Below the pieces are notes generated by a model that ran no database searches, had not been told where the DNA came from, and saw only the letters and a program-made list of their open reading frames with translations. A stretch of DNA of 62,219 nucleotides from Oligoflexia bacterium (GTDB lineage: Bacteria > Bdellovibrionota > UBA1018): positions 1-62,219 of the forward strand of contig JACMQW010000044.1 in NCBI GenBank assembly GCA_014376785.1, written 5' to 3'. Made by a program: the position numbers and the translations under genes. Below are positions 1 through 62,219 of this stretch, in pieces (position 1 is the first letter of the stretch; every line of letters begins with the position of its first letter).

Positions 1-63
1 CAAGAATCGAACTTGGAACAAACCCTTAGGAAGGGTCCGTTATATCCATTTAACTACAGGGCC
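1..63 (-). tRNA. tRNA-Arg (anticodon CCT), 3' end cut by the window start
   Basis: Read on the minus strand from position 63, the sequence folds as a tRNA: acceptor strand GGCCCTG, the TA at positions 8-9, D arm GTTA/TAAC, anticodon stem with loop TTCCTAA (anticodon CCT), and a T arm CCAAG-TTCGATT-CTTG. The window edge removes the last T-stem base, the 3' acceptor strand and the CCA. The D arm matches the bacterial tRNA-Arg(CCT) type, which reads AGG codons. Confidence 0.9.
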
Positions 64-137
64 ATCGACTACGTCCTGTTTTAGCGGGAAAAAGCGTTGG
101 TGAGAAAGAGAATTCCGTCACCCAAGCTGAACAATGC

Positions 138-162
138 GGCGCGATCGGGCGCTAATCGCGCC
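138..162. repeat. Perfect 8-bp inverted repeat (hairpin) in an otherwise empty stretch
   Basis: Arms GGCGCGAT and ATCGCGCC flank a 9-nt loop. Neither side is followed by a T-run, so it is not a classical intrinsic terminator. It lies between the tRNA-Arg 5' end and the tail of the secreted-peptide gene. I see no gene in the rest of 64-351. It could be a transcript-stabilising hairpin or a dispersed repeat element; function unknown. Confidence 0.5.
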
Positions 163-351
163 AACCACGGATTCACCAGACAAAGGACGAAATGAAACCT
201 GAAAAGGCGTGCCTTCGGTGTTTTGTTCAAAAGTCCAACCGGACACAAGAACTTCAATCATCGATTCTTTGCGAAAATAGAGGACGACTTCCGATGCAGA
301 AACCGGTTTTGAATCGAATGACTGCTTCTGCAGAAGGAAGGGATCAGTGGA

Positions 352-633
352 TTAGTAACAACGGTAGGCGAGGTTCACCCATCGGCCGTAGTAATCAAAG
401 CCTGTGCACTGCACGGAATATCCTGGAACGGTCCAGAATTGGCAGCCCTGTCCGAAGGTCTGGCATTGGATGACGTAGTGCCCACCGTAAGGAGAGTAGC
501 AGGCGGTCACAGAAGTGCAGACTGGATATTGTTCCGGGCTTTCGGCCGAGGCAGGCGCACTGTCGGCATCCGCGAAAGCAACCGAACTGAGGGCAAGGCC
601 AAGGATCATTAGAAAAAGGTAAATTTTAGACAT
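352..633 (-). CDS. Small secreted cysteine-rich peptide, unknown function
   Basis: 93 aa. Residues 1-21 form a clear signal peptide (MSK, a hydrophobic core, then AFA before the mature part), followed by an acidic Ala/Ser/Pro/Glu linker. The C-terminal ~55 residues hold six cysteines and many Tyr/Gly, which fits three disulfides in a small exported domain. It belongs to no family I can name. It lies divergently from pilT with about 110 bp between the starts. No strong Shine-Dalgarno is visible before the ATG, so the start rests on the signal peptide. A small extracellular or periplasmic domain is the most that can be said. Confidence 0.7.
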   Translation of the reverse strand: MSKIYLFLMILGLALSSVAFADADSAPASAESPEQYPVCTSVTACYSPYGGHYVIQCQTFGQGCQFWTVPGYSVQCTGFDYYGRWVNLAYRCY

Positions 634-744
634 GTGCCAGGCGTGCCATAGCGCGTTGCGAGTGTCAACGGCGTGGCGCGATAGAAGTTCATTTTTAGAA
701 TTTTCCCGGATGGACCGAGGAGTATTTCAGGAGACTCACGTCTT

Positions 745-1920
745 ATGTCTATTTCGCTCGGGCAGTTACTCCAGACCATGGTCCAAAACGGTGGATCTGA
801 CCTTCATGTCGCATCGAATTCTCCACCCATGATTCGGGTGCGGGGAGATATGGCGAAGTTAAACGTCCCTCCGCTCACTCCGGCCGAGGTCGAACAGATG
901 ATCATGGCGACGCTGACCGATGCGCAGCGTGCGGAAATCATCAAAGACAAAAATTTGGATTACTCTTTCAAAGCCTCTGGAATCGGAATTTTCCGGGTGA
1001 ATATTTTCTATCAGCGCCACGGAATGTCGTTTGTCATGCGAGTGCTGACGGAAAGTCCTCCGGAGATCGACAAGCTGAATTTGCCCGCCATCTGCAAAAC
1101 GGCGTGCTCGTATTCGAATGGACTCGTGCTCGTCACCGGCCCGACGGGTTCGGGTAAATCGACCACTTTGGCTGCGATGTTAAACTACATCAATCAAACG
1201 ACGAAGGGTCACATCCTGACGTTAGAGGATCCGATCGAATTCCAGCACGAAAGCAAAATGGGAATGGTGAATCAGCGCGCTTTGGGCGCTCACTTTCCGA
1301 CTTTCGCATCGGCCATGAAAGCTGCACTCCGGGAAGATCCGGACGTGATTCTGATCGGTGAGATGCGGGATGCAGAGACGGTTGCGCTCGCTTTGAAAGC
1401 GGCCGAAACCGGTCACCTCGTTTTCTCGACCCTCCACACGAACTCGGCGTCGAAAACGATCGACCGGATCATTAATACGTTCCCGGCCGAGGAACAGCCG
1501 CAGATCCGTACCGTTTTGTCGGAAACCCTGAAGGTCGTGATTGCTCAGCGGCTGATTCCGACTGCGGATAAAAAGCGCCGGATCGGAATGCACGATATTC
1601 TAGTGAATACTTCCGCAGTGGGTAATCTCATTCGCGAGGGAAAAACGTTCCAGCTGGTGAGCGCAATGCAGACCGGGAAAAAAGACGGAATGCAGGTATT
1701 CGAGCAAGTTCTGATGGAAGCGGTGAAGCGTGGCGAGGTGACTGGAGAAGACGCTTGGGAACACGCAGGGGATAAGGCAATGTTTGCACAGTGGGCGCCA
1801 AAACCAGAGCTACCACCTGGATACGTCCCGGGCCCTGCGACTTCTCAAGCCGCAGCCGGATCGCCATCGACCGGACAGACTTCCGCGTCCCTACCGGGGG
1901 CGCCCAAAAAAATCGCTTAG
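745..1920 (+). CDS. pilT: PilT, type IV pilus retraction ATPase
   Basis: 391 aa. PilT is the hexameric cytoplasmic ATPase that depolymerises type IV pili for twitching motility. Seen here: the N-terminal PAS-like domain (residues 1-100), Walker A GPTGSGKST (132-140), the Asp box around LTLEDPIEF (159-167), Walker B DVILIGE (about 200-206) and the His box HLVFSTLHT (224-232). About 40 Pro/Ala/Ser-rich residues extend the C-terminus beyond the usual ~345 aa. A purine-rich stretch (caggag) precedes the ATG. No other pilus gene is in the window. The stop codon overlaps that of the convergent small membrane gene. PilU is the main alternative; the Walker and His boxes fit PilT well. Confidence 0.93.
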   Translation: MSISLGQLLQTMVQNGGSDLHVASNSPPMIRVRGDMAKLNVPPLTPAEVEQMIMATLTDAQRAEIIKDKNLDYSFKASGIGIFRVNIFYQRHGMSFVMRVLTESPPEIDKLNLPAICKTACSYSNGLVLVTGPTGSGKSTTLAAMLNYINQTTKGHILTLEDPIEFQHESKMGMVNQRALGAHFPTFASAMKAALREDPDVILIGEMRDAETVALALKAAETGHLVFSTLHTNSASKTIDRIINTFPAEEQPQIRTVLSETLKVVIAQRLIPTADKKRRIGMHDILVNTSAVGNLIREGKTFQLVSAMQTGKKDGMQVFEQVLMEAVKRGEVTGEDAWEHAGDKAMFAQWAPKPELPPGYVPGPATSQAAAGSPSTGQTSASLPGAPKKIA

Positions 1921-2078
1921 TGAGCGGTTGCGGGAACCGGCACCTGATTCACCGGCAATTCGAGCGCTTTTTTCTCAGCGTGGGCTTTGTACGCAGTCAC
2001 CACAGCACCGGTGAAGCTTAAAGCAACCCCGATGACACAAACCACGACGACTGATTGGAACCGTTTTAATTCTTGCAT
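1917..2078 (-). CDS. Small single-pass membrane protein, unknown function
   Basis: 53 aa from the ATG at 2078, chosen because GGAGAA lies about 10 nt upstream; a longer in-frame ATG at 2114 lacks such a site. It has one hydrophobic helix (residues about 9-30, VVVVCVIGVALSFTGAVV) and then a short Lys/Glu and Pro/Val tail. It is convergent with pilT, their stop codons sharing three bases, and divergent from pstS. No family recognised. Its real existence rests on the good ribosome site and the transmembrane pattern. Confidence 0.5.
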   Translation of the reverse strand: MQELKRFQSVVVVCVIGVALSFTGAVVTAYKAHAEKKALELPVNQVPVPATAH

Positions 2079-2116
2079 GGTTAGCGTCTTCTCCGAAAGG
2101 TCTCGAGATTTCAAGG

Positions 2117-2140
2117 CTTTAGGAGGGCACTTTCCTAAAG
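2117..2140. promoter_or_regulatory. Perfect inverted repeat between the divergent small gene and pstS
   Basis: CTTTAGGA and TCCTAAAG (8-bp arms) flank 8 bases. The site is 39 bp upstream of the divergent small-gene start and 45 bp upstream of pstS, where an operator would sit. No canonical Pho box (paired CTGTCAT) is visible. It could also act as a hairpin in the RNA. The role in phosphate control is inference. Confidence 0.4.
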
Positions 2141-2185
2141 GTTTCCTGACATAAGTCGCGATGCGTTACTGTGTAGAGTCGGGTC

Positions 2186-3241
2186 ATGCGCTTTCTCTGC
2201 ATTTTCACCGCACTGCTTTCCATCTCGATTCTGCCGCCTCGGGCGACCCAGGCAGGGGATGCGCTGACGTTAAACGGAGCGGGCGCGACTTTTCCGTACC
2301 CGCTTTATTCGAAGTGGTTCTCTGAATATCGAAAGATCGATCCCTCGGTAGAAATCAATTACCAGTCTATCGGGTCGGGAGGTGGAATTCGCCAGCTCTT
2401 AGAAAACACGATCGATTTTGGCGCTAGTGATTCGCCCATGAAAGACGAGCAACTTGCGAAAGCGAAAACGCCGCTCTTTCATTTTCCGATGGTGATGGGT
2501 GCGGTGGTGCTGACTTACAATCTCCCCGGGGTTCACCAGCCAATTAAGTTGAGTCCGGAACTCCTCGCGGACCTTTTCTTAGGAAAAATATTTTACTGGA
2601 ACGATCCGAAAATCGTCGCTTTGAATCCGGAAATCACTCTTCCCGATGTTCCGGTCATGATCGTGCACCGGTCCGATGGAAGTGGAACCACCTCGATTTT
2701 TACGGATTATCTCGCGAAAGTGAGTCCGGAATGGAAATCGCGGGTGGGGTCGGGGACGGCGGTAAAATGGCCACTCGGGATCGGCGGAAAGGGAAACGAA
2801 GGAGTCACTGGCTTCGTAAAAAATTCGCCCGGAGCGCTGGGATACATCGAGCTTCTCTACGCCGAAAAAAATAACCTCCAAGTGGCTCATTTGAAAAACG
2901 CCGCGGGAGTGTTCGTCAAGCCCGAGGCGAAATCCATCACGGCGGCTGCGAGTGGGTTTTTAAGAGAAATGCCGAAAGACTTTCGAGTTTCGATTACGAA
3001 TGCTCCGGGGAGTGGTGCCTATCCGATTTCTGCATTCACGTATCTCCTCGTTTATCGAAATCTTGGAGATGGTAAATCCGTTGACGCGAAAACCGAAAAA
3101 TTAAAAAGATTCATCGCTTGGGCGCTCACCGAAGGCCAAAAGCTTGCGGCTTCCCTTTACTACGCTCCGTTACCGGAATCGCTGAGCGCGAAAGTCCGTA
3201 TGCAATTGAAAGAGATCGGCTCAAAGGAACTCGTAAAATGA
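2186..3241 (+). CDS. pstS: PstS, periplasmic phosphate-binding protein
   Basis: 351 aa. This is the periplasmic receptor of the high-affinity phosphate ABC transporter. A signal peptide (residues 1-23) is followed by the family opening LNGAGATFPYPLYSKW, the phosphate-contact region around GSGGGIRQ, and the HRSDGSGTT motif. The size matches the family. It is the first gene of pstSCAB-phoU, and its stop codon overlaps the pstC start (ATGA). Expression probably responds to phosphate starvation, but no PhoB site is evident and no phoB/phoR gene lies in the window. Confidence 0.95.
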   Translation: MRFLCIFTALLSISILPPRATQAGDALTLNGAGATFPYPLYSKWFSEYRKIDPSVEINYQSIGSGGGIRQLLENTIDFGASDSPMKDEQLAKAKTPLFHFPMVMGAVVLTYNLPGVHQPIKLSPELLADLFLGKIFYWNDPKIVALNPEITLPDVPVMIVHRSDGSGTTSIFTDYLAKVSPEWKSRVGSGTAVKWPLGIGGKGNEGVTGFVKNSPGALGYIELLYAEKNNLQVAHLKNAAGVFVKPEAKSITAAASGFLREMPKDFRVSITNAPGSGAYPISAFTYLLVYRNLGDGKSVDAKTEKLKRFIAWALTEGQKLAASLYYAPLPESLSAKVRMQLKEIGSKELVK

Positions 3242-4161
3242 GAAACCGCGCAGCGAATCTCGGAGACCGCCGGTTCCAACGCACGCTCATGGCGTTATCG
3301 GGATCTGTGGTGTCCGTACTGGGATTAATCGCCGTTTACCTCGTGAAGTTATCCTGGCCGGCAATTCGAGAGTTCGGCCTGCCGTTTTTTTGGAGCACAG
3401 ACTGGGACCCCGTGAAAGACCATTTCGGCGCGGGTGCGTTCATCTTCGGCACGGTCACTTCCTCATTCCTTGCACTCCTGATTGCAGTGCCGCTGAGTAT
3501 TTCGGTGGCGCTCTTTCTCACTGAGCTTGCGCCACGTAAAATCGCGGCGTTGGTCGCCTTCATGGTCGAAATGCTGGCGGCGATTCCGTCCGTTGTTTAC
3601 GGACTCTGGGGAATTTTTTTCCTGGCCCCACTCTTACGTCTTCATGTTCAGCCATTTCTAAGTCGACATTTCGGCTGGGTTTTTTTATTCCAGGGACCGC
3701 CCTACGGGATCGGAATGTTCGCGGCTGCGCTTATTCTGGCGATCATGGTGACTCCGACGATTACTGCGATTTGCCGAGAAGTTTTTCGGGCGGTTCCGGA
3801 AACGCAAAGAGAAGCGGCGCTGGGTCTCGGGGCGACGAAATGGGAAACCATTCAGCTCGCCGTCGTGAAAAGCTCGTGGTCTGGAATCTTTGGAGCCTCG
3901 ATTTTAGGTTTAGGTCGCGCTCTCGGCGAAACGATGGCGGTGACCATGCTCATCGGGAACCGTAATGAAATTTCCGCATCGCTCTTTGCGCCCGGCCAAA
4001 CCATGGCATCAGTGATCGCGAATGAATATGCCGAAGCAGAATCCTCGACTCACATTGCGGCCCTGGCTTACGTGGGCTTAGCCCTTTTTATCGTTTCTTT
4101 TGTGACGAATTTTATCGCTCGGCGAATCGTGCTTCGTTTGCAAGGAGGGGCTTCCAGGTGA
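3238..4161 (+). CDS. pstC: PstC, phosphate ABC transporter permease
   Basis: 307 aa, starting at the ATG that overlaps the pstS stop by 4 bp; the in-frame upstream extension has no support. Inner-membrane permease with about six hydrophobic helices. The EAA-loop region (REAALGLGATKWETI) contacts PstB, and the LGRALGETMAV stretch is typical of PstC. It pairs with PstA to form the transmembrane channel. It ends in a GTGA overlap with pstA, so the two are probably translationally coupled. Confidence 0.95.
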   Translation: MRNRAANLGDRRFQRTLMALSGSVVSVLGLIAVYLVKLSWPAIREFGLPFFWSTDWDPVKDHFGAGAFIFGTVTSSFLALLIAVPLSISVALFLTELAPRKIAALVAFMVEMLAAIPSVVYGLWGIFFLAPLLRLHVQPFLSRHFGWVFLFQGPPYGIGMFAAALILAIMVTPTITAICREVFRAVPETQREAALGLGATKWETIQLAVVKSSWSGIFGASILGLGRALGETMAVTMLIGNRNEISASLFAPGQTMASVIANEYAEAESSTHIAALAYVGLALFIVSFVTNFIARRIVLRLQGGASR

Positions 4162-5078
4162 AAACCGAACTCGGAAATCTTGGAAACGATGGCCTCCTTC
4201 GGCCGTTGAAGCAGGGGGATAATTTTTCGAGGCTCGATTTTCGTCGCACGGTGAAAAATCGAGTGATGCTCGGCCTTTTAGGGCTCGCGTCTTTGGTGGC
4301 GATTCTTCCGCTTCTTTTTATTCTCTACTACGTGATTCACCGAGGGATCGCCGGCCTCAGTATTCGTTTTTTCACCCAGCTTCCGAAGCCAGTTGGCGAA
4401 ACGGGCGGAGGGCTTGGAAATGCGGTTTTAGGGACGCTCATCTTAGTGGGATTAGGCTCCATCATCGGAGTGCCAGTCGGAGTGGCTTCCGGAGTTTACC
4501 TCGCTGAGTACCGGCGTTCGAAATATGCAAACGTTCTGCGTTCCGCGGTAGAGCTCTTAGCGGGAGTGCCGTCGATTATTCTCGGAATTTTCGCTTACGC
4601 GCTCATCGTAGTACCGATGAAAGGTTTTTCGGCACTAGCCGGTAGTATCGCACTCGCGGTGATCCTCATTCCCACTGTGGCAAAAACCACGGAAGAAGTA
4701 TTGAAACTGGTTCCGGATCACATTCGGGAAGCGGGCCTTGCGCTGGGGTTGCCACGCTGGAAAGTGATCCTGCGAATCGTGGTTTACGGATCCCGCTCCG
4801 GAATCCTGACCGGCGTGATGCTCGGGGTTGCGCGGATTAGCGGGGAATCTGCGCCTCTGTTGTTTACTGCTTTGAACTCGCAGTACTGGCCTCACGGACT
4901 TTTAAACCCAATCTCAAGCCTTCCCGTCCAAATTTACACCTACGCGATTTCTCCATTCGATGAATGGACCCAGCTTGCTTGGACGGGATCCATGGTGCTG
5001 GTCTTATTTGTACTCGTAGCGAATCTATCCATGCGTGCGCTCATCTATCAGAAGGGCTCCGGAGGAAAAACGAAATGA
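4158..5078 (+). CDS. pstA: PstA, phosphate ABC transporter permease
   Basis: 306 aa with a GTG start inside the end of pstC. Second permease subunit. It has six predicted membrane segments and an EAA loop ([15 protein letters not shown]), followed by the family signature around [13 protein letters not shown]. The N-terminal ~30 residues before the first helix are polar. The stop codon overlaps the pstB ATG by 4 bp. The genes work as one inner-membrane complex with PstB on the cytoplasmic face. Confidence 0.95.
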
Positions 5079-5845
5079 AGTTAACCCTAGAACCGATTCT
5101 CTCGGCGAAAAAAGTGAATGCGTATTTCGGTGCCTTTCAAGCCATAAAAGACGTGAGCCTCGACGTCGCTCCCCATTCAGTCACCGCACTCATCGGCCCA
5201 TCGGGATGTGGAAAGTCGACGTTTCTTCGGACGCTGAACCGATTGCATGAAGAAATTCCTGGGGCACGCTTCGAGGGCGAGGTTCTATTAGAAGGCGAGG
5301 ACATCTACGCCCGTGGCATGGACCCCGTGCAAGTGCGCCGGAAAATCGGGATGGTTTTTCAAAAACCAAATCCGTTTCCTTCGCTCTCGATTTTCGAAAA
5401 TGTCGTCGTCGGATTAACCCTAGCGGGGGTTCGAAACCGGCATCTTTTGGAAGAAACGGCCGAGAGTGCGCTCAAAAATGCGGCACTCTGGGACGAAGTG
5501 AAAGATAAATTAAAGGCGCCGGGGACCTCGCTCTCGGGGGGGCAGCAGCAGAGACTCTGCATTGCTCGCGCGCTTGCGGTAAAACCTCCGGTGATTTTGA
5601 TGGATGAACCAACCTCTGCGCTCGATCCAATCTCGACTGCGCGAATCGAAGAACTACTTGGAGAAATGAAGAAAGAAGTCACGGTCATCATCGTGACTCA
5701 TAATATGCAGCAGGCGGCTCGGTGCTCAGATCACACCGCGTTTTTTCTTCTGGGCGAATTGGTTGAGCATGCTCGCTCGCCGACCCTTTTTTCAAATCCT
5801 CAGGACCGTCGCACAGAGCAGTACATCACGGGCCGTTTCGGTTGA
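5075..5845 (+). CDS. pstB: PstB, phosphate ABC transporter ATPase
   Basis: 256 aa from the ATG overlapping the pstA stop. ATP-hydrolysing subunit. Walker A is GPSGCGKST (41-49), the Q-loop lies in [10 protein letters not shown] (typical of PstB), the signature is LSGGQQQR, Walker B is [12 protein letters not shown] and the switch His is in VTHNMQQA. The length equals the usual ~257 aa. It is followed after 51 bp by phoU. Confidence 0.96.
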
Positions 5846-5896
5846 TTTTTCCGCGAGACAGTTCATGATGGGGGTTGGAAAGGTGAGGGATCACAC

Positions 5897-6556
5897 ATGG
5901 ATAGAACAATCGATTCGGGCCTTGCGAGACTAAAAACCAAACTCCTATCCATGGGCGGTTACGTCGAAAAGGCGATCGAGGAAGCCACCGGAGGTTTGGT
6001 CGAAGGACGAATGGAGCGTTTCGCCCGCGTTCATGAAATAGAAATTACGATTAATCAGCTGCATAAAGAAGTCGATGAAGATTGTCTCCATTTGCTCGCT
6101 ACCCAGTCTCCGATGGCAAAGGACCTGCGAACCATCATCGCGGTTATTAAAATTAATACCGACCTTGAGCGGATGGGGGATCAAGCGGTGAACATCGCTT
6201 ATAACGCTGCAGAGTACATGCGCGAACCACCGATTAAACCGTTAGTCGATATTCCACGGATGGCGGAACTCGCGCGCAGCATGACTCGCGATTCACTCGA
6301 TGCGTTTGTCCAAGTGAATTCGGAACTTGCCGGGGATGTGGTGAGCCGCGACGACGAAGTCGATCAGCTGAAGAATCAAATTTTTCGGGAACTCCTGACC
6401 TACATGATTTCCGATCCGAAACGGATCGAGCAGGCATTGAACCTGATTCTGATTGCGCGGAACCTCGAGCGCGTAGGGGATCACGCGACAAACATCGCGG
6501 AAGATGTGATTTTCATCGCGACGGGAAAAGACATTCGGCATGGTGGAGCGAATTAG
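5897..6556 (+). CDS. phoU: PhoU, phosphate signalling regulator
   Basis: 219 aa. PhoU is a cytoplasmic protein of two three-helix bundles that restrains phosphate uptake through PstSCAB and, in most bacteria, relays phosphate sufficiency to PhoR. Both repeats are visible, each with an ERMGD/ERVGDHATNIAE metal-binding motif (residues about 92-103 and 192-206). A GGTGAGGGA ribosome site lies upstream. It closes the pst operon. The cognate PhoR/PhoB must be encoded elsewhere. Confidence 0.95.
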   Translation: MDRTIDSGLARLKTKLLSMGGYVEKAIEEATGGLVEGRMERFARVHEIEITINQLHKEVDEDCLHLLATQSPMAKDLRTIIAVIKINTDLERMGDQAVNIAYNAAEYMREPPIKPLVDIPRMAELARSMTRDSLDAFVQVNSELAGDVVSRDDEVDQLKNQIFRELLTYMISDPKRIEQALNLILIARNLERVGDHATNIAEDVIFIATGKDIRHGGAN

Positions 6557-6801
6557 GTTTTTCGCTTCGCTTTATTCACTGGAGTGTTGCCGAACGGCAG
6601 CGTTTGAGTTGGCGAGTATTAAGTGAGTAATCCTTTCGAATCTCGCGTGCTGATAGTTCGAGCCAATTTTAAGACAAAGGATTTTAAGTTCGTAGAGGGA
6701 CTGCGATAATTAACATCCTACCTAACTTAATTTCATTGTGCATTAGCTGCAGTTAAGCAGATATTTTAAGCTATTTAAACCGTAACGTCCTGGAGTCACT
6801 T

Positions 6802-7344
6802 TTGAAAATTCTGGTTTCACTTTTTATTTTTTTTATGAACGGAATCGCCTTTGCCGCCACGGGATGGGACGGTTACGAAACGAAATACATCTCCGGCCGT
6901 GTAGCCAGAAATTATTTCAATAAAGCCCTTAAAAATGTGGATCGTCACCAATATACATTTTTCAAAGAGATGACTAAAAAAGAAAAGGCGTATTGGCGGC
7001 GGATGCACGAACAGCCAATACGTCCAATTCCCTCTAAGAGTTGTCCTGCGGTCCGTTACGTCAAAAATGACGTGCAGCCTATTGCGGCTGATCGGAAGCA
7101 TGCCGCGACGAATGGCAGAGTTTCCGGAAGCCTTGAAGTATCGAAAATTCCATTCGTATTCGTTACTTGCTTGGAAACTGCATTCACAAGCTCCGCACCG
7201 AAATACGAGTGTTTGCTGGCGTTTCAATTTGGAGGCAAATCCGATAAGTTCGTTTATGATGTAAATGCGGCTTATCAGGAACTTAATGCGAACGAATCTG
7301 TCATTCAGCTCAGATCATGCATTCCCGATGAGAGAGATTATTAA
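6802..7344 (+). CDS. Secreted protein of unknown function
   Basis: 180 aa from a TTG start, supported by GGAG 6 nt upstream (6792-6795) and by the signal peptide it opens (residues 1-18, ending IAFA). The mature part is basic and has four cysteines (SCPAV, VTCLE, YECLL, RSCIP), which suggests two disulfides. No known domain seen. It stands alone: 245 bp upstream and 240 bp downstream hold no gene. Periplasmic or extracellular location is inferred. Confidence 0.65.
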   Translation: MKILVSLFIFFMNGIAFAATGWDGYETKYISGRVARNYFNKALKNVDRHQYTFFKEMTKKEKAYWRRMHEQPIRPIPSKSCPAVRYVKNDVQPIAADRKHAATNGRVSGSLEVSKIPFVFVTCLETAFTSSAPKYECLLAFQFGGKSDKFVYDVNAAYQELNANESVIQLRSCIPDERDY

Positions 7345-7584
7345 TCCTCTTTCGTTCAATTCGAAAACTAAACGAATTTGGTGCTGTTCAGCAAGCAGGG
7401 CAGGTGTAGTGCGGGCGAAAAACTTACAAAGATTACGATCTTCTCGCTCACAATCGCCGAAAATTTGACGAGTCAGCCTCGCAGCTGATTCTTCGCTTCT
7501 TTGGCATCACCCCCGCCCCGTTTCTCACCGCCAAGTCATACTCGATCTTCCCTTAGCCGCCCGCTCGGTTTATCCTAGAGTGAT
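7345..7584. other. Gene-free stretch before mgtC
   Basis: No convincing reading frame, RNA gene or terminator with a T-run was found here. It presumably carries the promoter of the mgtC-DUF155 pair. No recognisable Mg-sensing leader was identified by eye. Confidence 0.4.
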
Positions 7585-8292
7585 ATGAACTCGAACTTTC
7601 CTTATTCTCCCCAAGACTGGGGAGTGACGCATCTCTTCCTCTACTTCGGCACGAAATGCCTGCTCGCCTTTTTCTGCGGCGGCATCGTCGGACTGGAGCG
7701 GGAGTTAAAGAGCAAGCCCGCCGGTCTGAAAACGAATATTCTGATTTGTCTCGGTTCCGCGATTTTCACGGCCACTTCGGTTCTGATTTCTAATGCGAAT
7801 GGTCCGGGTGGCGCTCCCGGAGACCCATCCCGAGTGGCGGCCCAGATCGTGTCGGGGATCGGTTTCCTCGGCGGGGGAGTGATCATTCAGGCACGAGGCA
7901 CGATCGTCGGACTGACCACCGCGGCCACCATCTGGGTGGTCTCCGCTTTAGGTGTGATGATCGGCCTGGGTTACCATAACGTCGCAGTCTTTATCGCTGC
8001 GATCGTGATCCTGATCTTAGTCAGTGTTTCTTGGTTCGAGGACCGAGTTCTGGGGCGCTCCATCGCTTTCATCACCGAAGTGTTAGTCGATGATCCGGAG
8101 GGCGAATCGCGGCATGCGGTGAATATGCTGTTGGTGCAGCACGACCTCGTGCTCGAGAGTTTCGATATTACGAGCCGGGGTGAATTCCAAAACATGATGA
8201 CCCTTCGCTATTCTGGCCACCGATCCGACCAAAAGAAATTCAACCTCGCACTCTGGGGAACCCCCGGCGTGAAGGAGATTCGCCAACAGTGA
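7585..8292 (+). CDS. MgtC/SapB family membrane protein
   Basis: 235 aa. The MgtC family comprises inner-membrane proteins linked to growth in low Mg2+ and, in pathogens, to survival inside host cells and F-ATPase inhibition. Seen: a hydrophobic N-terminal domain with the conserved GGIVGLERELKSKPAGLKTN motif (residues about 32-51), RVAAQIVSGIGFLGGGVI (about 83-100), GLTTAATIWVVSALGV, and a soluble C-terminal ACT-like region of about 65 residues. The stop overlaps the next start (GTGA), so the two genes are probably co-translated. Confidence 0.88.
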   Translation: MNSNFPYSPQDWGVTHLFLYFGTKCLLAFFCGGIVGLERELKSKPAGLKTNILICLGSAIFTATSVLISNANGPGGAPGDPSRVAAQIVSGIGFLGGGVIIQARGTIVGLTTAATIWVVSALGVMIGLGYHNVAVFIAAIVILILVSVSWFEDRVLGRSIAFITEVLVDDPEGESRHAVNMLLVQHDLVLESFDITSRGEFQNMMTLRYSGHRSDQKKFNLALWGTPGVKEIRQQ

Positions 8293-9125
8293 ACGACGTT
8301 ACCACCAAAGATCCTCAGAGCGGAATGAAGCCGGATTACCAGGTGTTTAGGCTGTCTGCGACCCACGTCGCCGAGCGTTTAAAGCTGAAAGAGCTCCGTG
8401 AAAAAGTCATTCACCCGGTGAAATCGTTCACAAATTATGAGCTGGTGGTTGAGTTCGCGGAAAATACTTACGCATTCATTTATAACTACGGATCTGTCGT
8501 TTTCTATAACGTCCCCGATGTGATGCAGGAGAAATACCTCGCAATGATTCGGGAAACGAAAGAAGGCGCAAAGATCGGAGACACCACCGACGTTTTCTTA
8601 GTCGAGTACCGTCACGACCTCGAACCCACCGTAAACCAAGTTTTTCACGACCGCATCGCGAGCGGAAAAATCACTTTTCAGAAAATCAAAATCATCTGCA
8701 TGCTCGTTGCCGAGAGTGCTGCCCTCGATTACTACGATCTACTGATCGAAAATCTATTGGAGCGAGCGACCGTGTTTACGAAGCGACTCGAGCAGCAAGG
8801 GAGGTTCGTCGCCGGGAAAGAAGATCTGCTGAAGTTCGTTGGGATGTGCCTTTCGACGAAGCAGGAAATCATCTCAAACCTCTACATCGTCGATAGCCCG
8901 GAAGAGACTTGGGACTCTCCGGAGCTGGATAAAATTTATCACGAGTTAAAAAGCATGCTCGAGATTGATGTTCGGTACCGGGCGGTCGAATACAAATCGA
9001 AAATCATCCAAGAGAGCATCGAAGTGATCACCGAACTCGTGAAGACGAAAAGAGAGGTGATGCTCGAACTCACCGTCATTTTGCTCATCGCGTTTGAAAT
9101 TCTCTTCCAGATTGTGCGGCACTGA
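8289..9125 (+). CDS. RMD1/DUF155 (YagE) family protein
   Basis: 278 aa with a GTG start overlapping the mgtC stop by 4 bp. DUF155 proteins occur from bacteria to mitochondria (yeast Rmd1, Mrx10, human RMND1). Their bacterial role is poorly known. Visible features: the N-terminal alpha/beta part with FAENTYAFIYNYGSVVFYNV, a central LLIENLLERA helix region, a charged coiled-coil-like segment (about 220-255), and one C-terminal transmembrane helix with a short tail. This matches the family's tail-anchored layout. The pairing with mgtC suggests a shared membrane or ion role, which is inference. Confidence 0.82.
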   Translation: MNDVTTKDPQSGMKPDYQVFRLSATHVAERLKLKELREKVIHPVKSFTNYELVVEFAENTYAFIYNYGSVVFYNVPDVMQEKYLAMIRETKEGAKIGDTTDVFLVEYRHDLEPTVNQVFHDRIASGKITFQKIKIICMLVAESAALDYYDLLIENLLERATVFTKRLEQQGRFVAGKEDLLKFVGMCLSTKQEIISNLYIVDSPEETWDSPELDKIYHELKSMLEIDVRYRAVEYKSKIIQESIEVITELVKTKREVMLELTVILLIAFEILFQIVRH

Positions 9126-9220
9126 GACTGGTGACTGGGTGTGTAAGGTTTGTAAAGGCTTGAAAGTATTTGCAAAATTGAACGGGCGTCTTTAGCCTAT
9201 TAGGACAGGGAGAAGACTCG

Positions 9221-9532
9221 ATGACCAAGGCCGATCTCATCAATATCGTTGCGGAAAAAGCGCACCTTCAGCATCGCCAAGCTGAAATCGTGGTGAATAT
9301 GGTTTTTGACATGATGTCGGACGCGCTCAAGCGTGACGATCGCATCGAGATTCGTGGATTCGGATCGTTTGTGAATCGGAGTTACGGCTCCTACCAAGGT
9401 CGGAATCCCAAAACGGGCCAAGTCGTGCAAGTCCCACCGAAGCGAGTCCCATTCTTTAAGGTCGGTAAAGAGCTGAAGGAAATGGTCGACTACCCTGACG
9501 GCCGCGGTGAAGTTGCTCCAGAGAAAAAATAG
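9221..9532 (+). CDS. HU/IHF family DNA-bending protein
   Basis: 103 aa. Nucleoid protein of the bacterial histone-like family; dimers bend DNA in the minor groove. Seen: MTKADLINIVAEKA at the N-terminus, the GFGSF turn, and the beta-arm GRNPKTGQVVQVPPKRVPFFKVGKEL. The arm and the tail after it look closer to IHF-beta than to HU, with an acidic-then-lysine extension of ~10 residues. GGGAG lies about 9 nt before the ATG. It is monocistronic. Whether it is HU or an IHF subunit cannot be settled by eye. Confidence 0.92.
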   Translation: MTKADLINIVAEKAHLQHRQAEIVVNMVFDMMSDALKRDDRIEIRGFGSFVNRSYGSYQGRNPKTGQVVQVPPKRVPFFKVGKELKEMVDYPDGRGEVAPEKK

Positions 9533-9559
9533 TCGATCTCTCTTCGGTTTCGATTCGAA

Positions 9560-10384
9560 TCACAGTCCCGCTCGGTAGAAATGCACTCCGATCACGGTAG
9601 CCGCGACCAGAATGCGGTAAACCGCATACCTCAGCAGTGGAGTTTTCTGAATCGACGACAAGAAGACGTGAATGAAAAAGGTGGCTGACAGAAAGGCAAC
9701 TGCTAGGGACACCCAGTAATAAAGGGGGGGGAATTCCGAAACGGAGAGCGCTGCGCCTGGTCCTTTCAAATGGTACCATGCGGAAACTCCGAGAATTGGT
9801 GTCGCGAAATAGAGAATCACTTTAGCCGCTCCTTCGCGCTTATAACCGCGAGCCCCAGCAACCGTGAACGCTCCGAGCGTTCTCCCGAGCTCGGGAATGA
9901 CGAGAGAGACGCAGCCGATCCCCACTAAAACCGCGTCAGGCAAATTCCAGTCGTAAATCGCCTTCGTTTTTTTCGCGTAATAATCGAAAAAGGCCATTGG
10001 CAATCCAGACAATCCAAAAACTGCCGCAAAGAGGAGCGCGTTTTCGCTCGGAAGAATGGGCGACTGGCGAAATAGAAAGAAAGCGGCAATGGGCGCCACC
10101 ACGCCAATTAAAATGAAGATCGGCATCTTCTCATCCATGGCTCTCGGTTTCTTTCGGTAAACCACGACCTGAATAAACGAGCTGATGTGCGAGAGGATGT
10201 CATGCCGGAGCGTGAAAATCAGACTGAGAAAAACTCCGAATTCCACCGCGCCTTGGAGGCGGGGATGGCTAACGTTCCAGCCGAAAAAGTATTCGAGAAG
10301 ACTTTGGTGCGCTCCCGGGGCAATGGGGTAAATTTCCGAGAAGACGCCGACGATCGAGGCAATGATAGCCTGAAATAAAGTCAT
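9560..10384 (-). CDS. UppP/BacA-like undecaprenyl-diphosphatase homologue with altered active-site motifs
   Basis: 274 aa, about seven to eight membrane helices. UppP recycles undecaprenyl diphosphate for cell-wall synthesis. The fold-level match is clear: an N-terminal EIYPIAPGAH stretch equals the family EFLPVSSTGH, and the second motif sits at LVIPELGRTLGA. The key residues are changed. The first acid of the ExxxE pair is Gly13 (Glu17 and His26 are kept), and the PGTSRSG motif has become PELGRTLG, keeping only the arginine (Arg168). It could be a paralogue with a new role, or inactive. Monocistronic, convergent with the HU gene. Confidence 0.75.
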   Translation of the reverse strand: MTLFQAIIASIVGVFSEIYPIAPGAHQSLLEYFFGWNVSHPRLQGAVEFGVFLSLIFTLRHDILSHISSFIQVVVYRKKPRAMDEKMPIFILIGVVAPIAAFFLFRQSPILPSENALLFAAVFGLSGLPMAFFDYYAKKTKAIYDWNLPDAVLVGIGCVSLVIPELGRTLGAFTVAGARGYKREGAAKVILYFATPILGVSAWYHLKGPGAALSVSEFPPLYYWVSLAVAFLSATFFIHVFLSSIQKTPLLRYAVYRILVAATVIGVHFYRAGL

Positions 10385-10451
10385 ATGCCTTTTAGCTTAG
10401 GCGAAGCATAAAACCCTCGCAAGCTGAAGGTCCCTTCGCTACCGTTATTCT

Positions 10452-11237
10452 ATGGTTTCTTTTCTAAAAACTGCCCGCGCAGTCTTCGGTCGCTCGGGCG
10501 GAGTCGGTTACCATGTTGCGGCTTTTCAGTATTCTCGATCGATGTGGAGCCCTTTTCGGGTGGGGCTCGGGGATGAGTTACAGCGCCGAATGGAGAAGCT
10601 CGGTCCGGTAAAATTAATCGATCTTTTCATTGTCGGTACTAGCGGCGGTTACTGCTTGGCACCGGAATGGCTCGAGAGTTTCGGCAGTTTTTGGGGAATC
10701 GACCATGACCCGCTTGCGGGATTTATTTTTCGCCGCAGAAACCCGCGGTGCTCGCGTTTTTATCGGCAGGATTTTTTTCAAGAACTGGAAAAAGCGGGCT
10801 GGAGTTTAGAGCGCTGGCTCGAGGATCACCGCTACGAAGCAGCGCCTGGAAGGCGAGCGGTCTTTTTGTTTTCAAATTTGCTCGGGCAACTCGAATTCAT
10901 CTATTCTCCTGAAAAATTAAGCGAGGTGACCGAGGGGCTTGCGATCGCACTCGGAGGCCAGGTTCCTTGGTTGAGTTTTCATGACCGCTTGTCGCTGAAA
11001 ACGGGGAGTCATTCGCTTTTTCGTCAGTCGTCAGCGTTCCGACTGAGCACTGAGGAAATCGCGCGAAGGTTTTATGCTGAATATCCCAACCCGAGTGCCG
11101 CTCCTGGAGTGCCCATCGAGGTAGAAGAACATTTTATCGGGCGCTGGATCGATCACGCTGCTCCGAATTACACTTACTTCAGTTGGCCGCTCACGGGCGA
11201 GCACGCCCAACTCATCGAAGTCGCCAGTCAGCAGTAA
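10452..11237 (+). CDS. Putative SAM-methyltransferase-like protein
   Basis: 261 aa. I do not recognise a named family. A Rossmann-like segment around residues 60-85 (LIDLFIVGTSGGYCLAPEWL, then FWGIDHDPLA) resembles motif I and the following acidic strand of class I SAM-dependent methyltransferases: a glycine turn after a beta strand, and an acid at the end of strand 2. The rest has scattered aromatic residues and no signal peptide, so it should be cytoplasmic. It lies between the divergent uppP-like gene and a convergent kinase. Alternative: a conserved protein with only a pseudo-methyltransferase fold. Confidence 0.55.
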   Translation: MVSFLKTARAVFGRSGGVGYHVAAFQYSRSMWSPFRVGLGDELQRRMEKLGPVKLIDLFIVGTSGGYCLAPEWLESFGSFWGIDHDPLAGFIFRRRNPRCSRFYRQDFFQELEKAGWSLERWLEDHRYEAAPGRRAVFLFSNLLGQLEFIYSPEKLSEVTEGLAIALGGQVPWLSFHDRLSLKTGSHSLFRQSSAFRLSTEEIARRFYAEYPNPSAAPGVPIEVEEHFIGRWIDHAAPNYTYFSWPLTGEHAQLIEVASQQ

Positions 11238-11246
11238 CTGATGGAA

Positions 11247-12443
11247 TCACTGAGAGATGGATGGAATGCCCAAATTTCCTGCCAGGGGAAGGGTCACGGT
11301 AAACGTGCTTCCTTTATTCAGTTCGCTTTGAACTTCGATCGTCCCGCTATGCGCGGTCACGATTTGACGGGAAATGTACAAGCCTAGGCCAAGTCCTCCG
11401 ATCGAAGAACCGCTCACTGCGCGCTCGAATCGGTCGAATATTTGTTCGATTTTATTTTTCGCTATGCCGATTCCGCCGTCACGCACGATCAATAAAGCAC
11501 TCGGCGAATTTGCGTGGCGTTCGTCTCGTTTTACTCGAATGTTCAAATTGGATCCGGCTCCGTATTTCAGCGCATTCGAAACCAGGTTGACGATCACTTG
11601 TTCGATTCGCTGACGGTCCCACGTTCCCAAGATGCCCGGCTCGCCCGAATAATCGAGGGTGCAGCGAGCGAGCCTGAGTTGTTCGGCGAATCTTTCGAGG
11701 ACTTCCTGAACCAGTTCGCTCAGGTCCATTTCGCTTGGTCGAAGGGACAGTTTGCCATTCGTCATTCGGGAAACATCCAAGAGGTCATCGATGAGCTCAT
11801 TCAGGTTCAGCACCTGGCGGTTCGAGGTTGTGAGCATCTTCTGAAGCCGCTCAGGCGGAAGGGTGTCGAGGCGTTTTTCGTCGAAGTAACGCGAAAGCAT
11901 TTGGAGCTGAAGTTTTAGGGAGGTGAGCGGGGTTTTCAACTCATGAGAAGCGATGGAGAGGAATTCGTCGCGAGTCTGAATCGCTTTTTTAAGGGCCTCG
12001 CCCTGTTGTTCGAGAAGATTTTTTTGCTGGTGAAGTTCAAGGAAAACTCGGATTTTACTCCGAACAATTTGCGGCTCCAGAGGCTTGAAAAGAAAGTCCA
12101 CCGCGCCTGCTTCGTACGCTTTGAAGATCCGCTCACGGTCTCGCACGCCCGCGGTCACGAAGATAATGGGGATTTGGTGGGTCTTTGCCGATCCGCGCAT
12201 GAGCTCCGCAAGCTCGAATCCATCCATTTCCGGCATCTGGACATCGATCAACGCGAGGGCGAAATCGTGTTTCAACAGGAGTTCCAGAGCTTCGGTTCCA
12301 GAAGATGCCGTTAAAACTTCCACCGGCTCACTGGATAGGAGGGCTCGAAGCGCGACCAGATTTTCTGACAGGTCGTCGACCAACAGGCATTTTCCGAGTG
12401 CAGTTTTTGGTTTCGTCGAGCTGACGGAGTCCGTGGAGTTCAT
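11247..12443 (-). CDS. Response-regulator/histidine kinase hybrid (REC-HisKA-HATPase)
   Basis: 398 aa, no membrane segment. An N-terminal receiver domain (residues 18-135) has the phospho-acceptor Asp67 in LIDVQMPEMDG and Lys120 in FLFKP. After a short linker comes HisKA with His167 (SIASHELKTPLT), then HATPase with an N-box (NLVSNALKYG), G1 (DGGIGIAK) and G2 (GGLGLGLYI). REC-first kinases usually sense the phosphorylation state of an upstream phosphorelay. All catalytic residues are present, so it should be active. The partner is not next to it; the neighbouring genes are unrelated. Confidence 0.9.
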   Translation of the reverse strand: MNSTDSVSSTKPKTALGKCLLVDDLSENLVALRALLSSEPVEVLTASSGTEALELLLKHDFALALIDVQMPEMDGFELAELMRGSAKTHQIPIIFVTAGVRDRERIFKAYEAGAVDFLFKPLEPQIVRSKIRVFLELHQQKNLLEQQGEALKKAIQTRDEFLSIASHELKTPLTSLKLQLQMLSRYFDEKRLDTLPPERLQKMLTTSNRQVLNLNELIDDLLDVSRMTNGKLSLRPSEMDLSELVQEVLERFAEQLRLARCTLDYSGEPGILGTWDRQRIEQVIVNLVSNALKYGAGSNLNIRVKRDERHANSPSALLIVRDGGIGIAKNKIEQIFDRFERAVSGSSIGGLGLGLYISRQIVTAHSGTIEVQSELNKGSTFTVTLPLAGNLGIPSISQ

Positions 12444-12638
12444 CGAGTTATCAGGAATTATCCCACAGAATTGGAATTGTCAGGTAGTTCTCATTGGATT
12501 TTATCCTTCAGGTAGCCCGGGAAAAAGGGGGGATGAGTGACGTTTCGGGGTGCTGCGTTAGATGCTGGATCCATTTCATGAGGTAAAGGGTGACAAGCCT
12601 ACGATACTTTGATGATTTCGTTTAATGGAGACCGCACG

Positions 12639-13097
12639 GTGACTTTACCTAAAAATTCGGCCTTCTTAATCTCTGCGATTTTTTTCGGAATGGCATCTTC
12701 GGCTTTCGCGGGCTCTTTTGCAGAGGTTCACCTCTCTGCTCAGTTATGGAAAAAAAATTCGACGAGTTCCGGCGATGCTCATTATTTTCCGATAGGGAGA
12801 AAAGTGCCGCTGGATCTATCGATCGAGCTCTCTAGATCGCCTCGGGTTCTCGTTTCGAAACGGTCGTTTTCGTTCGGCGAACTTTCCGTGCTTTTGTCTT
12901 TTTACCGAGTCGCAGAAACGAATGGTGTGATTTATGTCACCACTCAAACAAGGCTCGAGCATCGAACTGCAGGACTGATTGCGGAATGCTCGCGATTTGA
13001 TCCACCGGATTCAAGAGACATCGGAGTGGGTTCTTGTTCGGGCGCCTTCGAGGGACGGCAATTTGGAATTTCTTTTTCTAAAAAACCGGAGCAGTGA
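12639..13097 (+). CDS. Secreted protein of unknown function
   Basis: 152 aa from a GTG start at 12639. I prefer this start because GGAG lies 8 nt upstream (12627-12630) and because it directly opens a signal peptide (residues 1-24, ending SSAFA); an ATG at 12612 would add nine residues ahead of it. The mature part is rich in Ser, Arg and beta-prone residues, with two cysteines near the end (AECSR, GSCSG) that may pair. No known domain. Export to the periplasm is likely. Confidence 0.6.
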   Translation: MTLPKNSAFLISAIFFGMASSAFAGSFAEVHLSAQLWKKNSTSSGDAHYFPIGRKVPLDLSIELSRSPRVLVSKRSFSFGELSVLLSFYRVAETNGVIYVTTQTRLEHRTAGLIAECSRFDPPDSRDIGVGSCSGAFEGRQFGISFSKKPEQ

Positions 13098-13141
13098 GCA
13101 CCTCCTTGATCATCGAGGAATGTTAAGACTATAGTAGGGCC

Positions 13142-15550
13142 ATGATCATCACTGCTCTCGTGCTCGTGCTTCTGGGTCTTGGATTTTTCGGGGCCGCTTT
13201 CTGGCTCTGGAGCGTTTACTTTTTAGGGGCACTTTATTTCTTTCAGGCGCCGACCTGGATTTTAATCGGGGTGCTGGTCATCGCGGTCATCGGCGTGGTG
13301 GAGCCGATTCGTGCGCTTTTACTCTCAAAAGGCGTAATGGCGGCATTGAAGGCGCTGAAGTTCCTGCCCACGATTTCCGAGACCGAAAAGGTCGCAATCG
13401 AAGCGGGTTCGGTGTGGGTGGAAGGGGATCTTTTTTCCGGAAGACCCGATCTTCACAAACTCATGAAAGAACCTTATCCGACGCTCAGTGCTGAAGAAAA
13501 AGCGTTCATGGATGGGCCACTTCAGAAGCTTTGCGAAATGATCGATGATTGGGTCATTTGGAAGGATCGAAAAATTCCGGATGATGTTTGGGATTTTATT
13601 CGGAAAGAAAAATTTCTCGGGATGATCATTCCTAAGGAGTACGGCGGTCTGGGGCTTTCTCCCATGGGGCATAGCGAAGTCATTCGGACGATCGCTTCTC
13701 GCTCTTTAGCCGTTGCGATTCACGTGATGGTTCCGAACTCGCTTGGGCCTGCGGAACTTCTTGTTCATTACGGCACCGACGAACAGAAAAAGCGCCTGCT
13801 CCCACGACTTGCAGACGGTACGGAGATTCCTTGTTTTGCGCTCACCGAACCTACCGCAGGCAGCGACGCTGGCTCCCTCACGGCTGAAGGCGTCTTGTTC
13901 AAGAGCGCTGACGGCACACTCATGCTTCGATTGAACTGGAATAAGCGATGGATCACGCTGGCTTCCATTTCCACGATTTTAGGATTGGCCTTCCGTTTGA
14001 AAGATCCAGAAAACTTTTTGGGAAAGGGTACGGATCTGGGCATCACTTGCGCCCTGATTCCGACGAATACCCCGGGAGTCGACGTCAGCCAACGACACGA
14101 CCCACTCGGTGTTCCGTTTTATAACTGTCCGACGCATGGAAAAGATGTGGTCATCTCGGCTGATGCCATTTTCGGTGGCATCGCGAATGCCGGCAAGGGC
14201 TGGCAGATGCTCATGGAGTGCTTGTCCGCAGGAAGGGGAATTTCTTTCCCGGCCCAAAGCGTGGGCGGATCCCAAGTGATCACCCGTGCGGTCAGCGCGC
14301 ACGCGCTCGTGCGGCAACAATTCGGTGTTTCGATTGGACGTTTCGAGGGTGTGCAAGAGCCGCTCTCTAAAATCGTCGGTTTCAATTACATCCTCGATGC
14401 CCTTCGTTGCTATACGCTCAGCGCACTCGATCAGGGTATGAAGCCAGGAGTCGTGACGGCGATTGCGAAATATTATTCGACAGAGATGGCCCGAGAAATC
14501 GTGAACCACGGCATGGACATCATGGGTGGGGCAGGGATTTCTCTCGGGAAGAGAAATCTCCTCGGTCATATCTACGTTACTGCACCGATTGCGATTACGG
14601 TGGAGGGCGCAAATATTCTGACTCGCACCCTGATGGTGTTTGGCCAAGGCGCGCTTCGCGCCCATCCCTACGCTTTTGCGGAAGTGAAAGCGCTTGAGAA
14701 GAATGATGTCGCCGCGTTCGATGTCGCGTTTTGGGGACACATCGGGCATGTGGTCCGAAATGTTTTCCGCTCGGTTCTTTTGTCGCTCACTCGAGGGTGG
14801 CTCTCGAATCCTCCGCGGTGGGGATCGGTGGGAGGCTATTACCGAAAGCTTTCTTGGATCTCGGCATCGTTTGCGATCATGGCGGATATCGCCATGGGGT
14901 CTCTCGGTGGAAAGCTGAAAGTGAAAGAGAGCATCACTGGCAGGTTTGCCGACATTCTCGCCTACATGTACATCGGAACGGCTGTGTTACGTCGCTTCGA
15001 AGCAGACGGAGCAAAAAAGGAACATTTAGCGCTTGTTCATTTCGCCATGACTCACGTCATGGGCAAAATCCAGCATGCTTTTGATGGGATTTTCAGCAAC
15101 CTCGAAGTGCCTTTGCTTACTTGGTTCTTTCGCGGTCCGATTCGCGTCTGGTCGAGTGTGAATTCGCTCGGTGGCGGAGACGTGGCGGATGCTCACGTTC
15201 ACAAAATCGCCACTCTCATTTTGGATGATCCCGCGATTCGTGAGCATTTGACTGCAGGAATGTACCTTCCAAAGAAAGAAGGGGAGCAGCTCCTTCGCTT
15301 AGACACTGCAGTGCTCGCAATGAAAAAAGCAGAGTCGGCGGAGCGGAAGTTGAAAAAAGCGGTGCGTGCGAAGACCTTGGCTAAAAAACCACTCCACGAC
15401 CTAATCGTCGACGGTTTGAAAGCGGGAGTGATCTCAGCTGAAGAAGAGCGAGACTTGAAAAAGTGGGATGAACTTCGTATCGACGCAATCCAAGTGGATT
15501 CGTTCACCGAAGCAGAATACCACGCTAGCCGGGCGACGCACTCCGTATGA
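13142..15550 (+). CDS. fadE: FadE-type acyl-CoA dehydrogenase
   Basis: 802 aa, near the E. coli FadE length (814). It oxidises acyl-CoA to enoyl-CoA, the first step of beta-oxidation, using FAD. The N-terminal ~65 residues are hydrophobic (two membrane segments), as in FadE. Then come the acyl-CoA dehydrogenase N-domain, the FAD/substrate motif FALTEPTAGSDAGS (around residues 232-245), the middle beta domain, and a helical C-domain with DIMGGAGISLGKRN, followed by the FadE-specific C-terminal extension. No other fatty-acid gene is adjacent. The stop overlaps the start of the permease gene (ATGA). Confidence 0.93.
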   Translation: MIITALVLVLLGLGFFGAAFWLWSVYFLGALYFFQAPTWILIGVLVIAVIGVVEPIRALLLSKGVMAALKALKFLPTISETEKVAIEAGSVWVEGDLFSGRPDLHKLMKEPYPTLSAEEKAFMDGPLQKLCEMIDDWVIWKDRKIPDDVWDFIRKEKFLGMIIPKEYGGLGLSPMGHSEVIRTIASRSLAVAIHVMVPNSLGPAELLVHYGTDEQKKRLLPRLADGTEIPCFALTEPTAGSDAGSLTAEGVLFKSADGTLMLRLNWNKRWITLASISTILGLAFRLKDPENFLGKGTDLGITCALIPTNTPGVDVSQRHDPLGVPFYNCPTHGKDVVISADAIFGGIANAGKGWQMLMECLSAGRGISFPAQSVGGSQVITRAVSAHALVRQQFGVSIGRFEGVQEPLSKIVGFNYILDALRCYTLSALDQGMKPGVVTAIAKYYSTEMAREIVNHGMDIMGGAGISLGKRNLLGHIYVTAPIAITVEGANILTRTLMVFGQGALRAHPYAFAEVKALEKNDVAAFDVAFWGHIGHVVRNVFRSVLLSLTRGWLSNPPRWGSVGGYYRKLSWISASFAIMADIAMGSLGGKLKVKESITGRFADILAYMYIGTAVLRRFEADGAKKEHLALVHFAMTHVMGKIQHAFDGIFSNLEVPLLTWFFRGPIRVWSSVNSLGGGDVADAHVHKIATLILDDPAIREHLTAGMYLPKKEGEQLLRLDTAVLAMKKAESAERKLKKAVRAKTLAKKPLHDLIVDGLKAGVISAEEERDLKKWDELRIDAIQVDSFTEAEYHASRATHSV

Positions 15551-16605
15551 GTTTGTCATCTAAGCCCTTAGCGTGGGCCTTTTTCATTCTCTTGGTTTTG
15601 GCTGTCGCATTAAATTTAGGCCTCGTTTCACCCTTCTTTCTGACGCTTTTTCTCGGTTGGATGCTGGCTGAGATTTTGCGGCCTTTTTATGCGAGGCTTC
15701 TCAACCGGAAAGTGCCCCCACTTTGGGCCTCCCTCATTGCAACGCTTGCGATGACTCTGGTGATTGTGGGTCCGGTCGCAGTTTTTTCGATCGCCACGAT
15801 TCGCAGGGTGAGTAAAACCATCGCCGCGCTTGGGCAAGATATGAAAGGCCTCGAAGGGCTCGGGGACAAAGCATATCAACTACCGCTGGTCGCCCGATTT
15901 TTCGAATCGACTGAAGAGTTCCGCGGGTGGCTGATCACTCAGGGACAAGCCGCAACGAAGTTTGTCCCCGGCATCCTTTCGATGGTTGTGGGGAATGTTC
16001 CAAATCTACTCGGCCAGCTCGCGCTCGCGTTGATCGCTTGTTACTTCTTTCTCTGTGACGGACGGCGGTTTTCCGATTGGATCGCTCCTCGTATTCCGCT
16101 TGAACCCGCCATACGGGCACGGGTTGCTAATCGTGCAAAAGGTATGGTTGTTCAAAGCGCTCTGGCCACCCTTGCTGCAGCCGCCGTTCAGGCTATCATT
16201 GTCTTCATTGGTTTCCTGGCTTTAAAACTCCCTCTCGCTTTTCTGGCATTCGGAGTCGCCTTTATTTGCGCTTGGCTTCCGATTCTCGGGGTGACGCCGG
16301 TGTGGGGAGCTGCCATGCTCTTTCTCTTTGCGGAGGGGCATTCGGGTAAGGCTTTCATCATGCTTGCTATCGGAATGATTGCGGGCGTTTCGGATAATCT
16401 CGTTCGTCCTTGGCTTCTGAAAGGAAGTTCTGATCTGCATCCCTTGATTAGCCTTCTGGTCATTTTCGGACATCTTTATTTTTTCGGAATACTAGGCGTG
16501 TTTACGGGGCCTGTATTCGCGGCGGTACTGATAGAGATGCTCGATTTGTGGCCGGAAGTTTCCCCTCAGCTTGGTCTCTCGACGAATTCCATTCGTTCAG
16601 ATTAA
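15547..16605 (+). CDS. AI-2E family transporter (PerM/TqsA type)
   Basis: 352 aa integral membrane protein with about eight helices. The family includes AI-2 exporters, Na+/H+ antiporters and proteins of unknown cargo, so the substrate is open. Seen: the hydrophobic N-terminal pair, an amphipathic soluble segment (about 85-140), and the conserved C-terminal block with VSDNLVRPWLLKG and FGHLYFFGILGVFTGPV. It overlaps fadE by 4 bp, which suggests co-expression rather than a shared function. Confidence 0.85.
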   Translation: MSLSSKPLAWAFFILLVLAVALNLGLVSPFFLTLFLGWMLAEILRPFYARLLNRKVPPLWASLIATLAMTLVIVGPVAVFSIATIRRVSKTIAALGQDMKGLEGLGDKAYQLPLVARFFESTEEFRGWLITQGQAATKFVPGILSMVVGNVPNLLGQLALALIACYFFLCDGRRFSDWIAPRIPLEPAIRARVANRAKGMVVQSALATLAAAAVQAIIVFIGFLALKLPLAFLAFGVAFICAWLPILGVTPVWGAAMLFLFAEGHSGKAFIMLAIGMIAGVSDNLVRPWLLKGSSDLHPLISLLVIFGHLYFFGILGVFTGPVFAAVLIEMLDLWPEVSPQLGLSTNSIRSD

Positions 16606-16634
16606 CGGGTAAAAACCTTCGAGAAGGGCACTTC

Positions 16635-17060
16635 GTGGATGACATATCGGTCGCTTTGCTTCGGCGGTTTGATGAGATCTATCAAAGGTTAAGGACCGAA
16701 ACTTACGAAGTTCTCATTCCGAACCGAGAAGTATTAGAAGGTTCGGTGAAAAGAAGTTCCTTTCGGCTCTTTCAAACTACCGCCGATTATCTAGCGAACG
16801 TCCGTGCGGGCGAGTATCCGCATTGCATCTCAAGCGCTTTTGGAGACCGGACGTTTCGCGTGTACTTAAATACCTTTTCGAGCAAAGTTTACGTGGATGT
16901 GAATCGTGATCGCTACGCTCCCATTCGCCACAGCGTTGAGAGTGAGGTTCAAATTTTCTGCGAAATCACCCGAGCGATTCTTTTTATCGACCCCATCCAT
17001 GCCGATTCTCCCGGAGAAGGCCCGTCTGAGATCGAAGTCGCGGTCATCGAAAAAGTTTAA
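16635..17060 (+). CDS. Conserved-looking cytoplasmic protein, unknown function
   Basis: 141 aa from the GTG at 16635, chosen because an AAGG-type site lies about 7 nt upstream and because the longer frame would overlap the permease gene by 58 bp. No signal peptide or membrane helix. The composition is mixed alpha/beta with many Arg/Glu/Ser. No motif recognised. It probably belongs to the fadE-permease transcript (29-bp gap). Confidence 0.55.
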   Translation: MDDISVALLRRFDEIYQRLRTETYEVLIPNREVLEGSVKRSSFRLFQTTADYLANVRAGEYPHCISSAFGDRTFRVYLNTFSSKVYVDVNRDRYAPIRHSVESEVQIFCEITRAILFIDPIHADSPGEGPSEIEVAVIEKV

Positions 17061-17072
17061 AGCGGTTTTCAT

Positions 17073-17516
17073 TCACTCGGGTTTCGTCTCGCGAGTGAGC
17101 GATCGAAAGCGCTGCGCATGTTCCCGTTCCTGCATTTCCGCGTGAGTGAGCGCCTCAGTTATCGAAGGGTCAACCGCTTCCGTTTGAGCACTGAGTTCCC
17201 TGAGGGCATTTGCGTAGATGTCGGCGGCTTGATCTTCGGCCCAAGCTTGAACGTGGCAGAGAATCTTCCACGGCAAGAGGGAGAGTGCGGTCCCTAAAGT
17301 CAGGCCGAGCGCACGATTCATTTTTAAGCTCACTGCTGAATGCTGAGCCCATTCAGAGAGGCCGGCATCATGATCTTTTTCTTCCTGGAGGATCGATTTT
17401 AGAAGAGCTCGTCGTTCTGGCTTTCGAATGAAGAAGACTTCCGCTTCATAGATCGCGATCGCTTGGACTTCCGATAGATGAGCCGCGGAAATAATCGCGG
17501 TGGCGGATCGATTCAT
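17073..17516 (-). CDS. Ferritin-like di-iron protein, COQ7-related
   Basis: 147 aa. Four-helix pattern with di-iron ligand motifs of the COQ7 (demethoxyubiquinone hydroxylase) type: a Glu in the first helix (SEVQAIAIYEAE), LQEEKDHDAGL in the second, a Glu in the third (AWAEDQAADIY) and HAEMQEREHAQ in the fourth. COQ7 hydroxylates a quinone ring, but this protein is shorter than usual (~200 aa) and may be another ferritin-like oxidase. It overlaps the osmC-like gene by 4 bp and follows ubiB. With a UbiB-family kinase upstream, a quinone-related role is a reasonable inference. Confidence 0.75.
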   Translation of the reverse strand: MNRSATAIISAAHLSEVQAIAIYEAEVFFIRKPERRALLKSILQEEKDHDAGLSEWAQHSAVSLKMNRALGLTLGTALSLLPWKILCHVQAWAEDQAADIYANALRELSAQTEAVDPSITEALTHAEMQEREHAQRFRSLTRETKPE

Positions 17517-17950
17517 TCGGTCACATCAAACTGAAAGGTTTTTTCCGTACTGACTGAATTTAGAATGAGGCAAGACTGAGACGTCTTTTCGAGGAGTCGA
17601 AGGGCACGGTCGCGGTCGCCCGTACCTTTCAATTTTCCATCGAGCAGAAACGCTTTCATCACAGGAGCTCCGCCGGCTCCTCGGTCAACCGTCAGCGTTC
17701 CTGAGAGGGAGAGGCTTTCGTAACTCAATTTCGAGCGATCAGCGATCACCTTAAAAGTGGCAGCGAAACAATTCAGAAGAGCGATCGCGTAGAAATCCTC
17801 AGGCGAGTATCCGCCTCCTGGACCTTCGAACTCAGGCGGAACCGCAACCGTGAGGGGAGTGGTGAGCGTCGGAACGGATGTGCTCCAGCTAGAGGCGATT
17901 CCAGGAGTGACCTCAGAGTTTACTGAAAAAGTGAGCGGATATTTTACCAT
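17513..17950 (-). CDS. OsmC/Ohr family protein
   Basis: 145 aa. OsmC-fold proteins reduce organic hydroperoxides using two cysteines. The pair is present: one Cys in ALLNCFAATFKV (helix after the GGGYSPEDF motif) and one in SQSCLILN. The length is typical. It is the middle gene of a three-gene minus-strand cluster, abutting the ubiB stop (0 bp) and overlapping the ferritin-like gene, consistent with oxidative-stress or quinone-protection functions. Confidence 0.85.
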   Translation of the reverse strand: MVKYPLTFSVNSEVTPGIASSWSTSVPTLTTPLTVAVPPEFEGPGGGYSPEDFYAIALLNCFAATFKVIADRSKLSYESLSLSGTLTVDRGAGGAPVMKAFLLDGKLKGTGDRDRALRLLEKTSQSCLILNSVSTEKTFQFDVTE

Positions 17951-19270
17951 TTACCGTATTTCCTTTGCTGGCTGCTCGGCCGCTGCGCGGCGATGGGGTT
18001 GCAAGTAGGGACGAAGATCGAGCGACACTTCTAAGCGACGCAAAATTTGGAAAATTCCTCCAAGTTTTCGGTGAAGAAAAACCAGATCTTTCGGAGGCGG
18101 GGTAAAGCGAACGCTCTTGATAAACTCGGCCCCTTTATCCCTGAGTTTTTCTGCATAATGACTTTTTGAAAAATCAAAACTTTCGGCTCGGAAGGGTTCG
18201 ATGCTTTCATCGATGAGGTGATAAAAAGTATCTTTGGTCGATTCAGACTCCCGCGAGTCCAAAACGCCCAATGCCGCAGCCATAGCGAGGCAATCCGCTT
18301 TTCGCCTCTCCACTGCTGCGATGATGAGCCGAGAATACTGGTTTCGGAACTCCGGTGAGTAGGTTCGTACGGCACCGAAATCGAGTAAGACAAGTTCGCG
18401 TGATTCTAGGTCGAGGAGAAAGTTTCCGAGATTCGGATCGGTCTGAACGAGACCCCACTCGCAAAGCTCCATCATGTAGACTCGGAGAAAGAGATCCGCG
18501 TAATGGATCCGGAGCTCGGGTGTTAAGCGCCCACTGCGAAGAGCTTCAGACAGTGTCATCCCAGATTCAAAACTCGTCACCAGGACGAAGTCCGTAGACA
18601 CCTCCGTGTACACGCGTGGGACACGAACATTCGGAAGATCGTGGACTAAGCCTCGAACTTTTTCGGTCATTTCGGCTTCGAAAAGATAACTCGTTTCGTT
18701 TATGAATACTTCGCGCATCTCCTCAAAGAGGCCGCTGTAATCGGTCTTATGCCCAACCAAAAGGGGAGTTAGGCGCTCGACCAGGCTTCGGAATATTTTC
18801 AAATCCGAATCGATCGTGTCTTGAATCCCGGGGTACTGGATCTTTACGGCTACCGGGGCGCCTTCGAATTCTGCGCGGTGAACCTGCCCGATACTCGCGG
18901 CGGCGATTGGTTTTTCACTCAGGGCTTTTAATTTTGCGGAATCCGTTCCAAATAAAGGACCGAGTTCTCGACCCAGGATTTTACGAACTTCGTCCGCGTC
19001 CATGAACGTCGATTGGTTCTGGAGTTTCTCTAAAATGGCGACCACTTCAGGCGGTAGAAAATCCCGCGCCTCGAGGGCGAGGATTTGACCTAGCTTCATC
19101 GCAGCCCCCTTCAGACGGCCCAGTTCTTCTACGAGGATTCGAGCCTGCTCCAAGCGAACCAGGTGGGGCTGCACATTCCCAATCAGGCGCTTTGCTTCTT
19201 GTTTCAGCATTCCCCCGGTCATGGAGGCGATGCTGAGAGTGCGGCCGAGGACGGACTTTCGAATGCTCAT
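17951..19270 (-). CDS. ABC1/UbiB (AarF/ADCK) family atypical kinase
   Basis: 439 aa. UbiB-family proteins are atypical kinases/ATPases needed for coenzyme Q synthesis or lipid handling. Seen: the KxGQ element (KGAAMKLGQILAL, about residues 55-67), the Ala-rich nucleotide loop AAASIGQVHRAEF replacing the usual P-loop Gly, the VAVKIQYPG lysine strand, and the catalytic HxDPNxGN-like segment, here QTDPNLGNFLL, with DFGAVR as the metal motif. No obvious C-terminal transmembrane pair, unlike E. coli UbiB. It is first in the operon with the osmC- and COQ7-like genes. Confidence 0.88.
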   Translation of the reverse strand: MSIRKSVLGRTLSIASMTGGMLKQEAKRLIGNVQPHLVRLEQARILVEELGRLKGAAMKLGQILALEARDFLPPEVVAILEKLQNQSTFMDADEVRKILGRELGPLFGTDSAKLKALSEKPIAAASIGQVHRAEFEGAPVAVKIQYPGIQDTIDSDLKIFRSLVERLTPLLVGHKTDYSGLFEEMREVFINETSYLFEAEMTEKVRGLVHDLPNVRVPRVYTEVSTDFVLVTSFESGMTLSEALRSGRLTPELRIHYADLFLRVYMMELCEWGLVQTDPNLGNFLLDLESRELVLLDFGAVRTYSPEFRNQYSRLIIAAVERRKADCLAMAAALGVLDSRESESTKDTFYHLIDESIEPFRAESFDFSKSHYAEKLRDKGAEFIKSVRFTPPPKDLVFLHRKLGGIFQILRRLEVSLDLRPYLQPHRRAAAEQPAKEIR

Positions 19271-19382
19271 GGGTGTTTCCAGAGTTTAATAACGTTTGAA
19301 CTTAAAAGTCATCTGATGTTATCATTTCAAGGCGTGAGCAGTAAGTGGCCGTATTTTGACGCCTTTTAAGTGATTTTTAACT

Positions 19383-19400
19383 TACGCATAACCTACGCAT
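19383..19400 (+). promoter_or_regulatory. 11-bp-spaced direct repeat upstream of the radical-SAM/UdgX pair
   Basis: TACGCAT occurs at 19383-19389 and again at 19394-19400, an 11-bp period that places both copies on one face of the helix. It lies 16 bp upstream of the radical-SAM start. It resembles a direct-repeat operator, but no regulator is known. It does not match the Bdellovibrio-type LexA site (TTAC-N3-GTAA). Confidence 0.3.
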
Positions 19401-19415
19401 CTGGTAGGGTGTCCT

Positions 19416-20669
19416 ATGGATTTGAAAGCTCGCCTCGCCATTTTAGCCGACGCTGCGAAATACGATGCTTCGTGTGCAAGTAGCGGAGTGAAGCGGAAGA
19501 CTGCCCCCGGGGGCATCGGAAATTCTGAGGGCATGGGCATTTGCCACAGTTATACGCCCGACGGCCGCTGTGTTTCCCTTCTAAAAATTCTCCTCACCAA
19601 TCACTGCATCTACGATTGCAGTTATTGCGTGAACCGCGTTTCGAGCGCGGTGAAACGCGCGAAGTTTACCGTCGATGAAATTGTCGCGCTCACCATGGAT
19701 TTCTACCGACGAAATTACATCGAAGGACTTTTTTTAAGTTCAGGCGTGATTCGAAGTTCCGACCAAACCATGGAGGAGATGGTGGACGTCGCGCGCAAGC
19801 TTCGAGTCGAGCAACGTTTCGGTGGGTACATCCATCTCAAAGCGGTGGCAGGGTGTTCGAGAGAACTTCTGGAGAAAGCGGGGCTCTACGCCGATCGACT
19901 GAGCGCGAACATCGAACTTCCGCTCCAGTCAGACCTCGATCTCCTTGCGCCAGCGAAAAAGCAAGTCGACGTCGAAAAGTCGATGGGTGAGATTCGTGAA
20001 AAAATTTTAGAGACGAAAGAACACGCGCCTCGGTTCAAATCCACGCCGAAATTTGCCCCCGGTGGGCAAAGCACGCAGATGATCGTCGGCGCAACCGCGA
20101 GCACGGATGCGGATATTCTGAAAAAAGCGTCGCAACTCTACAAAGGCTATTCCCTGAAGCGGGTGTATTACAGCGCGTTCAGCCCGATCCCCCACGGCGC
20201 ACCGATATTGCCGCTGAAAAGTCCTCCGCTCATCAGAGAACATCGGCTCTATCAAGCCGATTGGCTGCTTCGGTTTTATGGTTTCAAAGAAAGCGAACTC
20301 ACCACTCCCGAATCCGGAAACCTCGATTTAAACTTAGATCCGAAGCTTTCTTGGGCGATTCGGAATCGCCAATTTTTTCCAGTCGACGTGAACCGCGCGC
20401 CGAAATCCCACCTCCTCCGGATCCCTGGCTTGGGCTTGAAAAGTGTGGAGAAAATATTGGAAATGCGGCGTTTTCGGGCGCTGCGATTAGAGGACCTCGG
20501 AAAAATGCACGTGCCTCTCCACCGCATGAAGTATTTCATCCAGGCGCAGGGGGGGAATCCTTCTATCCGCGCACTCGATTCGACGTCCTTAAGAGATCTC
20601 CTCTCGCCTCCGGCTGAGCAGCTGGATCTTTTCCAGTCAGCGACCCTCGCTCGGACGGGAGAGGGCTAA
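19416..20669 (+). CDS. Radical-SAM protein of the UDG-linked family (TIGR03916-like)
   Basis: 417 aa. Radical-SAM enzyme; Cys64, Cys68 and Cys71 form the CxxxCxxC iron-sulfur motif (NHCIYDCSYCVNR). The region around FLSSGVIRSS and the C-terminal helix-hairpin-helix (LLRIPGLGLKSVEKILEMRRF) point to DNA. The family is annotated as a putative DNA modification or repair protein always found next to a uracil-DNA glycosylase gene, exactly as here (adjacent, 0 bp gap). The reaction is not established. It belongs to an operon with the next gene and has a candidate operator upstream. Confidence 0.88.
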   Translation: MDLKARLAILADAAKYDASCASSGVKRKTAPGGIGNSEGMGICHSYTPDGRCVSLLKILLTNHCIYDCSYCVNRVSSAVKRAKFTVDEIVALTMDFYRRNYIEGLFLSSGVIRSSDQTMEEMVDVARKLRVEQRFGGYIHLKAVAGCSRELLEKAGLYADRLSANIELPLQSDLDLLAPAKKQVDVEKSMGEIREKILETKEHAPRFKSTPKFAPGGQSTQMIVGATASTDADILKKASQLYKGYSLKRVYYSAFSPIPHGAPILPLKSPPLIREHRLYQADWLLRFYGFKESELTTPESGNLDLNLDPKLSWAIRNRQFFPVDVNRAPKSHLLRIPGLGLKSVEKILEMRRFRALRLEDLGKMHVPLHRMKYFIQAQGGNPSIRALDSTSLRDLLSPPAEQLDLFQSATLARTGEG

Positions 20670-22181
20670 GTGCGGGAAGTGGTCATTGAGAAAAAGTTCT
20701 CAGACTGGCGTTTGAAAGCGCGCGGTTTGCTGAACGAAAATATTCCTCCCGATTCTATTTTTTGGAAGGAGGAAACTGACGATCAATCGGAGCTTCCAGG
20801 CCTTTTTTCAAATCGGACGGAATCGATTGCCGATGCACAGCCGGGTCTTTTCCTTTTAGGCGGCGACTTCTCGTCCACGCCAAACCCTAAAAAAATAGAG
20901 CACCGAGTGCCTAAGGAGTTTTTAGGTTTAGCGGAATATGCCAGTTCTCATCGCTCTCCCAGCCGCTGGGCGCTCCTTTACCGGATTCTCTGGCGCCTCG
21001 CCCATGAGGATCCGCACCTGCTGAAGATCTCGATCGACCCGGATGTGGCAGAGCTCGACTCGCTCGTCCGACAGGTTCGAAAAGACATGCATAAAATGAA
21101 GGCTTTTGTGCGATTTCGTGAAGTGGCCGAGGCAGAAGGTCCGCACTTTATCGCGTGGCATCGACCCGATCATTCGATTGTGCCGTTGGTTGCTCCTTTT
21201 TTTGCGAGGCGATTCGCAGCGATGCGGTGGACGATTCTAACCGATGAACTCTCCGTCCGCTGGGATGGAAAGTCGCTTGAGTACCTGCCCGGATGTCCGC
21301 GAAGCGAAGCTCCGACCGAGGACGCAATCGAAGAAGTGTGGAAGACCTACTACGCTTCCACGTTTAATCCGGCACGCATCAAACTTCGTATGATGAAGAA
21401 AGAAATGGCCGTTCGTTACTGGGACACGATGCCCGAGACGGCCGTGATTCGAGATTTACTGCGAGATTCGACTAGGCGCCTCGATGAATTTTTCGAGTCT
21501 CAAGCGCGGTCCGCGAAAGAGTGGTTTCCGAAATTGCCCGAACAAGATTTCACACTGTCCACGTTGCGAGAGTCAGCAAAGGACTGCCGGGCTTGTGGCA
21601 TTTGCGAAGGGGCCACGCAGACGGTGTTTGGCGAAGGGAATGAGCGGGCGAAAATAGTATTTGTGGGTGAACAACCGGGAGACTCGGAAGATCGAGCAGG
21701 GCGTCCTTTTATCGGCCCCGCGGGCGAACTTCTGAATGAAGTGCTCCAGACGGTCGGCATCGACCGAAATGTGACTTACGTTACGAACGCTGTGAAACAT
21801 TTCAAATGGATTCGTCAGGGCAAGATCAGACTGCATCAAAAACCCATTTCTTCTGAGGTGACCGCTTGCCAGCCCTGGCTTCGCGCCGAACTTGAACTGA
21901 TTAAGCCGCGCGTCCTCGTCTTGCTTGGCGCTACCGCCGCGCAGTCCATCATTGGAAAATCAGTTCGTCTCGAAGAAATGCGGGGAAGGTTTTTTCCCAC
22001 CGTCCACTCGGCGAACACTTTCATCACGACTCATCCTGCAGCGCTTTTGAGAATCACTGACCCGGATGAACGGAAAAAGCACGAAGCGCGATTTATCGAT
22101 GAAATGGCCGTGATCCGCGCGGCTTTGGATTCGCTCGATCAGCCCGAGGCTGAGGTTTCATCGACTCTTTTAGAAAGGTGA
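20670..22181 (+). CDS. UdgX-type uracil-DNA glycosylase fused to a DUF4130 domain
   Basis: 503 aa, GTG start right after the radical-SAM stop, with GAGAGG upstream. The N-terminal ~290 residues match the radical-SAM-linked DUF4130/TIGR03915 type; the C-terminal ~210 form a family 4-like uracil-DNA glycosylase. Motifs: GEQPGDSEDRAGRPF (333-347), cysteines of an iron-sulfur site (C306, C309, C400), the R-loop KIRLHQKP (385-392) and HPAALLR (455-461). In UdgX the R-loop histidine forms a covalent bond with uracil-DNA; His389 is the counterpart. The last 12 bp overlap the convergent lipoprotein gene. Confidence 0.88.
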   Translation: MREVVIEKKFSDWRLKARGLLNENIPPDSIFWKEETDDQSELPGLFSNRTESIADAQPGLFLLGGDFSSTPNPKKIEHRVPKEFLGLAEYASSHRSPSRWALLYRILWRLAHEDPHLLKISIDPDVAELDSLVRQVRKDMHKMKAFVRFREVAEAEGPHFIAWHRPDHSIVPLVAPFFARRFAAMRWTILTDELSVRWDGKSLEYLPGCPRSEAPTEDAIEEVWKTYYASTFNPARIKLRMMKKEMAVRYWDTMPETAVIRDLLRDSTRRLDEFFESQARSAKEWFPKLPEQDFTLSTLRESAKDCRACGICEGATQTVFGEGNERAKIVFVGEQPGDSEDRAGRPFIGPAGELLNEVLQTVGIDRNVTYVTNAVKHFKWIRQGKIRLHQKPISSEVTACQPWLRAELELIKPRVLVLLGATAAQSIIGKSVRLEEMRGRFFPTVHSANTFITTHPAALLRITDPDERKKHEARFIDEMAVIRAALDSLDQPEAEVSSTLLER

Positions 22182-22862
22182 TCTCGTCCAACTGATTCGC
22201 GGTGAGTGGGACGGATTGAGATCTCCGAGCACGTGGATGGCGACGGGCTGATCGGAAGTCAGTACGAATCCGAAATTTTCTCCTCTGCCTTTTACGTTAC
22301 TCGTAAACGAACGGGTGATGTCGAAATGAAGCAGGATGGGCTGATCCGTGGCTGCGGCCAGAGCCGGGGGCCGGACACATTCGGATTCGGTGAAGTCGCC
22401 ACCGTCTTTAGACCAATCACCGGATGAACCCATCGGATAGGCCGAGCTCCAGGTCGCAAGCATCATCCAATTTTTAGTGAGTGGGCAAACTTTCAAATGT
22501 GCCACTGCGTTTTTTCCATCTTCTGCTTCGGTAAGACTCATCAGAAGTTCGATCTTCCGTCCGGACGTGAGGGAGATTTGATCAGTTTTTTCACCGAGCT
22601 CTTCGAAACGGAGAAGAAGCCGATCACTGGATGAAATCGAATAGTCAGATTGGGTCATCGTCTGGGGATCGCTCCCATCAGTGACGGACGCCGAAATCCA
22701 CTTCACTCCATTCAGCGAATAGGTCTGCGGCTCTGCGGTTAGAAAACCATTCGTGAGGCCTAGGCCACAGCCGCTCAGAATGAGGCTGAGGCTTAAGCTG
22801 CTGAATGCGGCAATGAGTGCGGAAGATGTGCGTTTCATTTTGGGAGTGAATGGATTGCTCAT
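22170..22862 (-). CDS. Lipoprotein of unknown function
   Basis: 230 aa. The signal peptide ends in lipobox LSGC with the acylated Cys at about residue 32; the real start may be the internal Met (MKRTSS). The mature part is beta-rich (ISLTSGRKIELLMSL, LLHFDITRSFTSN) with two further cysteines that may form a disulfide. The repeated strand pattern resembles a carbohydrate-binding or jelly-roll fold, but this is only an impression. It is downstream of the beta-barrel gene with a 73-bp gap, in the same minus-strand set as the TIGR02147 regulator. The 3' end overlaps the UdgX gene by 12 bp. Confidence 0.7.
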   Translation of the reverse strand: MSNPFTPKMKRTSSALIAAFSSLSLSLILSGCGLGLTNGFLTAEPQTYSLNGVKWISASVTDGSDPQTMTQSDYSISSSDRLLLRFEELGEKTDQISLTSGRKIELLMSLTEAEDGKNAVAHLKVCPLTKNWMMLATWSSAYPMGSSGDWSKDGGDFTESECVRPPALAAATDQPILLHFDITRSFTSNVKGRGENFGFVLTSDQPVAIHVLGDLNPSHSPRISWTRSPF

Positions 22863-22935
22863 GTTTTCTTTTCCAATCGGGTCAGATTTTTTAGTTAAAC
22901 TTGGTTGCGAAATCAGTTTTTAAAAAAGAAAGCTT

Positions 22936-24330
22936 TTAGAAAAAGATGCTTCCGGTAAAGGCCACATTTCCTTGGGCAAGTCCCGGCCCCATCAAATCTC
23001 CGAGCGAGTCGAAGCTCGCATCACGAGTCGCGTCGATCAGAAATCTGGCGGAGAGCCCGAGGGAAAAATCTTTGGTGACGAATTGAATTTCCGGACCTCC
23101 GGAAACGATGCGGTAACGACCTGGATCGTACGTGAAGGCTCCTCCGTTTACTCGGTAGTGGTCACCGAGGTTTAATTCGGCAAACCCTCCGACTCGGAAC
23201 GGACCGACCAAAGCGGCAGGATGGAGACTCACGGTAACGACGCTTCCGTAATCATAAGCGTAGTTGACGGCTCCGATTTTTTGCTGCGAGCTTCCCGAAG
23301 CGGTGTAGCTCAGAAAATTTTCGATGGAGAATTTCGCGAGGTCTTTTTTCATCGAGAGTCCGATGGTGTAAGCATCGCGTCCGTACTGCGAATTTTTCAG
23401 TTCTTCGGCGGAAAGGGTATTTAAAGACGCCACTCCCCAAATCCCCACGTCAAACCCCCGAGAGGACCAAACTCGACCGCGTGCAGAGAGGGAAAGGGGG
23501 CCCATGAGGCTTCCCGTCGTTCGCTGGATCAGGCCGGCTTCGATGCCGATCCCAATCGGACTGGTGTCGCTTCCGAAAGGATAAAGGTCGGAGCGGAGAA
23601 CGTGCATGCTCTCCACCGGAAAGAGAGAAGCGCGGGTGGGTTGGCGGTAATGGCGATAGGAGTAACTGAATTCAGACGGTTGCCTCACTCGTGCATCCTC
23701 GGGAATGGGGTACCTTCCGGCTCCATCCGAGGTCCCGACTTCTTCCGACTTTTCTCGAGGGATCACTTTTTTTGCTGCCCGTTCGACGGAATCGAAGGTC
23801 GCCCCAGGCGCACTCATCGCGAGAGTCAGCAATGAGACGACTTCTTCGTCTTCTCTCACGCTTGCTGGAAGGGAGCGATGCAGAGCCTCGTGGAGATGGA
23901 GGGCAACGAGTTGGTGGCCACTCAGCGTTTCTGCGACCGGAAAGAACCGTGTCGCGGCACTCGGCTCGGCAAAGGTTCTTGCGTAAACTAAGCCTTGCAT
24001 GTCGGCATGAAAGGAACCTTGGTCGGCGGTATCGATTGCGGTCGAATTCTTTTTTGTGAGGTAGAGTTTCGAGTTTTCGAGTTCGCTCGTTAAGGATCCC
24101 AGCCCCGCAATCCCTCCGACATTCAATGACAGTGCGAGCTTTAAGGCTTCGGAGCGGGCGGCGACGATCGGTCCGCGCTCGAGTAAAGTCGCTCCTTCGA
24201 GATCGCTTCCTTCATCACCGTTTCCGACTTTCGTTACGCGTGCGTGAGCACGCGTCGGGGCGGCAAAGCAACTCGATATTAAAACGAAGAGGGAGGCAGA
24301 GAGCAGTGGGAGGAAATTCTGGGTTTTCAT
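22936..24330 (-). CDS. Predicted outer-membrane beta-barrel with an N-terminal HExxH motif
   Basis: 464 aa. Signal peptide (residues 1-30) ending at AHA. Residues about 35-220 form a soluble domain with HEALH at 147-151, the zinc-binding pattern of zincin proteases. The C-terminal ~230 residues show alternating beta strands and end in IFF, a usual outer-membrane barrel C-terminus. The gene overlaps the regulator stop by 4 bp. It may be an outer-membrane protein with a periplasmic enzyme-like domain. No third zinc ligand could be identified with confidence, so activity is unproven. Confidence 0.68.
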   Translation of the reverse strand: MKTQNFLPLLSASLFVLISSCFAAPTRAHARVTKVGNGDEGSDLEGATLLERGPIVAARSEALKLALSLNVGGIAGLGSLTSELENSKLYLTKKNSTAIDTADQGSFHADMQGLVYARTFAEPSAATRFFPVAETLSGHQLVALHLHEALHRSLPASVREDEEVVSLLTLAMSAPGATFDSVERAAKKVIPREKSEEVGTSDGAGRYPIPEDARVRQPSEFSYSYRHYRQPTRASLFPVESMHVLRSDLYPFGSDTSPIGIGIEAGLIQRTTGSLMGPLSLSARGRVWSSRGFDVGIWGVASLNTLSAEELKNSQYGRDAYTIGLSMKKDLAKFSIENFLSYTASGSSQQKIGAVNYAYDYGSVVTVSLHPAALVGPFRVGGFAELNLGDHYRVNGGAFTYDPGRYRIVSGGPEIQFVTKDFSLGLSARFLIDATRDASFDSLGDLMGPGLAQGNVAFTGSIFF

Positions 24331-25163
24331 GACCGGGGATCTTTCTTGGCGGTAGTTGGTTTTTTAGTGTTCGGAGAAGTGAGTCGAAAAAGGGCAGTTT
24401 CAAAATGGTAAACTTCGGTTTTTTTCTGCTGGGGTGCCTTCGCAAGGCGAGTTGCTAAGCGATCGATAAAGGTGTGAATTTCCTTCTGCACTCCTGGGAT
24501 GTCTGACGGGTCGATCGCGAAGGTAATTCCCGCGATGTCGCGTTCATGAATGGACTGGCTCACGAGCGCCTCTCCCGCTTTTTCTAGAATCTGGGTGTGA
24601 AATTTTCGGACTGCGGCCGACGGCACGCCTTCCGGAGCGAGAATGAAGTCTCGCGAGACCGAATATTTTTTACCGGTTACTTCGACCAAACCGATGCGGA
24701 TCAGCCGATCAAGCGCAAGTTTTGCTTCAGTGACGGTAATCCCGAGTCTCCGAGCGATGAAGGCGTGGTCGAACCGAAACCCTTTCGTTTCCGTCAGATT
24801 CACAATCGCAAAACAGGTCCAATCCGAAACGAGGTGGAAGACGTCCTCGGTCAGAATGCGGCGCTCGAGTTCCGCAGGCTGAATTTCTTCCGCGAGCACG
24901 AGTCCAGCACGTGCGGCCCATTCCCGTTTAATGAGTCCTAAGAAATTCTCTGCCTCGACCGGCGAGTGGCCGAGCGCGGTCGAAATCTTTAGGCCATTCT
25001 TAAAGGTTAGCTTTCGTTTCCCGTTTAGGACTTCTGAGAGTTCTCCCGGAGAAATTCCGAGATTCTGAGCGAAAGCGCGGAGGGAGTAGCGCGCATTCTT
25101 CTCGGTTCGTATTCTCAGTTGCTCGGATAAATAACGAGCAGTGGGATTTGTTTCTTTCAACAT
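24327..25163 (-). CDS. TIGR02147/DUF4423 family transcriptional regulator
   Basis: 278 aa from the ATG at 25163; a TTG at 25223 would add 20 unlike-family residues. The family is typical of Bdellovibrio, Myxococcus and Fibrobacter and usually lies beside genes for exported proteins. Seen: an N-terminal Xre-like helix-turn-helix (SLRAFAQNLGISPGELSEVLNG, about residues 25-46), a middle winged-helix region (HAFIARRLGITVTEAKLALDRL) and the C-terminal domain. The stop overlaps the start of the barrel gene, so both are co-transcribed. The array of TTGGAAC half-sites just upstream suggests autoregulation. Confidence 0.85.
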   Translation of the reverse strand: MLKETNPTARYLSEQLRIRTEKNARYSLRAFAQNLGISPGELSEVLNGKRKLTFKNGLKISTALGHSPVEAENFLGLIKREWAARAGLVLAEEIQPAELERRILTEDVFHLVSDWTCFAIVNLTETKGFRFDHAFIARRLGITVTEAKLALDRLIRIGLVEVTGKKYSVSRDFILAPEGVPSAAVRKFHTQILEKAGEALVSQSIHERDIAGITFAIDPSDIPGVQKEIHTFIDRLATRLAKAPQQKKTEVYHFETALFRLTSPNTKKPTTAKKDPRS

Positions 25164-25204
25164 GCGACGGATTTCGCATGGTGCAGCATAATAGTAAATA
25201 GCAT

Positions 25205-25232
25205 TTGGAACAAACCGTTCCAAAATTGGAAC
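25205..25232. promoter_or_regulatory. Operator-like array of three TTGGAAC half-sites before the TIGR02147 regulator
   Basis: TTGGAAC (25205-25211), its inverse GTTCCAA (25217-25223) and TTGGAAC again (25226-25232). The second and third form an 8-bp-arm palindrome with a 2-bp centre (25216-25233). The array is 41-70 bp upstream of the regulator start at 25163, inside the only gap between regulator and protease genes. It is most simply read as an autoregulatory operator; binding is inferred. Confidence 0.55.
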
Positions 25233-25249
25233 GCTCCATATACGTACGT

Positions 25250-26329
25250 TTATTTGCCGAATGGGGGAGCGGTGCTTGGGTCATCTGCCCTGCCGACGAA
25301 ATAGAAGGCACGGCTTCCGATGACTTCTCCCGCGGATAGGAATTTTACGATAATTTTTTCCGCGAACTTTTCGGACTCAGGAAAAATAAAGCGAATGAGA
25401 AACGTCATCGGTGACAAAGTTGAATGGGTGAGGTTGAGAGTTTTTAATTTTTCGGGAGAACGTTCGGCCCATTCGACCGAAAAGTCAGGATAGAGCGATT
25501 TCATCGCCTCGTTCGGAACAAAGCGAAGCTCGAGGGGGAGCGACGCAAGAAGAGTGTATCGATTCAGTCTGGAGTTTGGATAGTTTTTGACGTCCGTGTT
25601 GATTTGCGGAGCAGAATCTCCAGCTAAAAAACAGGAAAACTCGGATTCGAGCTTTGCGTGTCCAGTGCCCAAACGAACGAGGTTCATCACGTGAAAAATC
25701 CTATTCGGATCGGCGGCGAGTTCCGCAATTTCTGACAGAGGAGTTTGATTTTTAACCAGTTGGGATGTGAGAGCGGATCCGCGGTCATGGGCCCCGGCTT
25801 GGAGTGTGTAGCATCCTGGACTGAGGTACTTCCGCAGAAAGAGGGCGTCTTTCAGATAGCCTTCTCCAAAGTTTTCGTCCGGAGTGAGAGTGTAAGCGAA
25901 GTGATCGGCCAAGCCTTCGTGCACCGCAGTCACATCGAGCGATTTCAGAATCTCCGGGGTACAGAGTTCAGGATTCTTCGAACACAATAAAGCGTGAAAT
26001 AACTCATGATGAATCACGTCGGCCGATGCCGTTCCCGAATCTACGACGTTATTCGCCGGACAGAAATGAACCGTCTGCTTCCTGAAATCATATCCGGTTC
26101 TCAAGCAATCTTTACCTCCGTATTCGATCGTGACCTCTGCATTCACGTTTCCAAAAGCGGATTCGAAAGCTCTAGTGGCTTCTTTGCTTTTAGCTAAGAG
26201 GAAAGTGAAATCTTTTTTTTCCGATGTTTGATTTACGATCGATAGCTGTGCTGCGACACTCTTCCTAAAGGGAAAAAGAGAGAACAAGCAAAGAAGGATG
26301 AGGGTGGATGGCGACCTGAAAATCCGCAT
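25250..26329 (-). CDS. Secreted HExxH metalloprotease-like protein
   Basis: 359 aa. A signal peptide (residues 1-27) is followed by a domain with HELFH (108-112) and, 26 residues later, VHEGLADHFAY with Glu138 as a likely third zinc ligand, a gluzincin-like arrangement. Paired cysteines occur (CLRTG, HFCP; CSKN, LCTP). The C-terminal half is beta-rich and of unknown fold. All catalytic elements expected of a zincin are present. It lies upstream of the regulator on the same strand and probably acts on envelope or extracellular proteins; substrate unknown. Confidence 0.75.
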   Translation of the reverse strand: MRIFRSPSTLILLCLFSLFPFRKSVAAQLSIVNQTSEKKDFTFLLAKSKEATRAFESAFGNVNAEVTIEYGGKDCLRTGYDFRKQTVHFCPANNVVDSGTASADVIHHELFHALLCSKNPELCTPEILKSLDVTAVHEGLADHFAYTLTPDENFGEGYLKDALFLRKYLSPGCYTLQAGAHDRGSALTSQLVKNQTPLSEIAELAADPNRIFHVMNLVRLGTGHAKLESEFSCFLAGDSAPQINTDVKNYPNSRLNRYTLLASLPLELRFVPNEAMKSLYPDFSVEWAERSPEKLKTLNLTHSTLSPMTFLIRFIFPESEKFAEKIIVKFLSAGEVIGSRAFYFVGRADDPSTAPPFGK

Positions 26330-26482
26330 GTCGCTTCATAGCGCGCCGCACACCTATTTTGCAACTTTCCGAATTATTAAATCATTTCGGGACACTCCGA
26401 GTGCTCCACCTCTTGCAAAGCTTTAAGAAAACAGGAATTCAGGGGTAACTCGTGGCGAAATTGGACTCTAAAGGACTGGCTC

Positions 26483-27013
26483 ATGCAAAAAAATAAGATC
26501 GAGGCATCAGGTGGCCGTGGATCGAATCAAACGTTTAAATCGGTGCCCGTTACGATTCAGGTAAACGGCAGAAAATTTACCTGCGATGTCGAGCCCTGGA
26601 CGACCCTTCTGGATTTACTCCGAGAGAAATTTGAACTCACTGGAACAAAAAAGGGATGTGATCACGGCCAGTGCGGCGCCTGCACGGTATTAATCGATGG
26701 GAAGCGAGTAAATTCGTGCCTCACTCTCGCCGTGATGAAAGACGGTGCAGAAGTGACGACCATCGAAGGCTTGGAGCGCGAGGGGATTCTGCATCCGATC
26801 CAGAAAGCATTTATCGATCAGGACGCGTTCCAATGCGGCTATTGCACCCCCGGCCAAATTTGTTCGGCGGTGGGATTGCTAAGCGAAGGGCATGCAAAAA
26901 CAGACGATGAGATTCGCGAGGAAATGAGTGGGAATCTTTGCCGTTGCGGGGCGTATCCAAATATTTTGGCCGCTGTGAAACAGGTCCTTCAGGAAAAAAA
27001 GGTGTCCCCGTGA
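26483..27013 (+). CDS. Molybdenum hydroxylase iron-sulfur subunit (PaoA/YagT-like)
   Basis: 176 aa. Small subunit of a xanthine dehydrogenase-family enzyme; it carries two 2Fe-2S clusters that pass electrons from the molybdenum centre to FAD. The plant-type cluster uses GCDHGQCGACTVLID plus NSCL; the second uses FQCGYCTPGQ and LCRCGAYPNIL. Unlike E. coli PaoA, no twin-arginine signal is seen, so the complex is probably cytoplasmic. AAGGA lies before the ATG. The stop overlaps the FAD subunit start (GTGA). Confidence 0.92.
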   Translation: MQKNKIEASGGRGSNQTFKSVPVTIQVNGRKFTCDVEPWTTLLDLLREKFELTGTKKGCDHGQCGACTVLIDGKRVNSCLTLAVMKDGAEVTTIEGLEREGILHPIQKAFIDQDAFQCGYCTPGQICSAVGLLSEGHAKTDDEIREEMSGNLCRCGAYPNILAAVKQVLQEKKVSP

Positions 27014-27993
27014 ATCCCTTTCAGTTCGAACGTTCTTCAAGTTCTTCCGAAGCCATTCTCCGCATGGGAAAAAACTCGCGGGCAAAATTCATCGGCGGAG
27101 GAACAAACCTCATCGATCTGATGAAGGAAGGAGTAGAAAGTTCAGACTTCCTACTCGACGTGAATCATGTCGGAATGAACGAAGTGCTCGAATTGCCCGG
27201 CGGAAGAATTCGAATCGGTGCCTCCGTGACGAATTCGGACGCTGCTTATTCGGGCTTGGTAGAGGAGAGATTTCCGTTATTACGAGACGCGATTCTTGCC
27301 GGGGCCTCGCCCCAGCTGCGAAATATGGCGACTTGCGGGGGAAACCTCCTTCAACGAACACGCTGTTATTATTTTTATGATTTGGCGACTGCCTGTAACA
27401 AACGTGAAAACGGAAGCGGCTGCGATGCGATAGCAGGGAATAACCGCATTCATGCTCTCTTTGGCGCGAGTGACGCTTGCATCGCCGTCCATCCGTCCGA
27501 TATGTGCGTGGCACTTGCGACGCTGAATGCAGAAATCCACGTGCTGGGTCCGAATGGGCCACGAGTGATTCGCATCGCAGATTTCCATCGTCTTCCCGGA
27601 AATGACCCGACTCGCGACAACACGCTCTCTCGAGATGAGCTCATCATCGCAATCGAATTGCCTCCGTCGCCGTTAAACCACCACTACCACTATGCGAAAG
27701 TTCGGGACCGTTCTTCTTACGCATTCGCTCTGATCTCTGCGGCGGTGGGGATGAATCTCGAAGCTGGGAAAATCCAATCGGCGTCGATCGCGATGGGCGG
27801 CGTCGCCCATAAACCTTGGCGTGATTCTAGAGCCGAAAAATTACTCATCGGAAAGCGTCCTGAAATTAGAGTTTTTCGTGATTTTTCCGAAGCCTTTTTC
27901 AAATCTGCGCGTGGCCTCGGTCACAATAATTTCAAAATCGAGCTCGGCAAGCGCACGCTCGTGCGAGCATTGGAAGAAGCGAGTCTCAAATGA
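27010..27993 (+). CDS. Molybdenum hydroxylase FAD subunit (PaoB/YagS-like)
   Basis: 327 aa from the GTG overlapping the previous stop; the frame upstream lies inside the paoA-like gene. FAD-binding motifs KFIGGGTNLIDLMKEGV and ATCGGNLLQRTRC are present. The cysteine cluster CYYF...CNKRENGSGC matches the extra 4Fe-4S site known from E. coli PaoB, with the last ligand likely Cys in HPSDMCVAL. It transfers electrons from the iron-sulfur subunit to the acceptor. It overlaps the large subunit by 4 bp (ATGA). Confidence 0.9.
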   Translation: MNPFQFERSSSSSEAILRMGKNSRAKFIGGGTNLIDLMKEGVESSDFLLDVNHVGMNEVLELPGGRIRIGASVTNSDAAYSGLVEERFPLLRDAILAGASPQLRNMATCGGNLLQRTRCYYFYDLATACNKRENGSGCDAIAGNNRIHALFGASDACIAVHPSDMCVALATLNAEIHVLGPNGPRVIRIADFHRLPGNDPTRDNTLSRDELIIAIELPPSPLNHHYHYAKVRDRSSYAFALISAAVGMNLEAGKIQSASIAMGGVAHKPWRDSRAEKLLIGKRPEIRVFRDFSEAFFKSARGLGHNNFKIELGKRTLVRALEEASLK

Positions 27994-30224
27994 AGGAATC
28001 TCAAACGTGGATTGGAAAACCTGTGAGTCGCGTCGATGGTTACGCGAAAGTGACGGGCGCCGCTCGCTACGCGGCGGAGTTTAAGTCAGATGGGCTGGTT
28101 TACGGGGTAGTGGTTTCGTCCGACGTGACGAAGGGCAAAATCTTGAAAATTGATTCGAGATCGGCCTTAGCCTGCGACGGCGTGATCGAGGTCATCACCC
28201 ATGAGAATCGCCCGAAAGTGTCTTTCTGGAATCGTAAGTTTGGAGACCAAGATTCTCCTCCCGGCGATCATTTTCGAGCGCTTTATGATTCGGAAGTCTA
28301 TTACAGCGGCCAACCCGTAGCGCTAGTCATTGCGGAGACTTTTGAAGCTGCGAGGTACGCCGCTAAATTAGTCGTCATCACTTATGAGCTCGAAGAATAC
28401 GAGACCGATTTTCATTCGCGCTTAGAGGAGGCTTACGCTCCGAAAGAAACGAAGCCAGGATTTGAAAAACCAAAATCGAGAGGCGATGCCGATGAAGCTT
28501 TCAGTCAGGCGCCGCATAAGATTTCCGCAGAGTATGATTCGCCCACCCAGCACCATAATCCGATGGAGATGCACGCGACCACAGTCGTCTATGAGGGTGA
28601 CGATACGTACACGATCTACGATAAGACCCAAGGCACCGCGAACAGCCAAGCCTACGTCTGCCAGGTTTTCGGACTGTCGCCAAAAAAAGTTCGAGTCAGG
28701 GCGCCGTTTGTCGGCGGAGCTTTCGGGTCGGGACTGCGCCCTCAGTACCAACTTTACCTCGCCGTGATGGCCGCGAAGAAACTTCAGCGTTCAGTCCGCG
28801 TCGTGCTGACGCGTCAGCAGATGTTTTCATTCGGTCACCGACCGGCGTCGGTGCAGACGGTGAAGCTTTCGGCTGGAGAGGACGGGGTGCTTCACTCAGT
28901 CGGGCACTCCGTCACTGCGGAAACTTCGCAGCTTGAAGACTACATGGAGAATGTCGTGAGCTGGTCGGGAATGCTTTACAAATGTGAAAATGTGGAAGTG
29001 AAACACGAATTGGTGAAAGCCGACATTTTTACCCCGCTTGACATGCGAGCACCCGGAGCGACTTCTGGACTTTTCGCCCTGGAGTCTGCGATGGACGAAC
29101 TTTCCTATGAAATCGGCATGGATCCGCTGGAGCTACGCTTAGCGAACTACACCGAAAAGGACCAAAACTATTTCGGTCGATCTTTTTCAAGCAAAGAGCT
29201 TCGAGCTTGCTACGAGCAAGGAGCAGCGAAGTTCGGTTGGTCGAAGCGAGCGCTAAAACCTCGGTCATTGCGGGAAGGGAAGAAATGGATCGGTCAGGGA
29301 GTGGCCACCGGCGTGTGGGACGCCCTCCACATGAAGTCCACCGCGAGTGCGGAGTTCACATCCAAGGGAGAATTAAAAATCACAAGTGGCGTGACCGATA
29401 TCGGAACCGGAACTTACACGATTCTCACTCAAATTGCCGCGGAGACTCTCGGATTGAATCTAGAAAACGTGACCACTTCGATCGGAGACACCGATTTTAC
29501 TCCTGCACCCCTCCAAGGAGGCTCATGGACAGCGGGATCGATGGGGTCTGCAACTCAGGCGGCTTGCTTCGCAGTGAGAGAGAAAATTTTCAAGCTGGCA
29601 AAAAAGCTACCGGACTCTCCATTCAGCGACGCAGAGCTAAGCGATGTTTTGTTCGAAGGCGGCGAGATGCTTTTGAAAAAAGATCCTTCGCGTTCTGTTT
29701 CACTCAATGATGTGTTGAAAAGTTCGCGTGTCGATTCAGTAAAAGCAGAAGGCACTTCTGCACCGAACTACTTGAAGGAACTTCCTCATGCGAGAAATAC
29801 GCACTCGGCGGTTTTTGCCGAAGTGAAAGTAGACGCGGATTTCGGCATGATCGAAGTGTCTCGAGTGGTGGTTGCCGTAGCGGCGGGGAAGATCCTGAAT
29901 CCAAAAACGGCTCGAAGTCAGATTCTCGGCGGGGTGGTGTGGGGAATGAGTCAGGCCCTTTTTGAAGAGACCGTCACGGACCATAGGCTTGGCCGAATTT
30001 TGAATCACAGTTTTGCTGAGTACCACATCCCGGTGAACCGCGACGTTCCCGAGATCGATGTGATTTTCGTGCCCGAAGCCGACTCGATCGTGAATGAACT
30101 CGGAGTGAAGGGGCTCGGGGAAATCGGGATTGTGGGCACCGCGGCCGCAGTTGCGAACGCCGTCTTCCACGCAACGGGCAAACGGGTGCGGAACCTTCCC
30201 ATTCGACCGGATAAAATGGTTTAA
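27990..30224 (+). CDS. Molybdenum hydroxylase catalytic subunit (PaoC/YagR-like)
   Basis: 744 aa. Large subunit that binds the molybdopterin cofactor and oxidises aldehydes or N-heterocycles. Seen: PVSRVDGYAKVTGAARYAAE at the start, GGAFGSGLRPQ, the cofactor-contact region around LQGGSWTAGSMGSATQA, and near the end GVKGLGEIGIVG, whose Glu is the catalytic base. Best family fit is the PaoC branch. The maturation chaperone (PaoD/XdhC) is not in the window, so it must be elsewhere. Substrate unknown. Confidence 0.92.
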   Translation: MKESQTWIGKPVSRVDGYAKVTGAARYAAEFKSDGLVYGVVVSSDVTKGKILKIDSRSALACDGVIEVITHENRPKVSFWNRKFGDQDSPPGDHFRALYDSEVYYSGQPVALVIAETFEAARYAAKLVVITYELEEYETDFHSRLEEAYAPKETKPGFEKPKSRGDADEAFSQAPHKISAEYDSPTQHHNPMEMHATTVVYEGDDTYTIYDKTQGTANSQAYVCQVFGLSPKKVRVRAPFVGGAFGSGLRPQYQLYLAVMAAKKLQRSVRVVLTRQQMFSFGHRPASVQTVKLSAGEDGVLHSVGHSVTAETSQLEDYMENVVSWSGMLYKCENVEVKHELVKADIFTPLDMRAPGATSGLFALESAMDELSYEIGMDPLELRLANYTEKDQNYFGRSFSSKELRACYEQGAAKFGWSKRALKPRSLREGKKWIGQGVATGVWDALHMKSTASAEFTSKGELKITSGVTDIGTGTYTILTQIAAETLGLNLENVTTSIGDTDFTPAPLQGGSWTAGSMGSATQAACFAVREKIFKLAKKLPDSPFSDAELSDVLFEGGEMLLKKDPSRSVSLNDVLKSSRVDSVKAEGTSAPNYLKELPHARNTHSAVFAEVKVDADFGMIEVSRVVVAVAAGKILNPKTARSQILGGVVWGMSQALFEETVTDHRLGRILNHSFAEYHIPVNRDVPEIDVIFVPEADSIVNELGVKGLGEIGIVGTAAAVANAVFHATGKRVRNLPIRPDKMV

Positions 30225-30347
30225 AATAGATAACCTCCTGAAAAGTGGAGACTTATTTTATTTAACGCATATAGACATAAAGACTATAACGCGATAAATT
30301 AAAGATCTCTTCATGCCAAACTGCGGCTCACTTTTAGCGTGGAATTT

Positions 30348-30959
30348 ATGAATCGTTCGATTTTTCGGTCCATCTCAGTCTCATTGGATTCTTAACGGGC
30401 TGTGGGGGGGCCTCTCGAGCAGCGTTCGACGATCTCGATGGATTCTGAAGCTGCGGCAAAGTCGATGGAACAGCGTTTATCGGAAACCGTTAAGGTGAGA
30501 GAGCTCCGTTTCGCACTGACAAACCTGACCAAAGGCATCGCGACCGAACAAGCCGATGGTTCATGGGTTGTAGAGAAACAAGTCGCTTGGCCCTTCGAGC
30601 GACTTTCATCGAGCGACCTCGGTTGTGACCAAACCCAAGTTGGTATCTCTGCGAAATCCGTCTCTGAATCCGGAGTCGTCAAGCTCCACCAAAACTGTGA
30701 TCTTCAAATCGATACCGGGACGAAGCGATATGCATTAGCCTGCGCGCCTTTCGAACCTCAAGTTTCGAAAGCGACGCTCAAATTCGGAAACGCGGCGAAT
30801 GGCTATGGAATTTGGTATGTGAAATTCCCAGAAGGCGAGGAGTTTAAACTAAGCCTCGGCGCCTACAAAGCGGACGGAACTCATTTCGCGGACTTCACCG
30901 TCGATCAAAATCCGGGCGAAAAATTGAAAGTAAAGTTTACACGGAACTCCAGCCTCTAA
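30348..30959 (+). pseudogene. Broken lipoprotein gene (compensating frameshifts in the signal peptide)
   Basis: The ATG at 30348 reads MNRSIFRSI and then hits TAA (30393-30395). A different frame carries the lipobox LTGC (TGT at 30401-30403), and the body (about 180 aa, opening GGPLEQRS) returns to the ATG frame after a run of seven G (30404-30410). Losing one G there and gaining one base before it would restore a normal lipoprotein. The body itself is open and looks coding (signs of a beta-rich exported domain with paired Cys: LGCDQ, QNCDL, LACAP). Either a decaying gene or a phase-variable G-tract. Confidence 0.6.
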
Positions 30960-30986
30960 AACGAATTGAGTGGCTAATCGAATCCA

Positions 30987-31517
30987 ATGAAGATCGGGGT
31001 AACCATGGGTGGTGGTAAGAATGGAGAAGTGTGCCGAGCGCTGTGGCTTGGCACACTCCTTCTGCAAGCATGCGGAGCGCACGGGGTTCGTCAGATGACG
31101 CCCGTCCAAGAGGCCTATCGCCTGATGGATCAGGGCGAAAATGCGAAAGCCGTGGTCGTTCTCGAGGATTCGCTCGCCCGGAATACTTCTGATCCGAGTG
31201 ATGCGCATCAGTTGCTCGCGAGTGCTTATGTGGGTTTAGCGGGCATCGACATTTATAAAATTCAGGAAGCGTTCCAAGACATCCTTTTTCGAAAGTCGCT
31301 TCGGGATGAAGTAAATTCAAAACCCATGCGTGCAGACGTCGTGCTCGCGATCAAACTCGGCGCAAAAAAATTAGTGAAAGCAGATGGCGCGATCACGAAA
31401 GTTCTGGATGCCACGAACTTGACGGAAGGAGCACTCGCGCTCGAAAATAGCCAATTGGTGTTTGAGGGAGAATCCCGATTGCGAAAGGCGTTGGGTTGTC
31501 CGATCATTCCTGATTGA
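30987..31517 (+). CDS. TPR-like lipoprotein, unknown function
   Basis: 176 aa. A signal sequence leads to lipobox LLQAC, with the acylated Cys at about residue 29. The rest is helical with TPR-like spacing (EAYRLMDQGENAKAVVVLEDSLA, then AHQLLASAYVGLAGIDIY). Its stop overlaps the TTG start of the broken outer-membrane protein gene, so both were one transcript. It appears intact although its neighbours are broken. Role in outer-membrane assembly or binding is only a guess from context. Confidence 0.6.
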   Translation: MKIGVTMGGGKNGEVCRALWLGTLLLQACGAHGVRQMTPVQEAYRLMDQGENAKAVVVLEDSLARNTSDPSDAHQLLASAYVGLAGIDIYKIQEAFQDILFRKSLRDEVNSKPMRADVVLAIKLGAKKLVKADGAITKVLDATNLTEGALALENSQLVFEGESRLRKALGCPIIPD

Positions 31518-32619
31518 GTGCACTTTCCAGGGCTCAGCGCCTTCCTCTCATTCGGTTGTTCATCTCACTCGCATTTCCTCTGCTCTCGCAAGCGGGTGAC
31601 AATACGGCATTTAGCTTCGTACCCGCGCGATTCCACACTCGGGAATTAACCCTCGGCTCGTGGGGTCTCGGAGAACTTTGTTATTCTCGGAGCCAAATGC
31701 CCGATGGCACGACCTGCAATCCGGCGTTTCTTGCCGAAAACCGTGAGTCTTTACTGCTGGCGCGGGTGTTTCTAGGAAACGGCTACGCTTCTCTCAGTAA
31801 CGCCGAGCAGTCAGTGAATAAGCCCTCACGAAAGAATACCTCCAATCTCTCCTTCAGAGCGAAAATGCGACGGCAGTGGAAAAAAATCCGAGTTTGATTT
31901 TCTCAACCCAATTTTTTCAAGCAAGTTTTTTACCCTACCGAGTGCCCTATGCATCGGAGGTTCATAATCCAGATAATCCAGATAATCCCGTCATCGCGGT
32001 GCATGCGGCGATTGAACATGCTTTCGAATTTTCCACGGAAAGCTCCGTGGTCGGACTATTCCACGGTTGCCGCGACGTATCGGTCGGATTGAAACTTCGA
32101 ATCCTCGAGAGAAAATATGTTCACGGAACGTTCTCGTTGATCGATGTGGCGACGAAAGAGTCGGTCGATTACTTGCCGGTTCGGAAACAAAATACCGTCC
32201 TGGTCGATCCATCGATTGCTTGGGTGCCGGCGGGGGATCCATGGCACCTCCGGATGAGTTTGACCGCAAAGAATCTAGGATATTCGTCCAGTTCGGCGTT
32301 TGAGTATCCCGATTATTTTGATGTCGGTGGGGGGATCGGAGTGAGTCCTCCGGTTGCAATTGGAACCCTTCAAGTGGGTGTAGACTTCGTTGATTTAATT
32401 GAGGCATCGCGCATTCAGGATCGACTGAGACTCGGCGTTTCCTATTAGCTCGGACTCATCGAAGTGATGGCCGGAGCGAATTCGGATTCCATGACGGCAG
32501 GACTTTCTTTTTTATTGTCGTTTATTCAAGCCGGCGTCGTTTACGAGATTGGGCGGAACGATTTGGATAACGGAAAGCAGGAGACTCGTGTTGCGACTGA
32601 AGTCAGCGTTCGTTTCTAA
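31514..32619 (+). pseudogene. Broken outer-membrane beta-barrel protein gene
   Basis: A TTG start (4-bp overlap with the TPR lipoprotein) opens a signal peptide ending LLSQAG, then coding continues to about 31820. There one base is missing: the next frame reads on as ALTKEYLQSLLQSENATAVEKNPS. That frame has an in-frame TAG at 32446-32448, after which the same frame continues sensibly as LGLIEVMAGANSDSMTAG to a natural barrel-like end VSVRF at 32617-32619. The reconstructed protein is about 365 aa with alternating strands and a terminal Phe. Two independent lesions make it a pseudogene unless the assembly is wrong. Confidence 0.65.
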
Positions 32620-32635
32620 AGTTTTTTTGGAATGC

Positions 32636-33316
32636 TTTCCTTGCTTGGGCATTCGATCCCCCAGGGAACTCAAGCGACCCATCCGTAGAGTTCACTTTTC
32701 AAACCCGCGAGTACCGAAACGTCTGTTTTTCCGAAAGCCGGTGCATTCGCCTTACTTCGCGGTCAGGCGAAAGAAATTGAATCTACCAATGCCTTAAAGG
32801 GTTGGGCTTACATCATCAGTGGAGGTGCGGCGGTAGCGATCTCCATCCCTGCGTATTTTCTTACTGAGGATATTTTTGCTCGCTCCATCTACAGCTTGGG
32901 GGAAATTTTGGGTGTAGTGTCCGTGGGGTACGGATCTTATTTAGCGACGGTCCGGGATGATCAATCGCGCTTTGTGAAAATTCTCTCAAACACCGCAGAC
33001 CCAAAAGCAGCGTGACGATCTTTCTTGGCGTTTCATGGAGGAGAACGCCCAGCGCGCCCGAGCCGGTCGCCGCATCCGCGTGATCACGCATTCGCTCACG
33101 GCTGGGTTAAACCTCATGAACGGGTTCACCACCTCAAGCCGTGAATTGAAAAGCGCTCTCTTTTTTCTCGGTGGGATTAACGTCCTCGCGGCCATTCATT
33201 ACGCTTTTACGGAGACGGAGGAAGAGAAATTTCTGCTGCGGGTGGCCGGAAATTCGGTTGATTTCATTTTAGTCCCTACGTCTCAGCCGGTATTTGCGCT
33301 CAAGGTGACTTTTTAA
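32636..33316 (+). pseudogene. Broken membrane-protein gene, unknown family
   Basis: Coding sense shifts frame at least twice. Around 32637-32740 one frame reads NAFLAWAFDPPGNSSDPSVEF; from about 32742 another reads AGAFALLRGQAKEIES and two hydrophobic stretches (YIISGGAAVAISIPAYFL and IYSLGEILGVVSVGYGSYL); from about 32995 a third reads QTQKQRDDLSWRFMEENAQR to the stop at 33316. The pieces join into one plausible protein with two or three membrane segments. No start codon could be fixed. It lies directly downstream of the broken barrel gene, so the whole surface-protein module is decaying. Confidence 0.5.
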
Positions 33317-33369
33317 GAAATTTGCTCTTATAGCGCTGAATCCGTTCTCATTTTCGGTTAGGAAGGGGC

Positions 33370-34179
33370 ATGAGCGCAATTCACTGGTTTTCTGAAGAAA
33401 CTCTCAGTTTTTTAAAAAAAGCTGGCCGACAAAAAAATCCAGAATGGCTAGTGAAGAATAAAGAAGGGTTTGAATCTTTCGTTCGATTGCCTTTGCAAGA
33501 TTTGGCGGGAAAAATGGCGGTGGCCCTTCGCCCGATTGCTCCGGGATACCATTTTCCGCTGAAGGGACTTGGTCGGATAAAACGCTCCTCCGCTCGGGCC
33601 AGTGAATACGGTTCAGTATTTAAGAGCCACGTATCCTTTACGATCACGCGTCCAGCAACTTCTCGTTTCGATCACAATCCGAGTCTTTATTTCATGATCG
33701 ATTCAGAAGATAGAGAAGGGGATGAGGTACTGCTCGCGGGTGGCCTCTACATTCCTTCTTCTCGTCAGTTAAAATCTATCAGAGAGGCGATTTCAAAGAA
33801 TGCCTTACCATTTGAAAAACTTTTTTCCGATCCAGAGTTTAAGAAATCGTTTCCGAATGGATTCTCGGATGAGCGAACGGCTACCCGGCCTCCACGAGGG
33901 TTCGATCCCTCCCACCCGTATTTGGGTTGGTTAAAGCTTCAAGCCGCGTTCGTTTGGAAATCCTACCGGAAAAAGGAATACACCTCTGCGCGCTTTGCGG
34001 AAAAGGTGTCGAAAGATGGGGCGCAAATTCTTCGCTTGAATGCGCTTCTGGACCAAGCGATGTGTGGTCGATGGCCGGAGGCTGTGGGGACAGAGCACGC
34101 GTCGGACCATTCGAGTGGGAAACGATTCCATGAACGCCTCGCGGGTTCAAAAGTGGTGCTGCACACGCCCGACTTCTAG
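33370..34179 (+). CDS. DUF2461 (TIGR02453) family protein
   Basis: 269 aa. The family opening FSEETLSFLKKAGRQKNPEWLVKNKEGFE, the central LYFMIDS-type strand and the aromatic WLKLQAAFVWKSY near the end fit DUF2461, a widespread cytoplasmic family with no known function. It is slightly longer than usual (~220-230 aa) at the C-terminus. A purine-rich site (aggaagggg) precedes the ATG. It appears intact within a region where several neighbours are broken. Confidence 0.8.
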   Translation: MSAIHWFSEETLSFLKKAGRQKNPEWLVKNKEGFESFVRLPLQDLAGKMAVALRPIAPGYHFPLKGLGRIKRSSARASEYGSVFKSHVSFTITRPATSRFDHNPSLYFMIDSEDREGDEVLLAGGLYIPSSRQLKSIREAISKNALPFEKLFSDPEFKKSFPNGFSDERTATRPPRGFDPSHPYLGWLKLQAAFVWKSYRKKEYTSARFAEKVSKDGAQILRLNALLDQAMCGRWPEAVGTEHASDHSSGKRFHERLAGSKVVLHTPDF

Positions 34180-34226
34180 ACTGATTTGGTCGATTGAGTC
34201 GGGGGGGCCGAGTGTGCTGTTTTTAA

Positions 34227-35306
34227 GTGAAATACATTTCCGATAAGAGGCGTTTATCCACTCTGCGTTCTACGGGGCTCCTCGATTCACCAGCGGAAGC
34301 GATTTACGATAAGCTGACTAAAATGACTACGGAACTCCTGAACGTTCCGGTTGCGCTGGTGAGTTTAGTCGATGGAGATCGACAATTTTTTAAAAGTGCG
34401 CAAGGTTTGCCAGGACCGTGGAGTTCGAAGAGCGAGACCCCGCTCAAGCATTCGTTTTGTAAGCACGTCGTTGAGGACCGCAGTCCACTCGTGGTGAAAG
34501 ACGCGAGTAAAAGTTGAAAAATGCGGGGGAATCAGGCGATCTCTGATTTGGGCGTGGTTGCCTATGCGGGGATGCCGATAAAAATGCTCAATGGTGAAAT
34601 CATTGGCTCTTTCTGTGCGATCGATTCGAAACCGAGAGAGTGGTCGGAACGAGACCTTCGGATGCTCTCGGACATGACCGAAATCATGAATGCTCAGCTC
34701 CAATTGCTCGACGACAACCAGTCGATCTTTTCGGTTTCGGTGAAAGTCGACCGAATCGAGAGTCTTTGTTCACGGGCGTTTAAGTTGATTCATACGATAC
34801 TCGATCAGTCTCGGTTCGCTGCGGGGCAGTTGAAATTTGAAATGGCTCCGCACGCGCGTTCTGATCTGATTCAGCATTCGGTCGATTCGGTGCTCACGCT
34901 TGCGCAGGCAAAATTCATTCAGATCATTCGTCAGGGCGATGCTTCTCTCATGCTCGATTGTGATGCTTCTCGAATCGAGCAAGTCCTTTCGAACATTCTG
35001 GGTAATGCGGTAAAGTTTTCTCCCGAATGCTCGGCCATCACGATCCAAACGATCGATGCGGCGGCGTCCGTAGTAGTTTCGATCATCGACCAAGGCCCTG
35101 GGATTCATGAAAAAGATCTGCCATTTATTTTCGACAAATTCTGGCAAGCCGAGCGGGCAACTCGCTCTGGCCATGGGGGGGGCCTCAGGATCGCGCGGTC
35201 CGTCGCTGAAGGTCACGGGGGAGGAGTCTCCGTGGAGAGTAAAGTGGGCCCCGGAACCCGTTTTCAAGTCCAGTTGCCGAAAAAAGCACGTGCACCGTCG
35301 CAGTAA
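34227..35306 (+). pseudogene. GAF-histidine kinase remnant with in-frame stop and missing H-box
   Basis: GTG start at 34227. The GAF domain (about residues 1-150) is interrupted by TGA at 34515-34517. The same frame continues directly (KMRGNQAISDLGVVAYAGMPI...PREW), which completes the normal GAF fold. After it, the HisKA helix with the phospho-accepting His is absent: the sequence passes from LLDDNQSIF into the second dimerisation helix (SLCSRAFKLIHTILDQSR). The HATPase follows with an N-box (SNILGNAVKFS) and a damaged G2 (GHGGGLRIA). Both the stop and the internal deletion argue for a dead kinase. Confidence 0.7.
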
Positions 35307-35380
35307 TCTTCTTTTTCTGGTTGCGGGAAGGGGAGAGTGCCGTTAGTTTCTGCTCTTATCACTCGCGTTTTTTCTCGAGG

Positions 35381-35456
35381 GGGCCCTTAGCTCAGTTGGT
35401 AGAGCGCTTCCATGGCATGGAAGAGGTCAACGGTTCGAACCCGTTAGGGTCCACCA
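35381..35456 (+). tRNA. tRNA-Ala (anticodon GGC)
   Basis: 76 nt cloverleaf: acceptor GGGCCCT pairs with AGGGTCC, D arm GCTC/GAGC, anticodon stem CTTCC/GGAAG around loop ATGGCAT (anticodon GGC), T loop TTCGAAC. The 3' CCA is encoded. It is a stand-alone gene. No integrase or phage gene follows, although the decay zone lies on both sides. About 220 bp downstream contain no gene. Confidence 0.95.
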
Positions 35457-35679
35457 TTTTCAAGCTTTCTCCTCTCAAAAAATACCCCTTACGAATGGGC
35501 TCGAACCGTAATGCGCGGAATCTCCCAAAGGACGATGGATCTATTTCATTTTTTATAATCGCCGAATGTTGAGCGCAGCTAGAGGCTCACGTTAGGTAAG
35601 ATAACCAAGACTTTGTTCAACGCTCTGGGACCACTTCCAAGTCGTCTGCGGCTGACTTGTATGAGCTTCGGTTGAATAA

Positions 35680-36828
35680 ATGGCTATCCGCAGATCATCA
35701 CTGTACTTTTTTCGGATGGAAGCAATCTGTACAGGGCGCCTGAAAGACAAAAAAGAAAAGGTTCTTTCTCTCTGGGAAGCGCGATCGCTTACTGAAATTC
35801 CGTCAGCGTGTCTGTCCGGCTCATTAATTCTTAGAAATTCACTACCCGTTTACCTGGAGCACCTAAGCGATGCGCTGGCTGCGAATAGGAAGATGGACGT
35901 AAAATCAGTGAACGCACATGACGTGGAAGGAGTGAGGATCGGAAAATTGCATGGTGCCGATCGCGCTGATAATACCACTTATCAGCTAACGGAGCTCATT
36001 TCGGAGTATCACATTCTACGTGAGGTTATTTTCCAGGTGCTCGAGACTGACGGTCAAATGTCATTGTTAGAAAGGGACATCATCTTAGATTCCATCGAGC
36101 AAGCTGTGAATGATGCGGCCGTGAAATTCTCAGAGGTTCATGCTGAGATCCAGCAAAAGTTCATCGACACCCTCACTCACGATTTGAAAAATCCAATTTC
36201 TGCCGCGAAATTGAATGCTCAGCTCATCAAGAAATCTGATTCGATTGAAAAGCACGCGACTCTCTCCGATCGGATCGTGGGAAGCTTGAACCGTCTTGAA
36301 GCCATGATCCATGACTTGTTAGATGCCGGTAGAGTTCGAGCGGGTGAACCACTGACGTTACTGTATTCTGAGTGCGACCTAGATTCGGTAGTGCGAGACG
36401 TCGTCCTGGAAATGGCTTCCATTCACGGTCAGCGGTTCATCGTAAATTCCCCCGCAGCCGTTTGGGGAACTTGGGGATGCGACGGCGTGAGGCGTGCAAT
36501 AGAAAACCTTATTGGAAATGCTGTAAAGTACGGCGCGGACGGCGCACCAATAACCGTTTCGGTTAAAAAAGGCGACAAAGCAGTGTCTCTTTCCGTGCAC
36601 AATGAAGGGGTACCCATCCCTGAAAACGAAGTCCAAATACTGTTCAAACAGCATCGACGTTCGAAGAGCGCGGAAGCGAGCGGAACGAGGGGTTGGGGCC
36701 TCGGATTAACCGTTGTGAAAGGTGTAGTAGAAGCGCACCGAGGTGAGATTCACGTCGAGAGTGCAAAAGGCCGGGGAACGAGTTTCATCCTCGATCTTCC
36801 TTTTAGTAACGACGCGTCAGCAGTCTGA
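35680..36828 (+). CDS. RsbRD-type sensor histidine kinase
   Basis: 382 aa, soluble. The N-terminal RsbRD-like helical domain (about residues 20-150) has the typical HGADRADNTTYQLTELISEYHILR pattern seen in stressosome-like sensors. HisKA follows with His167 in THDLKNPIS, then HATPase with IENLIGNAVKYG, an N-terminal ADP pocket VHNEGVPIPE and WGLGLTVVKG. All catalytic residues are present, unlike the two kinase remnants nearby. A second in-frame Met at 35716 is possible. No response regulator gene is adjacent. Confidence 0.85.
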   Translation: MAIRRSSLYFFRMEAICTGRLKDKKEKVLSLWEARSLTEIPSACLSGSLILRNSLPVYLEHLSDALAANRKMDVKSVNAHDVEGVRIGKLHGADRADNTTYQLTELISEYHILREVIFQVLETDGQMSLLERDIILDSIEQAVNDAAVKFSEVHAEIQQKFIDTLTHDLKNPISAAKLNAQLIKKSDSIEKHATLSDRIVGSLNRLEAMIHDLLDAGRVRAGEPLTLLYSECDLDSVVRDVVLEMASIHGQRFIVNSPAAVWGTWGCDGVRRAIENLIGNAVKYGADGAPITVSVKKGDKAVSLSVHNEGVPIPENEVQILFKQHRRSKSAEASGTRGWGLGLTVVKGVVEAHRGEIHVESAKGRGTSFILDLPFSNDASAV

Positions 36829-36856
36829 ATTTTCATCGCATACAGGGTTCCGATGG

Positions 36857-37536
36857 TTACGGACAGCTAGCAAGCTCTCCACCTTCATAACCCGTGCGGA
36901 AGGCGTTCAGCGCTTCCTCGATATCTCCCGCTTCGATCACGTCTTTTGCTTTCGCGGTTTCGTTCCTCTGGCCTCATCCGGTCAAAGGAAGATTGAAATT
37001 TAGTTTGAATTCCGAGCAGATTCTGCACGTGGTGGCCGACTTCGTGAGCGATGACATAGGCTGCTGCGAAGTCTCCACGGGCGCCGAGTCGGTTCGAAAG
37101 TTGGTTGAAAAAGTCCAGGTCGAGGTAAACCCTTTGGTCCTCTGGGCAATAGAAAGGTCCGACCGATGAACTGACCCTTCCGCATGCCGAGCGTACCGCA
37201 CCCGTGAACAATATGAGCTTTGGCTCTCGGTAGGTGCTTTGGTGCTTTGCGAATTCAGAATTTCACACGTCTTCAGTGTCACCCAGTACCACTGCTACGA
37301 ATTTATTCTGATCATCGGATGAAGTTCTATTTTTGGAATCGTTCGGTAGATCGTTTTTCTGAGTGGAAGAAGTGACTTCACCCGCATTCTCGCGAAGGTA
37401 GTCGAGGGGGGTGCCGCCCATGATTCCCTAGATAATCGCACCAATTACTTAACCGCCCACTCCGAGGGGTTTTCCACCCAGCCCTCCCCCCGTTCGTCGG
37501 CGATGTTCCACTTTCTCTTCTGTTTTTCCAAAACAT
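36857..37536 (-). pseudogene. ypfJ-like neutral zinc metallopeptidase pseudogene
   Basis: Pieces of the YpfJ family are recognisable in order on the minus strand: start MFWKNRRESG (ATG at 37536), then IADERG and GLGGKPLGVGG in shifted frames with TAA (37449-37451) and TAG (37428-37430) inside the membrane helix, GIMGGTPLDYLRENAGE, TEDV followed by TGA (37263-37265) where the family has Trp, then GPFYCP and the catalytic HEVGHHV (37026-37046). Two internal deletions follow: the LQADCFAGVW region and the DSFTHG region are gone, joining to DIEEALNA and TGYEGGELASCP. Clearly dead. Confidence 0.88.
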
Positions 37537-37717
37537 ACCGATTCGCCCCTTTTAGGTATGGAGAGCAAGTTGCAGATCTCAGTCGCTAGGCGTTATTCCA
37601 CAGTGTAATATCCATAGTGTAATAAACGGCAGGGGAATAATCGATAAGGCAGCTTCTCCCCGTGCTATCAAAAATAATTTTTGTTAGGTTTGAAGCATCA
37701 AAAAGGAGCAATCCGAA
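37537..37717. other. Gene-free stretch between the ypfJ remnant and the TIGR03643 gene
   Basis: No reading frame or RNA gene seen. A tandem-like AT-rich segment (CAGTGTAATATCCATAGTGTAATAAACG, GTGTAATA twice) lies around 37600-37627. It probably carries the promoter of the downstream pair. Confidence 0.35.
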
Positions 37718-38035
37718 TTGGGTATTTCAGCGAGAAGAAAAGAAAAATGGGATTCTTTTAGCGAGGATGACCGCGCGCGCATCATTCGAATGGCGCTCGA
37801 GGATCGCACGGCATTCGAAGACATTCGACTTCAATTTGAGCTGACTCCGAATGAGACGGTGCTCTTTATGCGCTCGCAGCTAAAGCCTTCTTCGTTCCGC
37901 TTATGGCGCAAGCGGGTGGCTGAACACGGCCAATTGAAGAATAGAAATAAAATGCGTGACGATGAGAAATCCGAACCGGACCGATTTAAATGTCGAACTC
38001 AGCGCTCGGACGGGTCGATTAAAAACAGAAAGTAG
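37718..38035 (+). CDS. TIGR03643 (DUF2805) family protein
   Basis: 105 aa, TTG start with AAGGAG about 9 nt upstream. The family core is clear: DDRARIIRMALEDRTAFEDIRLQF (about residues 17-40) and MRSQLKPSSFRLWRKRV. Small cytoplasmic protein of unknown function, helical and basic, with a helix-turn-helix-like look. The C-terminal ~35 charged residues extend beyond the usual family end. It is followed by the Lon-N gene 11 bp later, probably in one transcript. Confidence 0.8.
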   Translation: MGISARRKEKWDSFSEDDRARIIRMALEDRTAFEDIRLQFELTPNETVLFMRSQLKPSSFRLWRKRVAEHGQLKNRNKMRDDEKSEPDRFKCRTQRSDGSIKNRK

Positions 38036-38046
38036 AGTGACCTCTG

Positions 38047-38700
38047 ATGACGGAATACGAGATCTCATTGTTCCCCATCCCGGAATCAGTGAACTTGCCT
38101 TTTACGATTCTCCCGTTGCACATTTTCGAGCCGCGTTACCGAAGGCTCATTTCAGATTCGATCGCGGAAAATCGCCGAATCGGAGTGTCGCATACGAAAC
38201 GTGTTCTTTCCCCCTCGCGCGTGAGTGATTCCGCGGACATCGAAACTGTGTTGAAAAGTAACCATGAGACTTACGAGTCTCATGGGGTCTTCTCCGCAGG
38301 GTTTGCGAAAAACTTGGAAACCCTTCCGGATGGACGGTTGCTTGTGCAGATCGAAATGGATCATCGGTACGAGATCGTCGAAGAGTTGCAGCAAATCCCC
38401 TATAAGATCGTAAAGTGCCGCCCTTACGATGACGTTGAGCCGAATGATAGAGAGGCGGAGGATGCTCGAAAGGCTCTGGACGCGATCCTCCTCGGGCTAC
38501 GCGGGGAGCAGTTACAGCCCCTGAAAGTCCTCGTGCGGAGTTCTGCGTGGAGAGAGGCCTCGACCATCGAATACAGCTTTCGAATTTATCAGGTGATTCG
38601 ATTCGAGGCAGAGACCTTGCAGCAAGTCCTCGAAATGAAGTTGGCGGTTGAACGGATCCGGTTTATGAGTGAATTTTTGGCCGGCCTGAGTTTTAACTAG
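38047..38700 (+). CDS. Lon N-terminal (substrate-binding) domain protein
   Basis: 217 aa. Stand-alone LonN/PUA-like domain, as in the YcgR/PA0575-type 'LON peptidase substrate-binding domain' family; it lacks the AAA ATPase and Ser-Lys protease parts. Seen: ISLFPIPESVNLPFTILPLHIFEPRYRRLI at the start, VFSAGFAKNLETLPDGRLLVQIE in the middle, then a helical C-terminal half. Function of such proteins is unclear; binding of unfolded or modified proteins is inferred from the Lon homology. Confidence 0.85.
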   Translation: MTEYEISLFPIPESVNLPFTILPLHIFEPRYRRLISDSIAENRRIGVSHTKRVLSPSRVSDSADIETVLKSNHETYESHGVFSAGFAKNLETLPDGRLLVQIEMDHRYEIVEELQQIPYKIVKCRPYDDVEPNDREAEDARKALDAILLGLRGEQLQPLKVLVRSSAWREASTIEYSFRIYQVIRFEAETLQQVLEMKLAVERIRFMSEFLAGLSFN

Positions 38701-38800
38701 GATCGTAGTCCGATAAAATATCTCACTCGTTTAATGATCCGTTAAACTTTGATCTTACTCAGAACCCATTCAGACTATTTTAATAAAAATAGGAGTCCTC

Positions 38801-39298
38801 ATGGCAAACATCAAATTTAAAGGTAATCCCGCCCACACTTCCGGCGAACTTCCAAAAGCTGGTGAAAAAGCACCGAATTTCAAACTGGCGAGAAATGACC
38901 TGAGTGAAGCCTCGTTGGAGAGCTATCCTGGTAAATTTAAGATCTTGAACATTTTTCCAAGCATCGACACGCCGACTTGCGCGACCAGTGTGCGCAAATT
39001 CAACATTGAAGCCGCGGAAATCCAAAACACCGTGGTTCTGAATATTTCGACGGATTTACCGTTTGCTCAGAAGCGTTTCTGCGGTGCGGAGGGAATCGTA
39101 AACGTCGAGACTTTATCTGCTTTCCGTAGCCCTTTTGGAAAAGATTATGGTCTGATCATGGTCGACACTCCGCTTGCAGGTCTTTTCTCGCGCGCCGTAG
39201 TCGTCCTATCGGCTGAGAATAAGGTCCTTTATGCAGAACAAGTCGGCGAAATCGGGAGCGAACCTAACTACGAAGCTGCCCTGAAAACTGTCCGCTGA
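38801..39298 (+). CDS. tpx: Tpx, thiol peroxidase (2-Cys peroxiredoxin)
   Basis: 165 aa. Reduces H2O2 and organic peroxides with electrons from thioredoxin. Peroxidatic Cys is in SIDTPTCATSVRKF, resolving Cys in RFCGAEGI, both at Tpx spacing. The length is right and it is cytoplasmic by sequence (no leader). AGGAG lies about 5 nt before the ATG. Single-gene transcript within the decay zone, itself intact. Confidence 0.94.
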   Translation: MANIKFKGNPAHTSGELPKAGEKAPNFKLARNDLSEASLESYPGKFKILNIFPSIDTPTCATSVRKFNIEAAEIQNTVVLNISTDLPFAQKRFCGAEGIVNVETLSAFRSPFGKDYGLIMVDTPLAGLFSRAVVVLSAENKVLYAEQVGEIGSEPNYEAALKTVR

Positions 39299-39343
39299 GG
39301 ATTGAGCGATGTCAGTTTTTCTCCGCTCTAAGAAATAATACAC

Positions 39344-40393
39344 GTGCAAAATATTTACGATGTCGCGGTGATCGGAGCAGGGATTAGCGGACTTGCAGCC
39401 GCAAACGTATTCTCTCGCGAGGATCTTCGAGTGTGTGTGTTTGAAAAAAGTCGGGGATTAGGCGGGAGGACCTCGACGAGGCGGTGGGGGAGTTCGGAGA
39501 GCTTCACGCGGGCTGACTTAGGCGCCCAATTTACTTACGCACGAAACCCAGGTTGGCAGGATTTCGTAACGTCTCAAGAAGGAATGCGGAGGCCCGCGTC
39601 TGATACAGATTTAGAACGAGAGCGATTCATTCACCCGGAAGGCATGAGTCGATTCGCGAAGTCATTGTTCGATTTTAGCCCGCGGCCTCTGGAAGTTCGG
39701 TTTGAGACTAGGGTTATTCGAGTGGAGCGATTGCCAGATGACGGAGGTGCATGGTTACTATCTTGCGAAACTCCTTCCGGAACTTCGATTTTTAGCAAAG
39801 CGCGGAACTTGGTAATCGCACTTCCATTACCCCAAGCGATCGACCTGATCGATCAGTCGCGCGAGAAATCGAAATCCGATTCTGTCACGTTAGCGAAACT
39901 TCGAAACATTCCTTATTCCCGGTGCATTGCTTTCGTAGGGATTGCTAAAGCGAGTGAGAATTTTCATGGTCCCGGAATTCTAGAGGTAAAGTGCTCAACC
40001 GAAAATCTAGGAATTACCGGAATATTCGACCAAAACGAAAAAGGGCTTCATAGCGGAAAATCTACGCTCGTCATTCACACCACTCCAGAATTTAGCTTGG
40101 CGAATTGGGAGGTTCAGCAGGAAGTATTAGCTGAAAAAATTTGGGCGAACGCGTGCTCACTTTTAAGGCTAATCGGAAAAAGTCCATTTCGCGCAACCCC
40201 TGAAGTTCGGGTGGTGCATCGTTGGAAATTTGCCCGGCCGGAACGTTTCTATCCCGACGGTTTCGCCAAGGTCGATGACCTCGGGCATTCGATTGGAGTT
40301 TGTGGGGATGCGTTCGCTTTTGGCGGAATGGATGGAGCGTTTGCTTCGGGAGAAGCTCTGGCGCGAGGTTTTTTCAGAGGAGTGATCGTCTGA
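39344..40393 (+). CDS. Renalase-like FAD-dependent oxidoreductase
   Basis: 349 aa, GTG start. N-terminal Rossmann FAD motif VIGAGISGLAAA (about residues 9-20), followed by FEKSRGLGGRTSTRRW, the hallmark of bacterial renalase/amine-oxidase-like proteins, and a C-terminal GDAFAFGGMDGAFASGEALA motif that closes the FAD site. Bacterial renalases oxidise 2- or 6-dihydro-NAD(P)H isomers; here the substrate is not known. It ends 1 bp before the convergent regulator remnant. Confidence 0.82.
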   Translation: MQNIYDVAVIGAGISGLAAANVFSREDLRVCVFEKSRGLGGRTSTRRWGSSESFTRADLGAQFTYARNPGWQDFVTSQEGMRRPASDTDLERERFIHPEGMSRFAKSLFDFSPRPLEVRFETRVIRVERLPDDGGAWLLSCETPSGTSIFSKARNLVIALPLPQAIDLIDQSREKSKSDSVTLAKLRNIPYSRCIAFVGIAKASENFHGPGILEVKCSTENLGITGIFDQNEKGLHSGKSTLVIHTTPEFSLANWEVQQEVLAEKIWANACSLLRLIGKSPFRATPEVRVVHRWKFARPERFYPDGFAKVDDLGHSIGVCGDAFAFGGMDGAFASGEALARGFFRGVIV

Positions 40394-40394
40394 T

Positions 40395-40709
40395 TTAACG
40401 TCCTCGCGCGATTCGCAGCACACCCTGTCTGGAGACTGATTTTTTCTCTGCTCTGATTTCTAGGTCGAACTCGAATTTAGTAAAGAGGAGCAGCGGCATT
40501 TTTCTGAGCCTTCCGTTCGTGATTTCGGTTTCAAACCTGAGAATGCCCATTTTTTTAAGAAATCGAAGCTCTTTTGAGAGGTTTGAGGCGTCCCGCCTCA
40601 GGTATTTTGCGAGCTCATAAGCCGATTTAGGCTTTGTTTGAAGGATGGCTGCGAGAACCGATAGGTTTGCCCCGAAGCGTTTCAAGTCTTTCGGGCCGGG
40701 GAAAATGAC
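40395..40709 (-). pseudogene. 5'-truncated COG4190-like HTH regulator
   Basis: About 105 codons remain, opening in FPGPKDLKRFG and continuing with a winged helix-turn-helix (AYELAKYLRRDASNLSKELRFLKKMGIL) and a lysine/arginine-rich C-terminus. The family normally has some further N-terminal residues and a start codon, but the sequence upstream turns at about 40710 into a fragment of a histidine kinase gene on the opposite strand. An alternative start that runs through the kinase fragment antisense exists but looks non-coding. Probably cut by a rearrangement. Confidence 0.55.
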
Positions 40710-40712
40710 AAG

Positions 40713-41100
40713 ATGAAGTTGGACATCGCGAGGTTCAATTTGCCCGAACTCATCAGCGGAGCCGTTGATACGATTTCGGTGAGCGACGAAGCGAAAGGCA
40801 TCCAGGTCTCCTCTCAGATCAGTCCTATCCAACTCGAGTACCACGGCGACGATGTGCGCATCCAACAAGTCTATTGGAACATTTTAACGAATGCGGTGAA
40901 GTTCACTCCGCCCGGTGGATTTATCTCCGTATCGGCCCGACTCCGGAACAGGGCTGGGTCTGGGGCTGTCGGTTGTGAAGGCCATCATCGAGCTCCATGA
41001 CGGCCGCATCGAAGTAGAAAGCGATGGGATTGGGCGCAGGGAACACTTTTTAGAATCGGATTGCCGTCAGTGGCCGTGCACCCCCGGGTATGGAATGAGA
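40713..41100 (+). pseudogene. Histidine kinase C-terminal remnant
   Basis: The fragment begins MKLDIARFNLPELISGAVDTI and carries an N-box-like YWNILTNAVKFTPPGG, then breaks near 40930. The next recognisable piece, in another frame, is GTGLGLGLSVVKAIIELHDG (G2 box), followed by IEVESDG and a second frame change. The D-box and G1 region and all of HisKA are missing. It is the debris of a larger kinase and abuts the truncated regulator at about 40710. Confidence 0.7.
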
Positions 41101-41168
41101 GGGGGAGAAGAATGTTCGTGGGGTTCAGAGTCCTTGACCCCGGGTCTAGCTTTTGATTCGCTGAGGCC

Positions 41169-41525
41169 ATGGTTATTATCCGGAAAATTGTGTCTTTTTT
41201 TATTCTCGCGTTTGATGGGTTTACTTCGCCAAGTCCCATGGAGCGTACACCAGAGGCGCAGGAACGGGTTGATGCGCAAACCGCCTCTCTCACTCTCTAT
41301 CAACTTCCGGGTTGTCCGTTTTGTGTGAAAGTTCGTCGAGAGATCCGTCGACGGGGTCTCAACATCGCACTAAAAAACATCGGCACTGACTCTGTCGCAA
41401 ACGAAGAACTCATTACCGGTGGTGGGATGCGTCAGGTTCCCTGTTTGAAAATTCCCGCGTCGACGGGAACTCAGTGGATGTATGAATCCAGCGATATCAA
41501 TGAGTATTTAAGGAAGATCGGATAA
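41169..41525 (+). CDS. Membrane-anchored glutaredoxin-like protein
   Basis: 118 aa. The N-terminal segment (MVIIRKIVSFFILAFDGF) is a probable membrane anchor; then a linker and a glutaredoxin/GST-N fold with the CPFC active site (Cys49, Cys52) in LTLYQLPGCPFCVKVRRE. The later GMRQVPCLKIP holds the cis-Pro that glutaredoxins need. This layout matches a widespread group of inner-membrane glutaredoxin-domain proteins. It precedes the flavodoxin-like and GST genes. Confidence 0.85.
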   Translation: MVIIRKIVSFFILAFDGFTSPSPMERTPEAQERVDAQTASLTLYQLPGCPFCVKVRREIRRRGLNIALKNIGTDSVANEELITGGGMRQVPCLKIPASTGTQWMYESSDINEYLRKIG

Positions 41526-41586
41526 CGACTCATCTTTCAGCAGTCAGTCACCAGCCGAGTGGTTTGGGATTTGCAATTCCCATAAG

Positions 41587-42666
41587 ATGAAGATTCCAAA
41601 GGTCAGAACGGGACAGCCCAGTGTCGATCTCACCGAGTCAGAGTTTAAAGCACGAGCCGCGCTTGAGTTTCAAGGACCTCGGTTTGACTCTCATCGACGC
41701 GCCGTAGAGAGCATCGTGAACGTTGAATGGGTTCGTTACGATCAGTCTGAGAAATACGCCCACTCTCAGCCCGCAGGGCTTGGATTTAAAAATCCAAAGG
41801 TGGAAGTCGGGTTGGAATGGCTCGAAACCAAGAAGACAATTTCTGAGGCGAAGAGGGAACACGACCGGAAGGGCGCAAAGCCCCATTACCTCATCATCAA
41901 CGGGTCACCGAGAAGTGACCACACCTGTCCGGGAGAAATGTCTAAAAGTCATCGACTCTCGGAGATTGCCATTCGCCACCTAGAAAAAAAGAATGCGGTC
42001 GTCGAGTACCTAGACCTCAGTCGAGTGACTTCGGAGTATGGGAAGAATATCCATCCCTGTAAAGGTTGTGTCTCTACGGCCATGCCGCTCTGTCATTGGC
42101 CGTGCTCTTGTTACCCCAATCATGCTCTCGGCCAGACTCAAGATTGGATGAATGAAATTTACCCGATGTGGGTTCGCGCGCATGGGGTAATGATCATCAC
42201 TCCAGTTCACTGGTATTCCCCGCCGAGTGTGCTGAAATTGATGATGGACCGAATGGTCTGCGCGGACGGCGGAAATGAAGATTACACCTCGACGAATGGC
42301 AAAGATCCTAAGAAGGCAAAAGCGCTTGAAATAAAAGGATGGGATTTTCCTCGCCACTTAGAAGGCCGGACTTTTTCAGTGATTACCCATGGAGATTCCG
42401 AAGGAGTGCTGCATGTGAAGCAGAGCCTCGGCGGATGGCTGCGTGACATGGGGCTTTCGTCAGCGGGGAACCAGTCTGAGCTCGATCGCTACATCGACTA
42501 CTATGGAACCTACGCCGGGAGTCACGATGCGCTCGATAAAGATCGGCTCCTCATGAGGGAAGTTGGCTACGCAGCTCAGCTGCTCGAGCAGTCGGTTAAG
42601 GAGATCCTGAAAAACCCAAGAAACCGGGCTCCCACTGACGGGAATGACGCCATCCGAAAAAAATAA
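41587..42666 (+). CDS. Flavodoxin-fold (NADPH-dependent FMN reductase-like) protein
   Basis: 359 aa. A ~95-residue N-terminal extension precedes the FMN-binding start YLIINGSPRSDHTCPGEMSKS, a phosphate-binding loop, and a later HPCKGCVSTAMPLCHWPCSC cysteine cluster. The ADGVMIITPVHWYSPPSVLKLMMDRM-like stretch (about residues 200-222) is the typical flavin-contact helix of NAD(P)H:FMN/iron-sulfur flavoproteins. The clustered cysteines may bind a metal or form disulfides. Substrate unknown. It lies between a glutaredoxin and a GST gene. Confidence 0.78.
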   Translation: MKIPKVRTGQPSVDLTESEFKARAALEFQGPRFDSHRRAVESIVNVEWVRYDQSEKYAHSQPAGLGFKNPKVEVGLEWLETKKTISEAKREHDRKGAKPHYLIINGSPRSDHTCPGEMSKSHRLSEIAIRHLEKKNAVVEYLDLSRVTSEYGKNIHPCKGCVSTAMPLCHWPCSCYPNHALGQTQDWMNEIYPMWVRAHGVMIITPVHWYSPPSVLKLMMDRMVCADGGNEDYTSTNGKDPKKAKALEIKGWDFPRHLEGRTFSVITHGDSEGVLHVKQSLGGWLRDMGLSSAGNQSELDRYIDYYGTYAGSHDALDKDRLLMREVGYAAQLLEQSVKEILKNPRNRAPTDGNDAIRKK

Positions 42667-42735
42667 CAAATTTCTGTTCCTGAATTAAGCCGTATTTTTC
42701 TGCCCATATTATTCATTTCCCGAAAGGAAACTCCC

Positions 42736-43560
42736 ATGTCAAAGCCCAATGAAACGAAAGCGGATGCCGTCCTTCCTGTTCTCTTTTTTGAAGAGGGGAC
42801 TTGCTCGCTCGCGGCGATGATCTCTCTTCTTGTCTCTGGAATTCCATTCCAAACGTGTCGCCTGGAAGAAGACGATTCGGAATCTCCGGAGTATCTGAAA
42901 CTCAACGCACTCGGGGAAGTTCCGATGCTCTACCGGAATGGATCGGTGCTCACTGAAAACGTGGCAGTTCTTCAGAGCATCGCAGCCTCGGCCCCAGACT
43001 CCCGCTTATCTTTCCGTGCGGGATCTGCAGAATTCGATCAACTCCACCGAGCCCTCGGATTTCTTTCAAGTGATTTTCATAAATCTTTCATGGGATTTTT
43101 TGCGCCCGAAGCTTTCCATCCTGATGAGAAGATCCAGAAAGAAATCACAAAAAACGTTATCAATGGACCTTTGAAAGGTGCGATGAAGCATGTGGATGAG
43201 CATGTCCTCGGTCGCCATTCCGAGACGCCGTTTATTTTCGATCACCTCATGATCGCAGACGCCTACTTATTCGCAATGGCTCGGTGGTCGGATGACCTTT
43301 ATGACATCGGAAAAGAATTTCCTAATTTGAAGAAATTTCAAAACGCGATGGCGAAAGAGCCTGCAGTGAAGCTCGCGCTCGAAATCGAGAGTGGTCATTT
43401 CGAACCACGCCAGAATTTCAAAGGAAACTTGAAATTCGCGGCGTTTGTAAAGACTGCGGCTAAAGAGAAGTCGGCAGAGGACTCGAGTGAACACAGCCAG
43501 GAAAAGAAGAATCCTGGGACATTGGCTGCGGAAAAGTCGGTTCTCAGTTCTGGCCGATAA
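42736..43560 (+). CDS. Glutathione S-transferase family protein
   Basis: 274 aa. The N-terminal thioredoxin-like domain opens LPVLFFEEGTCSLAAM and has the cis-Pro GEVPMLY followed by LTENVAVLQSI, with a helical C-domain after it. A charged tail of ~40 residues (many Lys, Glu, Ser) follows the normal GST end. GST would conjugate or reduce electrophiles; the active residue is uncertain (Ser or Cys near residue 19-20). It ends just before a strong shared hairpin. Confidence 0.82.
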   Translation: MSKPNETKADAVLPVLFFEEGTCSLAAMISLLVSGIPFQTCRLEEDDSESPEYLKLNALGEVPMLYRNGSVLTENVAVLQSIAASAPDSRLSFRAGSAEFDQLHRALGFLSSDFHKSFMGFFAPEAFHPDEKIQKEITKNVINGPLKGAMKHVDEHVLGRHSETPFIFDHLMIADAYLFAMARWSDDLYDIGKEFPNLKKFQNAMAKEPAVKLALEIESGHFEPRQNFKGNLKFAAFVKTAAKEKSAEDSSEHSQEKKNPGTLAAEKSVLSSGR

Positions 43561-43580
43561 CGTTTTAGTTTTTAAAATGG

Positions 43581-43618
43581 AAAGAGAGGACAGAGTGATT
43601 TCGCTCTGTTCTCTCTTT
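43581..43618. terminator. Bidirectional hairpin terminator between GST and the secreted-protein operon
   Basis: A 15-bp stem (43581-43595 with 43604-43618, one G-T wobble) encloses an 8-nt loop, with two more inner pairs possible. It sits between the convergent ends of the GST gene (43560) and the four-gene operon (43640). The arms are AAAGAGAGGACAGAG and its complement. A short T tract closes the stem, and AT-rich flanks follow on both sides. Confidence 0.75.
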
Positions 43619-43639
43619 AAGTATTTAATCACGACTGAG

Positions 43640-45574
43640 TTAGAATCCGACTTTTCTCTGAACCGAATCGTACTTATCCGACACGATTTGGAAGAGGTTA
43701 TTGCCCCTTGGGTTCTTTGAGTGCCAGATATCGTCGCTCGACGCGACGTCTCGGAACGCCATCTCATTTCCTGCCGCCACGTGATCTTTTTCTTCAGCGC
43801 CACCAAAGAGACTTTTCAGATTCAGATCGCCGCCTGAAGAATCGCCTTTCGAAGCCATCGAGCGTGCAGCGCCACCGCCGCTGTAGCCGGCGCCTGCGTC
43901 TTTCGAAAAGTTTGCGAAAGCGGATGCCATGACTCCGGAGATTTCTCCCTCTGCTCCTCGCGCGCCGCCAGAGGCCGCGACGCTAGAGACGAGACCGGCC
44001 ATTCCGGCGGCCCCGCCTGCAGCGGCTTCCGATACTTTACTATGCGGAATCTGGCTTGCTACGCGGTCCACTTGCGACGCGAGAGGAGATCCCGATGGCA
44101 GGAGGAAGGATTCCGGAGAGCCTCCGACCACGGCCGCACTGGTGTTCGATGCCGGTGCGTTCGATGTCGTGAAGTTCGACCCCGTTGCGGTGAAGAGGTT
44201 AGAGTTCGAGCCGGTCGCGCCGGAGAGACCGAAAGCGCTGGTCGTTCCGTTTCCGGTGAAGAGGGATTGGAGCAAGTCTTTTGCTTTACCCTTCGTATTT
44301 TCGGCTGAGTAGATCGAAACTCCACGCATCGCAGTCAACCCGGTGAAAATGATTGCGGCTTGTTTCGCTAGGTTTGCGCGACCTACGTAGAATTCATAAG
44401 TGTTCGTTTGAGCGACATCGAGTTTTGCTTTGGTCGCATCTGCTTTCGCTCCCGTATCCTTGATGAGTGCTTCCTGTTCGCAGCCCCCTTCCGTGCAGGA
44501 TTCAAGTTGTTTTTTCTGATAATCGAGTGAGCTTTTTTCGGTTTGCGCATTTTTTGCGATTAACGCATTTTGTTTCGCATTCTGTAGCGTGCCCTGACTG
44601 GATAGACCTTTGCAAAAATCAGGAAATTTTTCAGCCTGATAATAGCAAACGCCAATTCGCATCGCGGTGAGACTTCCGCCCGCACTTAAGATGGTTTCCA
44701 TAATTTTCGGGATGTTTTTTACTAATCCCTGTTTAGCAGCGACATTTCCGTCGCCATCGATCGTTTGTCCGCCCGAGGAGTGTTTTCCAGACATCAACTG
44801 AATGCTGGTTTGGACGATTTCGCCCATTCCGGCCGCGAAGGCAGCTCCGCCACATGCTCCAGAGTTAAAGATGTTGCCGGGACTCATGGCGTTTCCGGGC
44901 GGAGTGAAAACGAATGTCAGAGGAATAATGGGTTCGTGATTGGCGATTTGTTTCGCTCTTTTCTGATTGAATTCGAGTTCCTTCGTTTTGTATTCAGCAC
45001 TGACTTTCGCCATAGAAAGCGCTTCTGCCCAGCAGATTCCTGCAGCAGCCACATCAAGTGCGGCGATGACGATCACACCTTTTTCAGCGCTTTGAGCGCT
45101 CTCGTAAGCCTCGCAGTACTGAAGGGACTGCGTGTTTTTCGATGCTTGCTGGAGGGAGCAGTAGACCTGAGCTTCTTGGCTATTCACTGTCCTGCCGGAT
45201 GCGCAGATCGAGCCGATCATTTCACTTTTCGCGCCGTCCGTTTGATTTGCGACGGCCGCTTGCATGGTGGTGAAGCAATCGGCCGGATTTGTGAGTCGCT
45301 CCCGCCTTGTCTTAGTCTGGCAAGCGGTGGTCATGATTTTAACATCATCTCCCTTTTTATCTTTAAAATTTCCGACGGACGCATTTTTTAACGCCGTACA
45401 AATCGCGCCCACGTCCGGCAGCGTTTTCGCTGCATCTCCGCTGCTAATACTACTCGCAGATGAATCCAGCACGCCGTCCGCAAATGCGGGGGTGATCGGC
45501 GAGAGCGCGATTCCGAGCGTGAGTGTGAGAGAAAGGACTTGGGAGATGACGTTCTTCTTCATGATCTGCGACAT
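43640..45574 (-). CDS. Large secreted protein 4 of the operon (paralogue group), unknown family
   Basis: 644 aa. Signal peptide (residues 1-33, ending TPAFA). N-terminal cysteine-rich region with a block YCEAYESAQ...AAAGICWAE in which the two cysteines are exactly 26 residues apart, shared with the next two proteins. The middle is long and Ala/Ser/Gly/Asn-rich with a coiled-coil-like Lys/Gln stretch. The C-terminus carries DLNLKSL, then DDIWHS and NNLFQIVSDKY, the operon's shared end module. No enzyme motif found. Export is clear; the role, possibly in an envelope or extracellular structure, is inferred. It is last in the operon, 11 bp after the gene before it. Confidence 0.8.
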   Translation of the reverse strand: MSQIMKKNVISQVLSLTLTLGIALSPITPAFADGVLDSSASSISSGDAAKTLPDVGAICTALKNASVGNFKDKKGDDVKIMTTACQTKTRRERLTNPADCFTTMQAAVANQTDGAKSEMIGSICASGRTVNSQEAQVYCSLQQASKNTQSLQYCEAYESAQSAEKGVIVIAALDVAAAGICWAEALSMAKVSAEYKTKELEFNQKRAKQIANHEPIIPLTFVFTPPGNAMSPGNIFNSGACGGAAFAAGMGEIVQTSIQLMSGKHSSGGQTIDGDGNVAAKQGLVKNIPKIMETILSAGGSLTAMRIGVCYYQAEKFPDFCKGLSSQGTLQNAKQNALIAKNAQTEKSSLDYQKKQLESCTEGGCEQEALIKDTGAKADATKAKLDVAQTNTYEFYVGRANLAKQAAIIFTGLTAMRGVSIYSAENTKGKAKDLLQSLFTGNGTTSAFGLSGATGSNSNLFTATGSNFTTSNAPASNTSAAVVGGSPESFLLPSGSPLASQVDRVASQIPHSKVSEAAAGGAAGMAGLVSSVAASGGARGAEGEISGVMASAFANFSKDAGAGYSGGGAARSMASKGDSSGGDLNLKSLFGGAEEKDHVAAGNEMAFRDVASSDDIWHSKNPRGNNLFQIVSDKYDSVQRKVGF

Positions 45575-45585
45575 ACGTGCCTCGA

Positions 45586-46953
45586 TTATTTCTTCGCTTT
45601 AGGATCGGAGTAACCATTGAAAATACGATTCACCCGGCCCTCAGGCTCGAGTTCTGAATACTGACTTTTACGCTCTTTAATGCGACCGGAAACGATGTCG
45701 AAGATCGTTCCATTATAGCTTGCATGGAATACGTCTCCGTCTTGCGAGGCCGCAAGGGACGCTGTGCTCGCAGGCGCACGAAAAATTTCTAAGACCGAGT
45801 TCGATTCGCCGGGAGTTGCGCCGCCACTTCCGCCGAAACCCATTTCGTCGATTCCGCTTCCACCCGCGACGGTGGCAGAGCCGCTGCCCGACTTATAGGA
45901 ATCACCGGTAATCGAAGCGAGGAGGGGGGAGGTTTCGCCTCGGTTAATGCGACCTTCGGCTTCCTTCACCATGTCGGTCATATTCTCAGGCATTCCTGCG
46001 GCGGATAAAATGTTCGCTGCGCTTTCGCCAGAATCGACTTTTTTTCCAATCTCATTCATATCAAGTTTCCCCGCATCGGTCGCCAGGGTGAGATCACTTT
46101 TTACATTCTTTAAGTATTTATCGGTTCCGATCGTGGCGGCTAGGTGATCCACGGCGTCGGGGGTCGGAGGCGTGAAAGCACTCGCCGTCGCCGCAAACAT
46201 TCCCGCGCTGGAACTTCCTTTAATTGGAGGTGTAGGGAGTGCGGCCAGACAAGACTGAACGTTTCCTTCCACCATGGACGTGAGGGACTGCGCAGAATCA
46301 CAAGCGCTTTGGCCACTTTTCTTCAGATCTTTAATGGATTTGATTTTTGCAGCTCCGTTGATGCCGAAAAGAACGGCATTTATACAAGACGGGCTCATTG
46401 CCTTTTGCATCATGGTTTTCGTTACTCCGGTGGTAACCTTCCTGATCATGCTGATTGAGCCCGCACCAGAAATAATGGAACCACCTAGCGAGAGAATATT
46501 TCCATCACCTTTCGCGATATCTTTAATCGCCATACCGACTTCGAGGGCCGTATTCGCAAGCCCCGCGAATCCGCAAACGCGGTCCCAGGCTACGGGAGTA
46601 CCTGCCGGAGTCATTCCCATTACGCACGCTGTGGCGCAGACCGCAGCAGAGGCTAAGTTTAAAGTCGCGGTCACTTTCTGAAGCCCTTGCCCCTTGTTGG
46701 AATCGCTGTAAGCAGAGCAGTAAGCTCCCGACTGGCTCCCCGTGACGGCCTTCACCACACAGTTTACGCAGGTGTCGCTTTTCTTACAATTTGCGTCGTT
46801 AATGAGGTTTTTTGCATTCGCTGCGGTCACGCCGCAGAGGCTGTCGCAAGAATTCGCGGCCATTGCGCTCGGAAGCGGGCCAGTGAGGAGTGAAAAACTG
46901 CAGAAGACGGAGAAGACTAAAAGCGCCTTGCGATTCATTTGTGTTCTCATCAT
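45586..46953 (-). CDS. Large secreted protein 3 of the operon (paralogue group), unknown family
   Basis: 455 aa. The start ATG overlaps the stop of the preceding gene by 4 bp; a later Met (MNRKALL) could open the signal peptide, which ends AMAA. The mature N-terminus is very cysteine-rich (CDSLCG, NCKKSDTCVNC) and has AYCSAYSDS...ASAAVCATAC with the same 26-residue spacing between YC and C. Ala/Gly/Ser-rich middle. The C-terminus has GDVFHASYNGTIFDIVSGRI, related to the end of protein 4. No known domain. It is coupled to its neighbours in one transcript. Confidence 0.8.
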   Translation of the reverse strand: MMRTQMNRKALLVFSVFCSFSLLTGPLPSAMAANSCDSLCGVTAANAKNLINDANCKKSDTCVNCVVKAVTGSQSGAYCSAYSDSNKGQGLQKVTATLNLASAAVCATACVMGMTPAGTPVAWDRVCGFAGLANTALEVGMAIKDIAKGDGNILSLGGSIISGAGSISMIRKVTTGVTKTMMQKAMSPSCINAVLFGINGAAKIKSIKDLKKSGQSACDSAQSLTSMVEGNVQSCLAALPTPPIKGSSSAGMFAATASAFTPPTPDAVDHLAATIGTDKYLKNVKSDLTLATDAGKLDMNEIGKKVDSGESAANILSAAGMPENMTDMVKEAEGRINRGETSPLLASITGDSYKSGSGSATVAGGSGIDEMGFGGSGGATPGESNSVLEIFRAPASTASLAASQDGDVFHASYNGTIFDIVSGRIKERKSQYSELEPEGRVNRIFNGYSDPKAKK

Positions 46954-48254
46954 TTCACCCCGATTTTAAAATTGAGATCCCGAGTGACGATCGCACCATA
47001 GCGCAAGCGGACGCGGTCAAAAAGGCTCACCGTGCGGTCTTCCGGATTCAGAAAAAGATTCGCAGAAGCAAGCCCCCGCGCAGCGGGATTAGCGGCATTC
47101 GCAGTGCCTGCGTTTTCGGCAGCGTCGCCCGCGGCGACTCCGCTCAGCGCTTGGGCCATCGCCCCATTCAAATCAAAATCATCGCCTCCATAAGACGGAG
47201 CGGAATGTCCGACGCTCGCAGCGCGGTAACCTTGCGACGACTCTAGCTTTTCACCGACGTTCAGACCGGCTAATTTTTCCATCGCGCGCGCCGTCTCTCC
47301 GAGTTCGCTCTGTGCAGCTCCCGGCAGTGACGAAATCGATGCCGAATCGAAGAGGGATTTCGAAGGCGATTCAAATTCTCCAAAAAAGGCGTCCGCCGAT
47401 TTCCCCGTCGCTTTTTGGAGGTCTTTCAGAAATTCTTCTGAGCGAACATAGGATGGAAGCGTAGGATCGCTAGCCGTCGCACATCGAATCGCTCCGAGCG
47501 CAGACTTCACAGACGATTCCGTGCAAGCTGTCGATAGTCCGCCCGCCGTCGCGGCCGAAATGATGGAGCCCGCTCCATTATTAGCCGGCGTGGGCGCAGT
47601 TTCCGTTCGAAAGCCCAGACCACCGCTGGCGGTGGTAGGACTCATGTCATCTGATTTCTTTTTCAGATCGCCCAAACTTTTTTCATTCGCCTGCGACTGA
47701 GAATATTTCTCGTATGCTTTTAGCGTGCTTTTTCCGGCCACTGCGCACGCATCGCCGTTAAATTTCGTTGCCGGCGCGGCCGCCTGAGTCCCTGCTTGTG
47801 CGGCATCGGGCGCAGATTTTTCTGCATTTTTCGTGAGTAAATTTTGTCCCGCGGCAGTTCCCGCTCCCATGACGGTGTCTGCGAATTTTTTCACGAGGAT
47901 TCCTTCAGCGGCGCTCCCGATGAGGGATGCTCCGGTGCAAAGGGGGCCCGTGACCGCTTTTCCGCAAGCCGCCGTGCAAGTCGCCGCGACTCCGGTCCAG
48001 ACGGCCGAGGTTGCTTGGTTGGTCGTGACTCCCTGGCTGTAGTCTTTTGCAGCGGTGCAGTACTTCGCGCGGAATGCCGCGTCTTTAGAGTTTTTGCAAA
48101 TCGATGAAACTTTTTGGTCGGTCCCGATGGCGTGAGCGGAGATTGCAGTGAGCAGGCCTAAGGAGAAAAGGGCTGCCCGAGCAAGCGAAGACGAGAGGCG
48201 ACTGGCCCCATGGTCTTTTTGCAATGATGTCGTGGTTACACGACGAAACCCCAT
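46950..48254 (-). CDS. Large secreted protein 2 of the operon (paralogue group), unknown family
   Basis: 434 aa. Signal peptide after a basic start (ends SAHA at about residue 43). The N-terminal region has KYCTAAKDY...GVAATCTAAC with YC and C 26 residues apart, the mark of the group. The Ala-rich body has few charged residues. Near the end comes FDLNGAMAQALSG (close to FDLNG of protein 1), then SLFDRVRLRYGAI. It overlaps gene 3 by 4 bp. Unknown function; probably exported and assembled with its neighbours. Confidence 0.8.
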   Translation of the reverse strand: MGFRRVTTTSLQKDHGASRLSSSLARAALFSLGLLTAISAHAIGTDQKVSSICKNSKDAAFRAKYCTAAKDYSQGVTTNQATSAVWTGVAATCTAACGKAVTGPLCTGASLIGSAAEGILVKKFADTVMGAGTAAGQNLLTKNAEKSAPDAAQAGTQAAAPATKFNGDACAVAGKSTLKAYEKYSQSQANEKSLGDLKKKSDDMSPTTASGGLGFRTETAPTPANNGAGSIISAATAGGLSTACTESSVKSALGAIRCATASDPTLPSYVRSEEFLKDLQKATGKSADAFFGEFESPSKSLFDSASISSLPGAAQSELGETARAMEKLAGLNVGEKLESSQGYRAASVGHSAPSYGGDDFDLNGAMAQALSGVAAGDAAENAGTANAANPAARGLASANLFLNPEDRTVSLFDRVRLRYGAIVTRDLNFKIGVK

Positions 48255-48292
48255 CTTTTCTACCCCCGTTTAGTGACTGAACTCTCCTGGAT

Positions 48293-50437
48293 CTAGATCC
48301 CGACATGCCCCCGGCGATTTTTTTCACTCATCGTTTCGTGAATGCGCTGAAAGAGATCGGCATTCTTATCTAGGTAAGAACCATTTTCATCCATGGCGGC
48401 AGGAGCCCGCGCAGCATGATTTGCGAAATCTAGAATTCCATTTTTATTCGGAACGTCTTCTTCGGATTTAGGAAGAAACTGGGCAAGCAAGCCATTCAAG
48501 TCGATGCTTTCTTCTTTCGCCGCTTTGCCTCCGCCTTTTCCGCCGGGTGCTCCGCCACCGACTTCGTAGCGTTCTTTCGTTCCGAATTCAGAAGCGTATC
48601 CCGCTTTCGTTTCTTCACCTGCAGGTGCTCCACCTCCGGCACCCGCCCCGCCTGCAGCGGCGCCTCCCGCACTTCCACCGCCGCCGCCACTGGGTCCGCC
48701 GGCTGCCGTTTTAAATTCGCCCGGTTTGGGAGCGTCCACTCCGCCCGTTTCTCCGCCGATATCGTTTCCATTACCCAGTGTGTTTGCATCCGGATTTAAT
48801 CCGGTCGGATCGGATGTGCTCTGGCTGCTTTCGCCTGAGGTCGCGGCAGACCGAGTGTTATCGTTCCCATTTCCAGCGGCAACCGGCCCGCTGGAATCCC
48901 AAAGGACGGGAGCGCCCGCGAGTTTTGCTTCGATCGAAGCGTATTGGCGCGCAAGTTTTTCGGCACCTTTCTGAGTCGCTTTTGCATTTTTAAGTTCCAT
49001 CGCGCTTTTTACCGCGCCCATCGCAGTCGTGTAAGTCGCCGCGGCCGCAGCTTTCTGCGTGTCCTGTTGTTCTTTGATGGCTTCCGCGTAGCGAGCTTGG
49101 ACGCGGTCGCTGGAAGCATCGAAACCATTTTCATCTGGTCGAAAAGACGCGATTTCCGAGGCATTTTTTCGGTGTTGACTCGTTTTCATCGCGAGCTTCG
49201 CGGTGGCGACGAGATTTAAACCCGTCACGGCAGCTTGGTAGGTCGCGGCGCTTTTAGCTGCTTTTGCGATTCCTTTTTGAATGCTCGATTGGGTTCCGTT
49301 CGCTGCACTCGCTGCGATCTGGCCACCGATCGTGTTCATGACAGTCGAACCCGCGGTTTGTAAAACTTGGGAACCGACGTTCGCGACCTTGATGATCGTG
49401 TTGGTGCCGCTGCACCGATAGTCCCGGCCGCCGCCTTTTTGGATCGCGATCAATTCGGACTGGGTGCAAGCATCGCCGTAAGCCATCTTTGCATCTGAAG
49501 CGCTTAAACCTGATTTATCCGGTCCAGAAGAAACGGGACGTCCGGTGGCAACATCAAGGACGGTTTTTTTACCGTCGACCATTTTCGTAACCGTGCTGAC
49601 GTTCAATTCCTTTGCTTGCTTCCGAGCCGTTTCCCCGTCTTCACTCAGCGTGAATAGTTTTCTTTCTCCGTCAGAGTCCGTGGCGACTGCAGTGAATGAA
49701 GTCCCGTTTTTCGGATCTGATTTTATTTCAGACACACTCGCGGTGCTTCCATCGGCAAAGGTGTGCGTCGTGCCGGTAGTCGAACTGCGTGTAGGCGTGG
49801 TTGCGGACGCAGCAGGGTCTGCAGGCGAAGCGGTGCCATTTTCAGAAGTCGTACCGACCGAAGCTCCAAGGGTGCCAGTTGCGGAATTCGTCGAGCTGCC
49901 CGATTTTACTTTGCTATCCGCGACCGCAGTATTTGTGGTTGCTGGCTCTGTGCTTGATTTGGTTTTTGCCTTCGCGCTTGCGGAAGAAGTCGCGCCTGCA
50001 GGCTTGTTCGATTTCTGAGGAGAGTTAGATTTAGTCGCCGCCCCCGCAGCTTTCGACGCAGTCGATGAACCTTTGGTGAAACAATTACAGCCCGTAGGCA
50101 TTTTACTGTAGTCGGCGATGAATGTGATTTGTAAATCGAACTTCTCAAAGCAGGACTTCGTCTTCACTTTGCTTGGGACGACTTTGAAGTTTGCGCAATA
50201 GCCATCCGAGGTGACGCCATAACCCGAATAAGTCGAGTGCCCGAGAATCCAAGAATCTTTATTCCAGATTTCCTGTTTACCTTGGCACATGTTTACTTCG
50301 GGATAAAAAGGTTGGCAGCTTTTTGCGGTCGTTTCGGATGCCGAAACTTGAGGAACCGACGCACCCAAGAGCGCGGAGACCATTCCGAGCGCGCTCAGTG
50401 TGAAAAGTTGAAGTGCCTGTCGATCGCGTTTACTCAC
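48293..50437 (-). CDS. Large secreted protein 1 of the operon, unknown family
   Basis: 714 aa, GTG start with AAGGGG about 8 nt upstream. Signal peptide ending VSASE. A small domain with seven or eight cysteines (residues about 40-125: CQPFYPE, MCQGK, GYCANF, SCFEK, GCNCF) is followed by a long Ser/Thr/Ala/Lys linker, an Ala-rich helical part and a Gly-rich stretch, then the shared C-terminal motifs IDLNGLLAQFL and ADLFQRIHETM. It lacks the YC-x26-C block of the other three. It leads the operon and is the likely scaffold; function unknown. Confidence 0.8.
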   Translation of the reverse strand: MSKRDRQALQLFTLSALGMVSALLGASVPQVSASETTAKSCQPFYPEVNMCQGKQEIWNKDSWILGHSTYSGYGVTSDGYCANFKVVPSKVKTKSCFEKFDLQITFIADYSKMPTGCNCFTKGSSTASKAAGAATKSNSPQKSNKPAGATSSASAKAKTKSSTEPATTNTAVADSKVKSGSSTNSATGTLGASVGTTSENGTASPADPAASATTPTRSSTTGTTHTFADGSTASVSEIKSDPKNGTSFTAVATDSDGERKLFTLSEDGETARKQAKELNVSTVTKMVDGKKTVLDVATGRPVSSGPDKSGLSASDAKMAYGDACTQSELIAIQKGGGRDYRCSGTNTIIKVANVGSQVLQTAGSTVMNTIGGQIAASAANGTQSSIQKGIAKAAKSAATYQAAVTGLNLVATAKLAMKTSQHRKNASEIASFRPDENGFDASSDRVQARYAEAIKEQQDTQKAAAAATYTTAMGAVKSAMELKNAKATQKGAEKLARQYASIEAKLAGAPVLWDSSGPVAAGNGNDNTRSAATSGESSQSTSDPTGLNPDANTLGNGNDIGGETGGVDAPKPGEFKTAAGGPSGGGGGSAGGAAAGGAGAGGGAPAGEETKAGYASEFGTKERYEVGGGAPGGKGGGKAAKEESIDLNGLLAQFLPKSEEDVPNKNGILDFANHAARAPAAMDENGSYLDKNADLFQRIHETMSEKNRRGHVGI

Positions 50438-50666
50438 GGGTAACCCCTTAGAATCGAAGACCGGAAATCCCGGTATTCAAAGGAACTCATCGTTAGAAAG
50501 AGAGAATTTCTTGACCCCACTCGAATATTTTCACTTGTTTTTATAGTGGAGTAAAGAATTCAACTATTAAAAACCTCCCCCAATCGGCTGACTTTTAGAC
50601 AACTAAGGCGGGTCGCGCACGACCCACCCGAAAAATTTCTGACAAAAGGCTTGGCGGGAGACGCGA
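50438..50666. promoter_or_regulatory. Divergent control region of the secreted operon and the GcvH-like gene
   Basis: It contains a hairpin-forming repeat GGGTCG-cgca-CGACCC (50610-50625) and a short ACCGG-AAATC-CCGGT palindrome (50460-50474) in the leader of the secreted operon. A TATAAA-like box (minus strand, around 50540) lies upstream, but no well-spaced -35 hexamer was found. No riboswitch was recognised. Promoters for both flanking genes must lie here. Confidence 0.35.
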
Positions 50667-51092
50667 ATGTGCCCGACAATAATGGGTATGAGCGAAACGA
50701 CGGTTCCCAAGTCAGGTGAGTTTGATGATGGAAGATTCTGGTTTTCCCGACGGGGGAACGTCCTGACGATCGGCCTCACAAACCATGGCATTGATGCCCT
50801 CGGTGATCTCGAAGGAATGGACCTTCCAGAAGAAGGGGACCACTTCGATGCGGGGGACGAAATTCTGACGATCGAAGGCAACCTTGCGAATGCCGACATC
50901 ACCCTCCCGTCCCGGGGCCTCGTTACGGCGGTTAACCCGGCTACGGCTGACCTTTCAAGCATTTCTGATGACCCGCTCGAAGAGGGATGGCTTCTGAAGT
51001 TTCAGGTCGAAGACCTAGAATCTTTGGTTGAAATTGCGGAGCCGGCCGATTCCGATGATGACGCGGATGAGGATGAGTCCGAATCTGATTAG
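50667..51092 (+). CDS. GcvH-like lipoyl-domain protein lacking the lipoyl lysine
   Basis: 141 aa. The sequence follows the glycine-cleavage H protein fold: a GRFWFSRRGNVLTIGLTNH strand region, GDEILTIEGNLANADITLPSRGLVTAVN, then DPLEEGWLLKFQ. In true H protein the turn reads ESVKA with the lipoylated Lys; here it is EGNLA, the Lys position being Leu73. No gcvT or gcvP is nearby. GGGAG lies 6 nt before the ATG at 50667. It therefore cannot carry lipoate in the known way. The acidic C-terminal tail (Asp/Glu/Ser) is also unusual. Role unknown. Confidence 0.72.
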   Translation: MCPTIMGMSETTVPKSGEFDDGRFWFSRRGNVLTIGLTNHGIDALGDLEGMDLPEEGDHFDAGDEILTIEGNLANADITLPSRGLVTAVNPATADLSSISDDPLEEGWLLKFQVEDLESLVEIAEPADSDDDADEDESESD

Positions 51093-51174
51093 GAATCACT
51101 CTTTCAGGAGCGGACTCGGGCGGAACCCCGAATTTCAGTCGTCTGCGCCCCGTGTTAAATGCTAGAAATCGGGG

Positions 51175-52886
51175 ATGAAAACTCCGCACTCTACCGGGAT
51201 GACCGCCATTGAACAGGGCGACCTCAATCCGTCTGACTCGGATGCTGGATCAGCGAAAGACACATCGGAAGAAGTGACTCAAGCTGAGGACATCGTCTTA
51301 CCTGTTCTCGATATTCACGGCGCTCCGATTACCCCGCGCGATAAAAACAAATACTTCATCAAGACTTACGGTTGCCAGATGAACGTCGCAGACAGCGAAC
51401 GCATGGCGAGTCTGCTCTCTGAAAAAGGGATGAAACCCGCCAGAGGAGTCGAAGAAGCTGGCCTCATCTTGATCAATGGCTGCACGGTTCGAGAAAAAGC
51501 CGTGCATAAGGCTGTCTCGACGCTCGGCCGGTATTACCACCAACTGAAAGACCAGGGCATGACCGGTCCGGGCGATAAGCCCATTATCGGAATCGGCGGA
51601 TGCGTGGGCCAACTCGAGAAGGAAGCGCTTTTCAAGCAAGCGCCTTACCTCGATTTCGTATTCGGAACGGATACGATCGACCACCTTCCAGAAATCGTCT
51701 ACCGAGTCGAGCAGGGCGAAAAACACATCGTGTTTGCCGACTTCGACCGGACGCAGAGTTACACGACTGAAACAAAGGTCCTCGGCCTGAAAGCGCAAGC
51801 CTTTGTGAACATCATGAAGGGCTGCGATAAGTTTTGCACTTACTGCATCGTTCCCTTCACACGTGGGAGAGAAAAATCCCGAACCATCGAAGAAGTCTTA
51901 AATGACCTCGCTCGGATGTCCGCATCCGGAGTGCGAGAAATCACGCTGCTCGGGCAGAACGTGAATTCGTTTGGAAAAGGGAATCCCAACACCGCAAACC
52001 GCGCGCCGGTGGATTTGAAAAACCAAATCGGCAAAGTCGGACCGAGAGCCGGGGATGAGAATTTCCCCCAACTCCTGCATGCGATCGATGCAGATCCGAG
52101 ACTCGGAAACATTCGGCGCATTCGCTTCACTTCCAGCCATCCGCTCGATTTCTCGGATGAGCTCATCGATGCGTACTCGACGGTGAAAAAACTCGCGCCG
52201 CAGCTCCACCTGCCCGTCCAGTCCGGTTCGAACCGAGTGCTTCAAAAAATGGGGCGTCACCATAAAATCGAGGGCTACATCGCGCAGATGGATCTCCTTC
52301 GAGCGCAGAACCCGCTCGTTGGTCTCTCGACCGATCTGATCGTCGGATTTCCGGGAGAGACCGAAGAGGATTTTCAAGCCACGCTCACTCTTCTGGACCG
52401 CGTCCAGTACGATAACATTTTTGCGTTCGCTTATTCTCCGCGTCCGGGAACTCGGGCGGCGAAGCTCGACGACGATGTGTCCGTGAAAGAAAAGAACGAC
52501 CGCTTAAATCGTCTACTCCAGCACCAACTGAAAATTTCTGAGGCGCGTTCGCAGCTCTTAGTAGGCAGTGAAATGGAGATCCTCGTTGAAGGCGAATCAA
52601 AAAAGCAAACGCTGGTTGAAAAAGGCGAAGGCAAGGGTCGCGTTTGGACCGGGCGAACCGGATGCATGCGAATCGTCCACTTCGCTGACGACTCGGGAAG
52701 AAATTTGGTCGGCCGGTTTCTGCGCGTGAAAATCCTGGCCGCCACCGCGCTTTCGATGAAAGCCGAACTCATTCACGACGCGATGGAAGCCGAGAGATAC
52801 GACGTTCTTCCGACGACTGCCTCCGGAGCACCGGTGAAGTACGGCGCCCTTCAAGGGAGCGCAATGCCCGTTTCAGAGGTGATCGC

Positions 52887-52890
<4 letters not shown>
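51175..52890 (+). CDS. miaB: MiaB, tRNA-2-methylthio-N6-dimethylallyladenosine synthase
   Basis: 571 aa. A radical-SAM enzyme that methylthiolates A37 of tRNAs. A ~58-residue acidic N-terminal extension precedes the usual start (KNKYFIKTYGCQMNVADSERM). The three UPF0004 cysteines (YGC, NGC, GGC) bind one cluster; GCDKFCTYCIVPFTRGRE binds the radical-SAM cluster. An insertion (about residues 265-285, Asn/Pro-rich) and a C-terminal TRAM domain follow. Longer than the usual ~440-480 aa. It leads the operon with the carbonic anhydrase, guaB, guaA and dnaE. Confidence 0.92.
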
Positions 52891-55009
<2,119 letters not shown>

Positions 55010-55013
55010 GCTT

Positions 55014-56708
55014 ATGAATAAAGTCCTTATTCTAGATTACGGATCTCAGTACACGCAACTCATCGCAAGGCGAACGCGCGAGCTCGGTTTTTTCTCTTAC
55101 GTCTTTCCTGGAAATGCGAGCATCACGCGTATCCGCGAGTTCGCACCCTCCGCCGTGATTTTATCCGGTGGACCTTCGAGTGTTTATGACCCAGGCGCAC
55201 CGCAGTTACCGGATGGGTTTCTCGGTTACGCGGCTGAGAAGAAGCTTGCGGTGCTCGGCATTTGTTACGGCCTGCAGCTTCTCGTGCAGGCGCGCGGCGG
55301 AGAAGTAAAGCCAGGCGTGAAAAGAGAATACGGACGAATGGGTGTGATGCCGGTCGGAGTGAGCGACCTTTTCCCATTAAACTCTCCTTTTCAAATCGAA
55401 ACGGCGCTCTCTAAAGACGAAACGGGAAGCATCGCCGCTCCGAAGGTTCGCCAGGTTTGGATGTCCCACGGAGACGAAGCGGCGAAACTTCCGGTGGGCT
55501 TTACTCTTTGTGCGAAATCCGAACGGGGCGCGATCGCGGCAATCGAAAATCCAGCCGAAAAACTTTATGGTCTGCAGTTCCATCCCGAAGTCACCCATTC
55601 TGAAAGCGGCCGCGAACTCCTTCGGCATTTTCTAGTGAAATTAGCGGGTGTCGAACCCGACTGGACGATGGGCCATTTCATCAGCGAAGAAATAGCGCGG
55701 ATTCAAGCGAAAGTCCCTGCCGATGCCCGCGTGATCTGTGCTTTGTCGGGCGGAGTCGACTCGACGGTTGCGGCCACCCTCGTTCATCAAGCGATCGGCG
55801 ATCGCCTCCACTGCGTGTTTGTGGACACCGGTCTTCTTCGTTTCGAGGAAGGCGACCGTGTGATGAAGCTCTTTACCGAGAAACTCCATCTTCCCGTCAC
55901 TCGCGTGAATGCGGAAGCGCGGTACCTGGCTAAACTTGCGGGCTTGACCGACCCCGAAGCGAAGAGAAAAATAATCGGCGCCGAGTTCATCGCGATTTTT
56001 GAGGAAGAAGCGCAGAAACTGAAAACTTCCACGGGGGTTCTGCCCGAGTTTCTGGTGCAAGGAACACTGTACCCCGACGTCATCGAATCATCTCCGCCAC
56101 CTAGTGCGGATGTGCCGTACTCGGCACTGGACGGGAACCACCCGTCTGCGAAGCCGTCCAGCGCTGAGAGCGCCTCCGTGCTCGGGAAGACCATCAAATC
56201 ACACCATAATGTGGGTGGTTTACCGAAAGACTTGAGATTTAAGCTCATCGAACCGTTTAGAGACCTCTTCAAAGACGAAGTCAGAGAAATCGGTCACACC
56301 CTCGGGGTGCCGAGCGATTTCATCCGCAGGCATCCGTTTCCGGGCCCTGGACTCGGAGTGAGGATCGTCGGCGAAGTCACGAAGGAACGCTGCGAGATTT
56401 TACGTGCGGCCGACGAAGTCTTTATCTCAATGTTAAAAGACGAAGGGCTTTACGATCAGATCTGGCAAGCGATGGGAGTCTTCCTTCCGATTCGCTCAGT
56501 CGGCGTGCAAGGAGACGGTCGAACTCATGACTATTGTATCGCGCTCAGAGCAGTCACTTCCGTGGATGGAATGACGGCCGATTGGTATCCGTTTGAAATG
56601 CCTTTTCTCGCGCGCGTGAGTACCCGTATTTGCAACGAAGTGCGCGGAGTGAACCGAGTGGTTTACGATATTTCTTCGAAACCTCCCGCAACCATTGAAT
56701 GGGAATGA
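55014..56708 (+). CDS. guaA: GuaA, GMP synthase (glutamine-hydrolysing)
   Basis: 564 aa, 40-50 longer than usual. The class I glutamine amidotransferase domain (residues 1-205) has GICYGLQ with the catalytic Cys; the ATP-pyrophosphatase domain has SGGVDSTV, and the dimerisation domain begins near KSHHNVGGLP. An extra ~25-30 residues (Ser/Pro/Ala-rich, nucleotides about 56090-56185) lie after YPDVIES, before the conserved IKSHHN. The ATG at 55014 fits the family start. It overlaps dnaE by 10 bp. Confidence 0.96.
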   Translation: MNKVLILDYGSQYTQLIARRTRELGFFSYVFPGNASITRIREFAPSAVILSGGPSSVYDPGAPQLPDGFLGYAAEKKLAVLGICYGLQLLVQARGGEVKPGVKREYGRMGVMPVGVSDLFPLNSPFQIETALSKDETGSIAAPKVRQVWMSHGDEAAKLPVGFTLCAKSERGAIAAIENPAEKLYGLQFHPEVTHSESGRELLRHFLVKLAGVEPDWTMGHFISEEIARIQAKVPADARVICALSGGVDSTVAATLVHQAIGDRLHCVFVDTGLLRFEEGDRVMKLFTEKLHLPVTRVNAEARYLAKLAGLTDPEAKRKIIGAEFIAIFEEEAQKLKTSTGVLPEFLVQGTLYPDVIESSPPPSADVPYSALDGNHPSAKPSSAESASVLGKTIKSHHNVGGLPKDLRFKLIEPFRDLFKDEVREIGHTLGVPSDFIRRHPFPGPGLGVRIVGEVTKERCEILRAADEVFISMLKDEGLYDQIWQAMGVFLPIRSVGVQGDGRTHDYCIALRAVTSVDGMTADWYPFEMPFLARVSTRICNEVRGVNRVVYDISSKPPATIEWE

Positions 56709-59700
56709 TGGAAAAACAAGTATCAGAGAATCAGTCGAGCGCGGTGGATTCGGGGAATGATGAAAATTTCGTCCATCTCCACGTTCACACGCAATATTCT
56801 CTGCTCCAGGGCGCTCTGCATGTCGAAGACTTAATCGCGAAAGTGGCAGAGTTTGGAATGCCTGCCGTCGCAATGACCGATACGAATAACCTTTTCGGGG
56901 CGATCGACTTTTACGGCCAAGCCCACGGTAAAAAAATCAAACCCATCATCGGTTGCGATGTTTGGTATTTAGAACAGGGCTATGCGGGCGCCCAATCCGC
57001 GGCCTCGATGGCGGCGGCGTCCGGTCCGGCTTCGCAAAACTTTCGTCCGAAATTCCACAACCTCGTTTTGCTTGCGAAAGATTTGGCGGGTTACCGAAAT
57101 CTCTGCAAACTCATCACCGAAGGGTATGAGAAGTCACCGCCGCCTGCGAAAGGCGCGGCCGCGATTCCTAAGTTTCTCATCGACCGCGCTGGCCTCGATA
57201 AATACGGAGACGGACTGATTGTGCTCTCCGGAGGGCTTCGCGGAGAGATTCCCTACCGACTTTTAATCGGAGAAGAAGAAGAAGCGATCTCGGTATTGAA
57301 GTGGATGAAGGGCCGATTCGGGCCTGACTTCTATCTGGAAATCCAAGACAACGGTATTCCTGAGCAAGAACACGTGAATGAAACCCTCTTCGCATGGGGC
57401 GCGAGGTTTGGTGTCGAGGTGGTCGGGACGACGGACGTCCACTACTTAAATCCGTCGGACGCCGAGGCACATGAAATCCTCCAGTGCATCGAGAATGGAC
57501 GGAACCTCGACTTCGACCGACCGAAATCCTTGGTTCCATCGGAGTTTTACCTAAAACCCGCAAAGCTCATGCGGGAACGATTCGCGAGGTTTCCGGGAGC
57601 GGCAGACAACACGCTTAAAATCGCAGAGAAGTGCGACGTCGTTTTCAAATTTAAACACGACGACGGTCGGCCGATTTATCACCTGCCGAACTTTCGGCCG
57701 GACGGCGTCGCGAAAGAAGATGCGTTCGACGAGGTCGAATTCTTTCGGGTTGAGTCTCGCAAAGGTTTAGAAGAGCGGTTTGCTTCCCATGTTTTTAAAA
57801 AACTTCGCGAAAACTCGGCATGGGAAGAGCTGAAAAAAGAATATTACCAGCGCCTTGAAGATGAATTGACGATGATCGCCCGGACCGGCTTCTCGGGTTA
57901 CTTTCTCATCGTTTCTGATTTTATCAAATGGGCGAAGCGCCACGGCATTCCAGTCGGTCCTGGTCGGGGATCCGGTGCGGGTTCGCTGGTCGCTTACTCG
58001 CTCGTCATCACCGACATCGATCCGATTAAGTTTAAGCTGCTTTTTGAGCGATTCATTAATCCGGAGCGGGTTTCCATGCCCGATTTCGACATCGATTTCT
58101 GTCAGGATCGCCGCGGAGAGGTGATCGAGTACGTCGAACAAAAGTACGGAAAAGAAAACGTCTGTCAAATCATCACCTACGGTAAACTCCAAACTCGCGC
58201 GGTGATTAAGGACGTCGGTCGAGTGCTCGGTCTCTCATTTGCTGAGACCGATGTGATCAATAAACTTATTCCTGATGACTTAGGGATTTCGATCGATGAG
58301 TCGATCGCAAAAGAGCCCAGACTTCGTGAACTCATGGAGCAGGATCCAAAGATCAATACGGTCATCGGTTATGCCAGACGGCTCGAAGGACTTTACCGAA
58401 ACGCCGGAATTCACGCAGCCGGTGTGATCATCACGGGTGAGCCGGTGGTGAATTTATGCGCGCTCTACGTCTCGAAAGACGGCGATGTGGTCACGCAATT
58501 TGATAAAGATGCGGGTGAAAAAATCGGACTGGTGAAGTTCGACTTTCTCGGCCTGAAAACGTTGACGGTGATCGATAACGCAGTGAAGTTGGTTCGAGAT
58601 CGCGAACCATTCATCTTAGATGAGATGAATTACGAAGATTCGGCTGTGTTTGCGCTGATTTCTTCGGGAGACACGGACGGAATTTTCCAAGTCGAGTCGA
58701 GCGGGATGAAAGACCTTTGCTCCAGACTTCAGCCTTCGTCGCTCGACGACTTAACCGCTATTTCCGCGCTTTATCGTCCGGGTCCGCTGGGAAGCGGGAT
58801 GGTCGATGTGTTCGTTGATCGGAAGCACGGACGAGAAGCGATCGTCTATGCGACGCCCCAGCTCGAATCGATTCTGAACGAAACGTACGGCGTGATTCTG
58901 TACCAAGAGCAAGTGATGCAGATCGCGCGCGAGCTCGCAGGTTACTCGCTTGGACAGGCCGATTTACTCCGCCGCGCCATGGGGAAAAAGAAGCCAGAAG
59001 AAATGGCGAAGCACCGAGAACTTTTCACCGCCGGCGCGCTCGAGAGAAATTTAAGCAAAGAAGTCGCCCAAGGGATTTTCGATCTTATGGCGAAGTTCGC
59101 CGAATACGGATTCAACAAATCTCACTCGGCTGCCTACGGAGTGCTCACTTACCAGACCGCGTACTTGAAAACCCATTATCCAGCTGAATTTATGGCCGCT
59201 CTGATGACGACCGAAGTAAACGACACGGATAAAATCACGAAATACATTGGGAATGCGAAAATGAACCGCATCCCGGTTCTTCCGCCGGATGTGAATTTTT
59301 CTCAGAAATCTTTTTCGGTCGAAAATGTCGAGCTTCCGGGTAAGGGCGGGATTCAAAAGGGGATTCGCTTCGGGCTTGAAGCAATCAAAGGGGTGGGGAG
59401 CATCGCGGTCGACCTCATTTTAGACGCCCGGACGACGGGAGGCAATTTCACTTCCTGCATGGACTTCGCGCGCCGCGTGTCCACTCGTAAGGCGAATAAA
59501 AAAGTGCTCGAAGCACTCACGATTTCGGGCGCATTTGATGAGATCTCGGAAGTGAATCGGCCAAGCCTGATGGCGTCGCTTGAGAAATTGCTCGATTTCG
59601 CCTCAGACGAGCAGGAAGAAAAAGAACTCGGCCAAACTTCGCTGTTTGATTCTTTCTCGGCGGAAGATGTGAAGCTCGTCACGCCGATGGATGCGATTTT

Positions 59701-60442
59701 TCAGAAATTAGAAGACTGGCCTCGCTCAAAACGCCTGATGATGGAAAAACAGATCGTCGGCTTTTACGTCTCCGGTCATCCGATGGACACCTGGCAAAAA
59801 ATCACCGAAGAGTGGCTTGGTTGGTCGATCGAAAAGTTGAAAGAGTGGGGAATTCAGAAGTCGGCCGAAATGGCTTCTAAGCCTGCGCCGGAAAACAACG
59901 GTTACGGCGGCGGGGGATTCCAGCGCCCGAAGCGACCTGAAGTCCGCGTTGCCGGCCTGATTAGCGAGACCAAGGAGATCATGACCAAGAAAGGTGCCCG
60001 CATGGCCTTCTCAAGGTTAGAGGATCTTTCGAGTTCTCTTGAGATCGTGTTTTTTCCGGAAGCCTTCACTAACAATGCGGAGCTTTTAAAGCGGGCTTCG
60101 GCCGAAGCGGAGCCTCTGCTCATTACGGGCGAAGTCGAAGCGACGCTCGACGGTGCGAAGATCTTCGTGAAGACGCTTGAGTGGATCGAAGAAGCGCACA
60201 AAAACCGCGTGCAGCAGGTGATCCTGCGACTACCGCTCGACCGAATCACGAGCGATCAGCTGCGCGAGCTCAAGCGAAACATCATTTCTTTCCGAGGGAA
60301 GTGCCCCGTGCGAATCGAGTTTTCCGATCCCCGTTTTAAAACGAAACTCGAGCTTCCGAAAACCGTGGGACTACAGACCACTCCCCAGATGGTGGAGAGT
60401 GTGAATAAAGTCTTCGGATTTAACGTCGTTCACCTCGTCTGA
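56699..60442 (+). CDS. dnaE: DnaE, DNA polymerase III alpha subunit
   Basis: 1247 aa, a little longer than E. coli DnaE. Replicative polymerase catalytic subunit. Seen: the PHP domain opening HLHVHTQYSLLQGAL, the polymerase palm with PDFDIDFCQDRRGEVI (catalytic Asp residues), GPGRGSGAGSLVAY, the helix-hairpin-helix region, and the OB-fold near residues 1055-1130. Several starts (56699, 56705, 56708) lie within the guaA 3' end, so the exact N-terminus is open. Last gene of the operon. Confidence 0.96.
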   Translation: MGMMEKQVSENQSSAVDSGNDENFVHLHVHTQYSLLQGALHVEDLIAKVAEFGMPAVAMTDTNNLFGAIDFYGQAHGKKIKPIIGCDVWYLEQGYAGAQSAASMAAASGPASQNFRPKFHNLVLLAKDLAGYRNLCKLITEGYEKSPPPAKGAAAIPKFLIDRAGLDKYGDGLIVLSGGLRGEIPYRLLIGEEEEAISVLKWMKGRFGPDFYLEIQDNGIPEQEHVNETLFAWGARFGVEVVGTTDVHYLNPSDAEAHEILQCIENGRNLDFDRPKSLVPSEFYLKPAKLMRERFARFPGAADNTLKIAEKCDVVFKFKHDDGRPIYHLPNFRPDGVAKEDAFDEVEFFRVESRKGLEERFASHVFKKLRENSAWEELKKEYYQRLEDELTMIARTGFSGYFLIVSDFIKWAKRHGIPVGPGRGSGAGSLVAYSLVITDIDPIKFKLLFERFINPERVSMPDFDIDFCQDRRGEVIEYVEQKYGKENVCQIITYGKLQTRAVIKDVGRVLGLSFAETDVINKLIPDDLGISIDESIAKEPRLRELMEQDPKINTVIGYARRLEGLYRNAGIHAAGVIITGEPVVNLCALYVSKDGDVVTQFDKDAGEKIGLVKFDFLGLKTLTVIDNAVKLVRDREPFILDEMNYEDSAVFALISSGDTDGIFQVESSGMKDLCSRLQPSSLDDLTAISALYRPGPLGSGMVDVFVDRKHGREAIVYATPQLESILNETYGVILYQEQVMQIARELAGYSLGQADLLRRAMGKKKPEEMAKHRELFTAGALERNLSKEVAQGIFDLMAKFAEYGFNKSHSAAYGVLTYQTAYLKTHYPAEFMAALMTTEVNDTDKITKYIGNAKMNRIPVLPPDVNFSQKSFSVENVELPGKGGIQKGIRFGLEAIKGVGSIAVDLILDARTTGGNFTSCMDFARRVSTRKANKKVLEALTISGAFDEISEVNRPSLMASLEKLLDFASDEQEEKELGQTSLFDSFSAEDVKLVTPMDAIFQKLEDWPRSKRLMMEKQIVGFYVSGHPMDTWQKITEEWLGWSIEKLKEWGIQKSAEMASKPAPENNGYGGGGFQRPKRPEVRVAGLISETKEIMTKKGARMAFSRLEDLSSSLEIVFFPEAFTNNAELLKRASAEAEPLLITGEVEATLDGAKIFVKTLEWIEEAHKNRVQQVILRLPLDRITSDQLRELKRNIISFRGKCPVRIEFSDPRFKTKLELPKTVGLQTTPQMVESVNKVFGFNVVHLV

Positions 60443-60455
60443 GTAAATATTTCGC

Positions 60456-61853
60456 TCACCAAAATCCCCACTTCGTTTTCGTTAGGGCTTTCGGGAGGAC
60501 GGGGTCTAAGCCGAATGCAGTTTGAATGTTTCCCATCTCCTTTAGAAAAATTTCGGAATGTTCCTGATCGATGTTTGCGGTCATGATCTGAGCGCGGACA
60601 TTTTTCAGTGAGGCCCGGCCGAAGTCCAACTTCGTGATTTGCGTATCTAGGGAAGCGCCCATCGAAACCAACTCCCCATCCATTGCTCCAAGTGCTTGGA
60701 TCGCGCGCAGGCGAGAGTCGTTTAGAAATGAATGCATCGCTGCGGAAGCTGGGGGAACCAAGGATACTTGGTTTTCTTCCAGGTAAAGCGCACGTTCTTT
60801 GGAAGCGTTCTTTGCCAGTTCCAGAGTGTAGCGTTCTAAGTCGAGTGAACGCCGGTAGTTATCGAAAATGTGCTCTGCTTGGTCGATTGCGAAAAGGAAA
60901 TCTGCTTTTTGTTCACTCGTCTTTCGACTTGACCGAAACCAGTCTGCCCCTTTTGCGTAGACATTCATCCAAGCAAAATTTTCTCTGAAATAATCGAGTC
61001 GACTGAACGAGGTCGAACTCAAGGTGACGTAAGCGCGGCGGAGGTCCTGATCGAGGTGAGTTAGCCAGCTGTGATCTTTTTCTCCGTCCATCCAGGCTTT
61101 GGATTCGAAGACTTCGTTTACTTTTTTTAAGTCAGAACTTCCTTTTTCGAGTGGTGTGTAAGTTCTTTTTCCAGTGGCTGAAGTCGGGAGCGCGTCGACG
61201 CCGCCCGATTTCATTGAGACTTTGATCGCTTTGGATCGATTCAAAGAAAATTGATCTGAATTTAGATCAAATCGCGGAGTCTTCACGCTATACCACTGGT
61301 CTAGGGTGAGTAGTTGGTTCTCGATCAGCTTTAAAAATTCCTCCTTTAAGCTAGGATGACTTTCAACGGTCTTCAGAATAAGACGCAGATCGGAGTAATC
61401 TTCGGTAGTGAGTTCTGAATCCATTTCGAAGGAATTGCCTGGCCTGGAACTTTCCGCCCTGAAAGATTCTAAATAATTCTTACTAATTTGACGAAGAGGA
61501 CCCTGATAATTGCTATAAGCTGCTTTGAAGTTCGCACAGAGTGCAAGAACCTTCGATCGGTCAACAAATTCGACACGGTTTTGGTACCTGTCATGAGAGG
61601 TTATCGAATATTGAGCTGAAAGACTTCGCATCAACCGCTTCGTCTCTACTGAGTTAAAAAAAAACGGATAGTCGATTGCGAACGTATGAAAGAGCGTTGC
61701 CGAAATGACTTTCGGATCGGGCTGGAGTTCGGCCTGGATGAGAAATTCCTGACAACGCTCCGCAACCGGAATGAGGGGGACGGCGAGGCTTTCGGGTGAG
61801 GAAGAAAAAAGCGCGAGTGCGCAAATCATCGAGACTTTAAAAAGACTTTTCAA
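60456..61853 (-). CDS. Secreted protein of unknown function
   Basis: 465 aa, TTG start (weak GGGGTG site) or an internal ATG at residue 9. Signal peptide ending SLA (about residue 24). Mostly helical with many Ser/Leu/Arg/Lys; two cysteines near the N-terminus (RCQEF, ALCANF) could pair. The C-terminal part has a charged coiled-coil look (DNYRRSLDLERYTLELAKNASKERA). No family recognised. It is convergent with dnaE (13 bp apart). Confidence 0.65.
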   Translation of the reverse strand: MKSLFKVSMICALALFSSSPESLAVPLIPVAERCQEFLIQAELQPDPKVISATLFHTFAIDYPFFFNSVETKRLMRSLSAQYSITSHDRYQNRVEFVDRSKVLALCANFKAAYSNYQGPLRQISKNYLESFRAESSRPGNSFEMDSELTTEDYSDLRLILKTVESHPSLKEEFLKLIENQLLTLDQWYSVKTPRFDLNSDQFSLNRSKAIKVSMKSGGVDALPTSATGKRTYTPLEKGSSDLKKVNEVFESKAWMDGEKDHSWLTHLDQDLRRAYVTLSSTSFSRLDYFRENFAWMNVYAKGADWFRSSRKTSEQKADFLFAIDQAEHIFDNYRRSLDLERYTLELAKNASKERALYLEENQVSLVPPASAAMHSFLNDSRLRAIQALGAMDGELVSMGASLDTQITKLDFGRASLKNVRAQIMTANIDQEHSEIFLKEMGNIQTAFGLDPVLPKALTKTKWGFW

Positions 61854-62122
61854 GAATCACCCCGGAGTTGAACGAACGATCGGCACGCGACGATGCCGTC
61901 GTCCCATTTTAGCTGCGGCGGAAAAATGGTCAAGCTGAGTCGGACTGTCAGATGCCTGACGCACAGACCACTCTTTCTTCACGAGTGAATACTCGGGTGA
62001 ACCTGCCGGCTTACCTGGAGTGGAAGACAGAGTCGAACGGTGCAGAGGCTTTTTTTTCGCGCGATCGTAAGCTGATGGTGAAAAGTGCACTGGATAGGGG
62101 GCAGCCGCGCTCTTTTAGGTGA
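61854..62122. other. No confident gene between the secreted protein and the terminal repeats
   Basis: A 77-codon minus-strand frame (61857-62090) starts with MHFSPSAYDR and is basic and Ser/Pro-rich. It has no motif and could be a small real gene only 3 bp before the secreted-protein start, or a chance frame. The region presumably also carries the promoter of that secreted-protein gene. Confidence 0.3.
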
Positions 62123-62162
62123 CGCAAGGTCGCAAGGTCGCAAGGTCGCAAGGTCGCAAGGT
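62123..62162. repeat. 8-bp tandem repeat, five perfect copies
   Basis: CGCAAGGT is repeated five times in direct contact, followed by a partial CGC. No spacers separate the copies, so it is not a CRISPR array. The unit is not a multiple of three, so a change in copy number would shift any reading frame or promoter spacing. It lies near the window end, with its downstream gene outside. Confidence 0.9.
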
Positions 62163-62219
62163 CGCGGGAAAGAAATATTCGTCGGCCGCGTCTTTCGGAT
62201 TTTTTATTTCTCCGTACGA

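Follow-up and report, generated by a model that had tools for sequence, protein, structure and literature searches.

Invasion of other bacteria is what the phylum Bdellovibrionota is known for, and its family Bacteriovoracaceae includes predators. The operon analyzed here belongs to a member of this phylum, an Oligoflexia bacterium; by the window we mean the whole stretch of 62,219 nucleotides that was studied (contig JACMQW010000044.1). In the PEP-CTERM, GlyGly-CTERM, MYXO-CTERM, and type IX CTD systems, exported proteins consist of a variable body followed by a short conserved C-terminal element, and the window proteins resemble them in having a short shared C-terminal element behind a variable body. 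However, the window tails have neither a membrane helix with a basic cluster nor an Ig-like domain and match no NCBIfam model, and whereas PEP-, GlyGly-, and MYXO-CTERM tags sit on many unrelated proteins per genome, the window tail is carried by the four operon genes only. The tripartite alpha-pore-forming toxins (Ahl, Smh, Nhe, Hbl) are encoded by operons of paralogous exported helical proteins, like the window operon; yet the window proteins gave no Pfam match to them, a fold search with a low-confidence model of a relative gave no significant one, and the window proteins differ in their Cys-bearing bodies, long linkers, and conserved tail.

Within the phylum, Bdellovibrio bacteriovorus has two four-gene operons of hypothetical proteins, Bd2209-Bd2212 and Bd2723-Bd2726, for which complexes around the largest protein have been predicted (PMC12034629). 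The gene number, the phylum, and the hypothetical status of the proteins are shared with the window operon. However, those proteins are 384-414, 325-328, 153-162, and 901-995 aa long, part of them are annotated as pilus-assembly or type II secretion components, and no common C-terminal tail has been reported for them (PMC12034629). They are the nearest four-gene operons found in the literature, but a link to them was set aside on sizes and annotation, that is, by description. The MAT trimeric adhesin fibres of Bdellovibrio are likewise exported and partly annotated as hypothetical (PMC12034629), but their layout of fibre and adhesive tip was not recognised in the window operon, and they too are set apart by description.

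Operon layout and protein architecture

Four adjacent minus-strand genes, p714-p434-p455-p644, form an operon with intergenic gaps of 38, -4, and 11 bp, and the open reading frames and gaps agree with the sequence-only reading from which we started. Its features are as follows.

48293..50437, minus strand: gene 1 (p714), 714 aa, GTG start; from the ORF, orthologues, and distant relatives
46950..48254, minus strand: gene 2 (p434), 434 aa, 8 Cys; from the ORF and relatives
45586..46953, minus strand: gene 3 (p455), 455 aa, paralogue of gene 2; from the ORF, HMMs, and tree
43640..45574, minus strand: gene 4 (p644), 644 aa, paralogue of gene 3; from the ORF, HMMs, and tree
43581..43618, minus strand: terminator-like hairpin closing the operon; fold -21 kcal/mol, z = -4.45
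50438..50666, minus strand: divergent intergenic region, presumed operon promoter; from the divergent layout

Orthologues share 37-42% identity with the window genes within the same genus and 19-24% in another genus; because they are conserved in other genera, the genes are real. The claim of a strong closing hairpin held for the fold, although only a weak T-run follows. That the operon has its own promoter region was proposed as well, and the divergent layout is its one basis; no sigma-70-like site or consensus was found between 50438 and 50666. On the far side of this region, a small GcvH-like protein gene (50667-51092, plus strand) runs divergently from the operon.

In all four N-termini, K/R residues at the start lead into a hydrophobic segment; by direct reading and a hydrophobicity scan, the signal peptides claimed earlier are thus signal-peptide-like starts. 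None of the four proteins has a Cys after a lipobox, and a class III signal with the GFxxxE-type N-terminus of type IV pilins and pseudopilins was absent on direct reading, the N-termini being ordinary and signal-peptide-like. Most cysteines are found in the N-terminal half, and a Gly/Ala/Ser-rich stretch precedes the tail, much as had been described: in the 110 aa ahead of the tail, G/A/S/P/Q/N/T/D/E make up 69-76% of residues. In p714, a Cys-bearing N-terminus is followed by a Gly/Ala-rich C-terminal half, a short helix DLNGLLAQFLPK, and then the tail ADLFQRIHETMSEK. Past the signal region, the Cys number is even in 60 of 74 proteins of the class (p = 6e-8 if the proteins were independent, an assumption that does not hold for relatives), and these mostly even counts fit disulfide-bonded exported proteins.

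The earlier statement that the proteins belong to no known family was upheld. Pfam, NCBIfam, and PADLOC gave zero matches for the four proteins and PHROGs none that was meaningful; in the PDB, neither the 644 aa sequence nor the p434, p455/p644, and p714 group profiles found a meaningful match. When 71 relatives were scanned singly against Pfam, a single spurious low-complexity match was returned. Genome contigs scanned with the 644 aa protein gave no match, nor did viral contigs scanned with a p434 relative, and a full-text literature search, mostly outside subscription journals, located no description of the family. We delimit the family by a signal-peptide-like start, a C-terminal tail, and a neighbouring paralogue or p714-type partner, all of which the window genes have. 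By these searches, the protein family and its layout are undescribed.

Paralogous bodies and the C-terminal tail

HMMs built from residues 31-230 of p434 detect the p455 and p644 types and vice versa, and in the window genome the p434 profile matched gene 3 at E 2e-14. Judged by these profile matches, p434, p455, and p644 are paralogues with a common Cys-bearing helical body, and the three subunits arose by duplication. For the p714 body, HMM comparison found no homology to the other three bodies, and the tail is its sole common part with them. The positions of the gene 2 body and of the four tails are given below.

47745..48098, minus strand: residues 53-170 of gene 2, helical body with Cys, homologue of the gene 3 and gene 4 bodies
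48311..48421, minus strand: tail segment of gene 1, 37 aa, ADLFQRIHETMSEK
46980..47090, minus strand: tail segment of gene 2, 37 aa, EDRTVSLFDRVRLRY
45661..45771, minus strand: tail segment of gene 3, 37 aa, with an extension beyond, DVFHASYNGTIFDIVSGRI
43652..43762, minus strand: tail segment of gene 4, 37 aa, DDIWHSKNPRGNNLFQIVSDKY

The tail common to the four proteins is an aromatic, amphipathic helix, L/I-F-x-x-V/I-x-x-R/K-Y, that begins 14-69 residues before the C-terminal end, after the linker, in which small and polar residues abound. Each gene position has its own consensus: LDxNxNIFxRIHxTYQxK in p714, EDRxISLFxRVSxRY in p434, and DIWHxxxxxSIFxIVSxR in p455/p644. When the whole genome was searched with the tail profile, only the four operon genes matched (E 8e-10 to 2e-7), the next best hit standing at 0.24; as the four window tails were built into the profile, their own scores are partly circular, whereas the lack of other matches is not. 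The tail is similarly restricted to the operon in most genomes of the class that were tested. Tail HMMs from one gene type also pick up some members of other types, above the level of a control with five residue-shuffled copies of all proteins (at most 2 matches at E <= 0.1). These two results substantiate the related ends noted from the letters.

Compared with the same-genus orthologue, the tails of genes 1, 3, and 4 show identities of 0.86, 0.61, and 0.79, against 0.31-0.36 for the rest; in gene 2, the tail (0.46) is not clearly more conserved than the protein elsewhere (0.40). Two 436 aa proteins (L140, L150) gave a tail-like match near the N-terminus, which we judged to be chance, a beta-strand of an outer-membrane-like protein. 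Bodies and tails are also found apart. At L183, two long internal-repeat proteins with few Cys (4704-8516 and 8747-10255, minus strand) carry a p455-type tail, DIWHQDTDLNLFQIxSE, and the usual Cys-rich body is absent from them. At L145, a 256 aa protein (2712-3482, plus strand) has a p455-type body and no tail; a patatin-like gene lies next to it, with a 4HBT-type thioesterase gene further on.

A short element near the C-terminal end, after a flexible linker in all members, could also be an export or sorting signal, by which a dedicated unlinked machine would move four separate substrates to the surface or outside. That bodies and tails are separable modules, as at L145 and L183, agrees with such a role. 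However, the restriction of the tail to four genes of one operon, in the window genome and similarly in most class genomes tested, speaks against a general signal, as does the fact that the tail differs by gene position. Transport genes do not recur beside the operon in the window's class, and the tails, read directly, show no terminal membrane helix followed by basic residues such as known C-terminal sorting tags have. We regard a sorting function as unlikely.

Distribution in the class and in Bacteriovoracaceae

Profile searches were confined to one phylum, the Bdellovibrionota, and most of the loci are from draft genomes in which ORFs were called by a simple method; in some of them a contig end interrupts the operon. 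All four genes, identically ordered, were found in a genome of the same genus (G037) and in one of another genus (G046), where the fourth gene runs off the contig. Across the class, p714 profile matches occur in 28 of 58 genomes, and p434 matches, with an improved profile, in 40 of 58. Wherever a locus has both types, p434 follows p714 directly on the same strand (30/30 loci), mostly at a spacing of -23 to +60 bp. This p714-p434 pair is the minimal unit in the class; it is followed by zero, one, or two p455-type genes, and the full four-gene order recurs in several genera. The conserved gene order that had been named as support was found.

When p455-type proteins were placed in a tree, two clades (supports 0.91 and 0.93) took up most of the genes at positions 3 and 4, those of L075, L081, and L091 including exceptions; the four-gene layout is therefore probably old, and the operon is probably ancestral in the window's class. 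Its location near miaB in 10 class loci and near a GcvH-like gene in 6 fits vertical inheritance. An S8 protease and a histidine kinase are neighbours of the operon in a few genomes only. A correlation with flagella was tried and dropped as uninformative, FlhA being present in 55 of 58 class genomes.

More distant members were found in Bacteriovoracaceae (family f9, with genus g73 and, in it, one Bacteriovorax stolpii), where a p714-like gene is present in about 116 of 129 genomes. A cluster recurs in this family that comprises a C92 amidase, a tail-bearing "CPTGQ" gene, a VanY D,D-carboxypeptidase, a 4HBT thioesterase, and the p714-like gene; among 28 loci (L166 and 27 others, two of them duplicates), 25 have the thioesterase, 18 the CPTGQ gene, 16 VanY, and 15 C92. 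The order within the cluster is largely conserved. Other Bacteriovoracaceae loci have one solo gene, in several cases beside a DCC-type thiol-disulfide oxidoreductase. At L126, L127, L131, and L137 the solo tail-bearing gene adjoins such a DCC1-like gene, several of these loci also having a family 2 glycosyltransferase. Weak members occur in families f18 and f22. At L135 (family f22), overlapping genes for 365 and 420 aa proteins (498-1595 and 1592-2854, plus strand) have the related tails NIFEYANYRF and NIFEYATYRY and are possibly an independent pair.

The relatives in Bacteriovoracaceae are partly solo and rearranged. Since some relatives are solo, a four-part complex is not obligatory.

In Bacteriovoracaceae, the synteny of family members with a VanY D,D-carboxypeptidase and a C92 papain-like amidase raises another explanation, namely that the proteins are exported cofactors or scaffolds that bind and position peptidoglycan hydrolases or carboxypeptidases and form no structure of their own. 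An L,D-transpeptidase adjoins the operon in G037, the only such case in the class. However, the window's class does not keep these three neighbours, and no cell-wall enzyme consistently adjoins the operon there, and a neighbourhood by itself is no proof of function. Such a scaffolding role seems to us quite improbable. A link of the operon proteins to cell-wall remodelling, as suggested by gene neighbours in this one related family, may still be part of their function.

A proposed envelope assembly

From alignments of window and related-locus sequences, AlphaFold2 gave poor models, with a pLDDT of 32.5 for window p434 with paralogues and 43.4 for a Bacteriovoracaceae relative; in these models the body is mostly helical, the linker disordered, and the tail a helix standing by itself. 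A PDB fold search with the low-confidence model of the relative returned insignificant matches (E > 1), tripartite toxins among many others. Paralogous exported helical proteins in one operon, helices of borderline hydrophobicity in proteins of the p434 and p455 types (hydrophobicity scan), and a phylum that includes predators might be taken to indicate a multi-component pore-forming or membrane-active set, in which hydrophobic Cys-bearing helices would insert into a membrane, perhaps that of the prey. But the fold search of a poor model was insignificant and no family matches; a locus kept near miaB and near-universal in one family looks like a housekeeping structure rather than a weapon, and the long linker and exclusive tail would be left unexplained. 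Such a function would be very improbable.

For the reading that we put forward, in which the products of the four genes are not unrelated secreted proteins but subunits, expressed and exported together, of one periplasmic or surface assembly of the cell envelope, docked via their tails, we see about an even chance. The idea of a co-exported multi-protein assembly, already proposed from the letters, fits the conserved order and the shared operon-exclusive tail, but not as an obligatory four-part complex. Each subunit would begin with a helical body stabilised by disulfides, continue in a long, flexible linker rich in Gly, Ala, and Ser, and have an amphipathic helix towards the C-terminus; this tail helix would dock it onto a shared partner or onto the other subunits. 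For this docking, p714 would be the best candidate hub. The tail is kept in a separate version at each position, which would suit an assembly whose sites are equivalent yet distinct.

A broader and more tentative possibility, which we think doubtful as it stands, is a lineage-wide envelope machine of the Bdellovibrionota, with duplicated subunits, position-specific docking helices, and a common hub at the cell wall. Its subunit number would vary by lineage, and in Bacteriovoracaceae it would be closely linked to a D,D-carboxypeptidase and an amidase. The tail-bearing family is near-universal in Bacteriovoracaceae and common in another class of the phylum as well, yet it matches no curated family or solved structure. 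If the proteins do form one assembly, this would be an unknown envelope structure in a phylum that invades other bacteria.
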